From Phreatobacter sp. (lineage in GTDB: Bacteria; Pseudomonadota; Alphaproteobacteria; Rhizobiales; Phreatobacteraceae), in assembly GCA_019749835.1 (NCBI GenBank), contig JAIEPJ010000036.1:27923-91922 (forward strand): DNA of 64,000 nucleotides. Direction: 5' to 3'. Below are positions 1 to 64,000 of the stretch, piece after piece. The position numbers and the translations under genes were made by a program. The notes beneath the pieces are model-generated. The model had not been told where the DNA came from, did not search any database, and saw nothing but the letters and a program-made list of their open reading frames with translations. Each line of letters begins with the position of its first letter. The first letter of the stretch is position 1.

Positions 1-222
1 CAGATTGTCCCAGAACTGACGATAGTCATGGCTGTCGCGCTCGTCGGCGGCAACGAACATCGAGTGGTGCTGTCCGCGGATCTCGTCGAGCCTATAGCCG
101 ACCGTCTTCAGGAAATTCTCATTGGCCGTGACGATCTTGCCGTTGGGTTCGAATTCGATCACCGCCTGCGAGCGGTCGATGGCCGCAAGCTTGGCGGCAG
201 CGTCGTTACGGAACAGCATCAT
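1..222 (-). CDS. PAS-domain sensory protein, probably methyl-accepting chemotaxis type (N-terminus only, runs off window)
   Basis: Reverse translation from 222 gives MMLFRNDAAAKLAAIDRSQAVIEFEPNGKIVTANENFLKTVGYRLDEIRGQHHSMFV..., typical of PAS-MCP N-termini; no stop in window. Confidence 0.75.
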   Translation of the reverse strand, partial: MMLFRNDAAAKLAAIDRSQAVIEFEPNGKIVTANENFLKTVGYRLDEIRGQHHSMFVAADERDSHDYRQFWDNL

Positions 223-400
223 GACGTTTCCCGGTGGGTACTGGATTACTCAGACGCTATCCATCGACGGGGGCAATTAAACAAAATCTGAATCGATATG
301 TCCGAATCGGGGTCTGCAATCTGACGTAACGGCAACCATCGGGTCGCGGACTGGGTATCGCGTTACCCTGTGGCGAAATGTGTAATGACTTTGCAGTATG

Positions 401-423
401 AAGCTGTACAGAGGCTGTACAAT
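401..423. promoter_or_regulatory. Tandem TGTACA direct repeats with 11-bp period (putative operator)
   Basis: agcTGTACAgaggcTGTACAat: TGTACA at 405-410 and 416-421. Confidence 0.5.
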
Positions 424-498
424 GTGCGCAAAGATCGTGGCAGTCATGCAGAATAATGTGGCGCTTTTTTGCGGTTCCAAAGGCTGTCGGGGCACTCC

Positions 499-1386
499 AT
501 GAACAGGGCCATAGACATTTCGCGGCTGTCCCAACTCACCGGTGTCAATGTCTCGACCCTGCGCAGCTGGGAAACGCGGCACGCGCTGATCACGCCGTCC
601 CGTTCGGTCGGCGGTCATCGGCTCTATTCGGCCGAGGATGTCGAGCGGCTGATGGTGATCAAGGAACTCGTCGCTGCCGGGCATCGACTCTCAGAACTGC
701 GCGGCCTGACCACCGACCAGTTGAAGCAATTGCAGCCCTCGGTCTCCAACATTGCCTCCCTCGACCGGGACATGGTCCTCCGACTCGAACGGGCAATCGA
801 CGAGTGCGACGTGGATGCCTTCGGCATGCTCCTGCGCTTCGTTTTCGCGGCATCCCCTCCAGCCCTGGCCGTCGATGTCTATGGCCATGCGATCCGCTAT
901 ATCGGCCAGCGCTGGCAGGAAGGCCGACTGGGGGTCGGCGGCGAGCACCGCCTGTCGGCCAAGGCGCGCGACATCCTCACCGCCGCCACCAGCGCCCTGG
1001 CGCCGGCGGCCCATCGCCGTCCGATCGCCTTCGCAACGCTCGGCGACGAGCGCCACGAGCTCGGCCTCCTGGCCGGCGCCTATCTCGCGGCATCGCTCGG
1101 CCATCGCATGATCTATTTCGGTGCGGGCATGCCGGCGCGAGCCCTTGCCGCTGACGTGGCCGAGGCCGAGGCTGCACTCCTCGTCATCAGTGCGGTGCAC
1201 AGCGTCCCCGGCGGTTCCCTGCAGGAAGACCTGGTCTGGCTCGACCGCGGACTCTCCGAGGACATTCCCATCTGGATCGGCGCCCATGAGGCAACCATCG
1301 AGCATCTGGTCGTGCCGTCACGGATGGTCGTCGTGCGTGATTATGCGGAGTTTCGGCGGCGCCTGAGCATGACCTTCGAGTCCTGA
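499..1386 (+). CDS. MerR-family regulator with C-terminal cobalamin-binding-like domain (CarH/LitR-like)
   Basis: N-terminal MerR HTH (ISRLSQLTGVNVSTLRSWETRHALITPSRSVGGHRLYSAEDVERL); Wx9EH motif (WQEGRLGVGGEH) and ERHELG-x41-SAV. Confidence 0.85.
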   Translation: MNRAIDISRLSQLTGVNVSTLRSWETRHALITPSRSVGGHRLYSAEDVERLMVIKELVAAGHRLSELRGLTTDQLKQLQPSVSNIASLDRDMVLRLERAIDECDVDAFGMLLRFVFAASPPALAVDVYGHAIRYIGQRWQEGRLGVGGEHRLSAKARDILTAATSALAPAAHRRPIAFATLGDERHELGLLAGAYLAASLGHRMIYFGAGMPARALAADVAEAEAALLVISAVHSVPGGSLQEDLVWLDRGLSEDIPIWIGAHEATIEHLVVPSRMVVVRDYAEFRRRLSMTFES

Positions 1387-1452
1387 GGCGGGCAGGCCGG
1401 CGTTCAGATCGACGTCGGCGGCTAGTGCGCCTTCGGGGTTCCCCTGGCGGGC

Positions 1453-2274
1453 CTAGTCGAGGAGGTCGTCGCCATCGACGCGGCGCAGGTCGAAGGAAAA
1501 GACCCGCGTCGCCGCGTCTCCGCGCAAGAAGCCGATGCCGAAAGCCTTCCACCGGACGTTGCGCACCTGGCCCGCCGAGAATGTCATGACGGAATGGCCG
1601 GCGAGCGCCTCGCTGGAGAGCAGCGCACCGCGGATGATCGCCTCAAGCTTGTCTGACAGGCTTTCGACCAGCGCGAGGACGTTCTGACGGATCACCATCC
1701 GCTTGTCCCGCACATTGATGCACTTCAGGAAGGCGGCGTTGCAGTTGAGGATCGTGCCGTCGCGGGCGAGGACGACCATGCAACTGGTGGATTCGGCGAT
1801 GAGCGTATCGAGACTGGTTCGCAATGCGCCGACCATCGCCGCCTGGCGTCTTTCCTTCTCGCATTTGCGATAGAGACCCACCACCACCGGGTGTCCGGCC
1901 AGCCATTTCAGCACGCAGACCGACTCGATCTCGCTGCCGGCATGGTCGAGGTCGTCGAAACGGAAATGATCGGGCCCGGCACTGCCGGCATCAATCGCCT
2001 GTTTCAGATGGGCGCGGAACTTGGCGGCATCCTCGTCATGGGCCTGCTTCAGCAGATCCGTGAGGGTCGCCTTGATGACCACCGTCCGCTCGTTCGCATC
2101 GACGGTCTCCCAACGAACCCGCTCGGTCTTCAGGTCGATGGACCAGCTGTGAATGCCCAGACGGTTGAGCAGCTCGCTATGGCGCGGCGCTTCGGCCGGT
2201 TCGTCGGGCAATGGCGGCGGTGAGGCGTTTCCGGGACGTCCTAGGATGGCGGTCGGCGACAGAAGCAGGGACAT
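1453..2274 (-). CDS. PAS domain-containing protein
   Basis: SIDLKTERVRWE... and SCMVVLARDGTILNCNAAFLKCINVRDKRMVIRQNVLALVESL resemble PAS cores; start placed at MSLLLSP. Confidence 0.6.
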   Translation of the reverse strand: MSLLLSPTAILGRPGNASPPPLPDEPAEAPRHSELLNRLGIHSWSIDLKTERVRWETVDANERTVVIKATLTDLLKQAHDEDAAKFRAHLKQAIDAGSAGPDHFRFDDLDHAGSEIESVCVLKWLAGHPVVVGLYRKCEKERRQAAMVGALRTSLDTLIAESTSCMVVLARDGTILNCNAAFLKCINVRDKRMVIRQNVLALVESLSDKLEAIIRGALLSSEALAGHSVMTFSAGQVRNVRWKAFGIGFLRGDAATRVFSFDLRRVDGDDLLD

Positions 2275-2395
2275 GGCAAGACCCTCCCTTCGAACCGATC
2301 TTCGCAAAAATCCATAAAACAAACGAGAAAATAGAAGGAAAATGAGGGTGTAACGCGATGTCGACCAGCGGGTTAACGGCAACGCCGGATCCGGG

Positions 2396-3277
2396 TCAGG
2401 CACCCAGAGGTTTGACGTCCACCGCTACCGCGATGTCATGGTCACCGGCGGCGATGACCACGCCGCCATTTGGTGCGACGTCGACGAAATCGCGACCGAT
2501 GGCCAGGACGATATGGTCCTCGCCGACGATCAGTCCGTTGGTCGGGTCGAGCCCCCACCATCCCAGTTCAGGTCCGCACCAGAGCGACACCCAGGCATGG
2601 GTCGCGTCCGCACCTTCGAGGCGCGGCTTGCCGGCGGGCGGAATGGTGCGCAGGAAGCCCGAGACATAGGCCGCAGGCAGGCCGAGCCCGCGCAGGCCCG
2701 AGATCATGATGTGGGTGAAGTCCTGGCAGACGCCGCGGCGCATGGCGAAGGCTTTGGCGGCCGGCGTCGAGGTGTCGGTGGCGCCCGGCGCATAGGTGAA
2801 GTCGTCGCGGATGCGTTTGGCCAGGTCGAAGGCGGCTTCGAGAACAGGACGGCCTGGTGGAAACGATGCACTGGCATAGGCGCGGATCATCGGGTCGCGC
2901 GGCACATAGGTCGAGGGGAACAGCGCGTGGACCGGCGACGACGGCGACATGTCGGCGCTGGCGAAAGCGGTCTCGCGCACCCGCTCCCATGGCGGGTCCA
3001 TTCCGGGCAGCGGCCGGCTCGTCCCCGCCACGGTGATGTCCGCCCGCATCTCGATCGTCAGGGCCCGGTGCGGGTGGTCGAAATCGAGGAAGATACGGCG
3101 GTTTCCAAAGAAGTCGGTGTCGTCGCGGCGCATGGCCGGGCTCGGCGTGATGGTGATGTCGCAATGCGAGACGGTCTGGCCCGGTCGGTCGACCGGCACG
3201 ATGCGCAGCACGTGCTGGGCGAACACCACCGGGCGGGCATAGCTGTAATCGGTGACCTGGCGGACCTGGTAGCGCAT
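2396..3277 (-). CDS. Transglutaminase-like cysteine protease family protein
   Basis: Catalytic Cys (RRGVCQDFTH), His (THAWVSLW) and Asp (GLDPTNG) motifs. Confidence 0.9.
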   Translation of the reverse strand: MRYQVRQVTDYSYARPVVFAQHVLRIVPVDRPGQTVSHCDITITPSPAMRRDDTDFFGNRRIFLDFDHPHRALTIEMRADITVAGTSRPLPGMDPPWERVRETAFASADMSPSSPVHALFPSTYVPRDPMIRAYASASFPPGRPVLEAAFDLAKRIRDDFTYAPGATDTSTPAAKAFAMRRGVCQDFTHIMISGLRGLGLPAAYVSGFLRTIPPAGKPRLEGADATHAWVSLWCGPELGWWGLDPTNGLIVGEDHIVLAIGRDFVDVAPNGGVVIAAGDHDIAVAVDVKPLGA

Positions 3278-5778
3278 CAGAACAGATCACTGGCTGCGGC
3301 ACCGACGGGATTCGCCCCGTCGCGATGCGTGAAATAGCGCTCGGAGACCTCGTCGGAGATCGCCATCAGCCGCTGCTCGATGGCGAGGATCTGGCGGCCG
3401 TCGAGCGTATGGGCATCGGCCGTCTGCAGGTCGACCCGCGTCCGGGCGATCAGCTTCTCCGGCACGTTCAGCCGACCGTCGGCGGCATGGTCGGGCAGGT
3501 GCGCCAGATGGTCGGCGATCCGCTCGACCTGGAAGGCGACGGAGCGGGGATTGTTGGGATCGAGCACGACGAGGTCCAGCACCGGCGCCCGCGCGGCGAT
3601 CATCACGTAGCGGCGCCGGTAGGTGATCTGGCTGTCTGCCAGCGCCAGCAGCAGGTCGAGCCCTGCCGTCCCCGAACGCGCATCGCCGAAATTGCGTCCA
3701 AACCGGCAGATGGCCAGCGCCCGCTCGATCCGCTTGCCGATCTTCAGGAAGCGCCAGCCGATCAGCTGGTTCATGTTCTCCTGGGTGAGGCCTGAAAAGA
3801 CCGCGGCGAGCCTGAGTCCGGTCTCGACCCGGTCGAGGGCGCCGGCTTCCATACGCTTGTCGCCTTCCGCCAGATGGACCATGTCGTTGATGGTCTTCCA
3901 GGCGTCGGGCGAGAACCGGTCGCGGATGACGGAGGCGGCATTGTGCGCCGCCCGCGCCAGCGACAGCAGCCCGCCCGGCGCGCGTCCATGCAGCACGGCC
4001 GCCGCGACGGCCTGCGGCTCGGTGAGCACGGTGTCCTTCGGCAGGGCCTCCCAGGTCACCAGCAGATCGACCAGGCGCTTGAGCATGTCCGGCCCTGTCG
4101 TCTCGCCGCTGCCGACCTGGTCGCCGAGCGCGCGCAGGAGGCGCAGCGTCCCCTCGGCCCGCTCCATGTAGCGGGCGAGCCAGAACAGGTTGTCCGCGGC
4201 GCGGCTGGGGAGGGACGAGGTCGAGCGCCTGAGCTCGATCTTGTCGGGCGTCGGCAGCAGCGTCGTTTCCGCCACCGGCCCCTCCGCCAGGACGCAGACA
4301 TCGGCGGAGCGGCCGTCGCGCTGCATCGTCACAGCCCGGGCATCGACGCGGTCGCCGATGCGGCAGAAGCCGCCGGGCATCACCTCCCAGCCGTCACCGA
4401 CCCGCGCCAGGAACAGGCGCAGGATGAACGGCCGCGGCTCCAGATAGCCGTCGTTCCAGACCGGCATGGTCGAGAGCTTGACGACCTCCTGGGCGACGAA
4501 GTCGGACCCGCGCAGGCGGATTTCCTCGGCCAGCCGCAGGCGGTGCTCCGGCGACAAGCTTGAGGCCAGGACCGCACCGTCGTCGAGGAGCCCGGGAATG
4601 GTCTGGGTGAAGGCCGGTGCGATCACGAAGGACTCAAGATCGGCGATGACGGCGCCGCGCTCCAGCGGCTGGCCGCACCACCAAGTCGCCACATGCGGGA
4701 TGGCGAGATCGCGGCCGAGGCGCGCGCGGGCGACCGAGGGCAGGAAGGCGAGCAGGGATCGCGCCTCCAGCACCCCCGATCCCAGCGCATTGGCCAGGGT
4801 CACCTTGCCAGAGCGGATGGCGTGCACGAGGCCGGCGACGCCGAGCTGCGAGCGCGGATTGAGCTCCAGCGGATCGGCGAAATCGGCGTCGAGCCGGCGC
4901 CAGACCATTTCCAGCTTCTTCAGGCCCGAGACCGTGCGGACATAAAGCGTGTCGTCGCGCACGGTCAGATCGGCGCCTTCGGCCAGGAGGAAGCCGAGAT
5001 AGCGGGCCAGGAAGGCATGTTCGAAATAGGTCTCGTTGAGCGGCCCTGGCGTCAGCACCGCGACGCGCGAATTCGTTGCGGCCGCATGCGAGGAGAATTC
5101 CGAACGCAGCGACTGGAAGAAGCCGGCGAGCCGCTCGACCGGCAGGTTGCGGTAGATTTCCGGGAGCGAGCGCGCCATGGCGAGCCGGTTCTGCAACGCA
5201 TAGCCGGCACCCGATGGGGCCTGCGCCCGATCGCCTAGAACCCACCAGCGGCCGTCCGGCCCGCGGCCGACATCGACGGCATAGTAGAGCAGGTGGGAGC
5301 CACCACGCGGCGGGGTGCCGACCAGAGGTCGCAGGAAGTCCGGGGATCCGGCGATGGTCGCGCCGGGGACCAGTCCGTCGCGCACCAGATCGGCGGGACC
5401 GAACAGGTCCTTCAGGACAATTTCGAGCAGCTCCGCCCTCTCGCGCAGGCCTTCCGAGAGGGCTTTCCACTCGTCGGGGGCGATGACCAGCGGCAGATGG
5501 GCGAGCGGCCAGGCCCGCTCGCCGCTCTTCGGATCGTCATAGACGCGGTAATAGACGCCGGAATCGCGCATGTAGCGGTCTGCGCCCGAGAAACGCTTCT
5601 CGAGTTCCCGCGGCCCGAGATCGGCGAGGGTGGCCAGCACCGGCTTCCAGTGCTCGCGCGGTTCGCCCTTCTCATCGAGGATCTCGTCATAGACGCCGGG
5701 CACCGGCTGATAGCGCGCCAGCATCGCCAGGATGCGCTCGGCGCGGTGATCGGTCGTGCGTTGGCTCCGGAAGGTCAT
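3277..5778 (-). CDS. Circularly permuted type 2 ATP-grasp protein fused to alpha-E domain
   Basis: 833 aa; N-terminal CP-ATP-grasp (DUF404/DUF407-like) and C-terminal alpha-E (SSLPSRAADNLFWLARYMERAEGTLRLLRAL); stop overlaps start of downstream transglutaminase. Confidence 0.9.
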   Translation of the reverse strand: MTFRSQRTTDHRAERILAMLARYQPVPGVYDEILDEKGEPREHWKPVLATLADLGPRELEKRFSGADRYMRDSGVYYRVYDDPKSGERAWPLAHLPLVIAPDEWKALSEGLRERAELLEIVLKDLFGPADLVRDGLVPGATIAGSPDFLRPLVGTPPRGGSHLLYYAVDVGRGPDGRWWVLGDRAQAPSGAGYALQNRLAMARSLPEIYRNLPVERLAGFFQSLRSEFSSHAAATNSRVAVLTPGPLNETYFEHAFLARYLGFLLAEGADLTVRDDTLYVRTVSGLKKLEMVWRRLDADFADPLELNPRSQLGVAGLVHAIRSGKVTLANALGSGVLEARSLLAFLPSVARARLGRDLAIPHVATWWCGQPLERGAVIADLESFVIAPAFTQTIPGLLDDGAVLASSLSPEHRLRLAEEIRLRGSDFVAQEVVKLSTMPVWNDGYLEPRPFILRLFLARVGDGWEVMPGGFCRIGDRVDARAVTMQRDGRSADVCVLAEGPVAETTLLPTPDKIELRRSTSSLPSRAADNLFWLARYMERAEGTLRLLRALGDQVGSGETTGPDMLKRLVDLLVTWEALPKDTVLTEPQAVAAAVLHGRAPGGLLSLARAAHNAASVIRDRFSPDAWKTINDMVHLAEGDKRMEAGALDRVETGLRLAAVFSGLTQENMNQLIGWRFLKIGKRIERALAICRFGRNFGDARSGTAGLDLLLALADSQITYRRRYVMIAARAPVLDLVVLDPNNPRSVAFQVERIADHLAHLPDHAADGRLNVPEKLIARTRVDLQTADAHTLDGRQILAIEQRLMAISDEVSERYFTHRDGANPVGAAASDLF

Positions 5779-5784
5779 GGTGTC

Positions 5785-8700
5785 TCAATGCACCGGCGGA
5801 CGGCGCAGGTCGAGGGTCGCGGGAAACTCTCCCGACCGCTCACCGCGCGGCGGATCGACCAGGCCCGGCGTATGGCCGTGATCCTGGAACCGGGCGCGAC
5901 GGCGGGCCTCGGCCTCATAGGCATTGACCGGGAAGGTGTCGTAATTGCGCCCGCCGGGATGGGCGACGTGGTAGACGCAGCCTCCCATCGACCGGCGGCT
6001 CCAGACATCGACAATGTCGAAGGTCAGCGGCGCGTGGACCGGGATGGTCGGATGCAGTCCGGACGGCGGCTGCCAGGCCTTGTAGCGCACGCCGCCGACG
6101 AATTCGCCGCTGCGTCCCGTGGCTGTCAGCGGCACCGGTCGGCCGTTGCAGGTGACCGTGTGGCGTTCGGGCTGCAGGCCGACCAGCCGCACCTGCAGGC
6201 GCTCCACGGAGGAATCGACAAAGCGCACGGTGCCGCCGATCGCTCCTTCCTCGCCGAGCACGTGCCACGGCTCCAGCGCCTGCCGGATCTCCATGCGCAC
6301 GCCCGCATGGTCGACCTGGCCAGCCAGCGGAAAGCGGAATTCGAACTGCGCCTCGAACCAGGCGGGGTCGAAAGCATAGCCGGCGCGGCCGAGATCGCCG
6401 AGCACGCCGAGAAAATCCTCCCAGACGAAATGCGGCAGCATGAACCGGTCGTGCAGCGCCGTGCCCCAGCGCACCAGCGGGCCGTCCTTCGGCTCCTTCC
6501 AGAACCAGGCGACGAGGGCGCGGATGAGCAACTGCTGGGCAAGGCTCATCCGCGGGTCGGGAGGCATTTCGAAGCCGCGGAACTCGACCAGGCCGAGGCG
6601 GCCCGACGGGCTGTCGGGCGAGAACAGCTTGTCGATACACAGCTCGGTCCGGTGGGTGTTGCCGGTGGAATCGACCAGGAGGTTGCGGAACAGCCGGTCG
6701 ACCAGCCAGGGCGCGGGCGCATCGCCGGCGCCGGGCTTCGGCACCATGGCCATGGCGATCTCGAGCTCGTAGAGCCCGTCATGGCGCGCCTCGTCGACCC
6801 GCGGCGCCTGGCTCGTTGGTCCGATGAAAAGCCCGGAGAACAGGTAGGACAGCGAGGGGTGACGCTGCCAGTAGAGGACCAGGCTCTTGAGGAGATCAGG
6901 TCGCCGCAGGAAGGGGGAATCGGCCGGCCGCGCTCCGCCGACGACCACGTGGTTGCCGCCGCCGGTGCCGGTATGGCGGCCGTCGAGCATGAACTTTTCG
7001 GTTCCGAGGCGCGCCAGCCGCGCCTCCTCGTAGAGGCCTTGCGTGATCGCGACGCAGTCGCGCCATGAGGCCGCCGGGTGGACATTCACCTCGATCACGC
7101 CGGGATCGGGCGTCACCTTGATGACGTTGAGACGGGGATCCGTCGGCGGCGGATAGCCCTCGACATGCACGGTAAGGCCGAGCTCCTTGGCGGTGGCCTC
7201 GGTGGCGGTGAGGAGTTCGAGATAGTCTTCCAGCCGCTCGGTCGGCGGCATGAAGACGCAGAGCCGTCCGTCACGCGGCTCGACCGCCAGCGCGGTGCGG
7301 ACCGAATTGTCTTCGGTCAGAACCTGTTCGACCTGCTCTGTCCGGTCCGCCTCGCGCTCGCGCTCGCCGGAGACGCGCTGGGCGATCCGCCCCTCGATCT
7401 CGTGGGGATCCGGCAGGTCGGTCGGTACGGTCCAGGGGTCGGCAGCGACCACATAGGGATATGAGGCCGGCGGCACATAGGGCAGGGAGGCGAGGGGAAG
7501 GCGGTAGCCGACCGGGCTGTCGCCGGGCACGAGGAACAGCTTCTCGCGCTTCAGCTTCCACTTCTCCGTCATCCAGTTGGATTTGGCCGGAGCGGCGTTC
7601 CAGCGCTGGATGGGCAGGACATAGCCCGATGGATGGGTCAGGCCGCGCGCGAAGACGCGCGCGATGCGGGCGCGGGCCTCCGCATCCTCGAGCTTGGAAT
7701 CCAGCGCATCGACATTGACCGGAAGCTCGGCTTCCTTGATGACCCAGTGGGCCGGGTCTTCATAGGCGGGGAGCGCCGCCTCGCCGTCGAGGCCGAGTTT
7801 CTCGGCGATCCCTGCGGCGAGCGCCCCGGCGCCGTCGATCGTCGCCGGCGTTGCCGCCGCCTCGCGGGCGATCAGGCTTTCGTCGCGCCAGACCGGCTTG
7901 CCGTCGCGGCGCCAGTAGAGGGCAAAGGTCCAGCGCGGCAGACTTTCGCCGGGATACCACTTGCCCTGGCCGTAATGGAGGAAGCCGCCGGGGGCGAACG
8001 TGTCGCGCAGCCGCCGGATGAGGGCGTCGGCCCGTTCCCGCTTGGTCGGTCCGACGGCGGCGGTGTTCCACTCCTCACCCTCGTAATCGTCGATGGAGAT
8101 GAACGTGGGCTCGCCGCCCATGGTGAGACGGACGTCACCGGCCGCGAGGTCTGCATCGACGCGATCGCCGAGGGCGTCGAGGCGCTGCCAGGCCTCGTCG
8201 GAAAAGGGCGCGGTAACGCGCGGGCGCTCGTCGATGCGGTCGACGCGCATGTCGAAGGCGAAGGACACCTCCGCCGGTTCGACGGCTCCGGAGATCGGTG
8301 CAGCCGAGCGGTAGTGCGGGGTCGCTGCCAGGGGGATATGGCCCTCGCCGCAGAGCAGGCCCGATGTCGGATCGAGGCCGATCCAGCCGGCGCCCGGAAT
8401 ATAGATCTCGGTCCAGGCATGGAGGTCGGTGAAATCCTTGTCCGTGCCCGCCGGTCCATCCAGCGCCTTGAGGTCCGGCTTCAGCTGGATGAGGTAGCCC
8501 GAGACGAAGCGGGCGGCGAGGCCGAGGCGCCGTGCCAGCTGCACAAGCAGCCAGGCCGAATCGCGGCAGGACCCGGAGGCGTTCTCCAGGGTCTCGTCGG
8601 GCGTCTGCACGCCAGGTTCCATCCTCACGATGTAGCGGATGTCCTGCTGCAGCTTCTGGTTGAGGGCAACCAGGAAGTCGATCGTCTGTTTCGGCCCGCG

Positions 8701-9105
8701 CGGAATGCCGGCGAGGTAGCGCTCGAACGGTGCCTCGGTGGGCTCGATGGCGAGATAGGGGGCCAGCTCCTCGGCGAGCGCCGGCGCATAGGCGAAGGGG
8801 AAGGTGTCGGCGTAGCTCTCGATGAAGAAGTCGAAGGGATTGACCACCGCCATGTCAGCGACCAGGTCGACCGTCACCGAGAACTCGGTCGTCTTCTCCG
8901 GAAAGACGAAGCGCGCCAGCCAGTTGCCGTGCGGGTCCTGCTGCCAGTTCACGAAATGCGGCTCGGGGAGCACCTTGAGGGAGTAGCTCGGGATGGTGGT
9001 GCGGCTGTGCGGTGCGGGGCGCAGGCGGATCACTTGCGGGCCCAGCATGACCGGGCGGTCGTAGAGGTAACGCGTGACGTGATGCAGCTTTGCGAGAATG
9101 GCCAT
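5785..9105 (-). CDS. Transglutaminase + DUF2126 family protein
   Basis: 1106 aa; [40 protein letters not shown] transglutaminase motifs; long C-terminal DUF2126 ([11 protein letters not shown]...). Confidence 0.92.
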
Positions 9106-9255
9106 GGCAATGATGGGTAAAGGGTGACGACCGGCCGGTCAAAGGCAGAGATGGGGACGCCCGGTTCACGCAAGCAAGGATTGCGCCGCCGTCCTCCCTC
9201 CGGGGGTCTTTCCAGCCCCGGCGAAGCGACCCATAAACCCAGCCGCTGGAGAACC

Positions 9256-10428
9256 ATGATGCCGCTCACCATCCCGGACGCTTCCGACCATGCCGACCTC
9301 AGGGACGCCGTGCGCGACCTGTGCGGCCGCTATGACGATGCCTATTGGCGCGGGATCGACGAGGAACGCGGCTATCCCGAGGCCTTTACCGAGGAACTGA
9401 CGCGCGCCGGGTGGCTCGCCGCCCTCATCCCGACCGAATATGGCGGTTCGGGCCTCGGACTGACGGAAGCCTCCATCATCATGGAGGAGATCAACCGGTC
9501 CGGTGGCAATTCCGGTGCCGTCCACGGTCAGATGTACAACATGGGCACGATCCTGCGCGGCGGTTCCGACGCGCAGAAGGCGCGCTATCTGCCCAGGATC
9601 GCCGCGGGCGAACTGCGCCTGCAGAGCATGGCCGTGACCGAGCCGACGACCGGCACGGACACGACGAAGCTGAAGACGACTGCGGTGCGCAAGGGCGACC
9701 GCTATGTCGTCAACGGCCAGAAGGTCTGGACCAGCCGGGTCCAGCATTCCGATCTCATGGTGCTGCTCGCCCGCACGACCCCGATCGATCAGGTTCGCAA
9801 GAAGTCGGACGGCCTCTCGGTCTTCCTCGTCGACCTGCGCGAGGCGATCGGGCGCGGCATGACGGTCCGCCCCATCCGCAACATGGTCAACCATGAGACC
9901 AACGAGGTCTTCTTCGACGATCTCGAGATCCCGGCCGAGAACCTCATCGGCGAGGAGGGCAGGGGCTTCAAGACGATCCTCTCCGGCCTCAATGCCGAGC
10001 GCACACTGATCGCCGCCGAATGTATCGGCGACGGCTACTGGTTCATCGACCGTGCCCGCAAATACGGCTCCGAGCGCATCGTCTTCGACCGCCCGATCGC
10101 CCAGAACCAGGGCGTCCAGTTCCCGATCGCCCGTGCCTATGTGAACATCCGCGCCGCCGATCTCATGCGCTTCCAGGCCGCCGCGCTCTGCGATGCCGGC
10201 CAGGACTTCGGCGCCGAGGCGAACATGGCCAAGCTGCTGGCGGCCGACGCCTCCTTCGAGGCGGCCAATGCCTGTATCCAGACCCATGGCGGTTTCGGCT
10301 TCGCGGCGGACTACGACATCGAGCGCAAGTTCCGCGAGACTCGCCTCTATCAGGTGGCGCCGATCTCCACCAACCTGATCCTCGCCTATGTCGGCGAGCA
10401 TGTGCTCGGTATGCCACGGTCATACTAG
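9256..10428 (+). CDS. Acyl-CoA dehydrogenase family protein
   Basis: MAVTEPTTGTDTTKLKT, NGQKVWTSR, QTHGGFGFAADYDIERKFRETRLYQVAPISTNLILAYVGEHVLG. Confidence 0.92.
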   Translation: MMPLTIPDASDHADLRDAVRDLCGRYDDAYWRGIDEERGYPEAFTEELTRAGWLAALIPTEYGGSGLGLTEASIIMEEINRSGGNSGAVHGQMYNMGTILRGGSDAQKARYLPRIAAGELRLQSMAVTEPTTGTDTTKLKTTAVRKGDRYVVNGQKVWTSRVQHSDLMVLLARTTPIDQVRKKSDGLSVFLVDLREAIGRGMTVRPIRNMVNHETNEVFFDDLEIPAENLIGEEGRGFKTILSGLNAERTLIAAECIGDGYWFIDRARKYGSERIVFDRPIAQNQGVQFPIARAYVNIRAADLMRFQAAALCDAGQDFGAEANMAKLLAADASFEAANACIQTHGGFGFAADYDIERKFRETRLYQVAPISTNLILAYVGEHVLGMPRSY

Positions 10429-10524
10429 CCCTGCGCCGAAATGCGCGCGCGGCCACCCGTGGGGCCTTGACGCGACAGCTGTTTTCCGGCCTTCGATGGG
10501 TGCACACCCTGGCCGGGGACAACC

Positions 10525-11457
10525 GTGCAGCTTTACCTTCCGATCGCCGAATTGCCCGTCAACATGCTCCTCATCCTGGGCATGGGGCTGGCGATCGGGT
10601 TCATCTCCGGCATGTTCGGCGTCGGCGGCGGTTTCCTGCTGACGCCGCTGCTCATCTTCATCGGCATTCCCCCGGCCATCGCGGTCGCCAGCGTCTCCGG
10701 CCAGATCGCCGCCTCGTCCCTGTCGGGCACCCTGAGCTATTGGCGCAAGAATGCGGTGGATCCGAAACTGGTCGGGGTGCTGCTGATCGGCAGCGTCTTC
10801 GGCACGGCCGGCGGTGTCGCCGCCTTCTCGTTGCTGCGGCGCGAGGGGCAACTCGATCTCTTCATCGCCCTGTCCTATGTCACGCTGCTCGGCGGCATCG
10901 GCATGCTGATGGTGGTCGAGAGCCTGCGGGCCATCGCCCGGTCGCGTTCGGGAGAGCCGCCGAAGCTGCCGCCGGCCCGTGACCGCAGGGTCGGCACCGG
11001 GCTACCCTTCGTCATGCATTTTCCGCGCTCGCGCATCACCGTCTCGGCGATCCCGGTCGTCGCCATCGGGCTCGGGATCGGCTTCCTCGGCTCGATCATG
11101 GGGATCGGCGGCGGCTTCCTGCTCGTGCCCGCGCTGGTCTATCTCCTGCGCGTCTCGACGGCGGTGGTGATCGGCACGTCGAGCCTGCAGACGCTGGTGA
11201 CCATGCTGATGGCGGTTGTCTTCCACGCCGCCACCAATGCCTCCGTCGATGTCGTCCTCGCCCTGCTGCTGATGATCGGCGGCGTCGTCGGCGCCCAGTT
11301 CGGCGCCCGCACCTCGCTGTCGATGAAGGGCGAGGAACTGCGCCTGCTGCTCGGCCTCGTCGTGCTCGCCGTCGGCATGCGCTTCCTCATCGATCTCGTC
11401 GTGCGGCCCGACGACCCCTTCTCCAACACCGTCCTCGAATGGGTGGTGCGGGTATGA
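10525..11457 (+). CDS. Sulfite exporter TauE/SafE family membrane protein
   Basis: Repeated GFISGMFGVGGGFLLTPLLIF / GFLGSIMGIGGGFLLVPALVY motifs. Confidence 0.92.
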   Translation: MQLYLPIAELPVNMLLILGMGLAIGFISGMFGVGGGFLLTPLLIFIGIPPAIAVASVSGQIAASSLSGTLSYWRKNAVDPKLVGVLLIGSVFGTAGGVAAFSLLRREGQLDLFIALSYVTLLGGIGMLMVVESLRAIARSRSGEPPKLPPARDRRVGTGLPFVMHFPRSRITVSAIPVVAIGLGIGFLGSIMGIGGGFLLVPALVYLLRVSTAVVIGTSSLQTLVTMLMAVVFHAATNASVDVVLALLLMIGGVVGAQFGARTSLSMKGEELRLLLGLVVLAVGMRFLIDLVVRPDDPFSNTVLEWVVRV

Positions 11458-12215
11458 GCCGCGTCCTCATCGTCATCGCGGCCCTGCTCGCCGTCACGCC
11501 CGCCCGGGCCGAGACGATGGTGACTTCATTGTCCACCCACCGGCTGCAGATCACGTCCAATTTCGTCGGGTCGGAGATCGTCCTGTTCGGCTCGATCGAG
11601 CGCGATGCGCAGACCATCTCCCGCCCCGGCGGCTATGACATGGCGGTGGTCGTCCGCGGTCCCCGCGCGCTGATGGTCACGCGCCAGAAGACGCGCGTCT
11701 TCGGCATCTGGGTGAACACCGACTCCCGCCAGTTCGTCGAGATGCCGTCCTTCTATGCGCTGCTGTCGAACAAGCCGGCGGCGGACCTGGCCGACCTCGA
11801 ATTGCGGGCGCGCCAGCAGATCGGTGTCGACTCGATCACCGCCATCACCCCGCGGCTCGGGCCCGATCCCGTCGCGACACCGGCCTTCCGCGATGCCCTG
11901 CTGCGGATCAACCGCGCCAAGGGTCTCTATCGCGAGAACCCGACCGGCGTGACCTTTCTCACCCCCAACCTGTTCCGTGCCAACATTCCCGTTGTGCCCA
12001 ACACGCCGGTCGGATCTTTCGAGGTCGACATCTTTCTGATGTCGGGCGGGGTTATCCTCGCCCGCGAGAGTACGAATTTCGAGGTGACAAAGACCGGATT
12101 CGAGGCCTTCGTCGCCAATGCGGCCCGCGATCACGGGATTCTCTACGGCCTCGCCGCCGCCATGCTCGCCCTGTTCACGGGCTGGGCGGCGAGCGTCGTG
12201 TTCCGGCGCGATTGA
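11454..12215 (+). CDS. TIGR02186-like membrane-associated protein
   Basis: Signal peptide, C-terminal TM; ATGA overlap with TauE gene, a typical neighbourhood. Confidence 0.75.
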   Translation: MSRVLIVIAALLAVTPARAETMVTSLSTHRLQITSNFVGSEIVLFGSIERDAQTISRPGGYDMAVVVRGPRALMVTRQKTRVFGIWVNTDSRQFVEMPSFYALLSNKPAADLADLELRARQQIGVDSITAITPRLGPDPVATPAFRDALLRINRAKGLYRENPTGVTFLTPNLFRANIPVVPNTPVGSFEVDIFLMSGGVILARESTNFEVTKTGFEAFVANAARDHGILYGLAAAMLALFTGWAASVVFRRD

Positions 12216-12270
12216 GATGGCCCCCGCGATCGTGGTCTCGCCGTCGGCAGGGTCAAGGCAGGACTGACAC

Positions 12271-13593
12271 GTGGGTGATGAAATCGACGCCGGGTGGAAC
12301 GAGGGGTGGGTCGGCACCCTGTTCCTCTATGGGTCCGGAGCCCTTCTCGCGATGGTCCTCGGTGGCTGGGGAGACCTCGCCTGGCCCCTCGCCGCCGGCG
12401 GCGGGCTCGCTCTCGTAGGGGCAGGTACGCTCATGCGCCGCCGCCCGCGCGCGCGCGCGCCCCTGGAGGACGAGGTCATGGCCCGCCGTGCCGCAAGGCT
12501 GACGGACCTGACGGTCGAGGGCCTCATGGCGGCGCTGCCCGTTCCGGCCATCCTTCTTGATCCGAAACTCGCTGTGCGCACCCACAATGCCCGCGCCGCC
12601 GCGCTGCTGCCTGGCCTCAGACGCGGCGAGCCTTTGACCCTGTCGCTCCGGGCACCCGAGGTGGTCGAGGTCGTGCGCCGGGCCCTCGCCAGCAACAGTG
12701 CCCAGGTCATCGATTACGCCGAACGGGTGCCCGTCGCGCGCTGGTTCAGCGTCGAGGCGACGCCGGTCGCCGTCACGCCGGAGGCACGGGATGGCGGCCG
12801 GCCCGACTTCATCCTCCTGTCGCTGCGCGATCTCACCGAGGAACGCCGGCTGGAACAGTTGCGCGCCGACTTCGTCGCCAATGCCAGCCACGAATTGCGC
12901 ACGCCGCTCGCGTCCGTCGTCGGCTTCATCGAGACCATCCAGGGCCCCGCCCGCAACGATCCCGATGCCCGAGAGCGCTTTCTCGGCATCATGCTGGCCC
13001 AGGCGCGCCGCATGTCGCGGTTGATCGACGACCTGCTTTCGCTGTCGCGCATCGAGCTCAACGAACATGTGCAGCCCGTCACGGTGGTCGACCTCGTGCA
13101 ACTCCTGCGCCATGTGCGCGATACGCTGGGGCCCTATGCGAAGGCCCAGGGCGTGGTGGTGGAGATCTTGGCCGGAGAGGCGACCCTGCCGGTCAAGGGC
13201 GATCAGGACGAACTCATCCGCCTCTTCGAGAACCTGGTGCAGAACGCCATCAAATATGGTGCCGACGGGGGACGCGTCGACATCACCCTCGGCCGCGAGA
13301 GCCGGGACGGCCGCGGCGCCGAGGCCGTGGTGAGTGTGCGCGACCACGGCCCGGGTATCCCAGCCGAGCACCTGCCGCGCCTGACCGAGCGATTCTATCG
13401 TGTCGATGTCGCCTCGAGCCGCGAGAAGGGCGGCACCGGCCTCGGCCTCGCCCTGGTCAAGCATATCCTCAACCGTCACCGCGGCCGGCTCGCTGTCGAG
13501 AGCGTTCAGGGCGAAGGAGCGACCTTCACCGTGCGGATTGACGCCGCCGACCGTGGCGAGGATGCCGACACGTCCGTCCCGCACGCTTCGTGA
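12271..13593 (+). CDS. phoR: Phosphate regulon-type sensor histidine kinase
   Basis: HisKA (ANASHELRTPLASVVGFIETIQG) and HATPase (RDHGPGIPAEHLPRLTERFYRVD, GGTGLGLALVKHILNRHRG); followed by phoU and phoB. Confidence 0.85.
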   Translation: MGDEIDAGWNEGWVGTLFLYGSGALLAMVLGGWGDLAWPLAAGGGLALVGAGTLMRRRPRARAPLEDEVMARRAARLTDLTVEGLMAALPVPAILLDPKLAVRTHNARAAALLPGLRRGEPLTLSLRAPEVVEVVRRALASNSAQVIDYAERVPVARWFSVEATPVAVTPEARDGGRPDFILLSLRDLTEERRLEQLRADFVANASHELRTPLASVVGFIETIQGPARNDPDARERFLGIMLAQARRMSRLIDDLLSLSRIELNEHVQPVTVVDLVQLLRHVRDTLGPYAKAQGVVVEILAGEATLPVKGDQDELIRLFENLVQNAIKYGADGGRVDITLGRESRDGRGAEAVVSVRDHGPGIPAEHLPRLTERFYRVDVASSREKGGTGLGLALVKHILNRHRGRLAVESVQGEGATFTVRIDAADRGEDADTSVPHAS

Positions 13594-13769
13594 CGACCCG
13601 GCGCCCCGGGGTTGCGGGCGGCGTTTGCCGCCATTCTGTCGCAACATCGACAACATGTTGAAACATCGACGTAATCAATGTCATTGATGCGTCACCTGAC
13701 GGGCATAGAACCGTCGCGGCGCAGGGCTATTCAACAAGTTCCCCCTTCGCCCTCTCGCAGGAGCCTGCC

Positions 13770-14477
13770 ATGACCGAACATACCGTGAGCGCTTACGAGA
13801 ACGAGCTCAAGGGCTTGGCGCAGCGCGTGGCCGAGATGGGCGGGCTGACCGAGAAGCAGATTGTCGGCTGCATCGACGCCCTCATTCGCAGCGACCTCGA
13901 ACTCGCCCGCCAGGTGCGCTCGGTCGATCCGCAGATCGATGCCCTGCAGCGCGAGATCGAGGAGGTCGGCATCCTCATCATCGCCAAGCGACAGCCGATG
14001 GCCATCGACCTGCGCGAGATCGTCGGCGCCCTGCGCATCGCCTCCGACCTCGAGCGGATCGCTGACCTTGCCAAGAACATCGCCAAGCGCGTCACTGCCA
14101 TGAACGGCTCGGTGCCGCTGGCAAAGGTGACCGGTGGTTTCGACGCCATGGCGCGCCTCGCCTTGGAACGCGTCAAGCAGGTGCTCGACGCCTATGCCCA
14201 GCGTGACGTGGCGGCGGCACTCGATGTCTGGAAGGCCGACGGCGACATCGACGCGCTCTACAACTCGCTGTTCCGCGAACTCCTGACCTACATGCTCGAA
14301 GATCCGCGCAATATCGGCTCCTGTACCCACCTCCTGTTCTGCGCGAAGAACCTCGAGAGGATCGGCGATCACGCCACCAATATCGCCGAGACGATCCACT
14401 ACATGGTCAAGGGTGTCACCCTGGCCGACGAGCGTCCGAAGCTCGACACCACGACGATGGCAACGGTCGGCCTCTGA
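13770..14477 (+). CDS. phoU: Phosphate signalling complex protein PhoU
   Basis: PhoU repeats (RQPMAIDLREIVGALRIASDLERIADLAKNIAKR; CAKNLERIGDHATNIAETIHYMVKG). Confidence 0.95.
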   Translation: MTEHTVSAYENELKGLAQRVAEMGGLTEKQIVGCIDALIRSDLELARQVRSVDPQIDALQREIEEVGILIIAKRQPMAIDLREIVGALRIASDLERIADLAKNIAKRVTAMNGSVPLAKVTGGFDAMARLALERVKQVLDAYAQRDVAAALDVWKADGDIDALYNSLFRELLTYMLEDPRNIGSCTHLLFCAKNLERIGDHATNIAETIHYMVKGVTLADERPKLDTTTMATVGL

Positions 14478-14508
14478 CCGCAGCACCGGGCACGACAGGG
14501 ATATTTCC

Positions 14509-15213
14509 ATGACCGCACGCATTCTGGTGGTCGAGGACGAGGAACCGATCACGGTTCTTCTGCGCTACAATCTCGAGGCGGAGGGCTACCAGGTCGAGGT
14601 CGTCGGCCGCGGCGACGAGGCCGAGGTCCGGCTCCGCGAGGCGGTTCCCGACCTCGTTCTGCTCGACTGGATGCTGCCCGGCCTGTCCGGGATCGAATTG
14701 TGCCGCCGCATCCGGCTGCGCCCCGAGACCGAGCGCCTGCCGGTCATCATGCTCACCGCCCGCGGCGAAGAGGGTGAGCGGGTGAGGGGGCTCGCCATCG
14801 GCGCCGACGACTATGTGGTGAAACCCTTCTCCGTGCCGGAACTGCTGGCGCGGGTCCGGGCCCTTTTGCGCCGGGCCAAGCCCGAACATCTCTCGAGCCT
14901 GCTGAAGTCCGGCGATATCGAACTGGACCGCGAGACCCGACGGGTCCACCGCGCCGGCCGCGAGATCAATTTAGGGCCGACCGAGTTCCGGCTGCTCGAA
15001 TTCCTCATGCAGTCGCCGGGCCGCGTCTACACCCGCGAACAGCTGCTGGATGGCGTCTGGGGCCGGGACGTCTATATCGACGAGCGCACGGTGGACGTCC
15101 ATATCGGGCGGCTGCGCAAGGCGGTGAAGCGCGGCCGGGAGGTCGATCCGATCCGCACCGTGCGCGGTTCCGGCTATTCCTTCAACGAGCGGTTCGGCGG
15201 CGCCGCGGCCTGA
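14509..15213 (+). CDS. phoB: Phosphate regulon response regulator
   Basis: Receiver domain (LVLLDWMLPGLSGIELCRRIR) and OmpR-type winged helix; PhoB-like. Confidence 0.92.
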   Translation: MTARILVVEDEEPITVLLRYNLEAEGYQVEVVGRGDEAEVRLREAVPDLVLLDWMLPGLSGIELCRRIRLRPETERLPVIMLTARGEEGERVRGLAIGADDYVVKPFSVPELLARVRALLRRAKPEHLSSLLKSGDIELDRETRRVHRAGREINLGPTEFRLLEFLMQSPGRVYTREQLLDGVWGRDVYIDERTVDVHIGRLRKAVKRGREVDPIRTVRGSGYSFNERFGGAAA

Positions 15214-15219
15214 TCCGCG

Positions 15220-17037
15220 TCACGCCTCGAGGCTTTCCTTCAGCATTTCAAGTTCCAGCCAGCGGTCCTCGGCGGCGGAGAGGTCGCCCTGCGCCTTGGT
15301 CATTGCGGCACTCGCCTTGTCGAAGGCCGAGCGGTCGCGGGCATAGAGGGCGGGATCGGCGAGGATCGCCTGCAGCTTGGCGATGTCGCGCTGCAGCGCC
15401 TCCATCCGCGCGGGCAGCGTGTCGAGGTCATGCTTGTCCTTGAACGACATTTTCCGGCGCGCGGGCTCGGCCTGCGGTTCCGGCCTGGCGGCTGCCGGTG
15501 ACGTCGCCTCGCCCTTCGCGGCCTTCTGGACGACGCGCGCCGCGATACCCGCACCGCGCTGGTTCAGCATGTCGGAATAGCCGCCGGCATATTCCACCCA
15601 GCGCCCGTCGCCCTCGCTGACCAGCACCGATGTGCAGACGCGGTCGAGGAAGTCGCGGTCATGCGAGACCAGAATGACCGTTCCGGGAAAATCCGTGAGC
15701 ATTTCCTGCAGCAGGTCGAGCGTCTCCAGGTCGAGATCGTTGGTTGGCTCGTCCAGCACCAGGACATTGGCGGGCGAGGCGAGGGCGCGCGCCAGCAGGA
15801 GACGGCCCCGTTCGCCGCCCGACAGCACGCCGACCGGCGTCCCCTTCTGCTCGGGCGAGAAAAGGAAATCCTTCATGTAGCCAATGACATGGCGGTTCTC
15901 ACCGTTGATGGTGACATAGTCGCCGCGCCCGCGCGTCAGGGCCTCCGTCAGCGGCATGGCTGGATCGAGGTCCTCGCGCTTCTGGTCCAGCGTCGCCATG
16001 GCGAGGTTGGTGCCGAGGGCGATCGTGCCGGAATCAGGCGCCAGCGTCCCCGTCAGCAATTGCACCAGCGTCGTCTTTCCCGCCCCGTTAGGGCCGACGA
16101 TGCCCAGCCGGTCGCCGCGCAGGATCCGGATCGTCAGATCGTCGACGATCGTCCGGTCGCCGTAATGCTTGGAGATGCCCCGGGCCTCGACGACGCGCTT
16201 GCCCGAGACTTCCGCCTCGCTCACGGTCATCGACACGGTGCCGACGGCCTTGCGGTGCTCGCGGAAATCCTTGCGCAGGGCTTGCAGGTTGCCGAGGCGG
16301 CGGACATTGCGCTTGCGCCGCGCCGAGACGCCGTAGCGCAGCCAATGTTCCTCGCGGGCAATCTGGCGGTCGAGCTTGTGCTGGTCCTTCTCCTCCTGCT
16401 CCAGCACCTCGTCACGCCAGGCCTCGAAATGCGCGAAGCCCTTGTCGAGCCGCCGCGTTGTGCCGCGGTCGAGCCAGATCGTCGCGCGCGACAGCGTCTC
16501 AAGGAAGCGGCGGTCGTGGCTGATCATGACGATGGCGCAGGTCAGGCGCTTCAGCGTCTTCTCCAGCCATTCGATGGCGGGCAGGTCGAGGTGGTTGGTC
16601 GGCTCGTCGAGAATCAGGATGTCGGGTTCGGGTGCGATGGCATGGGCCAGGGCCGCGCGCTTGGCCTCGCCGCCGGACAGCGCCGTCGTGCCCTCCTCGC
16701 CGGTCAGGCCGAGGTCCTCCAGCAGCATGCGCGCGCGATAGGGGTCGTCGCTCGGCCCGAGCCCGCTCTCCACATAGGCGAGCGTCGTCGGAAAGGCGGA
16801 GAGATCGGGTTCCTGCAGCAGGTAGCGGATGGTGGCGCCTGGCTGGGCGAACCGGCTGCCGCCATCCGCCTCGATCAGGCCGGCGGCGATCTTCAGAAGC
16901 GTCGACTTGCCCGAGCCGTTGCGGCCGACCAGGGCGAGCCGGTCGCCAGCCTCGACGGAAAGGTTGGCCGCTGTCAGGAGCGGCGTGCCGCCGAAGGTGA
17001 GGGCGATGTCTTGAAGTTGCAGGAGCGGAGGAGCCAT
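15220..17037 (-). CDS. ABC-F family ATP-binding protein (Uup-like)
   Basis: Two ABC domains (GRNGSGKSTLLKIAAG, LSGGEAKRAALAHA; GPNGAGKTTLVQLLTG, LSGGERGRLLLARA) and C-terminal coiled coil. Confidence 0.92.
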   Translation of the reverse strand: MAPPLLQLQDIALTFGGTPLLTAANLSVEAGDRLALVGRNGSGKSTLLKIAAGLIEADGGSRFAQPGATIRYLLQEPDLSAFPTTLAYVESGLGPSDDPYRARMLLEDLGLTGEEGTTALSGGEAKRAALAHAIAPEPDILILDEPTNHLDLPAIEWLEKTLKRLTCAIVMISHDRRFLETLSRATIWLDRGTTRRLDKGFAHFEAWRDEVLEQEEKDQHKLDRQIAREEHWLRYGVSARRKRNVRRLGNLQALRKDFREHRKAVGTVSMTVSEAEVSGKRVVEARGISKHYGDRTIVDDLTIRILRGDRLGIVGPNGAGKTTLVQLLTGTLAPDSGTIALGTNLAMATLDQKREDLDPAMPLTEALTRGRGDYVTINGENRHVIGYMKDFLFSPEQKGTPVGVLSGGERGRLLLARALASPANVLVLDEPTNDLDLETLDLLQEMLTDFPGTVILVSHDRDFLDRVCTSVLVSEGDGRWVEYAGGYSDMLNQRGAGIAARVVQKAAKGEATSPAAARPEPQAEPARRKMSFKDKHDLDTLPARMEALQRDIAKLQAILADPALYARDRSAFDKASAAMTKAQGDLSAAEDRWLELEMLKESLEA

Positions 17038-17108
17038 GGCCCGCCGTCTAGCATCCTTGGACGACCTGTGCACGCTGGGACCTGACGATTCTGCCGCCGG
17101 GGCCCCTC

Positions 17109-17702
17109 ATGCGCATGCTGGTGATCTACTGCCATCCCTGTCCCGAGAGCTTCACCGCCGCCCTGCGCGACCGTGCGCTGGCCGCCCTCGCGGCCGCAGG
17201 TCACGAGACCCGGCTGATCGATCTCTATGCCGACGGTTTCGATCCTGTCATGGGCCCTGATGAAAGGCGCGCCTATCACACTGCCGGCGCCAACGAGGCG
17301 CCCGTCGCCGCCCATCTCGAGGCCCTGCGCTGGGCCGAGGGGCTGCTCTTCGTCTATCCGACCTGGTGGTATGGCCTGCCGGCCATGCTCAAGGGCTGGC
17401 TCGACCGTGTCTGGATTCCGCATGCGACCTTCACCATGCCCGAAGCCGGCAAGCCGATCGGCCGCGTTCTCACGCAGATCCGCTTCATCGGTGCCGTCTC
17501 GACCCTCGGATCGCCCTGGTGGTGGTGGCGCCTGGTCATGTCCGAGCCCGGCCGCCGGACGCTTCTCCGCGGTCTGCGGCCTCTCGTCGCCCCGCGCTGC
17601 GGGACGCTCTGGCTGGCGCTGCACGGCATCGACGGGGCCACCGCCGATCAGCGGATGGCCTTCATGGAGAAGGTCGAGAAACGGCTCGCGGTGCTCCGCT
17701 GA
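17109..17702 (+). CDS. NAD(P)H-dependent oxidoreductase, flavodoxin-like fold
   Basis: MRMLVIYCHPCPESFTAALRD..., FVYPTWWYGLPAMLKGWLDRVW. Confidence 0.88.
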   Translation: MRMLVIYCHPCPESFTAALRDRALAALAAAGHETRLIDLYADGFDPVMGPDERRAYHTAGANEAPVAAHLEALRWAEGLLFVYPTWWYGLPAMLKGWLDRVWIPHATFTMPEAGKPIGRVLTQIRFIGAVSTLGSPWWWWRLVMSEPGRRTLLRGLRPLVAPRCGTLWLALHGIDGATADQRMAFMEKVEKRLAVLR

Positions 17703-17705
17703 GCC

Positions 17706-18656
17706 TCAGTCGAACAGGCTCGACACGCTTTCCTCGCTCGCCGTGCGGGCGATGGCCTCGCCGATCAGGCTGGCGATGGAGAGGGTGCGGATGTTGCGCG
17801 CGACCCGGACCGCTTCCGTCGGCTGGATGGAATCGGTGATCACCAGTTCCTTCAGCTTCGAGGCGGTGATGCGGGCGACCGCCCCGCCCGACAGCACACC
17901 GTGGGTGATATAGGCCGAGACGTCCTTGGCGCCGCGCGCCAGCAGCGCCTCGGCGGCATTCACCAGCGTGCCGCCGGAATCGACAATGTCGTCGACGAGG
18001 ATGCAGCTCTTGCCCTCGACGTCACCGATGACATTCATCACCTCGCTCTCGCCCGGCCGCTCGCGGCGCTTGTCAACGATGGCGAGGAGGGCGTCGATGC
18101 GCTTGGCGAGCGCGCGCGCACGCACGACGCCGCCGACATCCGGCGAAACGACCATCACGTCCTGGATGCTGCGGGTGTCGCGGATGTCCTTGGCCAGCAG
18201 CGGCGCGGCGAAGAGATTGTCGGTCGGGATGTCGAAGAAGCCCTGGATCTGCCCGGCATGCAGGTCGAGCGTCATGACCCGGTCGGCGCCCGAGCGGGTG
18301 ATCAGGTTGGCGACAAGCTTGGCGGAGATCGGCGTGCGCGAGCCGGACCGGCGGTCCTGCCGCGCATAGCCGAAATAGGGGATCACTGCCGTGATGCGCT
18401 TGGCCGAGGAGCGGCGCAGCGCGTCGCAGATGATCAGCAGCTCCATAAGGTGGTCGTTGGTCGGATAGGACGTCGACTGGACGACATAGACGTCCTCGCC
18501 GCGCACGTTCTCCTGGATCTCGACGAAGATCTCCATATCCGCGAAGCGGCGGACCGAGGCCTTGGCCGGGGGCGTGTTGAGATAGGCCCCGATCGCATCT
18601 GCGAGCGGCCGATTGGAATTGCCGGAAACGATCTTGATCCCGGGTTTTCGCGACAT
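17706..18656 (-). CDS. prs: Ribose-phosphate pyrophosphokinase
   Basis: [20 protein letters not shown]..., [31 protein letters not shown]. Confidence 0.96.
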
Positions 18657-18813
18657 GAGGCAGCTCTCGGGGCAGCGACGAAGGCGCCCTCATAGCAACC
18701 GATCTACCGCGCCACAATGCCGCGTGACCCTCGCGCACGTGGCCATCAACAGGGTGTGACGCCGGGGTGACGCGAAAAAGGCCAATCCGTGCCGCCTTGC
18801 GATACGGTGGCCG

Positions 18814-19581
18814 TCAGGACGCCAGCGCGATCCCGGCGATATGCCGCCCGTAATCCGGCTCCTTGCGATGCGTCGTCCGCCGGTAGGAGTAGAAGCGCGC
18901 TTCGTCCGCATAGGTGTCGAGGCCAAGATCGTCGACGGCGCTGATCCCGGCCGCCGTCAACCTGGCGGCGATGAAACCCGGCAGGTCGAACTGGGCATGG
19001 CCCGGCCGGCCCAGGGTGAAAAACCGGGCATAGGTCTCGTCCGCGCCGCGGAACTGGTCGACGAAGCCCTGGGACACCTCGTAGCTCGGCTGACGGATCA
19101 GAGGGCCGATGGCCACGCTGATGCGGGAGCGGTGGGCGCCGAGCCCTTCCATCGCCGCGATGGTAGCCTCAAGGACCCCGCCGATGGCCCCCTTCCAGCC
19201 GGCATGGGCGGCGCCGACCACGCCCGCGGCGGCATCGGCGAAGAGCACTGGTCCGCAATCGGCGGCAGCGACGCCGCAGGCGATGCCGGGCACCCGCGTC
19301 ACCACCGCATCGGCTTTGGGCCGGTCGCCGCCGTCATGGGGCCTGTCCGCAATGATGACGTCGGGCGAATGGATCTGGAAACAGGAGATCAGGGCATTGT
19401 CGGCGACGCCCAGCGCTGCGGCCATGCGGCGGCGGTTCTCGCGCACCCGATCCCCGTCGTCGCCCGAGCCGAGCCCGGCATTGAGCGAGGCGTAGAGCCC
19501 CTCCGACACGCCACCCTCGCGGGTGAAGAAGGCATGGCGGATGCCGGGCAGGGCGGCGAGGGCGGGCGAGGTCACGAACAT
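18814..19581 (-). CDS. pgeF: Peptidoglycan editing factor PgeF / laccase-domain protein
   Basis: HAFFTREGGVSEGLYASLNAGLGSGDD, CGPVLFADAAAGVVGAAHAGWKGAIGGVLEATIAAM. Confidence 0.92.
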   Translation of the reverse strand: MFVTSPALAALPGIRHAFFTREGGVSEGLYASLNAGLGSGDDGDRVRENRRRMAAALGVADNALISCFQIHSPDVIIADRPHDGGDRPKADAVVTRVPGIACGVAAADCGPVLFADAAAGVVGAAHAGWKGAIGGVLEATIAAMEGLGAHRSRISVAIGPLIRQPSYEVSQGFVDQFRGADETYARFFTLGRPGHAQFDLPGFIAARLTAAGISAVDDLGLDTYADEARFYSYRRTTHRKEPDYGRHIAGIALAS

Positions 19582-19627
19582 CGCCGAAGCGAAATCTGCT
19601 TCGCGTCCCGCTGTCAATCGGCGGGAC

Positions 19628-20707
19628 TCAGCCGGCCTCGTCCATCGTCAGTGCATGTTTCCAGTAGCCGACCGCCAGGCACCGCGCCCTATCCAGGCCC
19701 TTCTCCTCGCGCCAGTAGCTGCGGATGCGGCGCGCGACGGCCTCTTCGGCTCCGAGCCAGCAGAACACGTCGCCATGTTGCGGCAGCGACACCGCCATGA
19801 CCGCATCGGCCAGGATGTCATTGCGTCCCGGCTCCCGACCACGGCGGAACAGCCAGAGCAGCGTGATGCCGGCGGGATGGACGAGGTTCTGCACCTCGCG
19901 CTCGTCCTCCACCTCGATGAGCACCTGTCCGGCCGTGTCCTGCGGCAGGCGGGCCAGGATTCGTGCCATGGCGGGAATGGCGGTCTCGTCGCCGGCAAGC
20001 AGCATATGGGTCGCCGGGCGGACCTCGCGGCCGCCGGGCCCCATGAGACCGATCACCGCCCCCGGTCGCGCCCCGGCCGCCCAGCCCGAGGCAACGCCCG
20101 GCGCGGCATGCAACACGAAGTCGATGTCCATCTCGCCCGCCGCCACGTCGATGCGACGGATGGTGTAGACGCGCTGTACCGGCCGACGCTCCTCAGCCGG
20201 CCAGAGCGGCCGGCCGTTCTTCCCCGGCTTCGGCCATTCTGGCGGATGCACGCCATCCGGTGGAAAGAGCAGGCGGACATGCAGGCTGTCGCCTTCGAAG
20301 CGCGACAGGTCCGGACCGGTCAGGGTGATCCGACGCACATGCGGGGTCACCTCCGCGACGCGCCGTACGGTCATCTCGCGAAGGCTTGGCAACTCCGTGA
20401 GGTCGCAACCGTCGCCGCTCCAGACGACCTCTGGCTTTTCCGCGGCGGCCGCCTCCTCGATCTGCGCGCTGAGCAGGAACTTCAGCACTGACAGACCCTG
20501 CTCGGTCGGTGATTCCAGGCGGATATGGAGCCGATCGGCCGCGGCCTCCAGCGTCCCCGTGCCGAGGCCGTCGACCAGGGCAACACGTCCGCGACCCGCC
20601 TCGGCATGGGCGTCGAGGTCCGACTTCGCCAGCTTGGCGCAGACCGCTGCGACATAGGCGAGGCCTGCTGTCGTGGGAATGGTGGCTTCAGCCTTCAACA
20701 TCGTCAT
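19628..20707 (-). CDS. DUF2218-siderophore-interacting protein fusion
   Basis: N-terminal DUF2218-like region followed by SIP FAD/NAD-binding domain (HVRRITLTGPDLSRFEGDSLHVRLLFPPDG; RVYTIRRIDVAAGEMDIDFVLH). Confidence 0.85.
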   Translation of the reverse strand: MTMLKAEATIPTTAGLAYVAAVCAKLAKSDLDAHAEAGRGRVALVDGLGTGTLEAAADRLHIRLESPTEQGLSVLKFLLSAQIEEAAAAEKPEVVWSGDGCDLTELPSLREMTVRRVAEVTPHVRRITLTGPDLSRFEGDSLHVRLLFPPDGVHPPEWPKPGKNGRPLWPAEERRPVQRVYTIRRIDVAAGEMDIDFVLHAAPGVASGWAAGARPGAVIGLMGPGGREVRPATHMLLAGDETAIPAMARILARLPQDTAGQVLIEVEDEREVQNLVHPAGITLLWLFRRGREPGRNDILADAVMAVSLPQHGDVFCWLGAEEAVARRIRSYWREEKGLDRARCLAVGYWKHALTMDEAG

Positions 20708-20826
20708 CGTCCAACCTGTGAGCGCGATCAGGGCGGCTGGCTGGCGGAGCAGGATGCTGGCGGGCTGGCGCGAGCCTCGAGACGAGGCAAGCACCTTGTA
20801 GATAAGTTGATTATTCCAGTCAACAA

Positions 20827-21909
20827 TCAAGCGGGTGACGGAAGGGCCCTCAAAAGCCCGTCGGACGAAGCGAGGGTCGCCGCCTTGAACAGCGACCCCA
20901 TGCCGGCAGGGGCGGGATCGACCAGCCGCTCGACGCCTGCCCGCAGGGTCTCGAATGCGTCCGGGCGGCTTTGCGCCAGCCGCTCGGCTCTCTCTCGCAG
21001 CCCGAGCCCGAAGAGCAGGGCGCGCTGGCTCTTCGGCGCGCCGGCGCACAGGCCCGAGGCAACGGCGGCTGCCGCGAAAGCCTCGAAATCGACGTGGGCG
21101 GTGATGTCCGCCTCTCCCGGCGCGGCCAGGGGATCGGTGAAGCGATGGGCCTGCACCGCCTGCAGCGTCTCGCCATGGGCCGATGCGACATGGCCGTAAT
21201 CGATGAAGAGGCCCGCGAGAGGGGCACGCCTGGCGGCGAGGCTCGCCGCGAGGTGATGGAAGGCCGGACAGATCTCGACGACCGCTCCTGGCTCTCCCTG
21301 GCGGAGCGCGGCGGGGATGAGCGCTTGCGGCACGGGATCGCGGGCAAGACCGAAGGCGAGCGCTCCGTCGACGAGCCCGACCACACGCTCGCGCCATCCC
21401 GTTGCCGTCATGACGAACTGCCGGATCGGCAAGGCGTCGAGGAACTCGTTGGCGACGAGAATGCCGGGCCCGGGCGGGACGGTCGAGAGGTCCCGATGCC
21501 AGGTCATGGGCACATTGGCGGCCGCCAGCACGTCCCGCTGCCGCGCCGCGAGCCGATCCGAGGTCTCGACCATATGAACCGCCAGCGCGGTACGAAAGGT
21601 CGGCAGCGCCTCGGCCGCCCGCAGCAGGTCTGCCATCAGCGTGCCGCGCCCCGGTCCGAATTCGACCAGGGCGACAGCCTGCGGCCGGCCCATGGCCTCC
21701 CAGGCGCTGGCCGCCCAGATACCCATCAACTCGCCGAAGATCTGGGACATCTCCGGCGCCGTGACGAAATCGCCCGCCGGACCGAACGGGTCGCGCGTCA
21801 TGTAATAGCCGTGGCGCGGGTGACCGAGCGCCAGCGCCATGAAACGGTCGACGGGCAGGGGCCCTTCACTGGCGATGAGCGCCTTCAGCTCCGCCGCCAG
21901 CGGCGTCAT
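20827..21909 (-). CDS. Class I SAM-dependent methyltransferase, MidA/NDUFAF7 family
   Basis: GHPRHGYYMTRDPFGPAGDFVTAPEMSQIFGELMGIW, VEFGPGRGTLMADLLRA. Confidence 0.9.
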   Translation of the reverse strand: MTPLAAELKALIASEGPLPVDRFMALALGHPRHGYYMTRDPFGPAGDFVTAPEMSQIFGELMGIWAASAWEAMGRPQAVALVEFGPGRGTLMADLLRAAEALPTFRTALAVHMVETSDRLAARQRDVLAAANVPMTWHRDLSTVPPGPGILVANEFLDALPIRQFVMTATGWRERVVGLVDGALAFGLARDPVPQALIPAALRQGEPGAVVEICPAFHHLAASLAARRAPLAGLFIDYGHVASAHGETLQAVQAHRFTDPLAAPGEADITAHVDFEAFAAAAVASGLCAGAPKSQRALLFGLGLRERAERLAQSRPDAFETLRAGVERLVDPAPAGMGSLFKAATLASSDGLLRALPSPA

Positions 21910-22721
21910 GCCGGCTGGCGCCGCGATCTGAGCACCAGCCAGAGGCCAACGGCGATCAGCGGCACCGACAGCAGCTGGCCCATGGTGGCGCCGGCGAAGA
22001 GGAAGCCGAGTTGCGGATCGGGCTGGCGGAACAGCTCGCCGAAGGACCGCGCGAGGCCGTAGCCGATGCCGAAACAGCCGGCGAGCAGGCCCGGCCGCTT
22101 CAGGCCGCCGGAGCGCGCGATGAGGAGCAGCACCGCGAAGAGCAGCAGGCCCTCGGTCAGCGCCTGGTAGATCTGGCTGGGATGGCGCGGCTCCGGTCCG
22201 GCGCCGGGAAAGATGATGCCCCAGGGAACGTCGGTGACGCGGCCCCAGAGCTCCGGCTTGATGAAATTGGCGAGCCGGCCGAGCGCGATGCCGATCGGCG
22301 CGACGATGGCGGCGAGGTCGATCAGCGGCAGGAGGGGCAGGGAATTGCGCCGCGCGAAGATGAGGAGGCCGACGACAGCCCCGACGATGCCGCCATGGAA
22401 GGCCATGCCGCCCTCCCAGACCGCCAGGATCGCCGCCGGGTTGGCGAGGTAATAATCGAGATTGTAGACGAAGACGAAGGCGAGGCGGCCACCGAGAATG
22501 CCGGCGAGGGCCGCCCAGACGATGGCGTCGTCGATGACGGCGGGGGCAAAGGGTGCCCTGCCTGCGGGCCAGAGGCGATCTGTCGCGACGAGCCTCTTGG
22601 CCAGCCACCAGCCGAACAGGAAGCCGCCGATATAGGCCAGCGCGTACCAGCGGATTGCCAGTGGTCCGACGGCGATCAGAACCGGGTCGATGACGGGAAA
22701 GGGCAGGGCGAGGAGAGCCAT
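21906..22721 (-). CDS. lgt: Prolipoprotein diacylglyceryl transferase
   Basis: AIRWYALAYIGGFLFGWWLA, GGMAFHGGIVGAVVG, GRLANFIKPELWGRVTDVPWGIIFPGAG; ATGA overlap with midA-like gene. Confidence 0.95.
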   Translation of the reverse strand: MALLALPFPVIDPVLIAVGPLAIRWYALAYIGGFLFGWWLAKRLVATDRLWPAGRAPFAPAVIDDAIVWAALAGILGGRLAFVFVYNLDYYLANPAAILAVWEGGMAFHGGIVGAVVGLLIFARRNSLPLLPLIDLAAIVAPIGIALGRLANFIKPELWGRVTDVPWGIIFPGAGPEPRHPSQIYQALTEGLLLFAVLLLIARSGGLKRPGLLAGCFGIGYGLARSFGELFRQPDPQLGFLFAGATMGQLLSVPLIAVGLWLVLRSRRQPA

Positions 22722-22825
22722 GGCCGGGGTTTGCCCGCGCCGGCCGGGAAGGTCAAGCAGCCCCCGCCGGCTCTTGCGCTGCGGCCGCGCCGACCCCATA
22801 CCCTCAGCAACAGCGGAGAGATCCC

Positions 22826-23080
22826 ATGACCCAGACCAGCGACCGCATCGCCGACGAGTTCGCCAAGTTCATGACCGACGCCGCGGGCTTCGCCCAGGGC
22901 ATGAAGCGTGAGGCCGACACTTTCGTGAAGACCCAGGCCGAGCGGCTGCTGCGCGACATGGACCTGCCCAGCCGCGAAGAATTCGAGGCCGTGCGCGACA
23001 TGGCGGTCAAGGCCCGCGAGGAGAACGAGGCGCTGAAGGCCCGCATTGAAGCACTGGAAGCCCGGCTGTCCGCTGGGTGA
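22826..23080 (+). CDS. UbiK/BMFP accessory factor family protein
   Basis: 84-aa coiled-coil ending EFEAVRDMAVKAREENEALKARIEALEARL. Confidence 0.85.
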   Translation: MTQTSDRIADEFAKFMTDAAGFAQGMKREADTFVKTQAERLLRDMDLPSREEFEAVRDMAVKAREENEALKARIEALEARLSAG

Positions 23081-23188
23081 TCCCCAGCGGAACGCCCTGC
23101 AGCCAGCAACCGCGTCAGGTGGCGGGTCCCGAAGAACCTAGGTCGGGATCGTGGAGAGCCGGACTCCGGAAGCGGCGGCGACAGTGCA

Positions 23189-24079
23189 TCAGCCCGGCCA
23201 GCGCTGCGCCTTGGAGACGAGGAAGTCGCGGAACACCTGCACGCGGGCGACCGACTTCAGCTCCTCGGGATAGACGAACCAGGCGTCGAGAACCGGCATT
23301 TCCTCGTCGTCGAGGATCTGCACCAGGCCCGAGCCGTCGCGGATGAGATAATCGGGCAGCACCGCGATGCCGATGCCGTTCTCCACCGCCGCCACCAGCC
23401 CCGAAATATTGTTGATCGTCATGGCGAAGGAGCGCGGGACCATGCCGTTGCGGCCCGCCGTCGACAGCCAGGTAACGTTCTGCATGTAATTGGGCGCGCG
23501 CCCGCCGAAGGCGAGGAGGCGGTGGCCGTCGAGTTCGTTGGCGTTCTTCGGCGATCCGTGGCGCTTCAGATAGTCGGACGAGGCGAAGGCGTGGAACTTG
23601 ATCTGGAACAGCTTGCGCTGGATCAGGTCCGGCTGAACCGGTTGGCGCACGCGGATGCCGACATCGGCCTCGCGCATCGACAGGTCGAGCTCCTCGTCGG
23701 TGAGGATCATCTTGATCTGGATGTCGGGATAGAGGTCGAGGAACTCGCCGAGGCGCGGCGCCAGCCAGGCGGTGCCGAGGCCTACGGTGGTCGTCACCTT
23801 CAGCTCGCCGTTGGGACGCTCCTTCGAATCCGTCAGCTTGATCTTGGCGCTCTCGAGCTTCATCAGCACGTCTTGAGCCGTGTGGTAGAGCAATTCGCCC
23901 TGTTCGGTCAGCACAAGGCCGCGGGCATGGCGGTGGAACAGCGGAACCTTGAGGTCCTGCTCCAGCGACGATACCTGGCGGGATACGGCCGACTGCGACA
24001 GCCCCAGCGTATCGGCCGCATGGGTAAAGCTGCCCGCTGCCGCAGCGGCGTGGAAAATCCTCAGCTTGTCCCAGTCCAT
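23189..24079 (-). CDS. LysR-family transcriptional regulator
   Basis: DWDKLRIFHAAAAAGSFTHAADTLGLSQSAVSRQVSSLEQDLKVPLFHRHARGLVLTEQGE. Confidence 0.92.
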   Translation of the reverse strand: MDWDKLRIFHAAAAAGSFTHAADTLGLSQSAVSRQVSSLEQDLKVPLFHRHARGLVLTEQGELLYHTAQDVLMKLESAKIKLTDSKERPNGELKVTTTVGLGTAWLAPRLGEFLDLYPDIQIKMILTDEELDLSMREADVGIRVRQPVQPDLIQRKLFQIKFHAFASSDYLKRHGSPKNANELDGHRLLAFGGRAPNYMQNVTWLSTAGRNGMVPRSFAMTINNISGLVAAVENGIGIAVLPDYLIRDGSGLVQILDDEEMPVLDAWFVYPEELKSVARVQVFRDFLVSKAQRWPG

Positions 24080-24112
24080 CGAAGTCTCCCGGAGGCGGCT
24101 GCTGTGTCCGTC

Positions 24113-25075
<963 letters not shown>

Positions 25076-25514
25076 GATGTCCGGCCGGGAAGCTCGAAGA
25101 CGGCGCTGAAAACGCCCAACAGGCCGATAATCTGGAACAGCTATGCGCTTGGCGCAAGGCTCATTCCACTGACTTCATCATCTTGTCAACGAAATGGATT
25201 GATGGGACGGCTCACAAATCTGAATGAGATGCATCGCATGGCGATACTGCCGGGGCGTCTTGCGATGCAGCCTTGAGGGCCTGGTTGGGTGCCGAGGTGG
25301 GGACCCGTCCCTGGGGGGATGGGGCAGGCGACCGCCGCCGCCGCACACTCCGACAGCCAGTTTGCCGTTGCGTGGCAGCCCTTGTCCATGCGCGGCAGTG
25401 ACGCTGGTCCCCGCCTCATGCTCCCGAATGCGGCGGCGCACGCGAAATTTTGTTGCGCAAAATGGGGGTCTGGGCTATCCGGCTGAAACACTCGCGACCG
25501 TGGAGACCTGCCCC

Positions 25515-25994
25515 GTGAAGGCCCGCCTGGACGCCATCGACTGGAAGATTCTGCGAGAACTCCAGTCCGACGGACGGATGACCAATGTGGAATTGGCGAG
25601 CCGTGTCGGGATATCCGCGCCGCCCTGCCTGAGGCGCGTGCGCGCGCTGGAGGAGATGGGCGTCATCCGCGGCTATCGCGCGCTGCTGGCAAGCGAGAAG
25701 CTCGGCTACGGCGTCACCGTCTTCGCCATGGTGCATCTGGCGAGCCAGGCCGAGGCCGACCTCAACGCCTTCGCCGAGCGAGTCCGCCACTGGCCGGTCA
25801 TCCGCGAATGCCACACGGTCTCGGGCGATTTCGACTTCGTGATGAAATGCGTGGCGCCGGACCTGGCGAGCTTCCAGCATTTCGTCTCCGATCTCACCGC
25901 GACGCCCAATGTGCGCAACGTGCGCACCGTCCTGACGCTCGGCCAGGTGAAGGACGAGGCGGCGGTGCCTTTGGAGATCGCGCCTGCCGCATGA
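25515..25994 (+). CDS. Lrp/AsnC-family transcriptional regulator
   Basis: LDAIDWKILRELQSDGRMTNVELASRVGISAPPCLRRVRALEEMGVIRGYRALL; GTG start preferred over the long upstream ORF extension. Confidence 0.88.
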   Translation: MKARLDAIDWKILRELQSDGRMTNVELASRVGISAPPCLRRVRALEEMGVIRGYRALLASEKLGYGVTVFAMVHLASQAEADLNAFAERVRHWPVIRECHTVSGDFDFVMKCVAPDLASFQHFVSDLTATPNVRNVRTVLTLGQVKDEAAVPLEIAPAA

Positions 25995-26037
25995 GGGCGC
26001 GCGCGAGGGCCGGGGACCGAACAGCACGGATGCCACG

Positions 26038-26937
26038 ATGACGACGACCCTCGCCGACCCGGGTGACCGCCTGTCGATCGCCCTGCCGGACGGCGCCATG
26101 TCCGGCCTGCGCTGGGGTCCGGCGCGGATGCTGCCCGATCTCGTCTTTCTCCATGCCAACGGCTTCAATGCCGCGACCTATGCGCCGCTGCTGGCGCCCC
26201 TCGCGACCGGCCATGCCGTCGTCGCGCTCGACATGCGCGGGCACGGATGGTCGACCCTGCCGGCAGAACCGGCGCGGATGACCAACTGGAACGCCTATGC
26301 GGACGATCTCGTCGCGGTTCTCGACCGGATCGTGCCCGCGGGCGGGCGTCCGCCCCTCCTTGCCGGCCATTCGATGGGAGCGGTGGCAGCGCTGCTGGCG
26401 GCGGTGCGCCGGCCGGGCCGCGTGCGCGGCCTCGTCCTCCTCGACCCGGTGATGATGCATCCCTGGCTCTGGCTCTTCGCACGCACGCCCTGGGGCGCGG
26501 CCCGCCTGCGCGGTTCCGATCTCGCCGTCGGTGCGGCCAAGCGCCGCGCCGTCTTTCCCGCCCGGGAGGATGCAATCGCCACCTACCGCACCCGCAAGAC
26601 CTTCGCCTCTTGGCAGCCCGGTTTCCTCGAGGGCTATGTCGCCGGCGGCTTCGTCGATGATCCCGAGGGCGTCCGGCTCGCCTGTGCCCCGGCCTGGGAG
26701 GCCGCCAATTTCGCCTCGCAGACCCAAAATCCCTGGGGGGCGCTGAAGCGGGTGCGGGTGCCGGTCAAAATCCTCGCCGGCAGCATCCGCTCCACTGTCT
26801 ATGGCGGCGCAGACCGCATCGCCCGGGTCGCACCCCACATCCCCGTCGAGACGCTGGCGGACGGTTCGCACTTCTTCCCGATGGAGCGCCCCGACCGCGT
26901 TCGTGACGTGCTCCGCGAGACGCTCGCGCAGTCGTGA
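26038..26937 (+). CDS. Alpha/beta hydrolase
   Basis: FLHANGFNAATYAPLL, GHSMGAVAALLAAVRRP. Confidence 0.88.
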   Translation: MTTTLADPGDRLSIALPDGAMSGLRWGPARMLPDLVFLHANGFNAATYAPLLAPLATGHAVVALDMRGHGWSTLPAEPARMTNWNAYADDLVAVLDRIVPAGGRPPLLAGHSMGAVAALLAAVRRPGRVRGLVLLDPVMMHPWLWLFARTPWGAARLRGSDLAVGAAKRRAVFPAREDAIATYRTRKTFASWQPGFLEGYVAGGFVDDPEGVRLACAPAWEAANFASQTQNPWGALKRVRVPVKILAGSIRSTVYGGADRIARVAPHIPVETLADGSHFFPMERPDRVRDVLRETLAQS

Positions 26938-27054
26938 TCGGCCGTTTGTTTTCGTGATCGCGTCATCAAAACTTTAGCCATGTTTTTCGCCTAGGGATGC
27001 TGCAGTGCAAAAGCGCCGACGCATACGGCCCCCGTCCCTCAAGCTCTGGTCTCC

Positions 27055-28254
27055 ATGTCCGCCCATTTGTCCTTCGGCTCCTGGTTCTGGCTCGGCGCGT
27101 CACCGAAAGCCCCGGTGCGTGTGGAGAGGGACGTTCGCGTCGATGTGTTCCGCGGCCTCGCTCTCCTGATCATCTTCATCGACCATGTCGCAGGCAATGT
27201 GCTGATCCGCGTCACCCCGACCTCTCTCGGTTTTTCCGACGCAGCGGAATATTTCGTGCTGCTCGCCGGCTTCTCGGCGGCGCTCGCCTACGGCACGGTG
27301 ATGGACCGGCGCAGCCTGGTGACCGGCACCGCCCAGATCGTCGCCCGCATCTGGAAGCTCTACCTCGCCCATCTCGGGCTCTTCGTTTTCACCGCCGTGG
27401 CCGTGGCCTTCATGGCCGTGCGCTTCGGCAACCCGCTCTACTACGAGCATGTCGCGATCCTGCCCTTCTTCCAGGACCCGGCCACGACGCTGCTGCAGAC
27501 CGTCGCACTCGTCTTCCTGCCGAATTATCTCGACATCCTGCCGCTCTACATCGTGTTGCTGGCCATGCTGCCGCTGCTCTGGCTGCTGGCGCGCGTCGCG
27601 CCGGCCCTGGCGCTCGCCGCCTCGGCGGGTCTCTACGGCGCCGCCTGGATGCTGGAACTCGCCATCCCCAACATGTCCACCGGCGGCGTCTGGTTCTTCA
27701 ATCCCTTCGCCTGGCAGTTGATCTTCACCGTCGGACTGGTCGCAGGCCAGGCCGTTCTGCGCGGCGTGGCGCTGCCGCGCTCGCCGTTCATTACGGCCGC
27801 CGCCAGCGCCGTCGTGCTCTTCGGTCTCGTCAGCGCCGCGCCCTGGGCCGTCATCGCCGGTATGGAAGGCCTGATCCTGCCCGACGACTGGCGGCTCGAC
27901 CTCGACAAGACCAATCTGTCGCTGTGGCGCTTCGCCCACGCCCTGTCGCTGGCCTATCTGATCGCCGCCCATGTGCCGCGCACGGCGGCCTGGCTCGGTT
28001 CGGCGGTGGCGCGCCAGCTTGAGCAGGCCGGCCGCCATTCGCTTCCGCTCTTCTGCTTCGGCATCATCCTGTCGCTGCTCGGAACCTTTGCCCTCACCGA
28101 GATTGGCCGAGGCCCCGTCATGCAGGTCGCCGTCAATGTCGTGGGCATTACCCTCTTGCTCGCCACGGCGACTGTGCTTGAATGGTATCGTGGTGCAACA
28201 GCAAAGGCGCCGGCCAAGGCTCTGCCAGGCGTCGGCGAGGTAAAGGCGGCGTGA
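27055..28254 (+). CDS. OpgC-family membrane protein
   Basis: RDVRVDVFRGLALLIIFIDHVAGNVLIRVTPTSLGFSDAAEYFVLLAGFSAALAYG; multiple TM segments. Confidence 0.88.
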   Translation: MSAHLSFGSWFWLGASPKAPVRVERDVRVDVFRGLALLIIFIDHVAGNVLIRVTPTSLGFSDAAEYFVLLAGFSAALAYGTVMDRRSLVTGTAQIVARIWKLYLAHLGLFVFTAVAVAFMAVRFGNPLYYEHVAILPFFQDPATTLLQTVALVFLPNYLDILPLYIVLLAMLPLLWLLARVAPALALAASAGLYGAAWMLELAIPNMSTGGVWFFNPFAWQLIFTVGLVAGQAVLRGVALPRSPFITAAASAVVLFGLVSAAPWAVIAGMEGLILPDDWRLDLDKTNLSLWRFAHALSLAYLIAAHVPRTAAWLGSAVARQLEQAGRHSLPLFCFGIILSLLGTFALTEIGRGPVMQVAVNVVGITLLLATATVLEWYRGATAKAPAKALPGVGEVKAA

Positions 28255-29039
28255 CACACACCCGGTCCATCCGGTTTCTCGGAGCCTGCCTGGCTCTGGT
28301 GGCTCTCGCGGGCCAGCCGGCCCTGGGCACCGGTGGCCGTCTGCCGGTGGATGCGACCTGCACCGTGCCGGAACCGCTGCGCGGCTTCGCTGCCGATCTG
28401 CCCCTTGCCCGTGCCGCCATCGCTGATGGCCAGAAGCTCACCATCGTCGCACTGGGCTCGTCCTCGACGCTGGGCTCGGGAGCCTCTTCGGAGGAGCGCT
28501 CCTATCCGACCGTGCTGCGCAAGGAATTGGCGCATCTGCTACCCGGCCATGAGATCGAGGTCGTCAATGCCGGCGTTGGCGGCAATTCCGCCCAGCAGAT
28601 GTATCAGCGCATCGATGCCGACGTGCTGTCCGAGCAGCCGCGCCTTGTCATCTGGCAGACCGGTGTCTTCGATGCGATCAACGATATCGGCATCGAGAAG
28701 TTCAAGCGGATCCTGCGAAAGGGCATTGCCAAGATCCGTGACGGCGGTGCGGATGTCATGCTCGTGGACCAGTTGCCGCTGCCGCGAGCCGATCGTTTTC
28801 CGGCCTATGCCAGCTATGTCGCCGCGCTGCACGAGGTCGCCGCGGAAACCGAGACGCCGGTCTTTCGCCGCAGCGAGATGTTTGGATTCCTGATGGTGTC
28901 GGGGCGTCTGCGCATCGATCAGATGCTGCCCACCGCCGGCGATCACCTCGTCGATGGCAGCTATCACTGCCTCGGCGTCAATATCGGCCGCACCCTCGCC
29001 GAGAAACTGTCGCCGCGGGCGATCGCCACCCGTCCCTGA
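28251..29039 (+). CDS. SGNH/GDSL hydrolase family secreted protein
   Basis: GTG start overlapping opgC stop; signal peptide; [54 protein letters not shown]. Confidence 0.82.
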
Positions 29040-29056
29040 CGGATCGCAGGCGGTGG

Positions 29057-29079
29057 CGGGATGCTCCTGGAGCATCCCG
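29057..29079. repeat. Perfect 11-bp-arm palindrome
   Basis: CGGGATGCTCC T GGAGCATCCCG just after SGNH hydrolase stop. Confidence 0.7.
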
Positions 29080-29314
29080 ATAGCAGAGGGTAACCGTCAT
29101 CGCCGACGATTCGGCTTGAAGGGGCAGGGCGCTGCCGACTCCCGAACCCCTGGGCCATGCCGCTACGCGACCTTCCCGCGAGCGCGGCGCTCTTTTCCCC
29201 TGTCATTGCCGCGTGACCGCCTTGCCGGGCGCCATCGCGGCTTCCCATCGGCGGGAAAGACGTCTATAGGGCCGCCTAATCACGCGAACCGATGTTCAGG
29301 GGATGCGGTTGCGG

Positions 29315-29349
29315 GAGGCTGGCTCGATACGGGTCCGGCCTCTTTTTTT
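29315..29349 (+). terminator. Terminator-like hairpin in carB 5' leader (possible attenuator)
   Basis: GAGGCTGG...CCGGCCTC stem (one G-U) followed by TTTTTTT, about 50 nt upstream of carB ATG. Confidence 0.55.
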
Positions 29350-29400
29350 GCGCCGCGCGGCCCCGAAGATCCAGACGAGCCTTCAAAGGGCCGGAGCCTC

Positions 29401-32400
29401 ATGCCGAAACGCACCGACATTTCCTCCATCCTGATCATCGGCGCCGGCCCGATCGTTATCGGCCAGGCCTGCGAGTTCGACTATTCGGGCACCCAGGCTG
29501 TGAAGGCGCTGAAGGAGGAGGGCTATCGGATCGTGCTGGTCAACTCCAACCCGGCGACGATCATGACCGACCCGGACATGGCGGACGCGACCTATATCGA
29601 GCCGATCACCCCGGAGATTGTCGCCAAGATCATCGAGAAGGAGCGGAACGTCCTTCCCGGTGGCTTCGCCCTGCTGCCGACCATGGGCGGCCAGACCGCC
29701 TTGAACACCGCCCTGAAACTGGAAGAGATGGGCGTTCTCGCCAAGTTCGACGTCGAGATGATCGGCGCCAAGGCCGACGCCATCGACAAGGCGGAGAACC
29801 GCGAGAGGTTCCGTCAGGCCATGGCCAAGATCGGCCTGCAGACGCCGAAGAGCCATGTCGTCCAGTCGCTCGGCGCGGCCATCGACGTGCTCGATGATAT
29901 TGGCCTGCCGGCGATCATCCGCCCGTCCTTCACCATGGGCGGCACGGGCGGCGGCATCGCCTACAACAAGGCCGAGTTCATCGAGATCTGCGAGCGTGGC
30001 CTCGATGCCTCGCCGACCACCGAGGTTCTGGTCGAGGAGAGCGTGCTCGGCTGGAAGGAATTCGAGATGGAGGTCGTCCGCGACCACGCGGACAATGCCA
30101 TCATCGTCTGTTCCATCGAGAACCTCGATCCGATGGGCGTCCACACCGGAGATTCCATCACCATCGCGCCGGCGCTGACGCTGACCGACAAGGAATACCA
30201 GATGATGCGCGACGCCTCGATCCGCGTCCTGCGCGAGATCGGGGTGGAGACCGGCGGCTCGAACGTGCAGTTCGCCGTCAATCCGGCCGACGGCCGCCTC
30301 GTCGTCATCGAGATGAACCCGCGCGTGTCGCGCTCCTCGGCGCTCGCCTCGAAGGCGACGGGTTTTCCGATCGCCAAGGTCGCGGCGAAGCTCGCCGTCG
30401 GCTACACGCTCGACGAGGTGAAGAACGACATCACCGGTGGCGCCACCCCGGCCTCCTTCGAGCCGACCATCGACTATATCGTCACCAAGGTGCCGCGCTT
30501 CGCCTTCGAGAAATTTCCCGGCGCCGACCCGGTGCTGACCACGTCCATGAAGTCGGTCGGCGAGGTCATGGCGATCGGCCGCACCTTCCAGGAATCGCTG
30601 CAGAAGGCCATGCGCGGGCTGGAAACGGGCCTCACCGGGCTCGACGAGATCGAGATCGAGGGTCTCGGCAAGGGCGACGACAAGAACGCCATCCGCGCCG
30701 CGCTCGGAACCCCGACCCCCGACCGCCTGCTCAAGGTGGTGCAGGCCATGCGCCTTGGCATCTCCAACGAGGAGATCCATTCCTATTGCCGCATCGATCC
30801 CTGGTTCCTCGAGCAGATCCGCGGCATCGTCGATGTCGAGACCGAGGTCCGTGCCAAGGGCGTGCCGAAGACCGCGGGCGCGCTGCGTCGCCTCACGGCC
30901 ATGGGTTTCTCCGATGCGCGCCTCGCCGTGCTGACCCAGAAGACCGAGGCCGAGGTCGCCAAGGCCCGCCGCGCCCTGAACGTGCGTCCCGCCTACAAGC
31001 GCATCGACACCTGCGCGGCGGAATTCGCGTCCCCGACCGCCTACATGTATTCGACCTACGAGGCTCCCTTCGGCGGCGCTCTCGCCGATGAATCGCGTCC
31101 GACCGACCGCGAGAAGATCGTCATCCTCGGCGGCGGCCCGAACCGGATCGGCCAGGGCATCGAGTTCGACTATTGCTGCTGCCATGCCTGTTTCGCGCTC
31201 TCGGACGCCGGGTTCGAGACGATCATGATCAACTGCAATCCGGAGACGGTCTCCACCGACTACGACACCTCCGACCGGCTCTATTTCGAGAGCCTGACGG
31301 CCGAGGACGTCATCGAGATCCTCGAGCGGGAGAAGCAGAACGGCACGCTCAAGGGCGTCATCGTCCAGTTCGGCGGCCAGACGCCGCTGAAGCTCGCCCG
31401 CGCGCTGGAAGATGCCGGCATCCCCATCCTCGGCACCTCGCCGGATGCCATCGACCTCGCCGAGGACCGCGACCGCTTCAAGCGTCTCCTCGACAAGCTC
31501 GGCCTCAAGCAGCCGAAGAACGGCATTGCCTATTCGGTCGAACAGGCTCGCCTGATCGCCGGCGAGCTCGGCTATCCCCTGGTCGTGCGGCCCTCCTACG
31601 TGCTCGGCGGCCGCGCCATGCAGATCATCCGCGAAGAGGGCCAGCTCGGCGACTATCTCCTCGGCACGCTGCCCGAACTGGTGCCGGCCGACGTCAAGGC
31701 CCGCTATCCCAACGACAAGACCGGCCAGATCAACACCGTCCTCGGCAAGAATCCGCTGCTCTTTGACCGCTACCTGTCCGATGCCATCGAGGTGGACGTC
31801 GACTGCCTTGCCGACGGCAAGACCAGCTATGTCGCGGGCATCATGGAACATATCGAGGAGGCGGGCATCCATTCCGGCGACAGCGCCTGCTCGCTGCCAC
31901 CCTATTCGCTGCCCGATTCCATGCTCGCCGAACTGGAGCGCCAGACCAAGGCGCTGGCCCTCGCACTCGATGTCGGCGGCCTGATGAACGTCCAGTACGC
32001 CATCAAGGACGGCGACATCTACGTGCTTGAGGTCAATCCGCGCGCCTCCCGCACGGTGCCCTTCGTCGCCAAGGTGGTGGGTGAGCCGATCGCCAAGATT
32101 GCCTCGCGCATCATGGCGGGCGAGAGCCTGGCCTCCTTTGGTCTGAAGCCGAAGGTCCTCGACCATGTCGGTGTCAAGGAGGCCGTGTTCCCCTTCGCCC
32201 GCTTCCCCGGTGTCGACGTGCTGCTCGGACCCGAAATGCGCTCGACCGGCGAGGTCATGGGCCTCGACAGGACCTTCGCCACCGCCTTCGCCAAGAGCCA
32301 GCTCGGGGCAGGGACCATCGTTCCGGTCTCCGGAACGGTCTTCGTCTCGGTGCGCGACGACGACAAGCCGCGCATCCTCGAAGCCATCCGCATGCTGCAC

Positions 32401-32730
32401 ACGCTCGGCTTCAAGATCATCGCCACCTCCGGCAACCAGCGCTATCTCGTCGAGCAGGGAATTCCCTGCGGCAAGATCAACAAGGTGCTGGAAGGCCGGC
32501 CCCATATCGTCGATGCGCTGAAGAACCGCGAGGTCCAGCTCGTCTTCAACACGACCGAGGGGGCCCAGGCCCTCTCTGACTCGCGATCGCTCCGCCGTGC
32601 GGCCCTCTTGCAGAAGGTCCCCTATTACACCACTCTTGCTGGTGCTGTGGCCGCCGCACAGGGCATCAAGGCCTATCTTGAGGGGGACCTCGAGGTGCGC
32701 GCGCTGCAGAGCTATTTCGGCAAGGCCTGA
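29401..32730 (+). CDS. carB: Carbamoyl-phosphate synthase large subunit
   Basis: [44 protein letters not shown]...; duplicated ATP-grasp and MGS-like domain. Confidence 0.97.
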
Positions 32731-32837
32731 TCTGCGGCCGCTGCCGGGACACGCAAGGTTTCACCATGAAGGTTCGCGGGGCCGGCGTCCTCGGCCCGCG
32801 GACCTTTATTCGTCATTGAAAGGCAAGGGCGAGCATC

Positions 32838-33311
32838 ATGGAAAAGGTTCCGATGACCGTCGGCGGTTTCGCCAAGCTCGAAGCCGAACTGAAGGAGCGC
32901 CAGCGAGTTGAGCGCCCGCGCATCATTGCGGCGATCTCCGAGGCACGCTCCCATGGCGACCTGTCGGAGAATGCCGAATATCACTCGGCCAAGGAGCAGC
33001 AGTCGCTCAACGAGGGGCGGATTGCCGAGCTCGAGAGCCTGATCGCCCGGGCCGAGGTGATCGACGTCACCAAGCTCTCCGGCGACACCGTCAAGTTCGG
33101 CGCCACGGTGAAGCTCGTCAACGAGGATACCGAGGAAGAGCGCGTCTGGCAGATCGTCGGCGACAGCGAGGCGGACGCCAAGGCCGGCCGCATCTCGATC
33201 TCCTCGCCGCTGGCCCGCGCCCTGATCGGCAAGTCGGCCGGCACGGTCGTCGAGGTCAACACGCCCAAGGGCGCCCAGAGCTACGAGGTCCTCGAGATCC
33301 GCTGGGGCTGA
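32838..33311 (+). CDS. greA: Transcription elongation factor GreA
   Basis: [52 protein letters not shown]. Confidence 0.97.
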
Positions 33312-33337
33312 ACGGCCTGAACCGTTCGGCATGGTGG

Positions 33338-33370
33338 AGGCGTCGCCCGGCCCGGCGGCGCCTTTGCTTT
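33338..33370 (+). terminator. greA terminator hairpin
   Basis: AGGCGTCGCC...GGCGGCGCCT then TTGCTTT. Confidence 0.5.
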
Positions 33371-33470
33371 GCCTCGCCGCACCGGCGCCCTGAAACGATA
33401 CGGACGGTCTCTCGCCGATGGATTGAAATGCCGCCGGGGGAATCTGCCGGTCATGGAAGGAGGATCCGCC

Positions 33471-34427
33471 ATGACCCGCCCATGCCACTCCCCTCGTCCC
33501 GACCGCCGGGGGCTGCTGTTCGGCTTCGCCGCTGCCGCCCTCGCCCCCGCCACCCCATTGCTGGCTCAGGCCCCGGCGCGTCCGGCCCCGGATGCGGCGC
33601 TGCAGGCGGCGATCGCCAAGTCCAACGCCTATACGGAACTGCTGAACCGCACCCTTCGGGCGGTGGAATCCTGGGACCGCTACCGCAGCTGGGTCAATCT
33701 CCAGCGCGGCCCGACAGGCCGCGAGCGCTACATCACCTATGGGCTCTACAGCCTCTATGACGTGCGCAGCGAGATCCAGAAGGCGGAGCAGGCCGTCGTC
33801 CAGGAGCCGGCCCTGCCGGACCTCGATGACGCCATGCGCCGCTATATCCAGTCCTATGCGGTGCTGGCGCCGCTGATCACCCGCGCCAATGTCTATTACG
33901 AGCGCAAGGACTACCAGGACGACGGTGCGGCGCTCGGCCGCGAACTGCACCGCGACCTGGTCCCCGCGGCACAGGCCTTCCTCAAGGACCGCGCCGATGT
34001 CGAACTGCACATGCGGGCCTTCCGGGCCGACCTCAACCAGCGTGAACTCGCCGACATCGAACGCCGCGAGGGCCGCTCGGCGCGCTGGAATGTCCGCAAC
34101 GTCATGATCGCCGCGCGCGGCGTCATGGACCTCATGCCCTCCGACGCGCGTCCGGTGGTTGATCTCGCCGCCTTCGACGCGGCCATTGCCGGCTATTCGG
34201 CAGCACTGCGCGATCTCGACAAGCTGAAGGAGACCGATCCGAGCGGCGCCTCGATTCTCGACGGCCAGGCCGGCTCCTGGCTCGGCAGTCTGCGCGAGTA
34301 CCGCCAGAAGCTCGGCCGCGTGCGGGGCGATGCGCGCCGTGCCGGCGGCCATGAGCGCATGTGGATCGTCAACAACTACAACACGATGGTGAGCATCGCC
34401 CAGACGCGCCTGCGGATCGGCCGCTGA
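33471..34427 (+). CDS. Hypothetical protein with Tat-like signal peptide
   Basis: MTRPCHSPRPDRRGLLFGFAAAALAPATPLLAQAPARP; no recognised domain. Confidence 0.6.
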   Translation: MTRPCHSPRPDRRGLLFGFAAAALAPATPLLAQAPARPAPDAALQAAIAKSNAYTELLNRTLRAVESWDRYRSWVNLQRGPTGRERYITYGLYSLYDVRSEIQKAEQAVVQEPALPDLDDAMRRYIQSYAVLAPLITRANVYYERKDYQDDGAALGRELHRDLVPAAQAFLKDRADVELHMRAFRADLNQRELADIERREGRSARWNVRNVMIAARGVMDLMPSDARPVVDLAAFDAAIAGYSAALRDLDKLKETDPSGASILDGQAGSWLGSLREYRQKLGRVRGDARRAGGHERMWIVNNYNTMVSIAQTRLRIGR

Positions 34428-34521
34428 ACGGCGCGCTCACGCAGGCGTGAGCAAGCCGGGTGATCCCGCCGCCCGGCGCGCAGGCTAGACTGGCGGCAGA
34501 CTTCTAAGCGGGAGACTGACC

Positions 34522-34884
34522 ATGCTGAACCGCCGCACGATCCTCGGCGCCGCTGCCACCGCCGGAACCGTCATCCTGTCGCGGGCCGCCGCCGCCCATC
34601 ACGGCTGGGGTGGCTTCGACCGCGACAAGGTTCTCGACCATTCCGGCCCGGTGGCGCGCTCGACCTATGCCAATCCGCATGGAACGCTTTTCATGCAGAA
34701 GGACGGCCGGGAGCTGGTCATCGAACTGGCGCCGACCTCGCGCATGCAGGCCCGCGGCCTGACCGCCGAGGACATCGCCCCGGGCAAGACCCTGCGGGTC
34801 TATGCCTATCAGAACCGGGGCAATCCCGATGTCTACCGGGCCGAATGGGTCGAGGTCGCCGGGCGGCGCGTCGAACTCAGGTGA
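34522..34884 (+). CDS. DUF6152-like Tat-exported protein
   Basis: MLNRRTILGAAATAGTVILSRAAAAHHGWGGFDRDK... Confidence 0.75.
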   Translation: MLNRRTILGAAATAGTVILSRAAAAHHGWGGFDRDKVLDHSGPVARSTYANPHGTLFMQKDGRELVIELAPTSRMQARGLTAEDIAPGKTLRVYAYQNRGNPDVYRAEWVEVAGRRVELR

Positions 34885-35347
34885 AGGCGATCCAGCGCCC
34901 GAGCCCGATGGCGGCGAGCCAGAGGGCGAGCGAGCCGATGCCGATGGCCCGGGCCGCGGAATGGCCCAGCAGGGCCGGGAGCCCGACCCGCCGCACCGCG
35001 ACCTCGAAGACCAGCGCCTGGGCGAGGGCGAGCGCCACCACCGCCAGCTTCGCGACAAAGGTCGGATTGGCGAAATACTCGTCCGGCCGCGCCGAGGCGA
35101 GGAGAAGGCCCGTCAGGACGGCCAGCCCCGTGCCGATCTTCGCTGTGGTGCGCAGCAGCGTCACGGCCGCGACATCCAGCGACCGCAAGGCTCCCGCGAG
35201 CCGCAGGTCGACCAGGGCGATGGGGCCGAAGAGCAGGGCGATGCCGACGACGTGCAGGGCCGAGACGGTGGCATAGACGGGCGTCGAGAGGGTGACGCCG
35301 CTGACCTGGCCGAGAGCGGCCAGCAGCCCGACCAGCGCCTCCACCAT
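34877..35347 (-). CDS. Small integral membrane protein (DUF2214/DUF6644-like)
   Basis: TM-rich: SALHVVGIALLFGPIALVDLRLAG; convergent 8-bp overlap with 34522-34884. Confidence 0.65.
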   Translation of the reverse strand: MVEALVGLLAALGQVSGVTLSTPVYATVSALHVVGIALLFGPIALVDLRLAGALRSLDVAAVTLLRTTAKIGTGLAVLTGLLLASARPDEYFANPTFVAKLAVVALALAQALVFEVAVRRVGLPALLGHSAARAIGIGSLALWLAAIGLGRWIAFT

Positions 35348-35350
35348 GCG

Positions 35351-35803
35351 TCAGCCGAGCAGTTGCTTGACGAGCGGGCTGGCCTTGCCGAAATCCATCT
35401 GCCCGGCATAGCGGGCCTTCAACTCGCCCATCACCTTGCCCATGTCCTTGACCCCGGCCGCGCCGGTCTCGGCAATGACGGCGGCGATGGCGGTGCGGGC
35501 CTCGGCCTCGTCCATCTGTTTCGGCAGATAGACGGAAATGATCGCGATCTCGGCGTTCTCCTGGTCAGCCAGCTCCGGACGGCCGCCATCGCCATACATC
35601 TTGGCGCTTTCCTGGCGCTGCTTCACCATCTTCTGCAGCAATTGCAGGATCTCATCGTCCGAGATCGGACCCTTGCCGGCGCCGCGGGCCTCGATGTCCT
35701 TGTCCTTCAGGGCCGCCTGGATCAGGCGGATCGTGCCGAGGCGCGGCTTCTCGCCGGCCTTCATGGCTTCCTTCAGATCGCTCATGAAACGGTCGCGCAG
35801 CAT
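35351..35803 (-). CDS. GatB/YqeY domain-containing protein
   Basis: MLRDRFMSDLKEAMKAGEKPRLGTIRLIQAALKDKDIEARG. Confidence 0.92.
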   Translation of the reverse strand: MLRDRFMSDLKEAMKAGEKPRLGTIRLIQAALKDKDIEARGAGKGPISDDEILQLLQKMVKQRQESAKMYGDGGRPELADQENAEIAIISVYLPKQMDEAEARTAIAAVIAETGAAGVKDMGKVMGELKARYAGQMDFGKASPLVKQLLG

Positions 35804-35963
35804 GGCAGGAAAGTCCTCGCTAGGGCAGGCAGGGGTCGGCCGGGCTCGCAGCAGAGGCGGGCAGGGGCCGATGGCGTCGGAAAGCGGTTGGCAGTGGATT
35901 TCGAGGAGCGACAGCCCGCATTCCTTTTGACCGCCGCCCAAGTCGTCGCTATGTAGGCGCCTC

Positions 35964-37157
35964 ATGACAGACAGACAAGACGAATCCGGCTGGACGGATC
36001 CCAAGCCGACGGCCCTGCTCGTGCTCGCAGACGGCACGGTAATCGAAGGTTTCGGCCTTGGAGCGGACGGCATCGCCGATGGCGAAGTCTGCTTCAACAC
36101 GGCCATGACCGGCTATCAGGAGATCCTCACCGATCCCTCCTATGCCGGACAGATCATCACCTTCACCTTCCCGCATATCGGCAATGTCGGCGCCAATGAC
36201 GAGGATATCGAGACCGTCAACATGGCGGCCGCCTCCGGCGTGCGCGGCGTCGTGCTGAAGGCCGCGATCACCAGCCCGTCCAACTATCGCTCCGGCAGCC
36301 ACTTCGACCTCTGGCTGAAGCGCCGCGGCATTGTCGGCCTTTGCGGCGTTGACACCCGTGCGCTCACCGCGCTCATCCGCGAGAAGGGCATGCCCAATGC
36401 CGTCATCGCCCATGCGCCCAGCGGTGAATTCGACGTCGATGCGCTCAAGCGCCGCGCTGCCGGCCTGCCCCTGATGGATGGGCTCGACCTCGTGCCCGGC
36501 GTCACCTCGTCGCAGCGCTATCCCTGGTCGGAGACGATCTGGGAATGGGACGAGGGTTACGGCACGGCCGGTGAACCGCGCTTCCATGTCGTCGCCCTGG
36601 ATTACGGCGTGAAGCGCAACATCCTGCGGCTCCTCGCCAATGCCGGTTGCAAGGTCACCGTGGTTCCGGCCAGTGCCTCGGCCGACGAGATCATGGCGCT
36701 GAAGCCCGATGGCGTCTTCCTGTCGAACGGGCCCGGCGATCCCGCTGCCACCGGAACCTATGCGGTTCCGGTCATCCGCGCGGTGCTCGACCGGCAGATC
36801 CCGACCTTCGGCATCTGCCTTGGCCACCAGATGCTGGGCCTCGCGGTCGGTGCTCGCACGATGAAGATGCATCAGGGCCATCACGGGGCGAACCACCCGG
36901 TGAAGGATCTGGATACCGGCAAGGTTGAGATTACCTCGATGAACCACGGTTTCGCCGTGGATGAGGCAACGCTGCCCGCCAATGCCCGGCCGACCCATGT
37001 CAGCCTCTTCGACGGGTCGAATGCCGGCATTGCGCTGACCGACAAGCCGGCCTTCTCGGTCCAGTATCATCCCGAAGCAAGTCCCGGCCCGATGGACAGC
37101 CACTATCTGTTCGACCGCTTCGTTGCGATGATGGAGAGAGCCAAGGCCTCCGCCTGA
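35964..37157 (+). CDS. carA: Carbamoyl-phosphate synthase small subunit
   Basis: [67 protein letters not shown]. Confidence 0.97.
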
Positions 37158-37250
37158 CCAGAGACGGCAGCTTCGGGTTATCCACGTTATCCACAGGGCC
37201 CGGGCCGCAGCGCCCAGCCGCAACCGCCCACCGCTAGCTCTTGAAAGACG

Positions 37251-37281
37251 AAGGCCTCGCAGGTTGTTGCGAGGCCTTTTT
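37251..37281 (+). terminator. Intrinsic terminator downstream of carA
   Basis: Perfect 11-bp stem AAGGCCTCGCA / TGCGAGGCCTT with T-tract. Confidence 0.8.
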
Positions 37282-37307
37282 GATGTGACGTCTGAGGCGA
37301 ATGGCGG

Positions 37308-37661
37308 TCAGTGTCGCGCAATGCTGACCCGGCCGACGCCGCGGTCGATCAGCCCGATCTTGCGGGCGGCGCCGCGCGAGATGTCGACGATGCGGCCGCG
37401 AACGAAGGGGCCGCGATCAACGATCGTGACCACGGCTGAGCGACCATTCGACAGATTGGTCACCTTGATGGTGGAGCCGCAGGGCAGGGTGCGGTGGGCG
37501 GCCGTCATAGCCTCGGGATTATGGCGTCCGCCGCAGGCGGTCCGGCCCGGCAACTGGTACCAGGAGGCGAGGCCGACCGCATCAGCGGCGCGAACCCCGT
37601 CGACAGGGGCGACGACGAACAAGGCGGCACCGATCGCCGCGAAGCGAAGCTTGGATGTCAT
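37308..37661 (-). CDS. RlpA-like septal ring lytic transglycosylase/DPBB protein
   Basis: VGLASWYQLPGRTACGGRHNPEAMTAAHRTLPCGSTIKVTNLSNGRSAVVTIVDRGPFVRGRIVDIS. Confidence 0.88.
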   Translation of the reverse strand: MTSKLRFAAIGAALFVVAPVDGVRAADAVGLASWYQLPGRTACGGRHNPEAMTAAHRTLPCGSTIKVTNLSNGRSAVVTIVDRGPFVRGRIVDISRGAARKIGLIDRGVGRVSIARH

Positions 37662-37834
37662 GATGTGGGGTCTCTGCTCGCGGGAGGCCAACGCGGCACG
37701 TCCCGGGTGGGTTCCAGCGGCTGGGACGATGTCACACCAGACGCCAAGCGATGATCAGAGACCTAGAGAGGAAATGAGACGAGAATGGGGCTCTCGCCGG
37801 TGGCGAGGCCCCATGCCCTGGCGGCGGTCAGGCG

Positions 37835-38455
37835 CTACTGCGAGACGCTGGTCGTACAGTTGCCGTTGACGCAGGTCGTCGTCTCGATGCGGCAAACGTT
37901 GTTCACGCAATTGCGGCGTGTGGATGTTGTCCTGTTCTCGCGAACCGAGGTGAAGCCCACCATCGGGCGCGATGTCGGCTGCGTCGTCGGCGGCAACGGC
38001 GGCGGCCGCGTCGGTGTCACATGGGTCGGAACGATGTTCGGTGGACCGCCGCGGAAGAGCATTGAGTCGTTGCGCTGGCGGGGCGGCGGCGGCCGCAGCG
38101 CCGTGATCATAGCCTGGCGATTGCGCTCGGCCTCGGCGCGCGCGACGGCCTCGCGCCGGAGATCGTCGTCGGGCAGGGGCTGTCCCCTGGCCGCGAGGGC
38201 GGCCCCGGCTTCGACATGTCCGCGCCTCGCCGCTTCGTTCATATAGAATATCGTGACGCTCTCGTCCGTAGCGAAGCCCGGAACGTTGCGCTCGTGGCAG
38301 CGGGCCACCGCGAAAAGGGCACTCCCATCGTTTGGCATGGCCTTGGCGGCCTGACACCATTCCGGGGTAAAGGGCGGCGCCGTCGCCATCGTGATATCCG
38401 GCGTACAACCGGTCAGGCCCACCATGGCCAGAGCGCAGACAATATATCGTCTCAT
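37835..38455 (-). CDS. Putative lipoprotein with Cys-rich C-terminus
   Basis: MRRYIVCALAMVGLTGCTPD lipobox; ends RRNCVNNVCRIETTTCVNGNCTTSVSQ. Confidence 0.6.
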   Translation of the reverse strand: MRRYIVCALAMVGLTGCTPDITMATAPPFTPEWCQAAKAMPNDGSALFAVARCHERNVPGFATDESVTIFYMNEAARRGHVEAGAALAARGQPLPDDDLRREAVARAEAERNRQAMITALRPPPPRQRNDSMLFRGGPPNIVPTHVTPTRPPPLPPTTQPTSRPMVGFTSVRENRTTSTRRNCVNNVCRIETTTCVNGNCTTSVSQ

Positions 38456-38668
38456 GAAATCACCATCCTGACCGGTCGCGGCAACTGAATCGGCCGAGCT
38501 TCGTTCCTTTCGCCCGGCAACCTGGCCACGCGTGCAACGGATAGTACAGCTCCTGTGCCCTGACAATCTGCAGTATGCGGACTGCAGGAGACGGCGATAC
38601 GGTGCCGGCGTTGACAGCCGCTCTCCCGCCCGTATGTCCTGGGTCACACCTTCGAGGAGCCATTCGTC

Positions 38669-39547
38669 ATGCCTCATGCCTGGAGCGTCGGTGATCTCTC
38701 GATCCACCGTATCGTCGAGCAGGAGGGTGGGTTCCTCGACGCCTTCGACATGCTGCCCGACCTCACCGCCGAGACCCTGTCCACCGAGCGGGACTGGTTG
38801 ACGGCAGCGGGGGCTCTGACCACCGACAATCGCCTCAGCCTCGCCTTCCAGACCTATGTCGTGCGTACGCCCCATCATGTCGTGCTGGTGGACAGCTGCA
38901 TCGGCAACGGCAAGCACCGACCGACGCGGCCGGACTGGCACGAGAAGACCGACAGCCGTTTCATGGATGGGCTCAAGGCGGCAGGTCTGTCGGTTGCCGA
39001 CATCGACTTCGTCATGTGCACCCATCTGCATGCCGACCATGTCGGCTGGAACACGCGGCAGGAAAACGGCCGCTGGGTGCCGACCTTTCCCAACGCCCGC
39101 TACATCTTCGAGGCCCGCGAATTCGAGCACTGGCGCGCGGCGGACGAAAAGGCCCCGGTCTTTCCGTTCCAGGACAGTGTGCTCCCGGTGGTGGCGGCGG
39201 GCCGGGCCGACCTTGTCGCCGGCGATCACGCCATCGGCGACCATATCCGCCTGATGCCGACGCCCGGCCATACGCCGGGGCACGTCTCGATCGCCTTCGG
39301 CAAGGGGCGCGACGTGGCAGTGGCGCCCGGCGACCTCATTCACTCACCGCTGCAGGCGCTCCATCCGCAGCTTTCGACCCGGTTCGACGTCGACAAGCTG
39401 GAGGCGGCGCGGACCCGCCGCGACTTCCTCGAGCGCTATTGCGACACCGAGACCCTGTGCTGCATGGCGCATTTCCCCTCGCCATCGGTCGGACGGATCC
39501 GGTCCTGGCGCGAAGGGTTCCGCTGCGCCCCGGTCGGCGAGGCCTGA
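38669..39547 (+). CDS. MBL-fold metallo-hydrolase
   Basis: CTHLHADHVGWN, MPTPGHTPGHVSIAFG. Confidence 0.93.
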   Translation: MPHAWSVGDLSIHRIVEQEGGFLDAFDMLPDLTAETLSTERDWLTAAGALTTDNRLSLAFQTYVVRTPHHVVLVDSCIGNGKHRPTRPDWHEKTDSRFMDGLKAAGLSVADIDFVMCTHLHADHVGWNTRQENGRWVPTFPNARYIFEAREFEHWRAADEKAPVFPFQDSVLPVVAAGRADLVAGDHAIGDHIRLMPTPGHTPGHVSIAFGKGRDVAVAPGDLIHSPLQALHPQLSTRFDVDKLEAARTRRDFLERYCDTETLCCMAHFPSPSVGRIRSWREGFRCAPVGEA

Positions 39548-39551
39548 AGCT

Positions 39552-40508
39552 TCAGGCCCAGAGGCGCTCGCGCTCGCGGCCGCGATAGAGCGACGCGACA
39601 TATTCGCCATAGCCGTTGAACAGCTGGGTCGGCACGCGTCCCCCGCCACCGATCAGCTCTTCCGTTGCCTGGCTCCAGCGGGGATGGGCGACCGCCGGAT
39701 TGACATTGGCCCAGAAGCCGTACTCGCCGCCCTGCAGGCGCTCCCAGAACGATTGAGGCCGTTGCTCGGTGAAGGAGATGCGCACGATCGACTTGATGGA
39801 CTTGAAGCCGTATTTCCACGGTACGATCAGCCGCAGAGGCGCGCCGTGCTGGCGCGGCACGGGCTTGCCGTAGATTCCCGTGACGAGGATCGACAGGTCG
39901 TGTGCCGCCTCGTCTATGGCCAGACCCTCCACATAGGGCCAGGAATACCAAGGCGAGCGCATGCCGGGCGCCCAGCTCTGGGTGTCGAAGGTCTCCATCC
40001 GCAGGTATTTGGCCGAGCCCTGCGGCTGGACCATGTCCATCAGCGCCTTGACAGGAAAACCGGTCCAGGGGACCGTCATGCCCCAGGCCTCGACGCAGCG
40101 GAAGCGGTAGACGCGCTCCTCCAGCGGCATGGCGCGGATCAGCTTGTCGATGTCGATCGTCTGCGGCTTTTCGACGAGGCCATCGACCTTCACTGTCCAG
40201 GGACGGATCGGCAGCGCCTGGGCGGCATGGGCGATGTGCTTCGACGTTCCGAATTCGTAGAAATTGTTGTAGCTGCCGGCGACGTTCTCCGCCGTCAGCG
40301 GCCGCTCGACCTTGTAGGTTTCGTTGCGGCGCACGGGGTAGAGGTCGGCGGTCGGGTCGGGCGCGGCCTGCGCCTCCGCCCGACCAACCAGGGCCGCGGC
40401 GGCGACGCCGGCGCCGGCCGCCATCATGGTCCGGCGCGACAGGAAGATATGTTCCGGTGTCACCGCGGATTCCGGCAATTCCCATCCGCGCTTCGACTTG
40501 ATCAGCAT
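39552..40508 (-). CDS. msrP: Protein-methionine-sulfoxide reductase catalytic subunit
   Basis: Tat signal (SRRTMMAAG); RFRCVEAWGMTVPWTGFPVKALM molybdopterin oxidoreductase motif. Confidence 0.95.
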   Translation of the reverse strand: MLIKSKRGWELPESAVTPEHIFLSRRTMMAAGAGVAAAALVGRAEAQAAPDPTADLYPVRRNETYKVERPLTAENVAGSYNNFYEFGTSKHIAHAAQALPIRPWTVKVDGLVEKPQTIDIDKLIRAMPLEERVYRFRCVEAWGMTVPWTGFPVKALMDMVQPQGSAKYLRMETFDTQSWAPGMRSPWYSWPYVEGLAIDEAAHDLSILVTGIYGKPVPRQHGAPLRLIVPWKYGFKSIKSIVRISFTEQRPQSFWERLQGGEYGFWANVNPAVAHPRWSQATEELIGGGGRVPTQLFNGYGEYVASLYRGRERERLWA

Positions 40509-40604
40509 GGGGGCTCCCTTCGTCTTTCCGACAAGCTATAGGCCGAGCGGCCCGTCATCCAATCACGCTATGGCGAGTCGAACCCGACCCACCTGGAGGC
40601 CAAC

Positions 40605-40868
40605 GTGCTGCCGCAGACCCTCGTTCCCTATATCGGCCTCGCCGCCGCTTTCGTTACGACCTTCTGCTGGCTGCCCCAGGCCATCCGCATCATCCGCACC
40701 CGCGACACCCGGGCGATCTCGCTGCCGGCCTATGGCGCCTTTGCCGCCGGCATCGCCCTGTGGCTGGTCTACGGTATCGCGCTGGGCGACCTGCCGTTGA
40801 TCCTGTCCAACACGGTGACGCTCGGCCTGCAACTGGTGATCGTCGGCCTCAAGATCAGATACGGCTGA
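40605..40868 (+). CDS. SemiSWEET-family sugar transporter
   Basis: 87-aa three-helix protein: FVTTFCWLPQAIRIIRTRDTRAISLPAYGAFAAGIALWLVYGI. Confidence 0.88.
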   Translation: MLPQTLVPYIGLAAAFVTTFCWLPQAIRIIRTRDTRAISLPAYGAFAAGIALWLVYGIALGDLPLILSNTVTLGLQLVIVGLKIRYG

Positions 40869-40974
40869 GGATGCGCGGCGGATCGCGGCCTGGCCACCGG
40901 TTGCGCCGCCGCCGGGGCTCGTGCGGTGCGGGGCGACTTCGTGCTAGCCATGCAGGGTCGCTCCGGAGTACCCC

Positions 40975-41334
40975 ATGGCGTCGCTGACCTCGCCCTTCGT
41001 CTCGCCGATCCTGCTTCTCCTCGCCTCGAACGTCTTCATGACCCTCGCCTGGTACGGCCATCTCAAGTTCAAGGCGGCACCGCTTTCGGTCGTCATCCTG
41101 GTGAGCTGGGGCATCGCCTTCTTCGAATATTGCCTCGCCGTGCCGGCCAACCGGATCGGGCATGCGGTCTATAGCGCCGCCGAACTGAAGACGATCCAGG
41201 AGGTCATCACGCTTCTCGTCTTCGCCGTCTTCTCGGTCGTGGTGCTCAAGGAACAGCTGTCATGGAACCATGCCATCGGCTTTTCCCTGATCGCGGCGGG
41301 CGCCTTTTTCATCTTTCAGGGGAGGGCCGCATGA
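40975..41334 (+). CDS. DMT/DUF486 family membrane protein
   Basis: LLLLASNVFMTLAWYGHLKFKAAPLSVVILVSWGIAFFEYCLAVPANRIG. Confidence 0.9.
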   Translation: MASLTSPFVSPILLLLASNVFMTLAWYGHLKFKAAPLSVVILVSWGIAFFEYCLAVPANRIGHAVYSAAELKTIQEVITLLVFAVFSVVVLKEQLSWNHAIGFSLIAAGAFFIFQGRAA

Positions 41335-42086
41335 CGCCTTTCATCAGCGGCATTCCGGTACTCGACGCCTATCTGGCCGATGGGTTCGAGACCGTGCGTG
41401 GCATGTCGTCGCGCTTTTCGGCGACGATCTGCGGCCATCTCCTGCGCCGCCAGACGGAAATGGGCATCCGCGGTTCCGTCGCCGAGATCGGCACCTTCGA
41501 AGGGCGGTTCTTCATCGCCATGGGCCATGCGCTCGCCCCCGGCGAACATGCCTACGGCTTCGACATCTTCTCCTGGCCCGACGACCACGTGCTCGACCGC
41601 TTCGTCGCCAATGCGGCCCGCTGCGGCCTGCCGTCCGACCGGTTCACGCCGCGCCCCTTCAACACCGGAACGCTCTCGGCCGACGAATTCGCCGGGCTCA
41701 CCGGGCGCGGGCCGCTGCGCTTCATCCACATCGACGGCGAACATTCGCCCGAAGCGCTCAGTCATGATCTGGCGCTCGCCCATGAGCGTCTGCACCCGCA
41801 GGGCCTGATCTGCCTCGACGACATGCTGCACCCCGGCTACCCGTTCCTGGTGGTGACGGTGCATGCCTATCTCGTCGCCCATCCGGACATGTGCGTCATG
41901 TGCGTCATCGACCGGGAGGACATCGTCGCCGCGCCGAAATTCCTGATCTGCCGGCGCGATGCCGTCAGGCTCTACGAAAACGATCTGATGCAGTCCTTCG
42001 CGGCCCAGCATTTCGTCCTCGGCGGCGATGCCATGGGCCATCATTGCGTCGTGCTGACGCCGCACCCGCGTATCGCCGACGTCTGA
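41331..42086 (+). CDS. Class I SAM-dependent methyltransferase
   Basis: VAEIGTFEGRFFIAMGHAL..., HIDGEHSPEALSHDLALA; ATGA overlap with DUF486 gene. Confidence 0.78.
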   Translation: MTPFISGIPVLDAYLADGFETVRGMSSRFSATICGHLLRRQTEMGIRGSVAEIGTFEGRFFIAMGHALAPGEHAYGFDIFSWPDDHVLDRFVANAARCGLPSDRFTPRPFNTGTLSADEFAGLTGRGPLRFIHIDGEHSPEALSHDLALAHERLHPQGLICLDDMLHPGYPFLVVTVHAYLVAHPDMCVMCVIDREDIVAAPKFLICRRDAVRLYENDLMQSFAAQHFVLGGDAMGHHCVVLTPHPRIADV

Positions 42087-42093
42087 AGCGGCC

Positions 42094-43284
42094 TCAGACC
42101 GGAGGCGCGAGGCGCAGGAGGGCGCCCTCGCGGGCATCGGTCAGCATCCAGAGCGCCCCGTCGGGGCCCTGCTGCACGTCGCGGAAGCGGTGACCGAGAT
42201 CGGTCAGCAGCCGCTCCTGCCGCACCACGGTCTCGCCGTCGAGGATGAGCCGCACCAGCATGCGGCCGGCGAGGGCGCCGGAAAAGGCGCTGCCCTTCCA
42301 GCCCGGCATCAGGTCCGCGGTGTAGAAGGTCAGGCCCGCCGGCGCGATCGATGGCGTCCAGTGGACGAGCGGCTGCACCAGCCCGGCGCGCTCGCGCAGG
42401 CCGCCATTGACCGGGCGGCCGTCGTAATGGGTGCCCCAGGAGATCAGCGGCCAGCCGTAATTTTCGCCGGGCCTCACGGCATAGAGGCCATCGCCGCCGC
42501 GCGGACCATGGTTGCTGACCCAGAGCAGGCCCGTCTGCGGGTGCAGGGCGGCGCCCTGCACATTGCGCAGGCCGATGGCCCAGACGGCCGGGTCCCAGCC
42601 CGCCTTGCCGACCATCGCCCGGTTGTCCGGCGCGGCCTCCCCGTCTGTCGTGATGCGGATGATCTTGGCGATCGTGTTGGACGGGTTCTGGCTCAGGTCC
42701 ATCTGGCCGAACCGGTCACCCGTCGTGACGAAAAGATGCCCGGACCGGTCGATGACGATCCGCGAGCCGAAATGGTGGCGGCTGGCGAAGGCGGGCTGCT
42801 GGCGCCAGATGACCCGCCCGGCGTCGAGGCCGTCGGCGGCGGCGTTGAGCACGCCCCGGAACACGGCGGTCGCATTGGTCTCGCCGCCGCGCGGCTCGGC
42901 GAAGCTCAGATAGACGCGGCGGTTGCGGGCAAAGTCAGCATCGATGGCGATGCCGAGCAGCCCGCCCTGGCCGACGGCATGGACCTCTGGCAGGCCGGAG
43001 AGCGGCTGCGAGAGCGTTCCGTCCGGCGTCACGCGCCTGAGGCGCCCGGGCCGTTCCGTCACCAGCATCGACCCGTCCGGCAGGAAGGCGATGCCCCAGG
43101 GATGTTCGAGGCCGGTGGCGACGGTCGTGACCGCGAGCACCTGACCGGGGGCATCGGCACGGACGGACCGGGCCGTCGCCGGCCGCGTCTTGAAAGCCCC
43201 CGTAGCGATGGCGGCGGCCGCGAGGCCGCGGGCCAGGATGGCGCGGCGATGAAGGCGATCGGTCGGCATCGTTCTCCCGCTCAT
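42094..43284 (-). CDS. PQQ-dependent sugar dehydrogenase
   Basis: GLEHPWGIAFLPDGSMLVTERPGRLRRV, GYGWPLISWGTHYDG-like motif (ENYGWPLISWGTHYDGRPV); Tat-type signal. Confidence 0.9.
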   Translation of the reverse strand: MSGRTMPTDRLHRRAILARGLAAAAIATGAFKTRPATARSVRADAPGQVLAVTTVATGLEHPWGIAFLPDGSMLVTERPGRLRRVTPDGTLSQPLSGLPEVHAVGQGGLLGIAIDADFARNRRVYLSFAEPRGGETNATAVFRGVLNAAADGLDAGRVIWRQQPAFASRHHFGSRIVIDRSGHLFVTTGDRFGQMDLSQNPSNTIAKIIRITTDGEAAPDNRAMVGKAGWDPAVWAIGLRNVQGAALHPQTGLLWVSNHGPRGGDGLYAVRPGENYGWPLISWGTHYDGRPVNGGLRERAGLVQPLVHWTPSIAPAGLTFYTADLMPGWKGSAFSGALAGRMLVRLILDGETVVRQERLLTDLGHRFRDVQQGPDGALWMLTDAREGALLRLAPPV

Positions 43285-43595
43285 GCGGCGAAGGGCGGAT
43301 CCTTGCGGTCCTGGCTCACGGAGACATAGCGGCGCAGGATGGCGACCAGCAACCCGACCAGGCCAAGGGTCAGGAGCGCGACAGTGCCGGACAGGACCAG
43401 GACCTCGGCATCCGTACCGTCCTCGATCCCCGCGGGGCCGATGAACTCGGTGGTCAGCGAAATCCCTGCGACGACGAGCGCCAGGATCAGCGCAGCGACG
43501 ATGCCGGCCGACACGATGGTCGGAACGCGGGGATAACCGCGCCCGAAACCCGCTCGGGGAGCACCGATGCGGAAGGATTGAGGTGAATGAAGCAT
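43281..43595 (-). CDS. Small two-TM membrane protein, unknown function
   Basis: Two hydrophobic segments; ATGA overlap with PQQ dehydrogenase gene. Confidence 0.5.
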   Translation of the reverse strand: MLHSPQSFRIGAPRAGFGRGYPRVPTIVSAGIVAALILALVVAGISLTTEFIGPAGIEDGTDAEVLVLSGTVALLTLGLVGLLVAILRRYVSVSQDRKDPPFAA

Positions 43596-43859
43596 TCAGC
43601 AACTCCGTCCCGATTTATCGACATCAACTCTGGGGTGGCGCGGGAATCAGTGACGATCCCACAGCCTCATGACCGGATCAGATTGATTGCAACCATGGTA
43701 GCAACGCGACGGTTCCGGGCGAAAATGCGGCAGCGCCTCACTGTTGTGTGATGGAATCGCCAAGAGACGGCCCCTAAAGGCGACAAATGCTTGAAACCCA
43801 ACCTTAACCACGCTTGTGCGACAAAACGTCGTCACGCGTTGTTGGGTTCCGAGGTTGCC

Positions 43860-44024
43860 ATGTCCCGCTGGGTTCTGTTCGCCGTGGCTGCCGCCTCGGT
43901 CGTCCTTGCGCAGTTCATCGATCGCGGTTCCAAGGACCTCGCGGAGGGCATGCAGACCGCCCGCATGCAGCAGGCTGACGATGACATCCGGACCGGAACG
44001 GTCCGCCGTCCGCCGCAGCGCTAA
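43860..44024 (+). CDS. Small protein with N-terminal hydrophobic segment
   Basis: MSRWVLFAVAAASVVLAQFIDRGSKDLAEGMQTARMQQADDD. Confidence 0.4.
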   Translation: MSRWVLFAVAAASVVLAQFIDRGSKDLAEGMQTARMQQADDDIRTGTVRRPPQR

Positions 44025-44186
44025 GTTTTGTCACGCCGACGCTGCAGCGCGAGACGGGTCCCTTGCATGTGACGTCGCGCGGGTGGACCATGTTCCCACG
44101 CGAGGTCCACCAACAAGATCCTCCGTTTGGCCTGTCACTTCCGGGTCGACCTTCTCGCCCGGGCCCCGACACGAGGGGTTGCAGAC

Positions 44187-46232
44187 ATGGGCGATCAAGC
44201 CGGCAGAAGACAGTCGGGTCCCCGGTGCATTGCGCTGGTGGGCCCGTTCCAGAGCGGCAAGACCACCTTGCTGGAGGCGGTGCTGGAGCGCACGGGTGCC
44301 ATCGCGCGGATGGGATCCACCGAGAATGGCACCACGGTCTCGGATTCCAGCGCGGAATCCCGCCAGTTCAAGATGAGTGTCGAGGCTGGGTTCGCCACGA
44401 CCACCTTCATGGGGGACGACTACACCTTCGTCGATTGTCCCGGATCCGTCGATTTTCTCCACGAGATGCGGGCGGTCTGTCCGGCCGTCGACGCCGCCAT
44501 CGTCGTCTGCGAGGCGGACGAGAAGAAGGTGCCGGCCCTCGGGCTGATCCTGCGCGAACTCGAAGAGCGTGGCATTCCCCGCATTCTTTTCATCAACAAG
44601 ATCGACAAGGCCAGCCGCCGTCTGCGCGAGACGCTTGAACTGCTGCGGCCCGCCTCGCGGGTTCCGCTGCTCTTGCGCCAGATCCCGATCTGGTCGAACG
44701 GCATCGTCTCAGGCTTCGTCGACCTCGCCCTCGAGCGGGCGTTCGTCTACCGCGAGCACGCGGCGTCCCAGGTCATCCCGTTGCACGGGGCTGACCTCGA
44801 GAGGGAGAAGGAAGCCCGCTTCACCATGCTCGAGACGCTGGCCGACCATGACGACGCCTTGATGGAAACGCTCCTGTCGGACCTCGAGCCGCCGCGGGAC
44901 CGCATCTTCGACGATCTGGGCCGGGAACTCGCCGCCGGTCTCATCGTCCCGGTGCTGTTCGGGTCGGCGCTCCAGACCCACGGCGTGCTGCGTCTTCTCA
45001 AGTCGCTCCGCCACGACGTCCCGCCGGTCGCGGCCGCGGCTGCGCGCCTCGGCCTGCCCCCGGGCGAGACGATGGCACAGGTGATGAAGACCATCCATAC
45101 CGCCCATGGCGGCAAGATCTCGGTTGCCCGCGTGCTCTCCGGAACCCTTTCGGAAGGCGCCGTGCTGACCGGGATCGCCGGAACGCCGGAGCGGACGTCC
45201 GGCCTGTTTCGCCTCTTTGGCCCTGGCGTCGAGAAGCGCCGCGAGGCGCAGGCTGGTGAGACCGTGGCACTCGGCAAGCTCGACCATGTCGCGACCGGCG
45301 AGACGATCACAGCGGGTCGCGCGCCGCCGGTGCCGCTGGCGACGATCGCGTCGCCGCAGCCGGTTCTGTCCATCGCCCTGTCGGCGCATGACCGCAAGGA
45401 CGATGTCCGCCTCGGTCTCGCCCTGGGCAAGATCTGCGACGAGGACCCCTCGCTCACCGTCAGTCATGGAGGAGACGCCGGCGATATCGTTCTGGCGGGG
45501 CAGGGGGAGATGCAACTGCGCGTTGCCGTTGCCAAGCTGGCGAACCGCCATGGCGTGCGCGTCGACCAGGCGCGCCCGGCGATCGGCTATCGCGAGACGA
45601 TCAAGAAGGCCGTCGCGGGGGTGCGCGGCCGCCACCGCAAGCAGTCCGGCGGCCACGGCCAGTTCGGCGATGTCGTCATCGCGGTGAAGCCCCTTCCGCG
45701 CGGCGCCGGTTTCCTGTTCGACGAGACGATCGCCGGCGGCGTGGTGCCGCGACACTATGTGCCGGCCGTACGGGACGGCGTGGCCGAAGGCCTGCGCAAG
45801 GGGCCGCTCGGCTTCCCGGTCGTCGACATTGCGGTGACCCTGACCGACGGCAGCTATCATACCGTCGACAGTTCCGACATGGCGTTCCAGCAGGCGGGAC
45901 GGATCGCCATCCACGAGGCGCTCGGAGCCTGCCAACCGGTGCTGCTGGAGCCGATCCATCGGGTCGCGGTGGCGGTGCCTTCGGAGGCCACGGCGCGGAT
46001 CAACGCCATCGTTTCGGCCCGGCGCGGCCAGATCCTCGGCTTCGACAGCCGCGAACATTGGCCGGGATGGGACGTGGTCTCCGTCCTGCTGCCGGAGGCC
46101 GAGATCGGTGACCTGATCATCGATATCCGCTCGGCCACTGCGGGAGTCGGCTCGTTCACCGCAACTTTCGATCACCTTGCGGAACTGACCGGGCGTGAGG
46201 CGGAGCGGGTCGTTCAGAGCCGGGCCGCCTGA
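44187..46232 (+). CDS. Elongation factor G-like GTPase (divergent)
   Basis: GPFQSGKTTLLE, DCPGSVDF, NKID; EF-G domain IV (SGGHGQFGDVVIAVKPL, DGSYHTVDSSDMAFQQAGRIAIHEA) and domain V. Confidence 0.9.
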   Translation: MGDQAGRRQSGPRCIALVGPFQSGKTTLLEAVLERTGAIARMGSTENGTTVSDSSAESRQFKMSVEAGFATTTFMGDDYTFVDCPGSVDFLHEMRAVCPAVDAAIVVCEADEKKVPALGLILRELEERGIPRILFINKIDKASRRLRETLELLRPASRVPLLLRQIPIWSNGIVSGFVDLALERAFVYREHAASQVIPLHGADLEREKEARFTMLETLADHDDALMETLLSDLEPPRDRIFDDLGRELAAGLIVPVLFGSALQTHGVLRLLKSLRHDVPPVAAAAARLGLPPGETMAQVMKTIHTAHGGKISVARVLSGTLSEGAVLTGIAGTPERTSGLFRLFGPGVEKRREAQAGETVALGKLDHVATGETITAGRAPPVPLATIASPQPVLSIALSAHDRKDDVRLGLALGKICDEDPSLTVSHGGDAGDIVLAGQGEMQLRVAVAKLANRHGVRVDQARPAIGYRETIKKAVAGVRGRHRKQSGGHGQFGDVVIAVKPLPRGAGFLFDETIAGGVVPRHYVPAVRDGVAEGLRKGPLGFPVVDIAVTLTDGSYHTVDSSDMAFQQAGRIAIHEALGACQPVLLEPIHRVAVAVPSEATARINAIVSARRGQILGFDSREHWPGWDVVSVLLPEAEIGDLIIDIRSATAGVGSFTATFDHLAELTGREAERVVQSRAA

Positions 46233-46253
46233 GCGCCTTTCGACCCGTCGCGC

Positions 46254-46288
46254 GAAAAAAAAGCCGGGCTCCAGGAGCCCGGCCTTAT
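46254..46288 (+). terminator. Hairpin downstream of EF-G-like gene
   Basis: AAAAAAAA GCCGGGCTC cag GAGCCCGGC cttat. Confidence 0.65.
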
Positions 46289-46794
46289 GAGTTTCGGCTT
46301 CCGATGACGAACACCTGGAAGCCGCCTTCCAGAGGGGAACGCCGACAGCGACGCGAAGGTCACAGGGAGGAAGTGACCCCAAAAATGCTATCGACCACAC
46401 GAAGATGGCGTGTTCGTGTGCAGCGCACAACCGGAATGGGTGCATGGCTGGATTTCACGTGCCGCACGCCTCGGCATCATGCCCGCAATTTGAGCAAAAT
46501 CCGCATTGGCCGATTCCCGAGCGGGCATTGCAAACGGTGGAGGACCGGCCGCCGATCGCCCTTCCGTGTGGATAAGGACGCCGCCCCGATTGCGGCGAGA
46601 TGACGAATCCAAGATCGCTTGTCGGGTCAGTAGGCAGCGCCGCCATCCTGCGTTAGGGTCTGGGTCAGAGATCGATTCGAACAGTCGAATCAAAAGCTTG
46701 CAGGTGGCTGTCGCAGCCGGTTGCCAGTTGGTCTCAGGTCCAGTTGTGTCCCGTCGCGTCTGTCCGACAACCGAGCGAACCGCACGGGGGCGGA

Positions 46795-47298
46795 ATGTCC
46801 TTGACCGATATCGAAAGTACCGACCGCCAGGTCAATCCCGTCGATCTGGTGGAGAATCTGGCCTCCCTGAACGAATGGTCCTTCGACCGTTCGGGGGATG
46901 ACGAGATCACGCTGTCCGTCACCGGCCGCTGGTCCGACTATCACGCCTCTTTCACCTGGATGGACGATATCGAGTCGCTCCATTTGGCCTGCGCCTTCGA
47001 TCTCAAGGTTCCCGACCGGCGCAGGGCCGAGGTCAAGGAACTCGTCCAGCTCATCAACGAGCAGCTCTGGCTCGGTCACTTCGATCTCTGGCCACAGGAG
47101 GGGGTGGTCATGTTCCGCCATGCCTTGCTTCTGGCCGGTGGCGCCGAGGCCTCTGGCCGGCAATGCGAGGCGCAGCTCGACGCGGCCATGGAGGCCTGCG
47201 ATCGCTATTATCAGGCGTTCCAGTTTGTCGTCTGGGCGGGAAAGTCGGCGCGCGAAGCCATGGACTCCGCCCTGTTCGAGACGGCCGGCGAGGCGTGA
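46795..47298 (+). CDS. YbjN domain-containing protein
   Basis: LNEWSFDRSGDDEITLSVTGRWSDYHASFTWMDDIESLHLACAFDLKVP. Confidence 0.88.
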   Translation: MSLTDIESTDRQVNPVDLVENLASLNEWSFDRSGDDEITLSVTGRWSDYHASFTWMDDIESLHLACAFDLKVPDRRRAEVKELVQLINEQLWLGHFDLWPQEGVVMFRHALLLAGGAEASGRQCEAQLDAAMEACDRYYQAFQFVVWAGKSAREAMDSALFETAGEA

Positions 47299-47350
47299 CA
47301 GCCGGCGCCCGGACGGCTATCGGTTGGCTCTGTCGAGCCCCGAGGATGCC

Positions 47351-48193
47351 ATGACCGACACCACAGCCTCCCGTTCCCTTGCCGGATTCACCGGCCATGT
47401 CGTGCTCGTCGGCGCCGGCCAGATGGGCGGCGCGCTTCTGCGCGGCTGGCTCGACAACGGGCTGCCGCCGGCCCGCATCACCGTGATCGATCCGCGCCCG
47501 CCCGCCAATGTCCAGGCGATCATCGATGGCAGCGGCATCGCCCTCGATCCCATCGAGCCCTCCATTGCCGACGTGCTGATCCTGGCCGTCAAGCCGCAGA
47601 TCGCCGACGAGGTCATGCCGCTGGTCCGCCACGTCGTCGGCCCGCGGACGGTGGTCGTGTCGGTCATGGCCGGCAAGACCATCGCCCGGCTCGAACAGGT
47701 CTTCGGCGCCGGCACGGCCGTCGTCCGCACCATTCCCAACACGCCGGCAGCGGTGGGCCGCGGGATCACCGGAGCCGCCGCCAACGATCAGGTCACCACC
47801 GCTCAGCGCGCCGCGGTCGAGACGCTTCTGGCCGCCGTCGGCCGGGTCGAATGGCTGATGCTTGAGGACTGGATCGATATCGTCACCGCCGTATCCGGGT
47901 CGGGACCGGCCTATGTCTTCCTTCTCGCCGAGACCTTGGCCCGGGCCGGTGCCGCCGCGGGCCTGCCGGCCGAACTCGCCGCGCGTCTCGCGCGTGCCAC
48001 CGTGGAGGGCGCCGGCGAGCTGATGTTCCGGTCGCCCGACATCGAGCCGGCGACCCTTCGCCAGAACGTCACCTCGCCGAATGGTACGACCCATGCGGCG
48101 CTGCAGGTGCTCATGGGCGCGAAGGGCATCGATGCCGCCTTCGTCGAGGCCATCGCGGCTGCGACCAAACGCTCGCGGGAACTGGCGGGCTGA
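47351..48193 (+). CDS. proC: Pyrroline-5-carboxylate reductase
   Basis: LVGAGQMGGALLRGWLDNG, AVVRTIPNTPAAVGRGITG, VTAVSGSGPAYVFLLAE. Confidence 0.95.
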   Translation: MTDTTASRSLAGFTGHVVLVGAGQMGGALLRGWLDNGLPPARITVIDPRPPANVQAIIDGSGIALDPIEPSIADVLILAVKPQIADEVMPLVRHVVGPRTVVVSVMAGKTIARLEQVFGAGTAVVRTIPNTPAAVGRGITGAAANDQVTTAQRAAVETLLAAVGRVEWLMLEDWIDIVTAVSGSGPAYVFLLAETLARAGAAAGLPAELAARLARATVEGAGELMFRSPDIEPATLRQNVTSPNGTTHAALQVLMGAKGIDAAFVEAIAAATKRSRELAG

Positions 48194-48243
48194 CGCCGGC
48201 GACCTATCTGTATCCCCATGCACTCTTTGCGAGGGAGACGGCG

Positions 48244-48990
48244 ATGACCGAGACGACCGGGACCGCAGCCAGGACAGACCGCCACGGCGCCATCGTCGCC
48301 GCATTCTTGGGCCTTCTGGCGGAACGTGATTTCGATGCCGTGACCCTGGCTGACATCGCCGACCGTTCGGGATTGTCGCTTGGCGACATCCGCGCTGCCT
48401 TCGATTCGCGCTTCGCCATCGTTGAGGCCTTCGTCGCCGGCATCGACAAGGCGGTGCTCGACGGGATCGACGCCGATCTCGCCGACCAGGATACCAAGGA
48501 GCGGCTGTTCGACGTGCTGATGCGCCGGCTCGATCTCCTGACCCCCCACAAGGCGGCGATCCGCAACCTGTCACGGGCCGCCATGCGCGATCCGGCGCTG
48601 GCGCTCGCCCTCAACGGCGTGGCCCGGCGCTCGCAGCGCTGGATGCTGGCGGCCGCCGGCGTCGAGGTGCCGGGAGCCGGCGGCATGATCCGCGCCCAGG
48701 GCCTGGCCATCGCCTTCGCCAAGGTGGTGCGGACCTGGCTCGACGATGAGGATCCCGCGCTCGCCCGCACGATGCGGGTCATGGACGAGGAACTGGTCAA
48801 GGCGGGCCGGGCGGCGAAGACGCTGAAATCCGTCGAGCAACTGACCGCGCCTCTCAAGTCGCTCCTCTGCGCACCGCTGTCCTGGCGCCGCCGCTCGTCG
48901 TCCTGGGGCGGATCGACACAAGAGCGGGACGGGTCGGAGCGCGGCTGGCGCGGCGACGATTTCCGCGATCCGAAAGTGACACCGGTCTGA
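48244..48990 (+). CDS. TetR/AcrR-family transcriptional regulator
   Basis: FDAVTLADIADRSGLSLGDIRAAFDSRFAIVEAFVAGID; Ser/Arg-rich C-terminal tail. Confidence 0.8.
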   Translation: MTETTGTAARTDRHGAIVAAFLGLLAERDFDAVTLADIADRSGLSLGDIRAAFDSRFAIVEAFVAGIDKAVLDGIDADLADQDTKERLFDVLMRRLDLLTPHKAAIRNLSRAAMRDPALALALNGVARRSQRWMLAAAGVEVPGAGGMIRAQGLAIAFAKVVRTWLDDEDPALARTMRVMDEELVKAGRAAKTLKSVEQLTAPLKSLLCAPLSWRRRSSSWGGSTQERDGSERGWRGDDFRDPKVTPV

Positions 48991-49022
48991 CAACGGCTTG
49001 ACGTTCCGCCGGGATCGGCGAG

Positions 49023-49050
49023 AAAGGCCGGGTCCATCCCGGCCTTTTTT
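49023..49050 (+). terminator. Strong intrinsic terminator between tetR-like gene and csaA
   Basis: AAAGGCCGGG tccat CCCGGCCTTTTTT. Confidence 0.85.
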
Positions 49051-49064
49051 GTCGCGAGAACCCC

Positions 49065-49421
49065 ATGTCGCCGATCCAGCCCAGCCCGCCCATCGGTTTC
49101 GACGATTTCATGAAGGTCGACATCCGGGTCGGCGAGATCGTCGCGGCGGAACCCTTTCCCGAGGCACGCAAGCCGGCCATCAAGCTGGTGATCGATTTCG
49201 GCGAGGAGATCGGCCGCAAGAAATCCTCCGCCCAGATCACGCGGCACTATCAGCCCGAGGCCCTGATCGGTCGCCAGGTGCTGGCGGTGGTGAATTTCCC
49301 GCCGCGGCAGATCGGCAAATTCATGTCGGAGGTGCTGACCCTCGGCGTGCCGGATGCTGACGGCGAGGTGGTGCTGATCGGGCCGGGCCATGCCGTGCCG
49401 CGCGGCGGCCGGTTGTTCTGA
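49065..49421 (+). CDS. csaA: tRNA-binding domain protein CsaA
   Basis: GFDDFMKVDIRVGEIVAAEPFPEARKPAIKLVIDFGEEIGRKKSSAQITRHYQPEALIGRQVLAVVNFPPRQI. Confidence 0.93.
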   Translation: MSPIQPSPPIGFDDFMKVDIRVGEIVAAEPFPEARKPAIKLVIDFGEEIGRKKSSAQITRHYQPEALIGRQVLAVVNFPPRQIGKFMSEVLTLGVPDADGEVVLIGPGHAVPRGGRLF

Positions 49422-49436
49422 AGCCCGAAAAGCCAA

Positions 49437-49459
49437 ATGGCCGGGACGAGCCCGGCCAT
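49437..49459. terminator. Hairpin between convergent csaA and ilvE
   Basis: ATGGCCGGG acgag CCCGGCCAT. Confidence 0.55.
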
Positions 49460-49485
49460 TCCATGCTGTTCCGAAGAGGTGTTGC

Positions 49486-50373
49486 TCAGGCCGCCGCGGC
49501 CTTCGGCGTCACCTCGACCGTGTAGTCGTCCATGATTGTCTTGGACATGTTGCCCGGCGTGTAGCGGTAGGGTCCGATCTCGGAGACCGGCGTGACTTCC
49601 GCCGCCGTGCCGGTGATGAAGCACTCGTTGAAGCTGGACAACTCCTCCGGCATGATCCGGCGCTCGATCACCTCGAAGCCGCGCTTGCGGCACAGGTCGA
49701 TGACCGTGCGCCGCGTGATGCCGTCGAGGAAGCAGTCGGCGATCGGCGTGTGCACCTGGCCGTCCTTGATGAAGAAGACGTTGGCGCCGGTGCATTCGGC
49801 GACGCGACCCTGCCAGTCGAACATCAGGGCGTCGGCATAGCCCTTCTTCTCGGCCCGATGCTTGGAGATGGTGCAGATCATGTAGAGCCCGGCCGCCTTG
49901 GAGGTCGACGGCGCCGTCGCCGGATCGGGCCGGCGGTAATCGGCGATGTCGAGGCGGATGCCCTTCATCTTGGTCGCCGGGTCGAAATAGCTCGGCCATT
50001 CCCAGGTGGCGATGGCCAGGTGGATCGTGTTGTGCTGGGCTGACACGCCCATCATCTCCGAGCCGCGCCAGGCGACGGGGCGCACATAGGCATCGGTCTG
50101 GCCGTTGGCCTTCAGGGTCGCCATCTTGGCAGCGTCGATCTCGGCGACCGAGAAGGGGATCTCGAAGTCGAGGAGTTCGGCGGACTTGCGCAGCCGGGCC
50201 GAGTGCTCGGTGCACTTGTAGATCGCCCCGCCATAGGCCCTCTCGCCCTCGAAGACGGCCGAGGCATAGTGCAGGCCGTGGGTCAGCACATGGACCTGCG
50301 CGTCGCGCCAGGGGACGAGCTTGCCGTCCATCCAGATAAATCCATCGCGGTCGTGGAACGGGACCAGAGACAT
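49486..50373 (-). CDS. ilvE: Branched-chain amino acid aminotransferase
   Basis: FIWMDGKLVPWRDAQVHVLTHGLHYASAVFEGERAYGG; ECTGANVFFIKDG. Confidence 0.94.
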   Translation of the reverse strand: MSLVPFHDRDGFIWMDGKLVPWRDAQVHVLTHGLHYASAVFEGERAYGGAIYKCTEHSARLRKSAELLDFEIPFSVAEIDAAKMATLKANGQTDAYVRPVAWRGSEMMGVSAQHNTIHLAIATWEWPSYFDPATKMKGIRLDIADYRRPDPATAPSTSKAAGLYMICTISKHRAEKKGYADALMFDWQGRVAECTGANVFFIKDGQVHTPIADCFLDGITRRTVIDLCRKRGFEVIERRIMPEELSSFNECFITGTAAEVTPVSEIGPYRYTPGNMSKTIMDDYTVEVTPKAAAA

Positions 50374-50554
50374 GTCTTCCTCCTGTACTCTCCGGGCTTC
50401 GCGGGCGTCCATATCGCGTTTTGCGAACTGGGCCGGGTCCGGCTAACCTTGTCATCGGAGACGCGGCGCTGAGCGACGATTCCCGACGGGGTGAGCAGCC
50501 TTTGGGTACGATCGTTTCGTGAATGCGGGCAGATGAGTAACAATCGGCATCGAA

Positions 50555-50575
50555 TATGTCAACATGGCTGACATA
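50555..50575. promoter_or_regulatory. Perfect inverted repeat overlapping petP-like start codon (putative MarR operator)
   Basis: TATGTCA acATGgc TGACATA. Confidence 0.6.
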
Positions 50576-51118
50576 AATGTCTCACCGGCCCAGCGCCGGC
50601 CCCTTTCCGGCACCGCGGTGACGGGAGCCGAACCGGCAGGTCGCGAACCCGCCTATGAGCTCATCGAGCTGATGTTCTTCGCCTATCGCGACTTCGTCGG
50701 CGATCCCGACCACGTGCTGGAGCGCTACCAGTTCGGCCGGGCCCATCACCGCGTGCTCCATTTCGTCTTCCGTCATCCCGAGATCCGGGTCGCCGATCTG
50801 CTCGACATCCTCAAGATCACCAAGCAGAGCCTGGCGCGGGTCCTGAAGGAACTGATCGATCAGGGCTTCATTCTCCAGAAGGAAGGGCAGGTCGACCGCC
50901 GCCAGCGTCTCCTGGCCGTGACCGACAAGGGCAAGGCGCTCGCCCTCGAACTGGCCAAGCTGCAGACCGAACGATTCGCCCGCGCCATCGCCCAGTCCGG
51001 CACGACGCGCGACCAGGCGGTGCGGTTCCTTTATGCGATGATCGATCCGGAGCGGCGCGAGGATGTGACGCGGATGATCACCCAGGCCGATCGCGCCCTG
51101 CGCGGCAAGGAGCGCTGA
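50564..51118 (+). CDS. petP: MarR-family regulator (PetP-like)
   Basis: HHRVLHFVFRHPEIRVADLLDILKITKQSLARVLKELIDQGFILQKEGQVDRRQRLLAVTDKG; adjacent OmpR-type regulator. Confidence 0.8.
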   Translation: MADINVSPAQRRPLSGTAVTGAEPAGREPAYELIELMFFAYRDFVGDPDHVLERYQFGRAHHRVLHFVFRHPEIRVADLLDILKITKQSLARVLKELIDQGFILQKEGQVDRRQRLLAVTDKGKALALELAKLQTERFARAIAQSGTTRDQAVRFLYAMIDPERREDVTRMITQADRALRGKER

Positions 51119-51122
51119 CGCC

Positions 51123-51848
51123 ATGTCGACCGCCGTTCCCAAGCCCCCGGCCGACGACGCGCCGCACCTGCTGATCGTCGACGACGACCGCGTCATCCGC
51201 CAGACGCTCGCCCGCTACCTGACGAATAACGGCTATCGCATCACCACGGCGAACAACGCCGCGGCGGCGCGCAAGAAGCTCGACGGGCTGACCTTCGACC
51301 TGCTGATCCTCGACGTGATGATGCCCGGCGAGACTGGTTTCGAACTTGCCAAGGCCATCCGGGGCGGCACGGCCGGTCCGTCCCGCGACGTGTCCATTCT
51401 CATGCTGACCGCCCGTGCGGATCTGTCGGACCGGCTGACCGGCCTCGAGATCGGCGCCGACGACTATCTGCCCAAGCCCTTCGAGCCGCGCGAACTGCTG
51501 CTGCGCATCGGCGGCATTCTCCGCCGGGCCATGAGCGCGCCGCAGCCGATCGTCGAGGCGGTGAAGTTCGGTGATTTCCACTTCCACATAAGTCGGCTGG
51601 AACTGAGGAAGGGTGACGAGGTGGTTCGCCTCACCGATCGCGAGAAGGACATGCTCAAGGTGCTCGCGGTCAAACCCGGAGAAACGGTGCCGCGCTACGA
51701 CCTCGCGGCGCCCGGCGGAGACATCAACGAGCGCACGGTCGACGTCCAGGTCAACCGCCTGCGCCGCAAGATCGAGGTCGATCCGGCCAATCCGCTACAC
51801 CTGCAGACCGTCCGGGGCATCGGCTACCGACTGATCGCCACGCCCTGA
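51123..51848 (+). CDS. petR: OmpR-family response regulator (PetR-like)
   Basis: HLLIVDDDRVIRQTLARYLTNNGYRI, LLILDVMMPGETGFELAKAIR, winged-helix output. Confidence 0.85.
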   Translation: MSTAVPKPPADDAPHLLIVDDDRVIRQTLARYLTNNGYRITTANNAAAARKKLDGLTFDLLILDVMMPGETGFELAKAIRGGTAGPSRDVSILMLTARADLSDRLTGLEIGADDYLPKPFEPRELLLRIGGILRRAMSAPQPIVEAVKFGDFHFHISRLELRKGDEVVRLTDREKDMLKVLAVKPGETVPRYDLAAPGGDINERTVDVQVNRLRRKIEVDPANPLHLQTVRGIGYRLIATP

Positions 51849-51940
51849 TTGCGCTGCTGAAACAATGGCCCGCTGTTGCGCGGGCGGGTTGAAACACGGG
51901 CATGGTCCTTTATCCTCACCTTACGGAAGGGGAAATCGGA

Positions 51941-53197
51941 ATGAGCACGGATTCGGACGGGTGGAGCACGGGACCGACGGAGGGCGGCGACGTCACCACA
52001 GAGCATATCGGGTTTCTTGAGAGGCTGTGGCAGTCGATCACCGGCATTCTGATCGGCCTCGGGCTGATCGCGGCGACGATCTGGGGCATCTTCTGGAACG
52101 AGGGCCGGGCGATCGGGACCACCCGGGCGCTGAACGAGGGCGCCGGCGTCACCCTCACCGTGGCGCCGACCCGCGTCGACCCGGCCAACGAGGGCAAGCT
52201 GGTCCATGTCGCGGGTGAACTGCGCGCCGGTGGCCGGCTCACCGATGGCGACTTCCAGATCACCACGGAGGCGGTGCGCCTCGTCCGCAAGGTCGAGATG
52301 TACCAGTGGAAGGAGGAGCAGCGGACCGAGACGCGGAGCAATGCCGGCGGCTCGCAGACGCGTACCACCACCTATGACTACACCCGGGTCTGGTCGGACC
52401 GGCCGATAGACTCCAGCCGCTTCCGCCGCCAGGACGGCCATGCGAACCCGGCCATGCCGGTGACCGGCCGCAGCCAGACCGCCGGAAACGCAACCCTCGG
52501 TGCTTTCCGGGCCGACAGCCGAGTCATCGGCCTGTTCGGCTCGTCCACCGAGCGCCGCCTCGAGATCACCGACGGCCAGCTGCGGGCCTTCCAGGCGCGT
52601 TTCGGCAGCCAGGCGCGACTGAGTGATGGTGGCGTCTATGTCGGCTACGACGCCGGCAACCCGGTAGTGGGCGATGTCCGGATCACCTACACCATCCTGC
52701 CCGAAGGTCCGGTCACGGTCGTCGCCCGCCAGGTCGGCCAGGGTTTCGGTCCCTACCAGGCTTCGAACGGCCGCGAGGTCTTCCTCGGCGAGACCGGCAC
52801 GAAGACGGCCCAGGAACTCTATGCCCACGCCCATGAATCCAACAGCATGCTGACCTGGATCCTGCGGGTCGTGGTGCTGATCGCCATGTGGATGGGCTTC
52901 AACATGATCCTGCGGCCCTTCGTCGTGCTCGCCGACGTCATTCCGCTCTTCGGATCGGCCATGGCTGCCGGGGCCGGGATCGTCGCCCTGGCCCTGACGC
53001 TGGTGGTCGCACTGCCGACCTTCGCCATCGCCTGGTTCTGGCACCGTCCCATCATGTCGATCATCCTGATCGTCGTCGGGATCGCCGGCGCCTATGGCCT
53101 GAAGCTCCTCGGCGAGCGTCGCCGTGCGGCGGCGCCCCCGGCAGGTGGGCAGGCCATCGGCGGCCAGCCTGGCGCACCGCAACAGCAGGGCGGCTGA
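51941..53197 (+). CDS. TMEM43-family membrane protein
   Basis: GFLERLWQSITGILIGLGLIAATIWGIFWNEGRAI..., repeated TM segments near C-terminus. Confidence 0.82.
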   Translation: MSTDSDGWSTGPTEGGDVTTEHIGFLERLWQSITGILIGLGLIAATIWGIFWNEGRAIGTTRALNEGAGVTLTVAPTRVDPANEGKLVHVAGELRAGGRLTDGDFQITTEAVRLVRKVEMYQWKEEQRTETRSNAGGSQTRTTTYDYTRVWSDRPIDSSRFRRQDGHANPAMPVTGRSQTAGNATLGAFRADSRVIGLFGSSTERRLEITDGQLRAFQARFGSQARLSDGGVYVGYDAGNPVVGDVRITYTILPEGPVTVVARQVGQGFGPYQASNGREVFLGETGTKTAQELYAHAHESNSMLTWILRVVVLIAMWMGFNMILRPFVVLADVIPLFGSAMAAGAGIVALALTLVVALPTFAIAWFWHRPIMSIILIVVGIAGAYGLKLLGERRRAAAPPAGGQAIGGQPGAPQQQGG

Positions 53198-53217
53198 CCA
53201 GCGGTGCCTGAAATGCG

Positions 53218-53251
53218 AACGCCCGGTCCTTGCGGCCGGGCGTTTCTCTTT
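53218..53251 (+). terminator. Intrinsic terminator after TMEM43-family gene
   Basis: AACGCCCGG tccttgcgg CCGGGCGTT TCTCTTT. Confidence 0.75.
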
Positions 53252-53270
53252 CGGGAGCCAGTGGGATCCG

Positions 53271-54245
53271 TCAGGGGATCAGGATGATCGATCCGGTGGT
53301 CTTGCGGCCGGCGAGATCCTTGTGCGCCTTGGCGGCATCCTTGAGCGCATATTCCTTCGGCTTCTGGATCGTCACCGTGCCATTGGCCACCGCCTCGAAG
53401 ACGTCCTTGGCATTGGCCAGGAGTTCCTTGCGGGTGGCGATGTAATGGTAGAGGCCGGGCCGCGTCAGGCTCGCCGACTTCGCCGACAGTGCTGCCGGCG
53501 AGATGGGGTCGGGCACGCCGGAGGCGGTGCCGAACAGGACGAGGTGGCCGCGCACCGCGAGGCATTCGAGGGACTTCAGGAACGTGTCCTTGCCGACACC
53601 GTCATAGACGACCTGGACTCCCTTGCCGCCGGTGATCTCCATCACGCGGGCGACGAAATCCTCCTCCGTGTAGATGATCGGGAACTTGCAGCCGTTCTTC
53701 TTGGCGAGGGCGGCTTTTTCGGCGCTCGACGTCGTGCCGATGACGGTCGCGCCCAGGGCTTTCGCCCACTGGCAGAGCCAGAGCCCCATGCCGCCGGCCG
53801 CGGCATGGATGAGCACGGTGTCGCCCTTCTTGACCGGATGCGTCTCCTTCAGGAGATAGCGCGCCGTCATGCCCTGCAGCATGATCGCCGCGGCCGTCTT
53901 GTCGTCGAGTGTTTTCGGCAGCTTGACGAGTTGCGCTGCCGGAATCATCCGCTTCTCGGCATAGGCGCCGGGCGGGCCGCCGGCATAGGCGACACGGTCA
54001 CCGAAGGCGACTTCGGTGACCCCCGGTCCGATGGCCTCGACGACGCCGGCCGCTTCCATGCCGATCCCGTGAGGCAGGGAGGGCAACTTGTAGAGGCCGC
54101 TGCGAAAATAGACGTCGATGAAGTTCACGCCGATGGCGGTCTGCCGGATATAGGCCTCGCCGGGACCGGGCGGCTTCACCGGGACGTCCTCATAGACCAA
54201 CGCATCCGGTCCGCCGGTCTTGTGGATGCGGATCGCCTTCACCAT
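53271..54245 (-). CDS. NADPH:quinone oxidoreductase (zinc-independent MDR family)
   Basis: MVKAIRIHKTGGPDALVYEDVPVKPPGPGEAYIRQTAIGVNFIDVYFRSGLY; AAAGGMGLWLCQWAKALGA. Confidence 0.93.
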   Translation of the reverse strand: MVKAIRIHKTGGPDALVYEDVPVKPPGPGEAYIRQTAIGVNFIDVYFRSGLYKLPSLPHGIGMEAAGVVEAIGPGVTEVAFGDRVAYAGGPPGAYAEKRMIPAAQLVKLPKTLDDKTAAAIMLQGMTARYLLKETHPVKKGDTVLIHAAAGGMGLWLCQWAKALGATVIGTTSSAEKAALAKKNGCKFPIIYTEEDFVARVMEITGGKGVQVVYDGVGKDTFLKSLECLAVRGHLVLFGTASGVPDPISPAALSAKSASLTRPGLYHYIATRKELLANAKDVFEAVANGTVTIQKPKEYALKDAAKAHKDLAGRKTTGSIILIP

Positions 54246-54468
54246 GTCGCCATTCCCTCTGTCGTGCCGGTCCTGCACCGATGCGGCACGGGCCCTGTCG
54301 TTCCGACACGCGACTGCCGCGTTTCAAAACGTTGTAATGCGTTCCAACCTCTTCCGTCACCTGTCATTCTTGCCGGCGAAGGGTTCTGCGCGCCGATCGG
54401 CGCGGCGACATGCTGTCGCCCCGTCTCCTGTCGGAACGGCTCTTGCGAGGGATCGGCGAGGAGCCATC

Positions 54469-55566
54469 ATGCTGTCCCGTCGCGAAACGATCCTGTCCTC
54501 CCTGAAGGCCGCCACCGCGCTGGGCCTCGCCGCTTCGTCCCCATTGGGGACTCTGCTCGCTGGCAACGCTGCCGCGCAGCCGGCCTCGCCGTTGGCAGGT
54601 CTGCCTTATGGCGCGGCGGTGCGCGACGGGCCGCTCGATCAGGAGGCCGACTACCGCGCCGCCCTGGTGCGCCACTGCAGCCAGATTGTCGGGGAGGGTG
54701 GCCTGAAATGGTATGACCTCCGGCCGACGCGCGAGCAGTTCGTCTATACGGCGCCGGACAAGCATATTGCCTTCGCGACCGCCAACGGCATGTCGCTGCG
54801 CGGCCACACGCTCGTCTGGTACGGGGCCATGCCCGACTGGACCAAGTCCATCGCCTCGGCCTCCGAGGCCGAGAGGCTGATGGTCGGCCATATCGAGGCG
54901 GTGATGGGGCGCTATCGCGGGCGCATCAAGAGCTGGGACGTCATCAACGAGGCGATCCCCGACGATCCCGCGAACCGTTCCGACATCCGCCCGTCGATCT
55001 GGCAGCAGCGACTCGGCGAGAGCCATATCGCGCTGGCCCTGCGCACCGCGGCGCGCGTTGACCCGGCCGCCCAGCTCGTCATCAACGAATATGACATCGA
55101 GTTCGTCGGCGCGCGTTTCCGCCGCAAGCGCGAGGCCTTCCTGCGGCTCCTGCGCGACCTGAAGCTGCGCAACGTGCCGCTTCATGCCGTCGGCCTCCAG
55201 GGGCATCTGCGCGGCGAGATCCCCATCGACAAGGAGGGTCTTTCGGCCTTCATCGCCGAGTGCCGCGCCATGGGGCTCGCTGTCCTGGTCACCGAACTCG
55301 ACGTCGTCGATGACAAGTTGCCCGGTCCTCCCGAGGTCCGCGACATCCTCGCCGCGTCGCGCGTCTACGATCTTCTCGATGCGATCCGCGCCGCCGCGCC
55401 GCTCGAATCGATCCTCACCTGGGGCATTACCGACAAGCACACCTGGGTGCCGATCCATTTCAAGCGCGCCGACGGCTTGCCCAACCGGCCGCTGCCGCTC
55501 GACGCCGCCTATCAGCCGAAGCCGATGATGCAGGTCATCGCCCATTTCTTGCGGGACCGCCGCTGA
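54469..55566 (+). CDS. Endo-1,4-beta-xylanase-like GH10 glycoside hydrolase
   Basis: Tat-like signal (MLSRRETILSSLKAATALGLAA); acid/base KSWDVINEAIPDD and nucleophile VLVTELDVVDD. Confidence 0.93.
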   Translation: MLSRRETILSSLKAATALGLAASSPLGTLLAGNAAAQPASPLAGLPYGAAVRDGPLDQEADYRAALVRHCSQIVGEGGLKWYDLRPTREQFVYTAPDKHIAFATANGMSLRGHTLVWYGAMPDWTKSIASASEAERLMVGHIEAVMGRYRGRIKSWDVINEAIPDDPANRSDIRPSIWQQRLGESHIALALRTAARVDPAAQLVINEYDIEFVGARFRRKREAFLRLLRDLKLRNVPLHAVGLQGHLRGEIPIDKEGLSAFIAECRAMGLAVLVTELDVVDDKLPGPPEVRDILAASRVYDLLDAIRAAAPLESILTWGITDKHTWVPIHFKRADGLPNRPLPLDAAYQPKPMMQVIAHFLRDRR

Positions 55567-56993
55567 TGCTGATCCGGCAGACGTCCACCTACATGGTGGC
55601 CCACGGCACCTCGTCGGCCCTCGGCTTCCTGTCGGTGATCCTCTTCACGCGCCTGCTGACCCCGGCCGAATACGGCATCTATGTCGTGGCGCTGTCGGTC
55701 GCCGGCATCATCTCGGCGCTGCTCTTCACCTGGGTTCGGTTGTCGGTCCTGCGTTTCGAATCGGAGGGCGAGGCGACGGACATCCGCCTGACGGCGCTGA
55801 TGGCCTATGGCGCCTCGGTCGCGACCCTGCCCGTGGCCCTCGGCGTCACCGTCTGGGCCCTGGCCGTCCCGCTCGACAAGGCGCTGGCGGCGATCGTGCT
55901 GGCGGCCGCGCTGGGCCTGTTCGAACTCGGCCAGGAAATCCTCCGCGCACGGCTCGACTCGACCTCCTATATGCGCGCGACCGTGGTCCGCGCCTTCGCC
56001 GCGATCGGCATCTCTGTCGCACTGGTGCAGGCCGGTTGGGGCGGATTCGGTCTCGTCGCCGGCGTCGCCTGTGCCTATGTGATCGGCGCCCTGGCCTTTT
56101 CCCCCGCCATCTGGAAGGGCCCGCGCAAGCCCGTCGATCCCGTCACCTTCCGCGCCATGCTCGGTTTCGGCGTGCCGATGGCCTTGTCCGGCGGCGTTTT
56201 CGCGCTCCACTCGGCCCTCGACCGGCTTCTCGTCGCCTATCTCCTCGGCGATGCTGCAGCGGGCGTCTACGGGGCCTCTGCCGATCTCGTCCGCCAGATC
56301 ATCCTGTTTCCGGCCCTGTCGGTCGGTTCGGCGGTGGTTCCGCTCGCCATCCGGGCGCTGGCCGAGGAAGGTCCGGCGGCTGCCGACGCCCATCTCACCC
56401 GCAGCGGCGAATTGCTTCTCGCCGTCGTCATGCCGGCGGTGATCGGGCTGGCGATCGTTGCGCCGCATTTCGCCGCGCTCGTTCTCGGCCCGGAATTCCG
56501 AGATACCGCCGCCGTCCTGGTCCCGATCCTGGTCTTCGCCTGGCTGTTCCAGGCGGTGTCGCAGCAATTCGTCCAGATCAGCTTCCACCTTGCCAAGAAG
56601 CCGACGCTCATGGTGGCGCACGGCACGGCCATCCTCGTGGTCAACGTCATCGCCATGACCCTTCTCGTCCCCTCCTTCGGCCTGAAGGGGGCCGCATGGT
56701 CGCTAGTGATCGCCGAAGCCGCCGGGGTGATTGCTGGCTACCTGCTGTCGCGCCGCGCCCATCCGCTGCCCTTTGCCTGGCAGCCGATCCTCAAGGTCAT
56801 GGCGGCGGTGCTCGTCATGGCGGTCCCGACAACCCTCGTCGGGTGGACCGGAGCCCATGGCGATGTCGCGACTTTCGCGGCGGCCGTCGTGACGGGCGTC
56901 GTCGCCTATGCCGCCGCGGCCTTCGCCTTGGATCTCGCGGGCGTCCGCTCGCTGGTCATGCAGCGGATCCGCCCGGGCGGCGACCCTTCCTGA
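55566..56993 (+). CDS. Polysaccharide flippase (Wzx-like, MOP superfamily)
   Basis: Multi-TM, LGFLSVILFTRLLTPAEYGIYVVALSVAGIISALLFTWVRLSVLRF; start overlaps GH10 stop. Confidence 0.88.
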   Translation: MLIRQTSTYMVAHGTSSALGFLSVILFTRLLTPAEYGIYVVALSVAGIISALLFTWVRLSVLRFESEGEATDIRLTALMAYGASVATLPVALGVTVWALAVPLDKALAAIVLAAALGLFELGQEILRARLDSTSYMRATVVRAFAAIGISVALVQAGWGGFGLVAGVACAYVIGALAFSPAIWKGPRKPVDPVTFRAMLGFGVPMALSGGVFALHSALDRLLVAYLLGDAAAGVYGASADLVRQIILFPALSVGSAVVPLAIRALAEEGPAAADAHLTRSGELLLAVVMPAVIGLAIVAPHFAALVLGPEFRDTAAVLVPILVFAWLFQAVSQQFVQISFHLAKKPTLMVAHGTAILVVNVIAMTLLVPSFGLKGAAWSLVIAEAAGVIAGYLLSRRAHPLPFAWQPILKVMAAVLVMAVPTTLVGWTGAHGDVATFAAAVVTGVVAYAAAAFALDLAGVRSLVMQRIRPGGDPS

Positions 56994-57048
56994 CGGACGC
57001 TTGACGGAGGAATGTACAGGCGACGGTCGCAGCGCGACCGGGAGGGCC

Positions 57049-58293
57049 TTACGACGTCCAGTCGACCCTGGCGAAATGGGCCTTCAGGCGATCGTCGACC
57101 TCGTGAAGGGCCGGGTCGAACCGCTCGGCGCTGGTCCGCTCATATTTCCAGTTGTTCGTGATCTCGCGAAAATGCCGATAGCCGAAACGGCGCGTCACGG
57201 CGCGCGAGGGCAGGTAGCCGCCGATCGAATGCACCTTCCACTGCGCGCCGTCGGGAATGCGCGACGGCACGAGGCTCCATTTCGGCGGGCAACGGTCGCC
57301 GTCGACCGTCAGGATACCGAAACGCTTCACCGGCCGCTCGCGCAGCACCACGGCATAGTCGCGATGGCGCCGGTGCGCGGCCCGCCCGTCATCCATCGCC
57401 CCCTCGCGGCCGACGACCCAGCGGCCCTCGTAGCGCAGCAGGCCGAAGGGCGAGGCCTCGACGGCCTCGAACAGGCTGCGCCCGTCCTCGGTCAGGGTGA
57501 GTTCGTCGATGTCCGACACCTGGACACTGGCGGCGGCCTCGAGGAACTGGCGTCGCGCATGTTCCCACACGCCATGCTGGCCGAAGTCGGAATCCCAGTA
57601 GCTGCGGGCGTCGAACCCCTGCGGCCCGAATTTGAAGGGCCAGTCGACGACGCGCACCGCCGCGATGCCGGCAAGGTCGCCGACGGCCTCGGCGAGGTCG
57701 CCGGGCGTGTAGAGGGTGGATGCGTTGTCGTAGATCAGCACGGCGTCGGCGCCATGGACGTCCCGTGAGAAACGGACCCAGTCCTGGATCCATGCGAGGT
57801 CGTTGTCGCGGGACTGGGTGAACACGACACGCCGTCCGGCGAAGATGTCGGCCTCGCTGGCCTGCACCGTGAGGGTCACCGTCCCGAGCGCGCAGGTCAG
57901 GGTCAGCGCTCGCGTCCCGTCAGGGGCGGCGACATGCATCTGGCCGTGGCGGTCGAGCTCGCGCAGCGTGAAGGAGCATGTGGCGCCGGAGGGATGGGCC
58001 ACGATCGTCGCCGCCGCAAGGGCGGGCTTCAGGTTGAGGAAGGGCGGGCCGACCAGCACGATATGCCCGCGCGTCCCGATGAAGGCGTCGTAGAACAGCG
58101 TCTCGGCGTCGAACTTGGCCGTGAAATCGGCGTCGCGCGCCTCCGGCGGGCGCGTCGGCAGGCGCCTGGCATCGGTGAACTCCGGCAGCATGACCGGGCG
58201 GGTGCCCGTCACGGCGACGCGCGCAACGCCGTCCGCACGAGCGGCTTGAGCAGGCGACACGTCGGGGGAAACAGTCGAACCGGATGGTGTCAT
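57049..58293 (-). CDS. Glycosyltransferase (GT92/GT2-like)
   Basis: SRDNDLAWIQDWVRFSRDVHGADAVLIYDNAST..., VSDIDELTL (DxD-like). Confidence 0.72.
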   Translation of the reverse strand: MTPSGSTVSPDVSPAQAARADGVARVAVTGTRPVMLPEFTDARRLPTRPPEARDADFTAKFDAETLFYDAFIGTRGHIVLVGPPFLNLKPALAAATIVAHPSGATCSFTLRELDRHGQMHVAAPDGTRALTLTCALGTVTLTVQASEADIFAGRRVVFTQSRDNDLAWIQDWVRFSRDVHGADAVLIYDNASTLYTPGDLAEAVGDLAGIAAVRVVDWPFKFGPQGFDARSYWDSDFGQHGVWEHARRQFLEAAASVQVSDIDELTLTEDGRSLFEAVEASPFGLLRYEGRWVVGREGAMDDGRAAHRRHRDYAVVLRERPVKRFGILTVDGDRCPPKWSLVPSRIPDGAQWKVHSIGGYLPSRAVTRRFGYRHFREITNNWKYERTSAERFDPALHEVDDRLKAHFARVDWTS

Positions 58294-58298
58294 GGATG

Positions 58299-59078
58299 TC
58301 AGGCCGAGCGCCGGGCCATCAGGTAGATCGCCTTCGGATTGGTGACGGCATAGCGCCAGAAAAGGCGTCGCGGTTCCAGCCAGATCCTGTAGGCCCACTC
58401 GAGCGAGGCCCGCTGCATCCAGGTCGGCGCCCGGCGATTGGTGCCGGAGAGGAAATTGAACAGGCCGCCGGAGGTCTTGATCATCCCGACCCGGGTCAGC
58501 TGGTCGGCATGGGTCGCCACGAACCGCTGTTCATGCGGAACGCCCATGGCGAGCCAGAGGATGTCGGGGGCGAGGGCGTCGATCTCGGCGATCTTGGCCT
58601 GCAGTGCCGCGCCGGCGAGAAAGCCGTGGCAATGGCCGACGATCCTCAGCCGCGGATAGGCGCGACGGACATTGGCGACAGCCCTCGCATTCTCCTCGGG
58701 TGTCGCTCCGAAGAGATAGAAGCTGACGCCCGTCTCCTCGGCGCGGCGGGCGACATCGTGGAAGAGATCGGTGGTCGCCACCCGCTCCGGCAGGGGCTCG
58801 CGGCAGCGCAGGCGCGAGGCCACCACCAGCGGCTGGCCGTCGGCGACGATCTGGTCGGCCGCGCGCACCAGCGCCGCGAGGTCGGGCTCCGCCGCGACAC
58901 GGGCGAGCACCTCGCCATTCGCTGAGGTCAGGTAGAGCGGGCGCCGACCGCGGCGGCGTTCGCCGGCCGCCCGGATCATCCAGTCGGCGGTTGTCGCGCG
59001 GTCGAGGACGGCAATGGGGAGATCGCCGACCGTGACCGTCGGGATGGCGGCGAAGGCCGTGTCGAAGGACTCGCTCAT
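58299..59078 (-). CDS. WecB/TagA/CpsF family glycosyltransferase
   Basis: LYLTSANGEVLARVAAEPDLAALVRAADQIVADGQPLVVASRL, SFYLFGATPEENARA, ILWLAMGVPHEQRFVATH. Confidence 0.92.
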   Translation of the reverse strand: MSESFDTAFAAIPTVTVGDLPIAVLDRATTADWMIRAAGERRRGRRPLYLTSANGEVLARVAAEPDLAALVRAADQIVADGQPLVVASRLRCREPLPERVATTDLFHDVARRAEETGVSFYLFGATPEENARAVANVRRAYPRLRIVGHCHGFLAGAALQAKIAEIDALAPDILWLAMGVPHEQRFVATHADQLTRVGMIKTSGGLFNFLSGTNRRAPTWMQRASLEWAYRIWLEPRRLFWRYAVTNPKAIYLMARRSA

Positions 59079-59079
59079 C

Positions 59080-60570
59080 TCAATGCACCAGGCGGGCGAG
59101 GGGGCGGCTTGCGGTGATCTGACGGGCAACCGTGACCGACACCGGCTGGCCCGTTCCCCCCTTGAGGAGGGCCAGCAGGAGCGCCAGGCCGACGCCCAGG
59201 CCGCCGCCCATCGCGAAACCTGCGAAGGCCATGGCCACGCCGCGCGGCGGGAAAACCCGGTCACGGGGCGGCTGCGCCACGGTGATGATCCGCGCATTGC
59301 TCGTATCGAGCCGTTCCAGCTCGCTCGTCTCGCGCGACCGCGCCAGGAAGGCATTGAGCAGATTGCGGTTGACGTCCACCTCGCGCTGCAGTTCGCGCAG
59401 CTGGACGAAGGCCTGCCCGGCCTCCGAGGCGAGCGAGGTCAGCTGCTCGACGGTGCGGCGCTGGGTGATCTCGGCAGCGCGGGACCGGTCGAGATCGGCG
59501 CGGGCTGCCTGCGCGATGCGGCCGAGTTCGTCGGCGATGGCGCGGTCGAGGTCGCTCACCTGGGCCTGGGCGTTCCGGACGGTTGGATGGCGCGGGCCGA
59601 ACTCCGTCTGGGCGTCGGCGAGCCGGCGGCGTGCCTCCGCCTGCTGGCCGCGCAGGGCGGCGATGGTCGGCGACATGACCGCCTCCGGCAGCGCTCCGGC
59701 CTGGCTGGCCGTGCGCAGCGAGGTCTGGATCTGCTCGCTGCGCGCCTGGGCCTCGGCGACCCTTGCCTGCGCCTGGGCGAGCTGGCTGTTGGCATCCGTC
59801 AGCTGCTGTTCGCTGACGAGCTGCGTGCGCGTGCCGACGAGGCCGTTGCGGCGGCGGAAATCCTCTGCCCGCTCCTCGGCGATGCGAACGCGGTTCCGCA
59901 ATTCGTCGAGACGGTTGGTCAGGGACAGGGTGGCACGGCGCGCCGCATCGGCGCGGGCGGCAGTCTGGCTGTCGATATAGGCATGGGACACCGCATTGGC
60001 GAGGCGGGCGGCCTTCTCGCCATCGGCTGCGCGCACGGTCACCTCGATGACGAAGGTCCGTTCGGGACGCCGCACGATGACACGGTCGTAAAGGGCGTTG
60101 AGCGCATGCCGCTCGCGGTTCTGCAGGCTTTCCTCGCTCGCCTGGCGCAGGCCGAAGGAGCGCAACAGGCCGACAGCCCAGGAAGCGCCGCCCTGGCCGT
60201 TGAATTCAGGGTCGTCGGTCAGACGCTCGCTGTCGATGACGCGCGAAAGCACGCTTTGCGAGGTGACGATTCGCGCCTGACTCTCGACGAAGTTGATCGC
60301 CGCATTGGAATCCTGCTGACGCGGCGTCAGTTCGTTGTCGAAGACCTGGATCCCGCGGGGATCGACGAAGATCTGGGCTGTCGCCATGAAGCGCGGCGTC
60401 ATCATGCGCGAGGCGGCATAGCCGACCCCGGCGCAGAGCAGCGCGAGGAACAGGATCGACAGCCAGTGGGGAAGAATGGCGGCGACGAGACCGGCGGTGG
60501 ACCGCGGCGGTCCTGCGGCAGGTGCCGGCATCGGCGGATCGCGGCGTTCGGGACGACCATCGTCATACAT
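59080..60570 (-). CDS. Wzz/GumC-family chain length determinant / polysaccharide co-polymerase
   Basis: Two TM flanking long coiled coil, FGPRHPTVRNAQAQVSDL; no Walker-type kinase domain. Confidence 0.9.
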   Translation of the reverse strand: MYDDGRPERRDPPMPAPAAGPPRSTAGLVAAILPHWLSILFLALLCAGVGYAASRMMTPRFMATAQIFVDPRGIQVFDNELTPRQQDSNAAINFVESQARIVTSQSVLSRVIDSERLTDDPEFNGQGGASWAVGLLRSFGLRQASEESLQNRERHALNALYDRVIVRRPERTFVIEVTVRAADGEKAARLANAVSHAYIDSQTAARADAARRATLSLTNRLDELRNRVRIAEERAEDFRRRNGLVGTRTQLVSEQQLTDANSQLAQAQARVAEAQARSEQIQTSLRTASQAGALPEAVMSPTIAALRGQQAEARRRLADAQTEFGPRHPTVRNAQAQVSDLDRAIADELGRIAQAARADLDRSRAAEITQRRTVEQLTSLASEAGQAFVQLRELQREVDVNRNLLNAFLARSRETSELERLDTSNARIITVAQPPRDRVFPPRGVAMAFAGFAMGGGLGVGLALLLALLKGGTGQPVSVTVARQITASRPLARLVH

Positions 60571-60693
60571 GGTCGGGTCCTTTCTGGGGCCTGTCCGGTA
60601 TCGCCTCGGCGGGCGAGGCGTCCCGGAGTGGAACACGGGACTTCGTTCGTGCTGCTGCTCCGCAAGGACGGGACCACCTGCGGCTGTATCGAT

Positions 60694-61542
60694 TCAGGCG
60701 ATGCCGGCCCGGTCGAGGGCCGCGGCGACGGGCAGGACGGCAAAGCGCCGCTCCAGGGCGCGGGCGACCACGCGCGCCAGCACCTGTGGGGTCGTGCCAT
60801 AGGGGCTGGGCGCGTCGCAGACGTCATGGGTGAAGAGGACGAGCCAGCCCCTGGCGGCCTCGGCTGTGTCCAGCCAGCGCTCCAGGTTGGCCTCGGTGAG
60901 CCCCCTGACGCTGATCTCGACGGCCTTGATGAAGTGGAGGTCGATCCGCCCGGCATTCACCCCCGGCTGGACCGAACGGCAGCTTCGCACGGTCCCGGCC
61001 AGATGCCTTTTCTGCATCAGGCCGCAGAGACCGTAGGGAAAGGCGTAGTTCTCGCGCGTCAGAGTCGGAACGATGCGCCGCAAGGCCGCGCGATTGGCGG
61101 CGAGATCGGCGGCGAAGGCCGCGGTCCGCATCCGATTGGCGGCTCTGTGGGCGTGGCCATGCAGCGCGATCTCGTGGCCGCGCGCATGGAGATCGGCGAC
61201 CGTATCCGCCCCGGCGACCGTCCAACGGCTGTCGGTCAGCCCGAACAGGCCGGAGGCGGCATAGAAAGTGCCACGCACGCCATGATCTTCAAGAATGCGG
61301 GCACCGGGATCGAAGGCCGATTGCGGGTAGTCGTCGAAGGTGACGGAGAGGATCGGCTGGTCGAGGCCGACGGTCGCCGTGCGGAACGGGACGCGACGTC
61401 CTGTCATGTGGCTGAGCCGCGGCAAAAGGCCGCCAGCGTCGACATCGCCCGAGCCCGTGGACGCGCCGCCGCTGTCATGCGGTCGTTCTTGCCCCGATGC
61501 GGGATTCGTCGCCACCTTGCGGCTGTCCTCGATCACGCCCAC
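60694..61542 (-). CDS. Polysaccharide deacetylase family protein
   Basis: ILSVTFDDYPQSAF, GHEIALHGHAHR, FTHDV; N-terminal start uncertain. Confidence 0.85.
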   Translation of the reverse strand: MGVIEDSRKVATNPASGQERPHDSGGASTGSGDVDAGGLLPRLSHMTGRRVPFRTATVGLDQPILSVTFDDYPQSAFDPGARILEDHGVRGTFYAASGLFGLTDSRWTVAGADTVADLHARGHEIALHGHAHRAANRMRTAAFAADLAANRAALRRIVPTLTRENYAFPYGLCGLMQKRHLAGTVRSCRSVQPGVNAGRIDLHFIKAVEISVRGLTEANLERWLDTAEAARGWLVLFTHDVCDAPSPYGTTPQVLARVVARALERRFAVLPVAAALDRAGIA

Positions 61543-61747
61543 CTCCCGGCCGATTGGCCTGTTTCCGGACAGAGTCGTCCCTCGATCGGTTCATCGGGCC
61601 CAGACTGGCAAGAGCCGCGCCAGAGGCAGGGCAGGTGGCTGTCGGGCGGGCGGACATCCCGCGGCAAGCGGCTTGCTGCGGGAGGGCAACCATCCCTGTC
61701 CCCACCCGCGTGAGGCCTTGATCGTGACCCAGGTTGAGACTGTCCCC

Positions 61748-62746
61748 ATGGAACTGTCCCGCAGCGAGACGTCCGCCGAACCGGCGCTGTTCCAGAGTGC
61801 CGGGCTGATGGCCGAAGCGGTGCTGGCCGTCGTCGTCGTCCCGACCTTCCGGCGCCCGGCCATGCTGGCCGAGACGCTCGCCTCACTCGCCGCCCAGCGC
61901 ACCGCGGTGCCCTTCGCGGTGGTGGTCGTGGAAAACGACGCGGCTGGCCTCGCCGGGCTCGCCGTTGCGCGCAGGCGCCTGGCCGAGGGCGGACTGCAAG
62001 GCCTGGCTTTCGTCGAGACTGCTCAGGGCAATGTCCACGCGATCAATGCCGGCTTCGCCCGCGCCATGGCTGCCTTCCCGCGGGCTGACCACATCCTGAT
62101 GATCGATGACGACGAGGTCGCATCTCCCGGCTGGCTGGACGCCATGGTCGCCGCCGCCGAAGGGCACGATGCCGACGTGGTTGGCGGCCCGGTTGTGCCG
62201 CGCTTCCGCGATGAAGCGCCGCGCGTGCTCGCCCGCCATCCGGTTTTCTGGCCGAGCCATGACCGTTCGGGCCCGGTTCCGATGATCTACGGCACTGGCA
62301 ATTGCCTCATGCGCAGGCGGGTCTTCGACAGGCTGGGCCATCGGCCTCTCGATCCCCGTTTCAACTTTCTCGGCGGCGGCGACATGGATTTCTTCACCCG
62401 CTGCCGGCGGGCCGGACTTCGCGCGTTCTGGGTGCAGGAGGCGCTGATCACCGAGACCGTCCCGGCCGATCGGGCCCGCATCGCCTGGGTGCTGCGGCGG
62501 GGCATGCGGATCGGCTCGATCAACCGGGCCGTCGACCTGAAACATGCGCCCGGTCTGCCCGGACGCCTTCGGATCATCGCCAAGGACGTCGCGATCGTGC
62601 CGGTCGCGCTGCTGCGCGCGGCCGGAATGCTGCTGCGCACCGGCAACCCCGTCATCGCCGCCCATCCGCTCGCAGTCTCGGCCGGCCGCCTCGCCGCCTG
62701 GGCCGGTGTCGAGCAGCAGCCCTATCGGGCGGGGCAGACCACATGA
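61748..62746 (+). CDS. Family 2 glycosyltransferase
   Basis: AVVVVPTFRRPAMLAETLASLAAQ, HILMIDDDEVASPGWLDAMV; possible GTG start at 61724. Confidence 0.88.
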   Translation: MELSRSETSAEPALFQSAGLMAEAVLAVVVVPTFRRPAMLAETLASLAAQRTAVPFAVVVVENDAAGLAGLAVARRRLAEGGLQGLAFVETAQGNVHAINAGFARAMAAFPRADHILMIDDDEVASPGWLDAMVAAAEGHDADVVGGPVVPRFRDEAPRVLARHPVFWPSHDRSGPVPMIYGTGNCLMRRRVFDRLGHRPLDPRFNFLGGGDMDFFTRCRRAGLRAFWVQEALITETVPADRARIAWVLRRGMRIGSINRAVDLKHAPGLPGRLRIIAKDVAIVPVALLRAAGMLLRTGNPVIAAHPLAVSAGRLAAWAGVEQQPYRAGQTT

Positions 62747-64000
62747 GCCTCGCCACCCCAAACGGCGCCGCGCGGAGCCTTCCCGCCGAAGAACTCGCCG
62801 AACTGATGGTGTGGGGGCGCCTCGCCGTCTTTGCGGGGGCGCTGCTGCTCTCCTGGATCACGCTCGAGCCCTTTGCCGACCTGACGAACACGGACGTGCT
62901 GGAACTCGCCACCGGCCGGGACGGCGCCACCTATCTGGCTTATGGCCTGCTCGCCGCCGCTGGCCTCGCCGTCAGCCTGATGACCCAGCCGCGGCTGCTG
63001 GCGACGCTTCTCCATCCGATGTGGATCCTGCTCGCCCTCTGGCTCGGCGTCACCGTGGTGACCTCGGCAGATCCCAGCCTGTCGATGAGGCGCCTCATTC
63101 TTTTCGGCATGCTGGCTCTCGTCTGTGCCACGCTGTTCCTGATGCCGCGCGGTCGCGCCCAGATGGCGGCGCTGCTGGTGGCATCCGCGGGCATCGTGAC
63201 GGTGCTGTCGCTCGTTGGCATCACGCTCTTTCCGGATCTTGCCATCCACCAGGCGACGGATGTGGGCGAGCCGCAGCTGGCCGGGGACTGGCGCGGCATC
63301 TTCGCCCACAAGAACACCACCGGCGCGATCTTCGCCATGTTCATCTTCATGATGATCTTCGCCATCCGCGCGGGACATGCCTTCGCCGCGGCGCCGGTGC
63401 TGGCGGCATCGGTGCTCATCGTCGCCATGTCCGGCGCCAAGAGTTCGACCATGCTCTTCGTCGGCGCCATGCTCGTCTCGGTCCTGGTCTCCCGGATCCG
63501 CAGCGGGGTCATGGTTGGTTGCATCGCCTTTGCGCCCCTGGCGGTGCTGTCGATCCTCGGCCCCGGTTCGGTCGTGAGCGAGGCCATCGGGCGTGTCGTC
63601 CGGATGCTGCCTGTCGACGTCACCTTCACCGGCCGCGCCGACATCTGGGAACTGGCTCTTGAGAAAATCGCCGAGCGGCCGCTCACCGGCTGGGGCTACC
63701 AGGCCTATTGGGCGCTGGAATCGACGCGCTTCGGGCAGGAGGACACCACCCAGTGGGCCGGCCATGCCGCCCACGCGCATAACGGCTATATCGACGCGGC
63801 GCTCAACATGGGCCTGCCGGGTCTGGCCCTGACCGTCATCGTCTTCGTCCTCATGCCGCTGCGCAACTATCTGGCGGCCCGGCGAGGCGGCGCCGATCCG
63901 GCGCTGCTGCTCATGCTGCTGCAGATCTGGCTCTTCGGCGTCTATCTGTCGGTCATGGAGAGCTTCATGTATCTGCGCTTCCATCCGACCTGGATCACCT
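62743..64000 (+). CDS. O-antigen ligase/polymerase family protein (partial, runs off window)
   Basis: ATGA overlap with GT2; multi-TM, GIFAHKNTTGAIFAMFIF, GRADIWELALEKIAERPLTGWGYQAYW, AHNGYIDAALNMGLPGL. Confidence 0.88.
   Translation, partial: MSLATPNGAARSLPAEELAELMVWGRLAVFAGALLLSWITLEPFADLTNTDVLELATGRDGATYLAYGLLAAAGLAVSLMTQPRLLATLLHPMWILLALWLGVTVVTSADPSLSMRRLILFGMLALVCATLFLMPRGRAQMAALLVASAGIVTVLSLVGITLFPDLAIHQATDVGEPQLAGDWRGIFAHKNTTGAIFAMFIFMMIFAIRAGHAFAAAPVLAASVLIVAMSGAKSSTMLFVGAMLVSVLVSRIRSGVMVGCIAFAPLAVLSILGPGSVVSEAIGRVVRMLPVDVTFTGRADIWELALEKIAERPLTGWGYQAYWALESTRFGQEDTTQWAGHAAHAHNGYIDAALNMGLPGLALTVIVFVLMPLRNYLAARRGGADPALLLMLLQIWLFGVYLSVMESFMYLRFHPTWIT

Follow-up and report, generated by a model that had tools for sequence, protein, structure and literature searches.

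The window, a 64,000-nucleotide stretch of Phreatobacter sp. DNA, encodes an EF-G paralogue that belongs to the alphaproteobacterial branch of the EFG II subfamily (NF009379; PRK12740.1-3), and the GTPase-activating histidine of the G3 motif is lost throughout this branch. We gathered 168 alphaproteobacterial EFG II proteins from the window and from order, class and GTDB scans; position 87 is Ser in 158 of them, Ala in five, Phe in two and Asn, Gly or Thr in one each, and none has His. The family-wide loss (168/168) is what the present analysis adds to the published description of the subfamily.

The reading frame starts with ATG at 44187, with GAGGGG about 12 bases upstream, and runs to TGA (46230–46232) without an internal stop; the ORF tool had placed the start at TTG 44127, upstream in the same frame. 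All five EF-G domains were found with Pfam (GTP_EFTU, EF-G_D2, EFG_III, EFG_IV and EFG_C). An AlphaFold model made with the window protein and 29 relatives as input had a mean pLDDT of 85.7, and its best PDB match was Thermus thermophilus EF-G-2 (1wdt; E 5e-64, TM 0.86/0.89, 34% identity); next came structures of EF-G, both ribosome-bound and free. The EF-G domain layout claimed in the first-pass annotation is thus retained, and the P-loop, NKID and domain IV tip motifs that it listed were each found in place (Table 1). The Ser87 codon is TCC (44445–44447), and residues 57–68 of switch I read ESRQFKMSVEAG.

Table 1. Features of the EFG II-type gene and its product in the window
Feature	Position	Strand	Basis
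EFG II-type EF-G paralogue, 681 aa, alphaproteobacterial branch (NF009379)	44187..46232	+	NCBIfam; Pfam domains I–V; tree
G1/P-loop GPFQSGKTT, residues 19–27	44241..44267	+	Column table; relative to AHIDAGKT of EF-G, the monovalent-cation Asp and the hydrophobic-gate Ile are changed
Switch I/G2 DSSAESRQFKMSVEAG, replacing the RGITI region	44343..44390	+	Alignment; EFG II hallmark in the main text of PMC3150367
Ser64 at the Mg2+-ligand position of switch I	44376	+	Alignment
G3 DCPGSVDF, residues 83–90; Ser87 for the GTPase-activating His	44433..44456	+	Alignment
G4 NKID, residues 137–140, guanine-specificity motif intact	44595..44606	+	Column table
Domain IV loop I, basic GRHRKQSGGHGQFGD	45627..45671	+	Order alignment
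Domain IV tip DGSYHTVDSS, residues 554–563	45846..45875	+	Near-identical to canonical translocases; aligned to Thermus EF-G

The window protein scored 971 bits against NCBIfam NF009379 (cut-off 513) and stayed under the cut-offs of the models for canonical EF-G (TIGR00484, 384 vs 659), mycobacterial EF-G2 (NF009377, 408 vs 890), Bacteroides EF-G2 (NF058620, 304 vs 1000), Tet proteins (tet_protect, 230 vs 775) and BipA (88 vs 757). A Tet(M)-like or BipA identity was rejected on these scores. The NF009379 cut-off alone is unspecific, as many canonical EF-G of the class Alphaproteobacteria pass it with up to 547 bits, whereas the margin of the window protein is specific. NF009379 is classed as an "equivalog" and carries the plain product name "elongation factor G"; owing to this name and the loose cut-off, annotation does not set the paralogue apart from EF-G.

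The phylogeny proposed as a check in the first-pass annotation placed the window protein in a branch separate from EFG I. In this unrooted tree of 71 proteins, built by a quick method with SH-aLRT support only, all EFG I sequences lie on one side of a branch with support of 100, and a branch with support of 97 divides EFG I plus two PGY-type sequences from all other EFG II; the alphaproteobacterial EFG II and a rhizobial type are grouped with support of 100.

EFG II was defined by Margus, Remm and Tenson in 2011, with the loss of RGITI as the published hallmark. According to the main text of that paper (PMC3150367), RGITI in G2 is replaced by xxxSx or (R/H)xM(S/G)V, the loop I region of domain IV is positively charged, and the subfamily includes an alpha-proteobacteria/Cyanobacteria sub-subgroup. 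As described there, this sub-subgroup shares with the window protein, besides the NF009379 match, the (R/H)xM(S/G)V type of G2 lacking RGITI, Gly for Ala in the P-loop and a basic loop I, and, like the relatives of the window protein, it occurs beside another EF-G in the genome. The window G2, FKMSV, departs from its motif in having Phe61 where R/H is expected, and nothing decisive differs. Gly19 (position 16 of Margus et al.) is present in all 148 non-redundant family members, as against Ala in 14 of the 14 canonical EF-G. The canonical signatures, DTPGH in G3 and RGITI in G2, are replaced by DCPGS and FKMSV. The first-pass remark that switch I lacks RGITI therefore stands, although a conserved family motif occupies the site and the hydroxyl at residue 64 is kept. 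The protein is not the oddity for which it was taken, since the family is widespread and the change in switch I was published in 2011 (PMC3150367).

The catalytic centre has been changed at several positions across the branch. The non-redundant set was obtained by dropping sequences at least 90% identical to others; it has Ser87 in 139 of its 148 members and His in none, whereas His is found in all 14 canonical EF-G (13 from alphaproteobacteria and one from Bacteroidales). The Ser-for-His reading of DCPGSVDF made at first pass was confirmed, and the substitution goes beyond chance. The P-loop gate Ile is replaced by Tyr or Phe in 128/148, the P-loop cation-site Asp by Leu, Gln, Gly or Ala, and the switch I Ile by Met in 137/148. 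The Mg2+-ligand Thr (residue 64) is Ser in 123/148 and Gly in 19/148 (about one in eight), the Gly64 variants agreeing with the R/HxMS/GV motif noted in 2011, and residue 61 is His in 77 and Arg in 61. No member departs from the P-loop Lys, 147/148 keep the G3 Asp, and NKxD occurs in nearly all. Ser87, Met63, Glu57 and Asp53 are invariant in a 30-member alignment of the order. In the other EFG II groups sampled, the G3 residue is Tyr in Thermus and M. smegmatis and Ser in Bacteroides, as read from PDB chains, and Tyr, Leu or Ser in beta- and gammaproteobacteria. In the main text of PMC3150367, G3 is called a conserved DxPG and histidine is nowhere mentioned; the loss of this residue as a subfamily trait may therefore not have been spelled out.

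Two further EFG II types were observed in the scans. One clade of EFG II from a single Pseudomonadota family (f208; L198–L205) has Glu for the P-loop Lys (HEGAGETT) in all eight sampled members and DVPGS in G3; the binding or splitting of GTP is likely to be abnormal, yet the full-length frame is open. The rhizobial type falls inside the alphaproteobacterial branch, where its stem is very long, and has a GKST P-loop, a switch I shorter by about nine residues and DVPGNNE or DAPGPNE in G3, with copies on the Sinorhizobium fredii megaplasmid pSF45436b (L189) and at L187 (G023:C890).

Bacteroides thetaiotaomicron EF-G2 (PDB 8dmf and 7uvp; NF058620) is also of the EFG II type, with DCPGS in G3 (IIDCPGSDDF), a lost RGITI (YGYSV) and Ser at the Mg2+-ligand position, but it lies on another EFG II branch, has GSSGSGKT as the P-loop and is 718 aa long against 681. 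The 7uvp chain bears the label "Tetracycline resistance protein TetQ"; it has the same sequence as 8dmf, which is titled B. thetaiotaomicron EF-G2, and its N-terminal 141 residues match NF058620 (EFG2_Bacteroid) best. The aligned fragment of the Bacteroides GTPase domain is only 28% identical to the window protein, and the shared DCPGS may therefore be convergent. T. thermophilus EF-G-2 (PDB 1wdt and 2dy1), the closest solved fold, likewise lacks the G3 His and RGITI, but it has Tyr instead of Ser (DAPGYGDF), keeps Thr as the Mg2+ ligand and is reported to have ribosome-dependent GTPase activity. Mycobacterial EF-G2 (PDB 9k0z; NF009377), for which no ribosome-dependent GTPase is reported, shares the EFG II type, the loss of the G3 His and QQRSV in G2, and differs in having Tyr for Ser (DTPGY), another branch and a domain II insert. 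Canonical EF-G (EFG I, fusA) has the five-domain layout, the domain IV tip, the P-loop Lys and NKxD in common with the window protein; however, it is only about 31% identical, and all sampled EFG I have RGITI and the G3 His.

Comparison with a congener orthologue (86% identity) gave a dN of 0.083, a dS of 0.61 and a ratio of 0.14, values that show purifying selection. Of the 12 genus members, 11 carry the gene; the exception is a complete genome (G065), which keeps canonical EF-G, and the gene is dispensable within the genus. Roughly 87 of the 240 alphaproteobacterial genomes of the class scan, nearly all larger than 2 Mb, carry the gene, which usually accompanies fusA. As to the presence of fusA and tuf elsewhere in the genome, a further check named at first pass, rpsG, fusA and tuf were not found in the organism's own draft genome (G000, 85% complete). 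The str operon is present in congeners, and its absence from the draft is best read as an assembly gap rather than a biological absence. Because congeners such as G019 carry both the EFG II gene and a separate canonical fusA, we rejected the possibility that the window protein is the housekeeping EF-G of its organism. Together with its EFG II membership and the complete congener without the gene, this bears out the first-pass view of a specialised paralogue rather than the housekeeping translocase. The same draft contains a 301-aa ORF (L213:1743-2648, G000:C192) that covers only EF-G's C-terminal half (Pfam EFG_III and EFG_C), has no GTPase domain and is flanked by apparent gmk and rsmA genes; comparable short frames occur in the congener G338 and in G037.

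Within the genus the gene order msrP-DMT-methyltransferase-GSDH-EFGII-ybjN-proC-tetR-csaA-ilvE is kept. In Hyphomicrobiales the surroundings vary, with aminotransferase, DUF992, trxB, Lrp and msrP genes as frequent neighbours, and no functional link to translation elongation was found among the neighbours in either group. The gene looks monocistronic; a promoter scan found no promoter, and terminator matches were at shuffle level only. A plasmid search yielded only distant relatives, chiefly Tet proteins.

The consequences of losing the histidine are documented in E. coli EF-G. The H91A variant hydrolyses GTP on the ribosome at 28 per s instead of 202 per s, sevenfold slower (about 14% kept), and its main defect is the release of Pi, at 0.32 instead of 28 per s, a nearly 90-fold decrease; H91Q shows normal hydrolysis, and intrinsic GTPase activity is unchanged in H91 mutants (PMC4532990). 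EF-G with H92A retains repeated translocation, but its binding lasts tens of seconds (PMC12775393). On these data, Ser87 alone would predict mainly slow Pi release and turnover and not a dead enzyme. Natural EFG II relatives are mutually inconsistent on GTPase activity. M. smegmatis EF-G2 lacks ribosome-dependent GTPase and Thermus EF-G2 has it (PMC3832671), although the summary of that study in the main text of PMC3150367 differs; as described in these sources, the Thermus protein, with Tyr, has ribosome-dependent GTPase activity and is partly active in poly(Phe) synthesis (PMC3150367, PMC3832671). Bacteroides EF-G2 is cited as having no GTPase activity and enabling GTP-independent translation (PMC10294740, PMC12775393, PMC6989115), and its gene is cited as induced 238-fold on carbon limitation (PMC10294740, PMC6989115).

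We propose that the window protein would bind GTP and, with its translocase domain IV intact, dock at the A site of the ribosome. The catalytic centre appears to have been rebuilt as a unit, with the P-loop Ile and Asp replaced, RGITI giving way to the (R/H)xM(S/G)V type and the switch II His to Ser, and we propose that ribosome-stimulated GTP hydrolysis and/or phosphate release would therefore be strongly lowered. A strong reduction of the ribosome-coupled GTPase is what we expect with good confidence. The slow or ribosome-uncoupled hydrolysis suggested at first pass is a reasonable inference, and homology makes it plausible that the protein is a specialised factor whose ribosome-coupled GTPase is weak. 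By analogy with Bacteroides EF-G2, which has the same DCPGS motif, the window protein could act beside the housekeeping EF-G as a conditional translocase during slow growth or energy shortage. This full reading, a conditional low-turnover translocase, is the one we favour, with moderate confidence.

An alternative reading is an ordinary GTP-hydrolysing translocation factor in which Ser or Tyr replaces His in a rebuilt pocket with other chemistry. The reported activity of Thermus EF-G2 (DAPGYGDF), the unchanged intrinsic GTPase of E. coli H91 mutants, the normal hydrolysis of H91Q (PMC4532990) and the retained P-loop Lys, G3 Asp and G4 all agree with it. We nevertheless regard it as rather unlikely, as the M. 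smegmatis and Bacteroides EFG II proteins are reported, in the sources cited above, to lack the activity, and as some 13% of the branch has Gly64, without the Mg2+-ligand hydroxyl, which is hard to square with normal catalysis. A role in ribosome recycling or splitting with RRF instead of translocation, as for mitochondrial or Borrelia EF-G2, in which recycling is separated from translocation, is also unlikely, and slightly more so. A slow-hydrolysis factor could still split ribosomes by binding, and the main text of PMC3150367 documents a division of roles between EF-G paralogues for spdEFG/mtEFG; however, the window protein falls in EFG II and not in spdEFG2/mtEFG2, it retains a conserved domain IV tip and basic loop I, and Bacteroides EF-G2 is reported, in the sources cited, as a translocase.

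That the protein is a ribosome-protection or stalled-ribosome factor, ejecting an A-site ligand much as Tet(M) or BipA would and not translocating, seems very improbable: it belongs to the same EF2 superfamily with a similar domain layout, and conditional paralogues of this type are common, yet the Tet and BipA models score far below NF009379 and the domain IV tip is of the translocase type. There is hardly any chance that the gene is a functionless, decaying fusA duplicate. Its loss from a complete congener and its patchy occurrence across the class would be expected of such a relic, but changes fall mostly at third codon positions (66/37/241), family-specific residues are invariant, and the gene is kept in nearly all genus members and about a third of the sampled alphaproteobacteria. 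The low dN/dS and the conservation across orders led us to reject a pseudogene.

EF-G is the textbook GTP-driven motor of the ribosome, and whether GTP hydrolysis drives its movement or only the release of the factor is still debated. A large alphaproteobacterial family with a rebuilt GTPase centre offers an independent system for this question, and it includes the exact G3 motif of one paralogue reported, in the sources cited, to translocate without hydrolysis. The first-pass interpretation is partly supported, and mostly implied already by the publications on EFG II and Bacteroides EF-G2. More tentatively, loss of the G3 His may be a hallmark of the whole of EFG II, which might then represent a widespread second mode of translation in alphaproteobacteria, Bacteroides and others, moving tRNA with little or no GTP hydrolysis for use when energy is short, with some branches having gone on to lose the P-loop Lys or a portion of switch I. 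The value of the finding lies in the family-wide pattern and in the ready set of testable orthologues that it provides.
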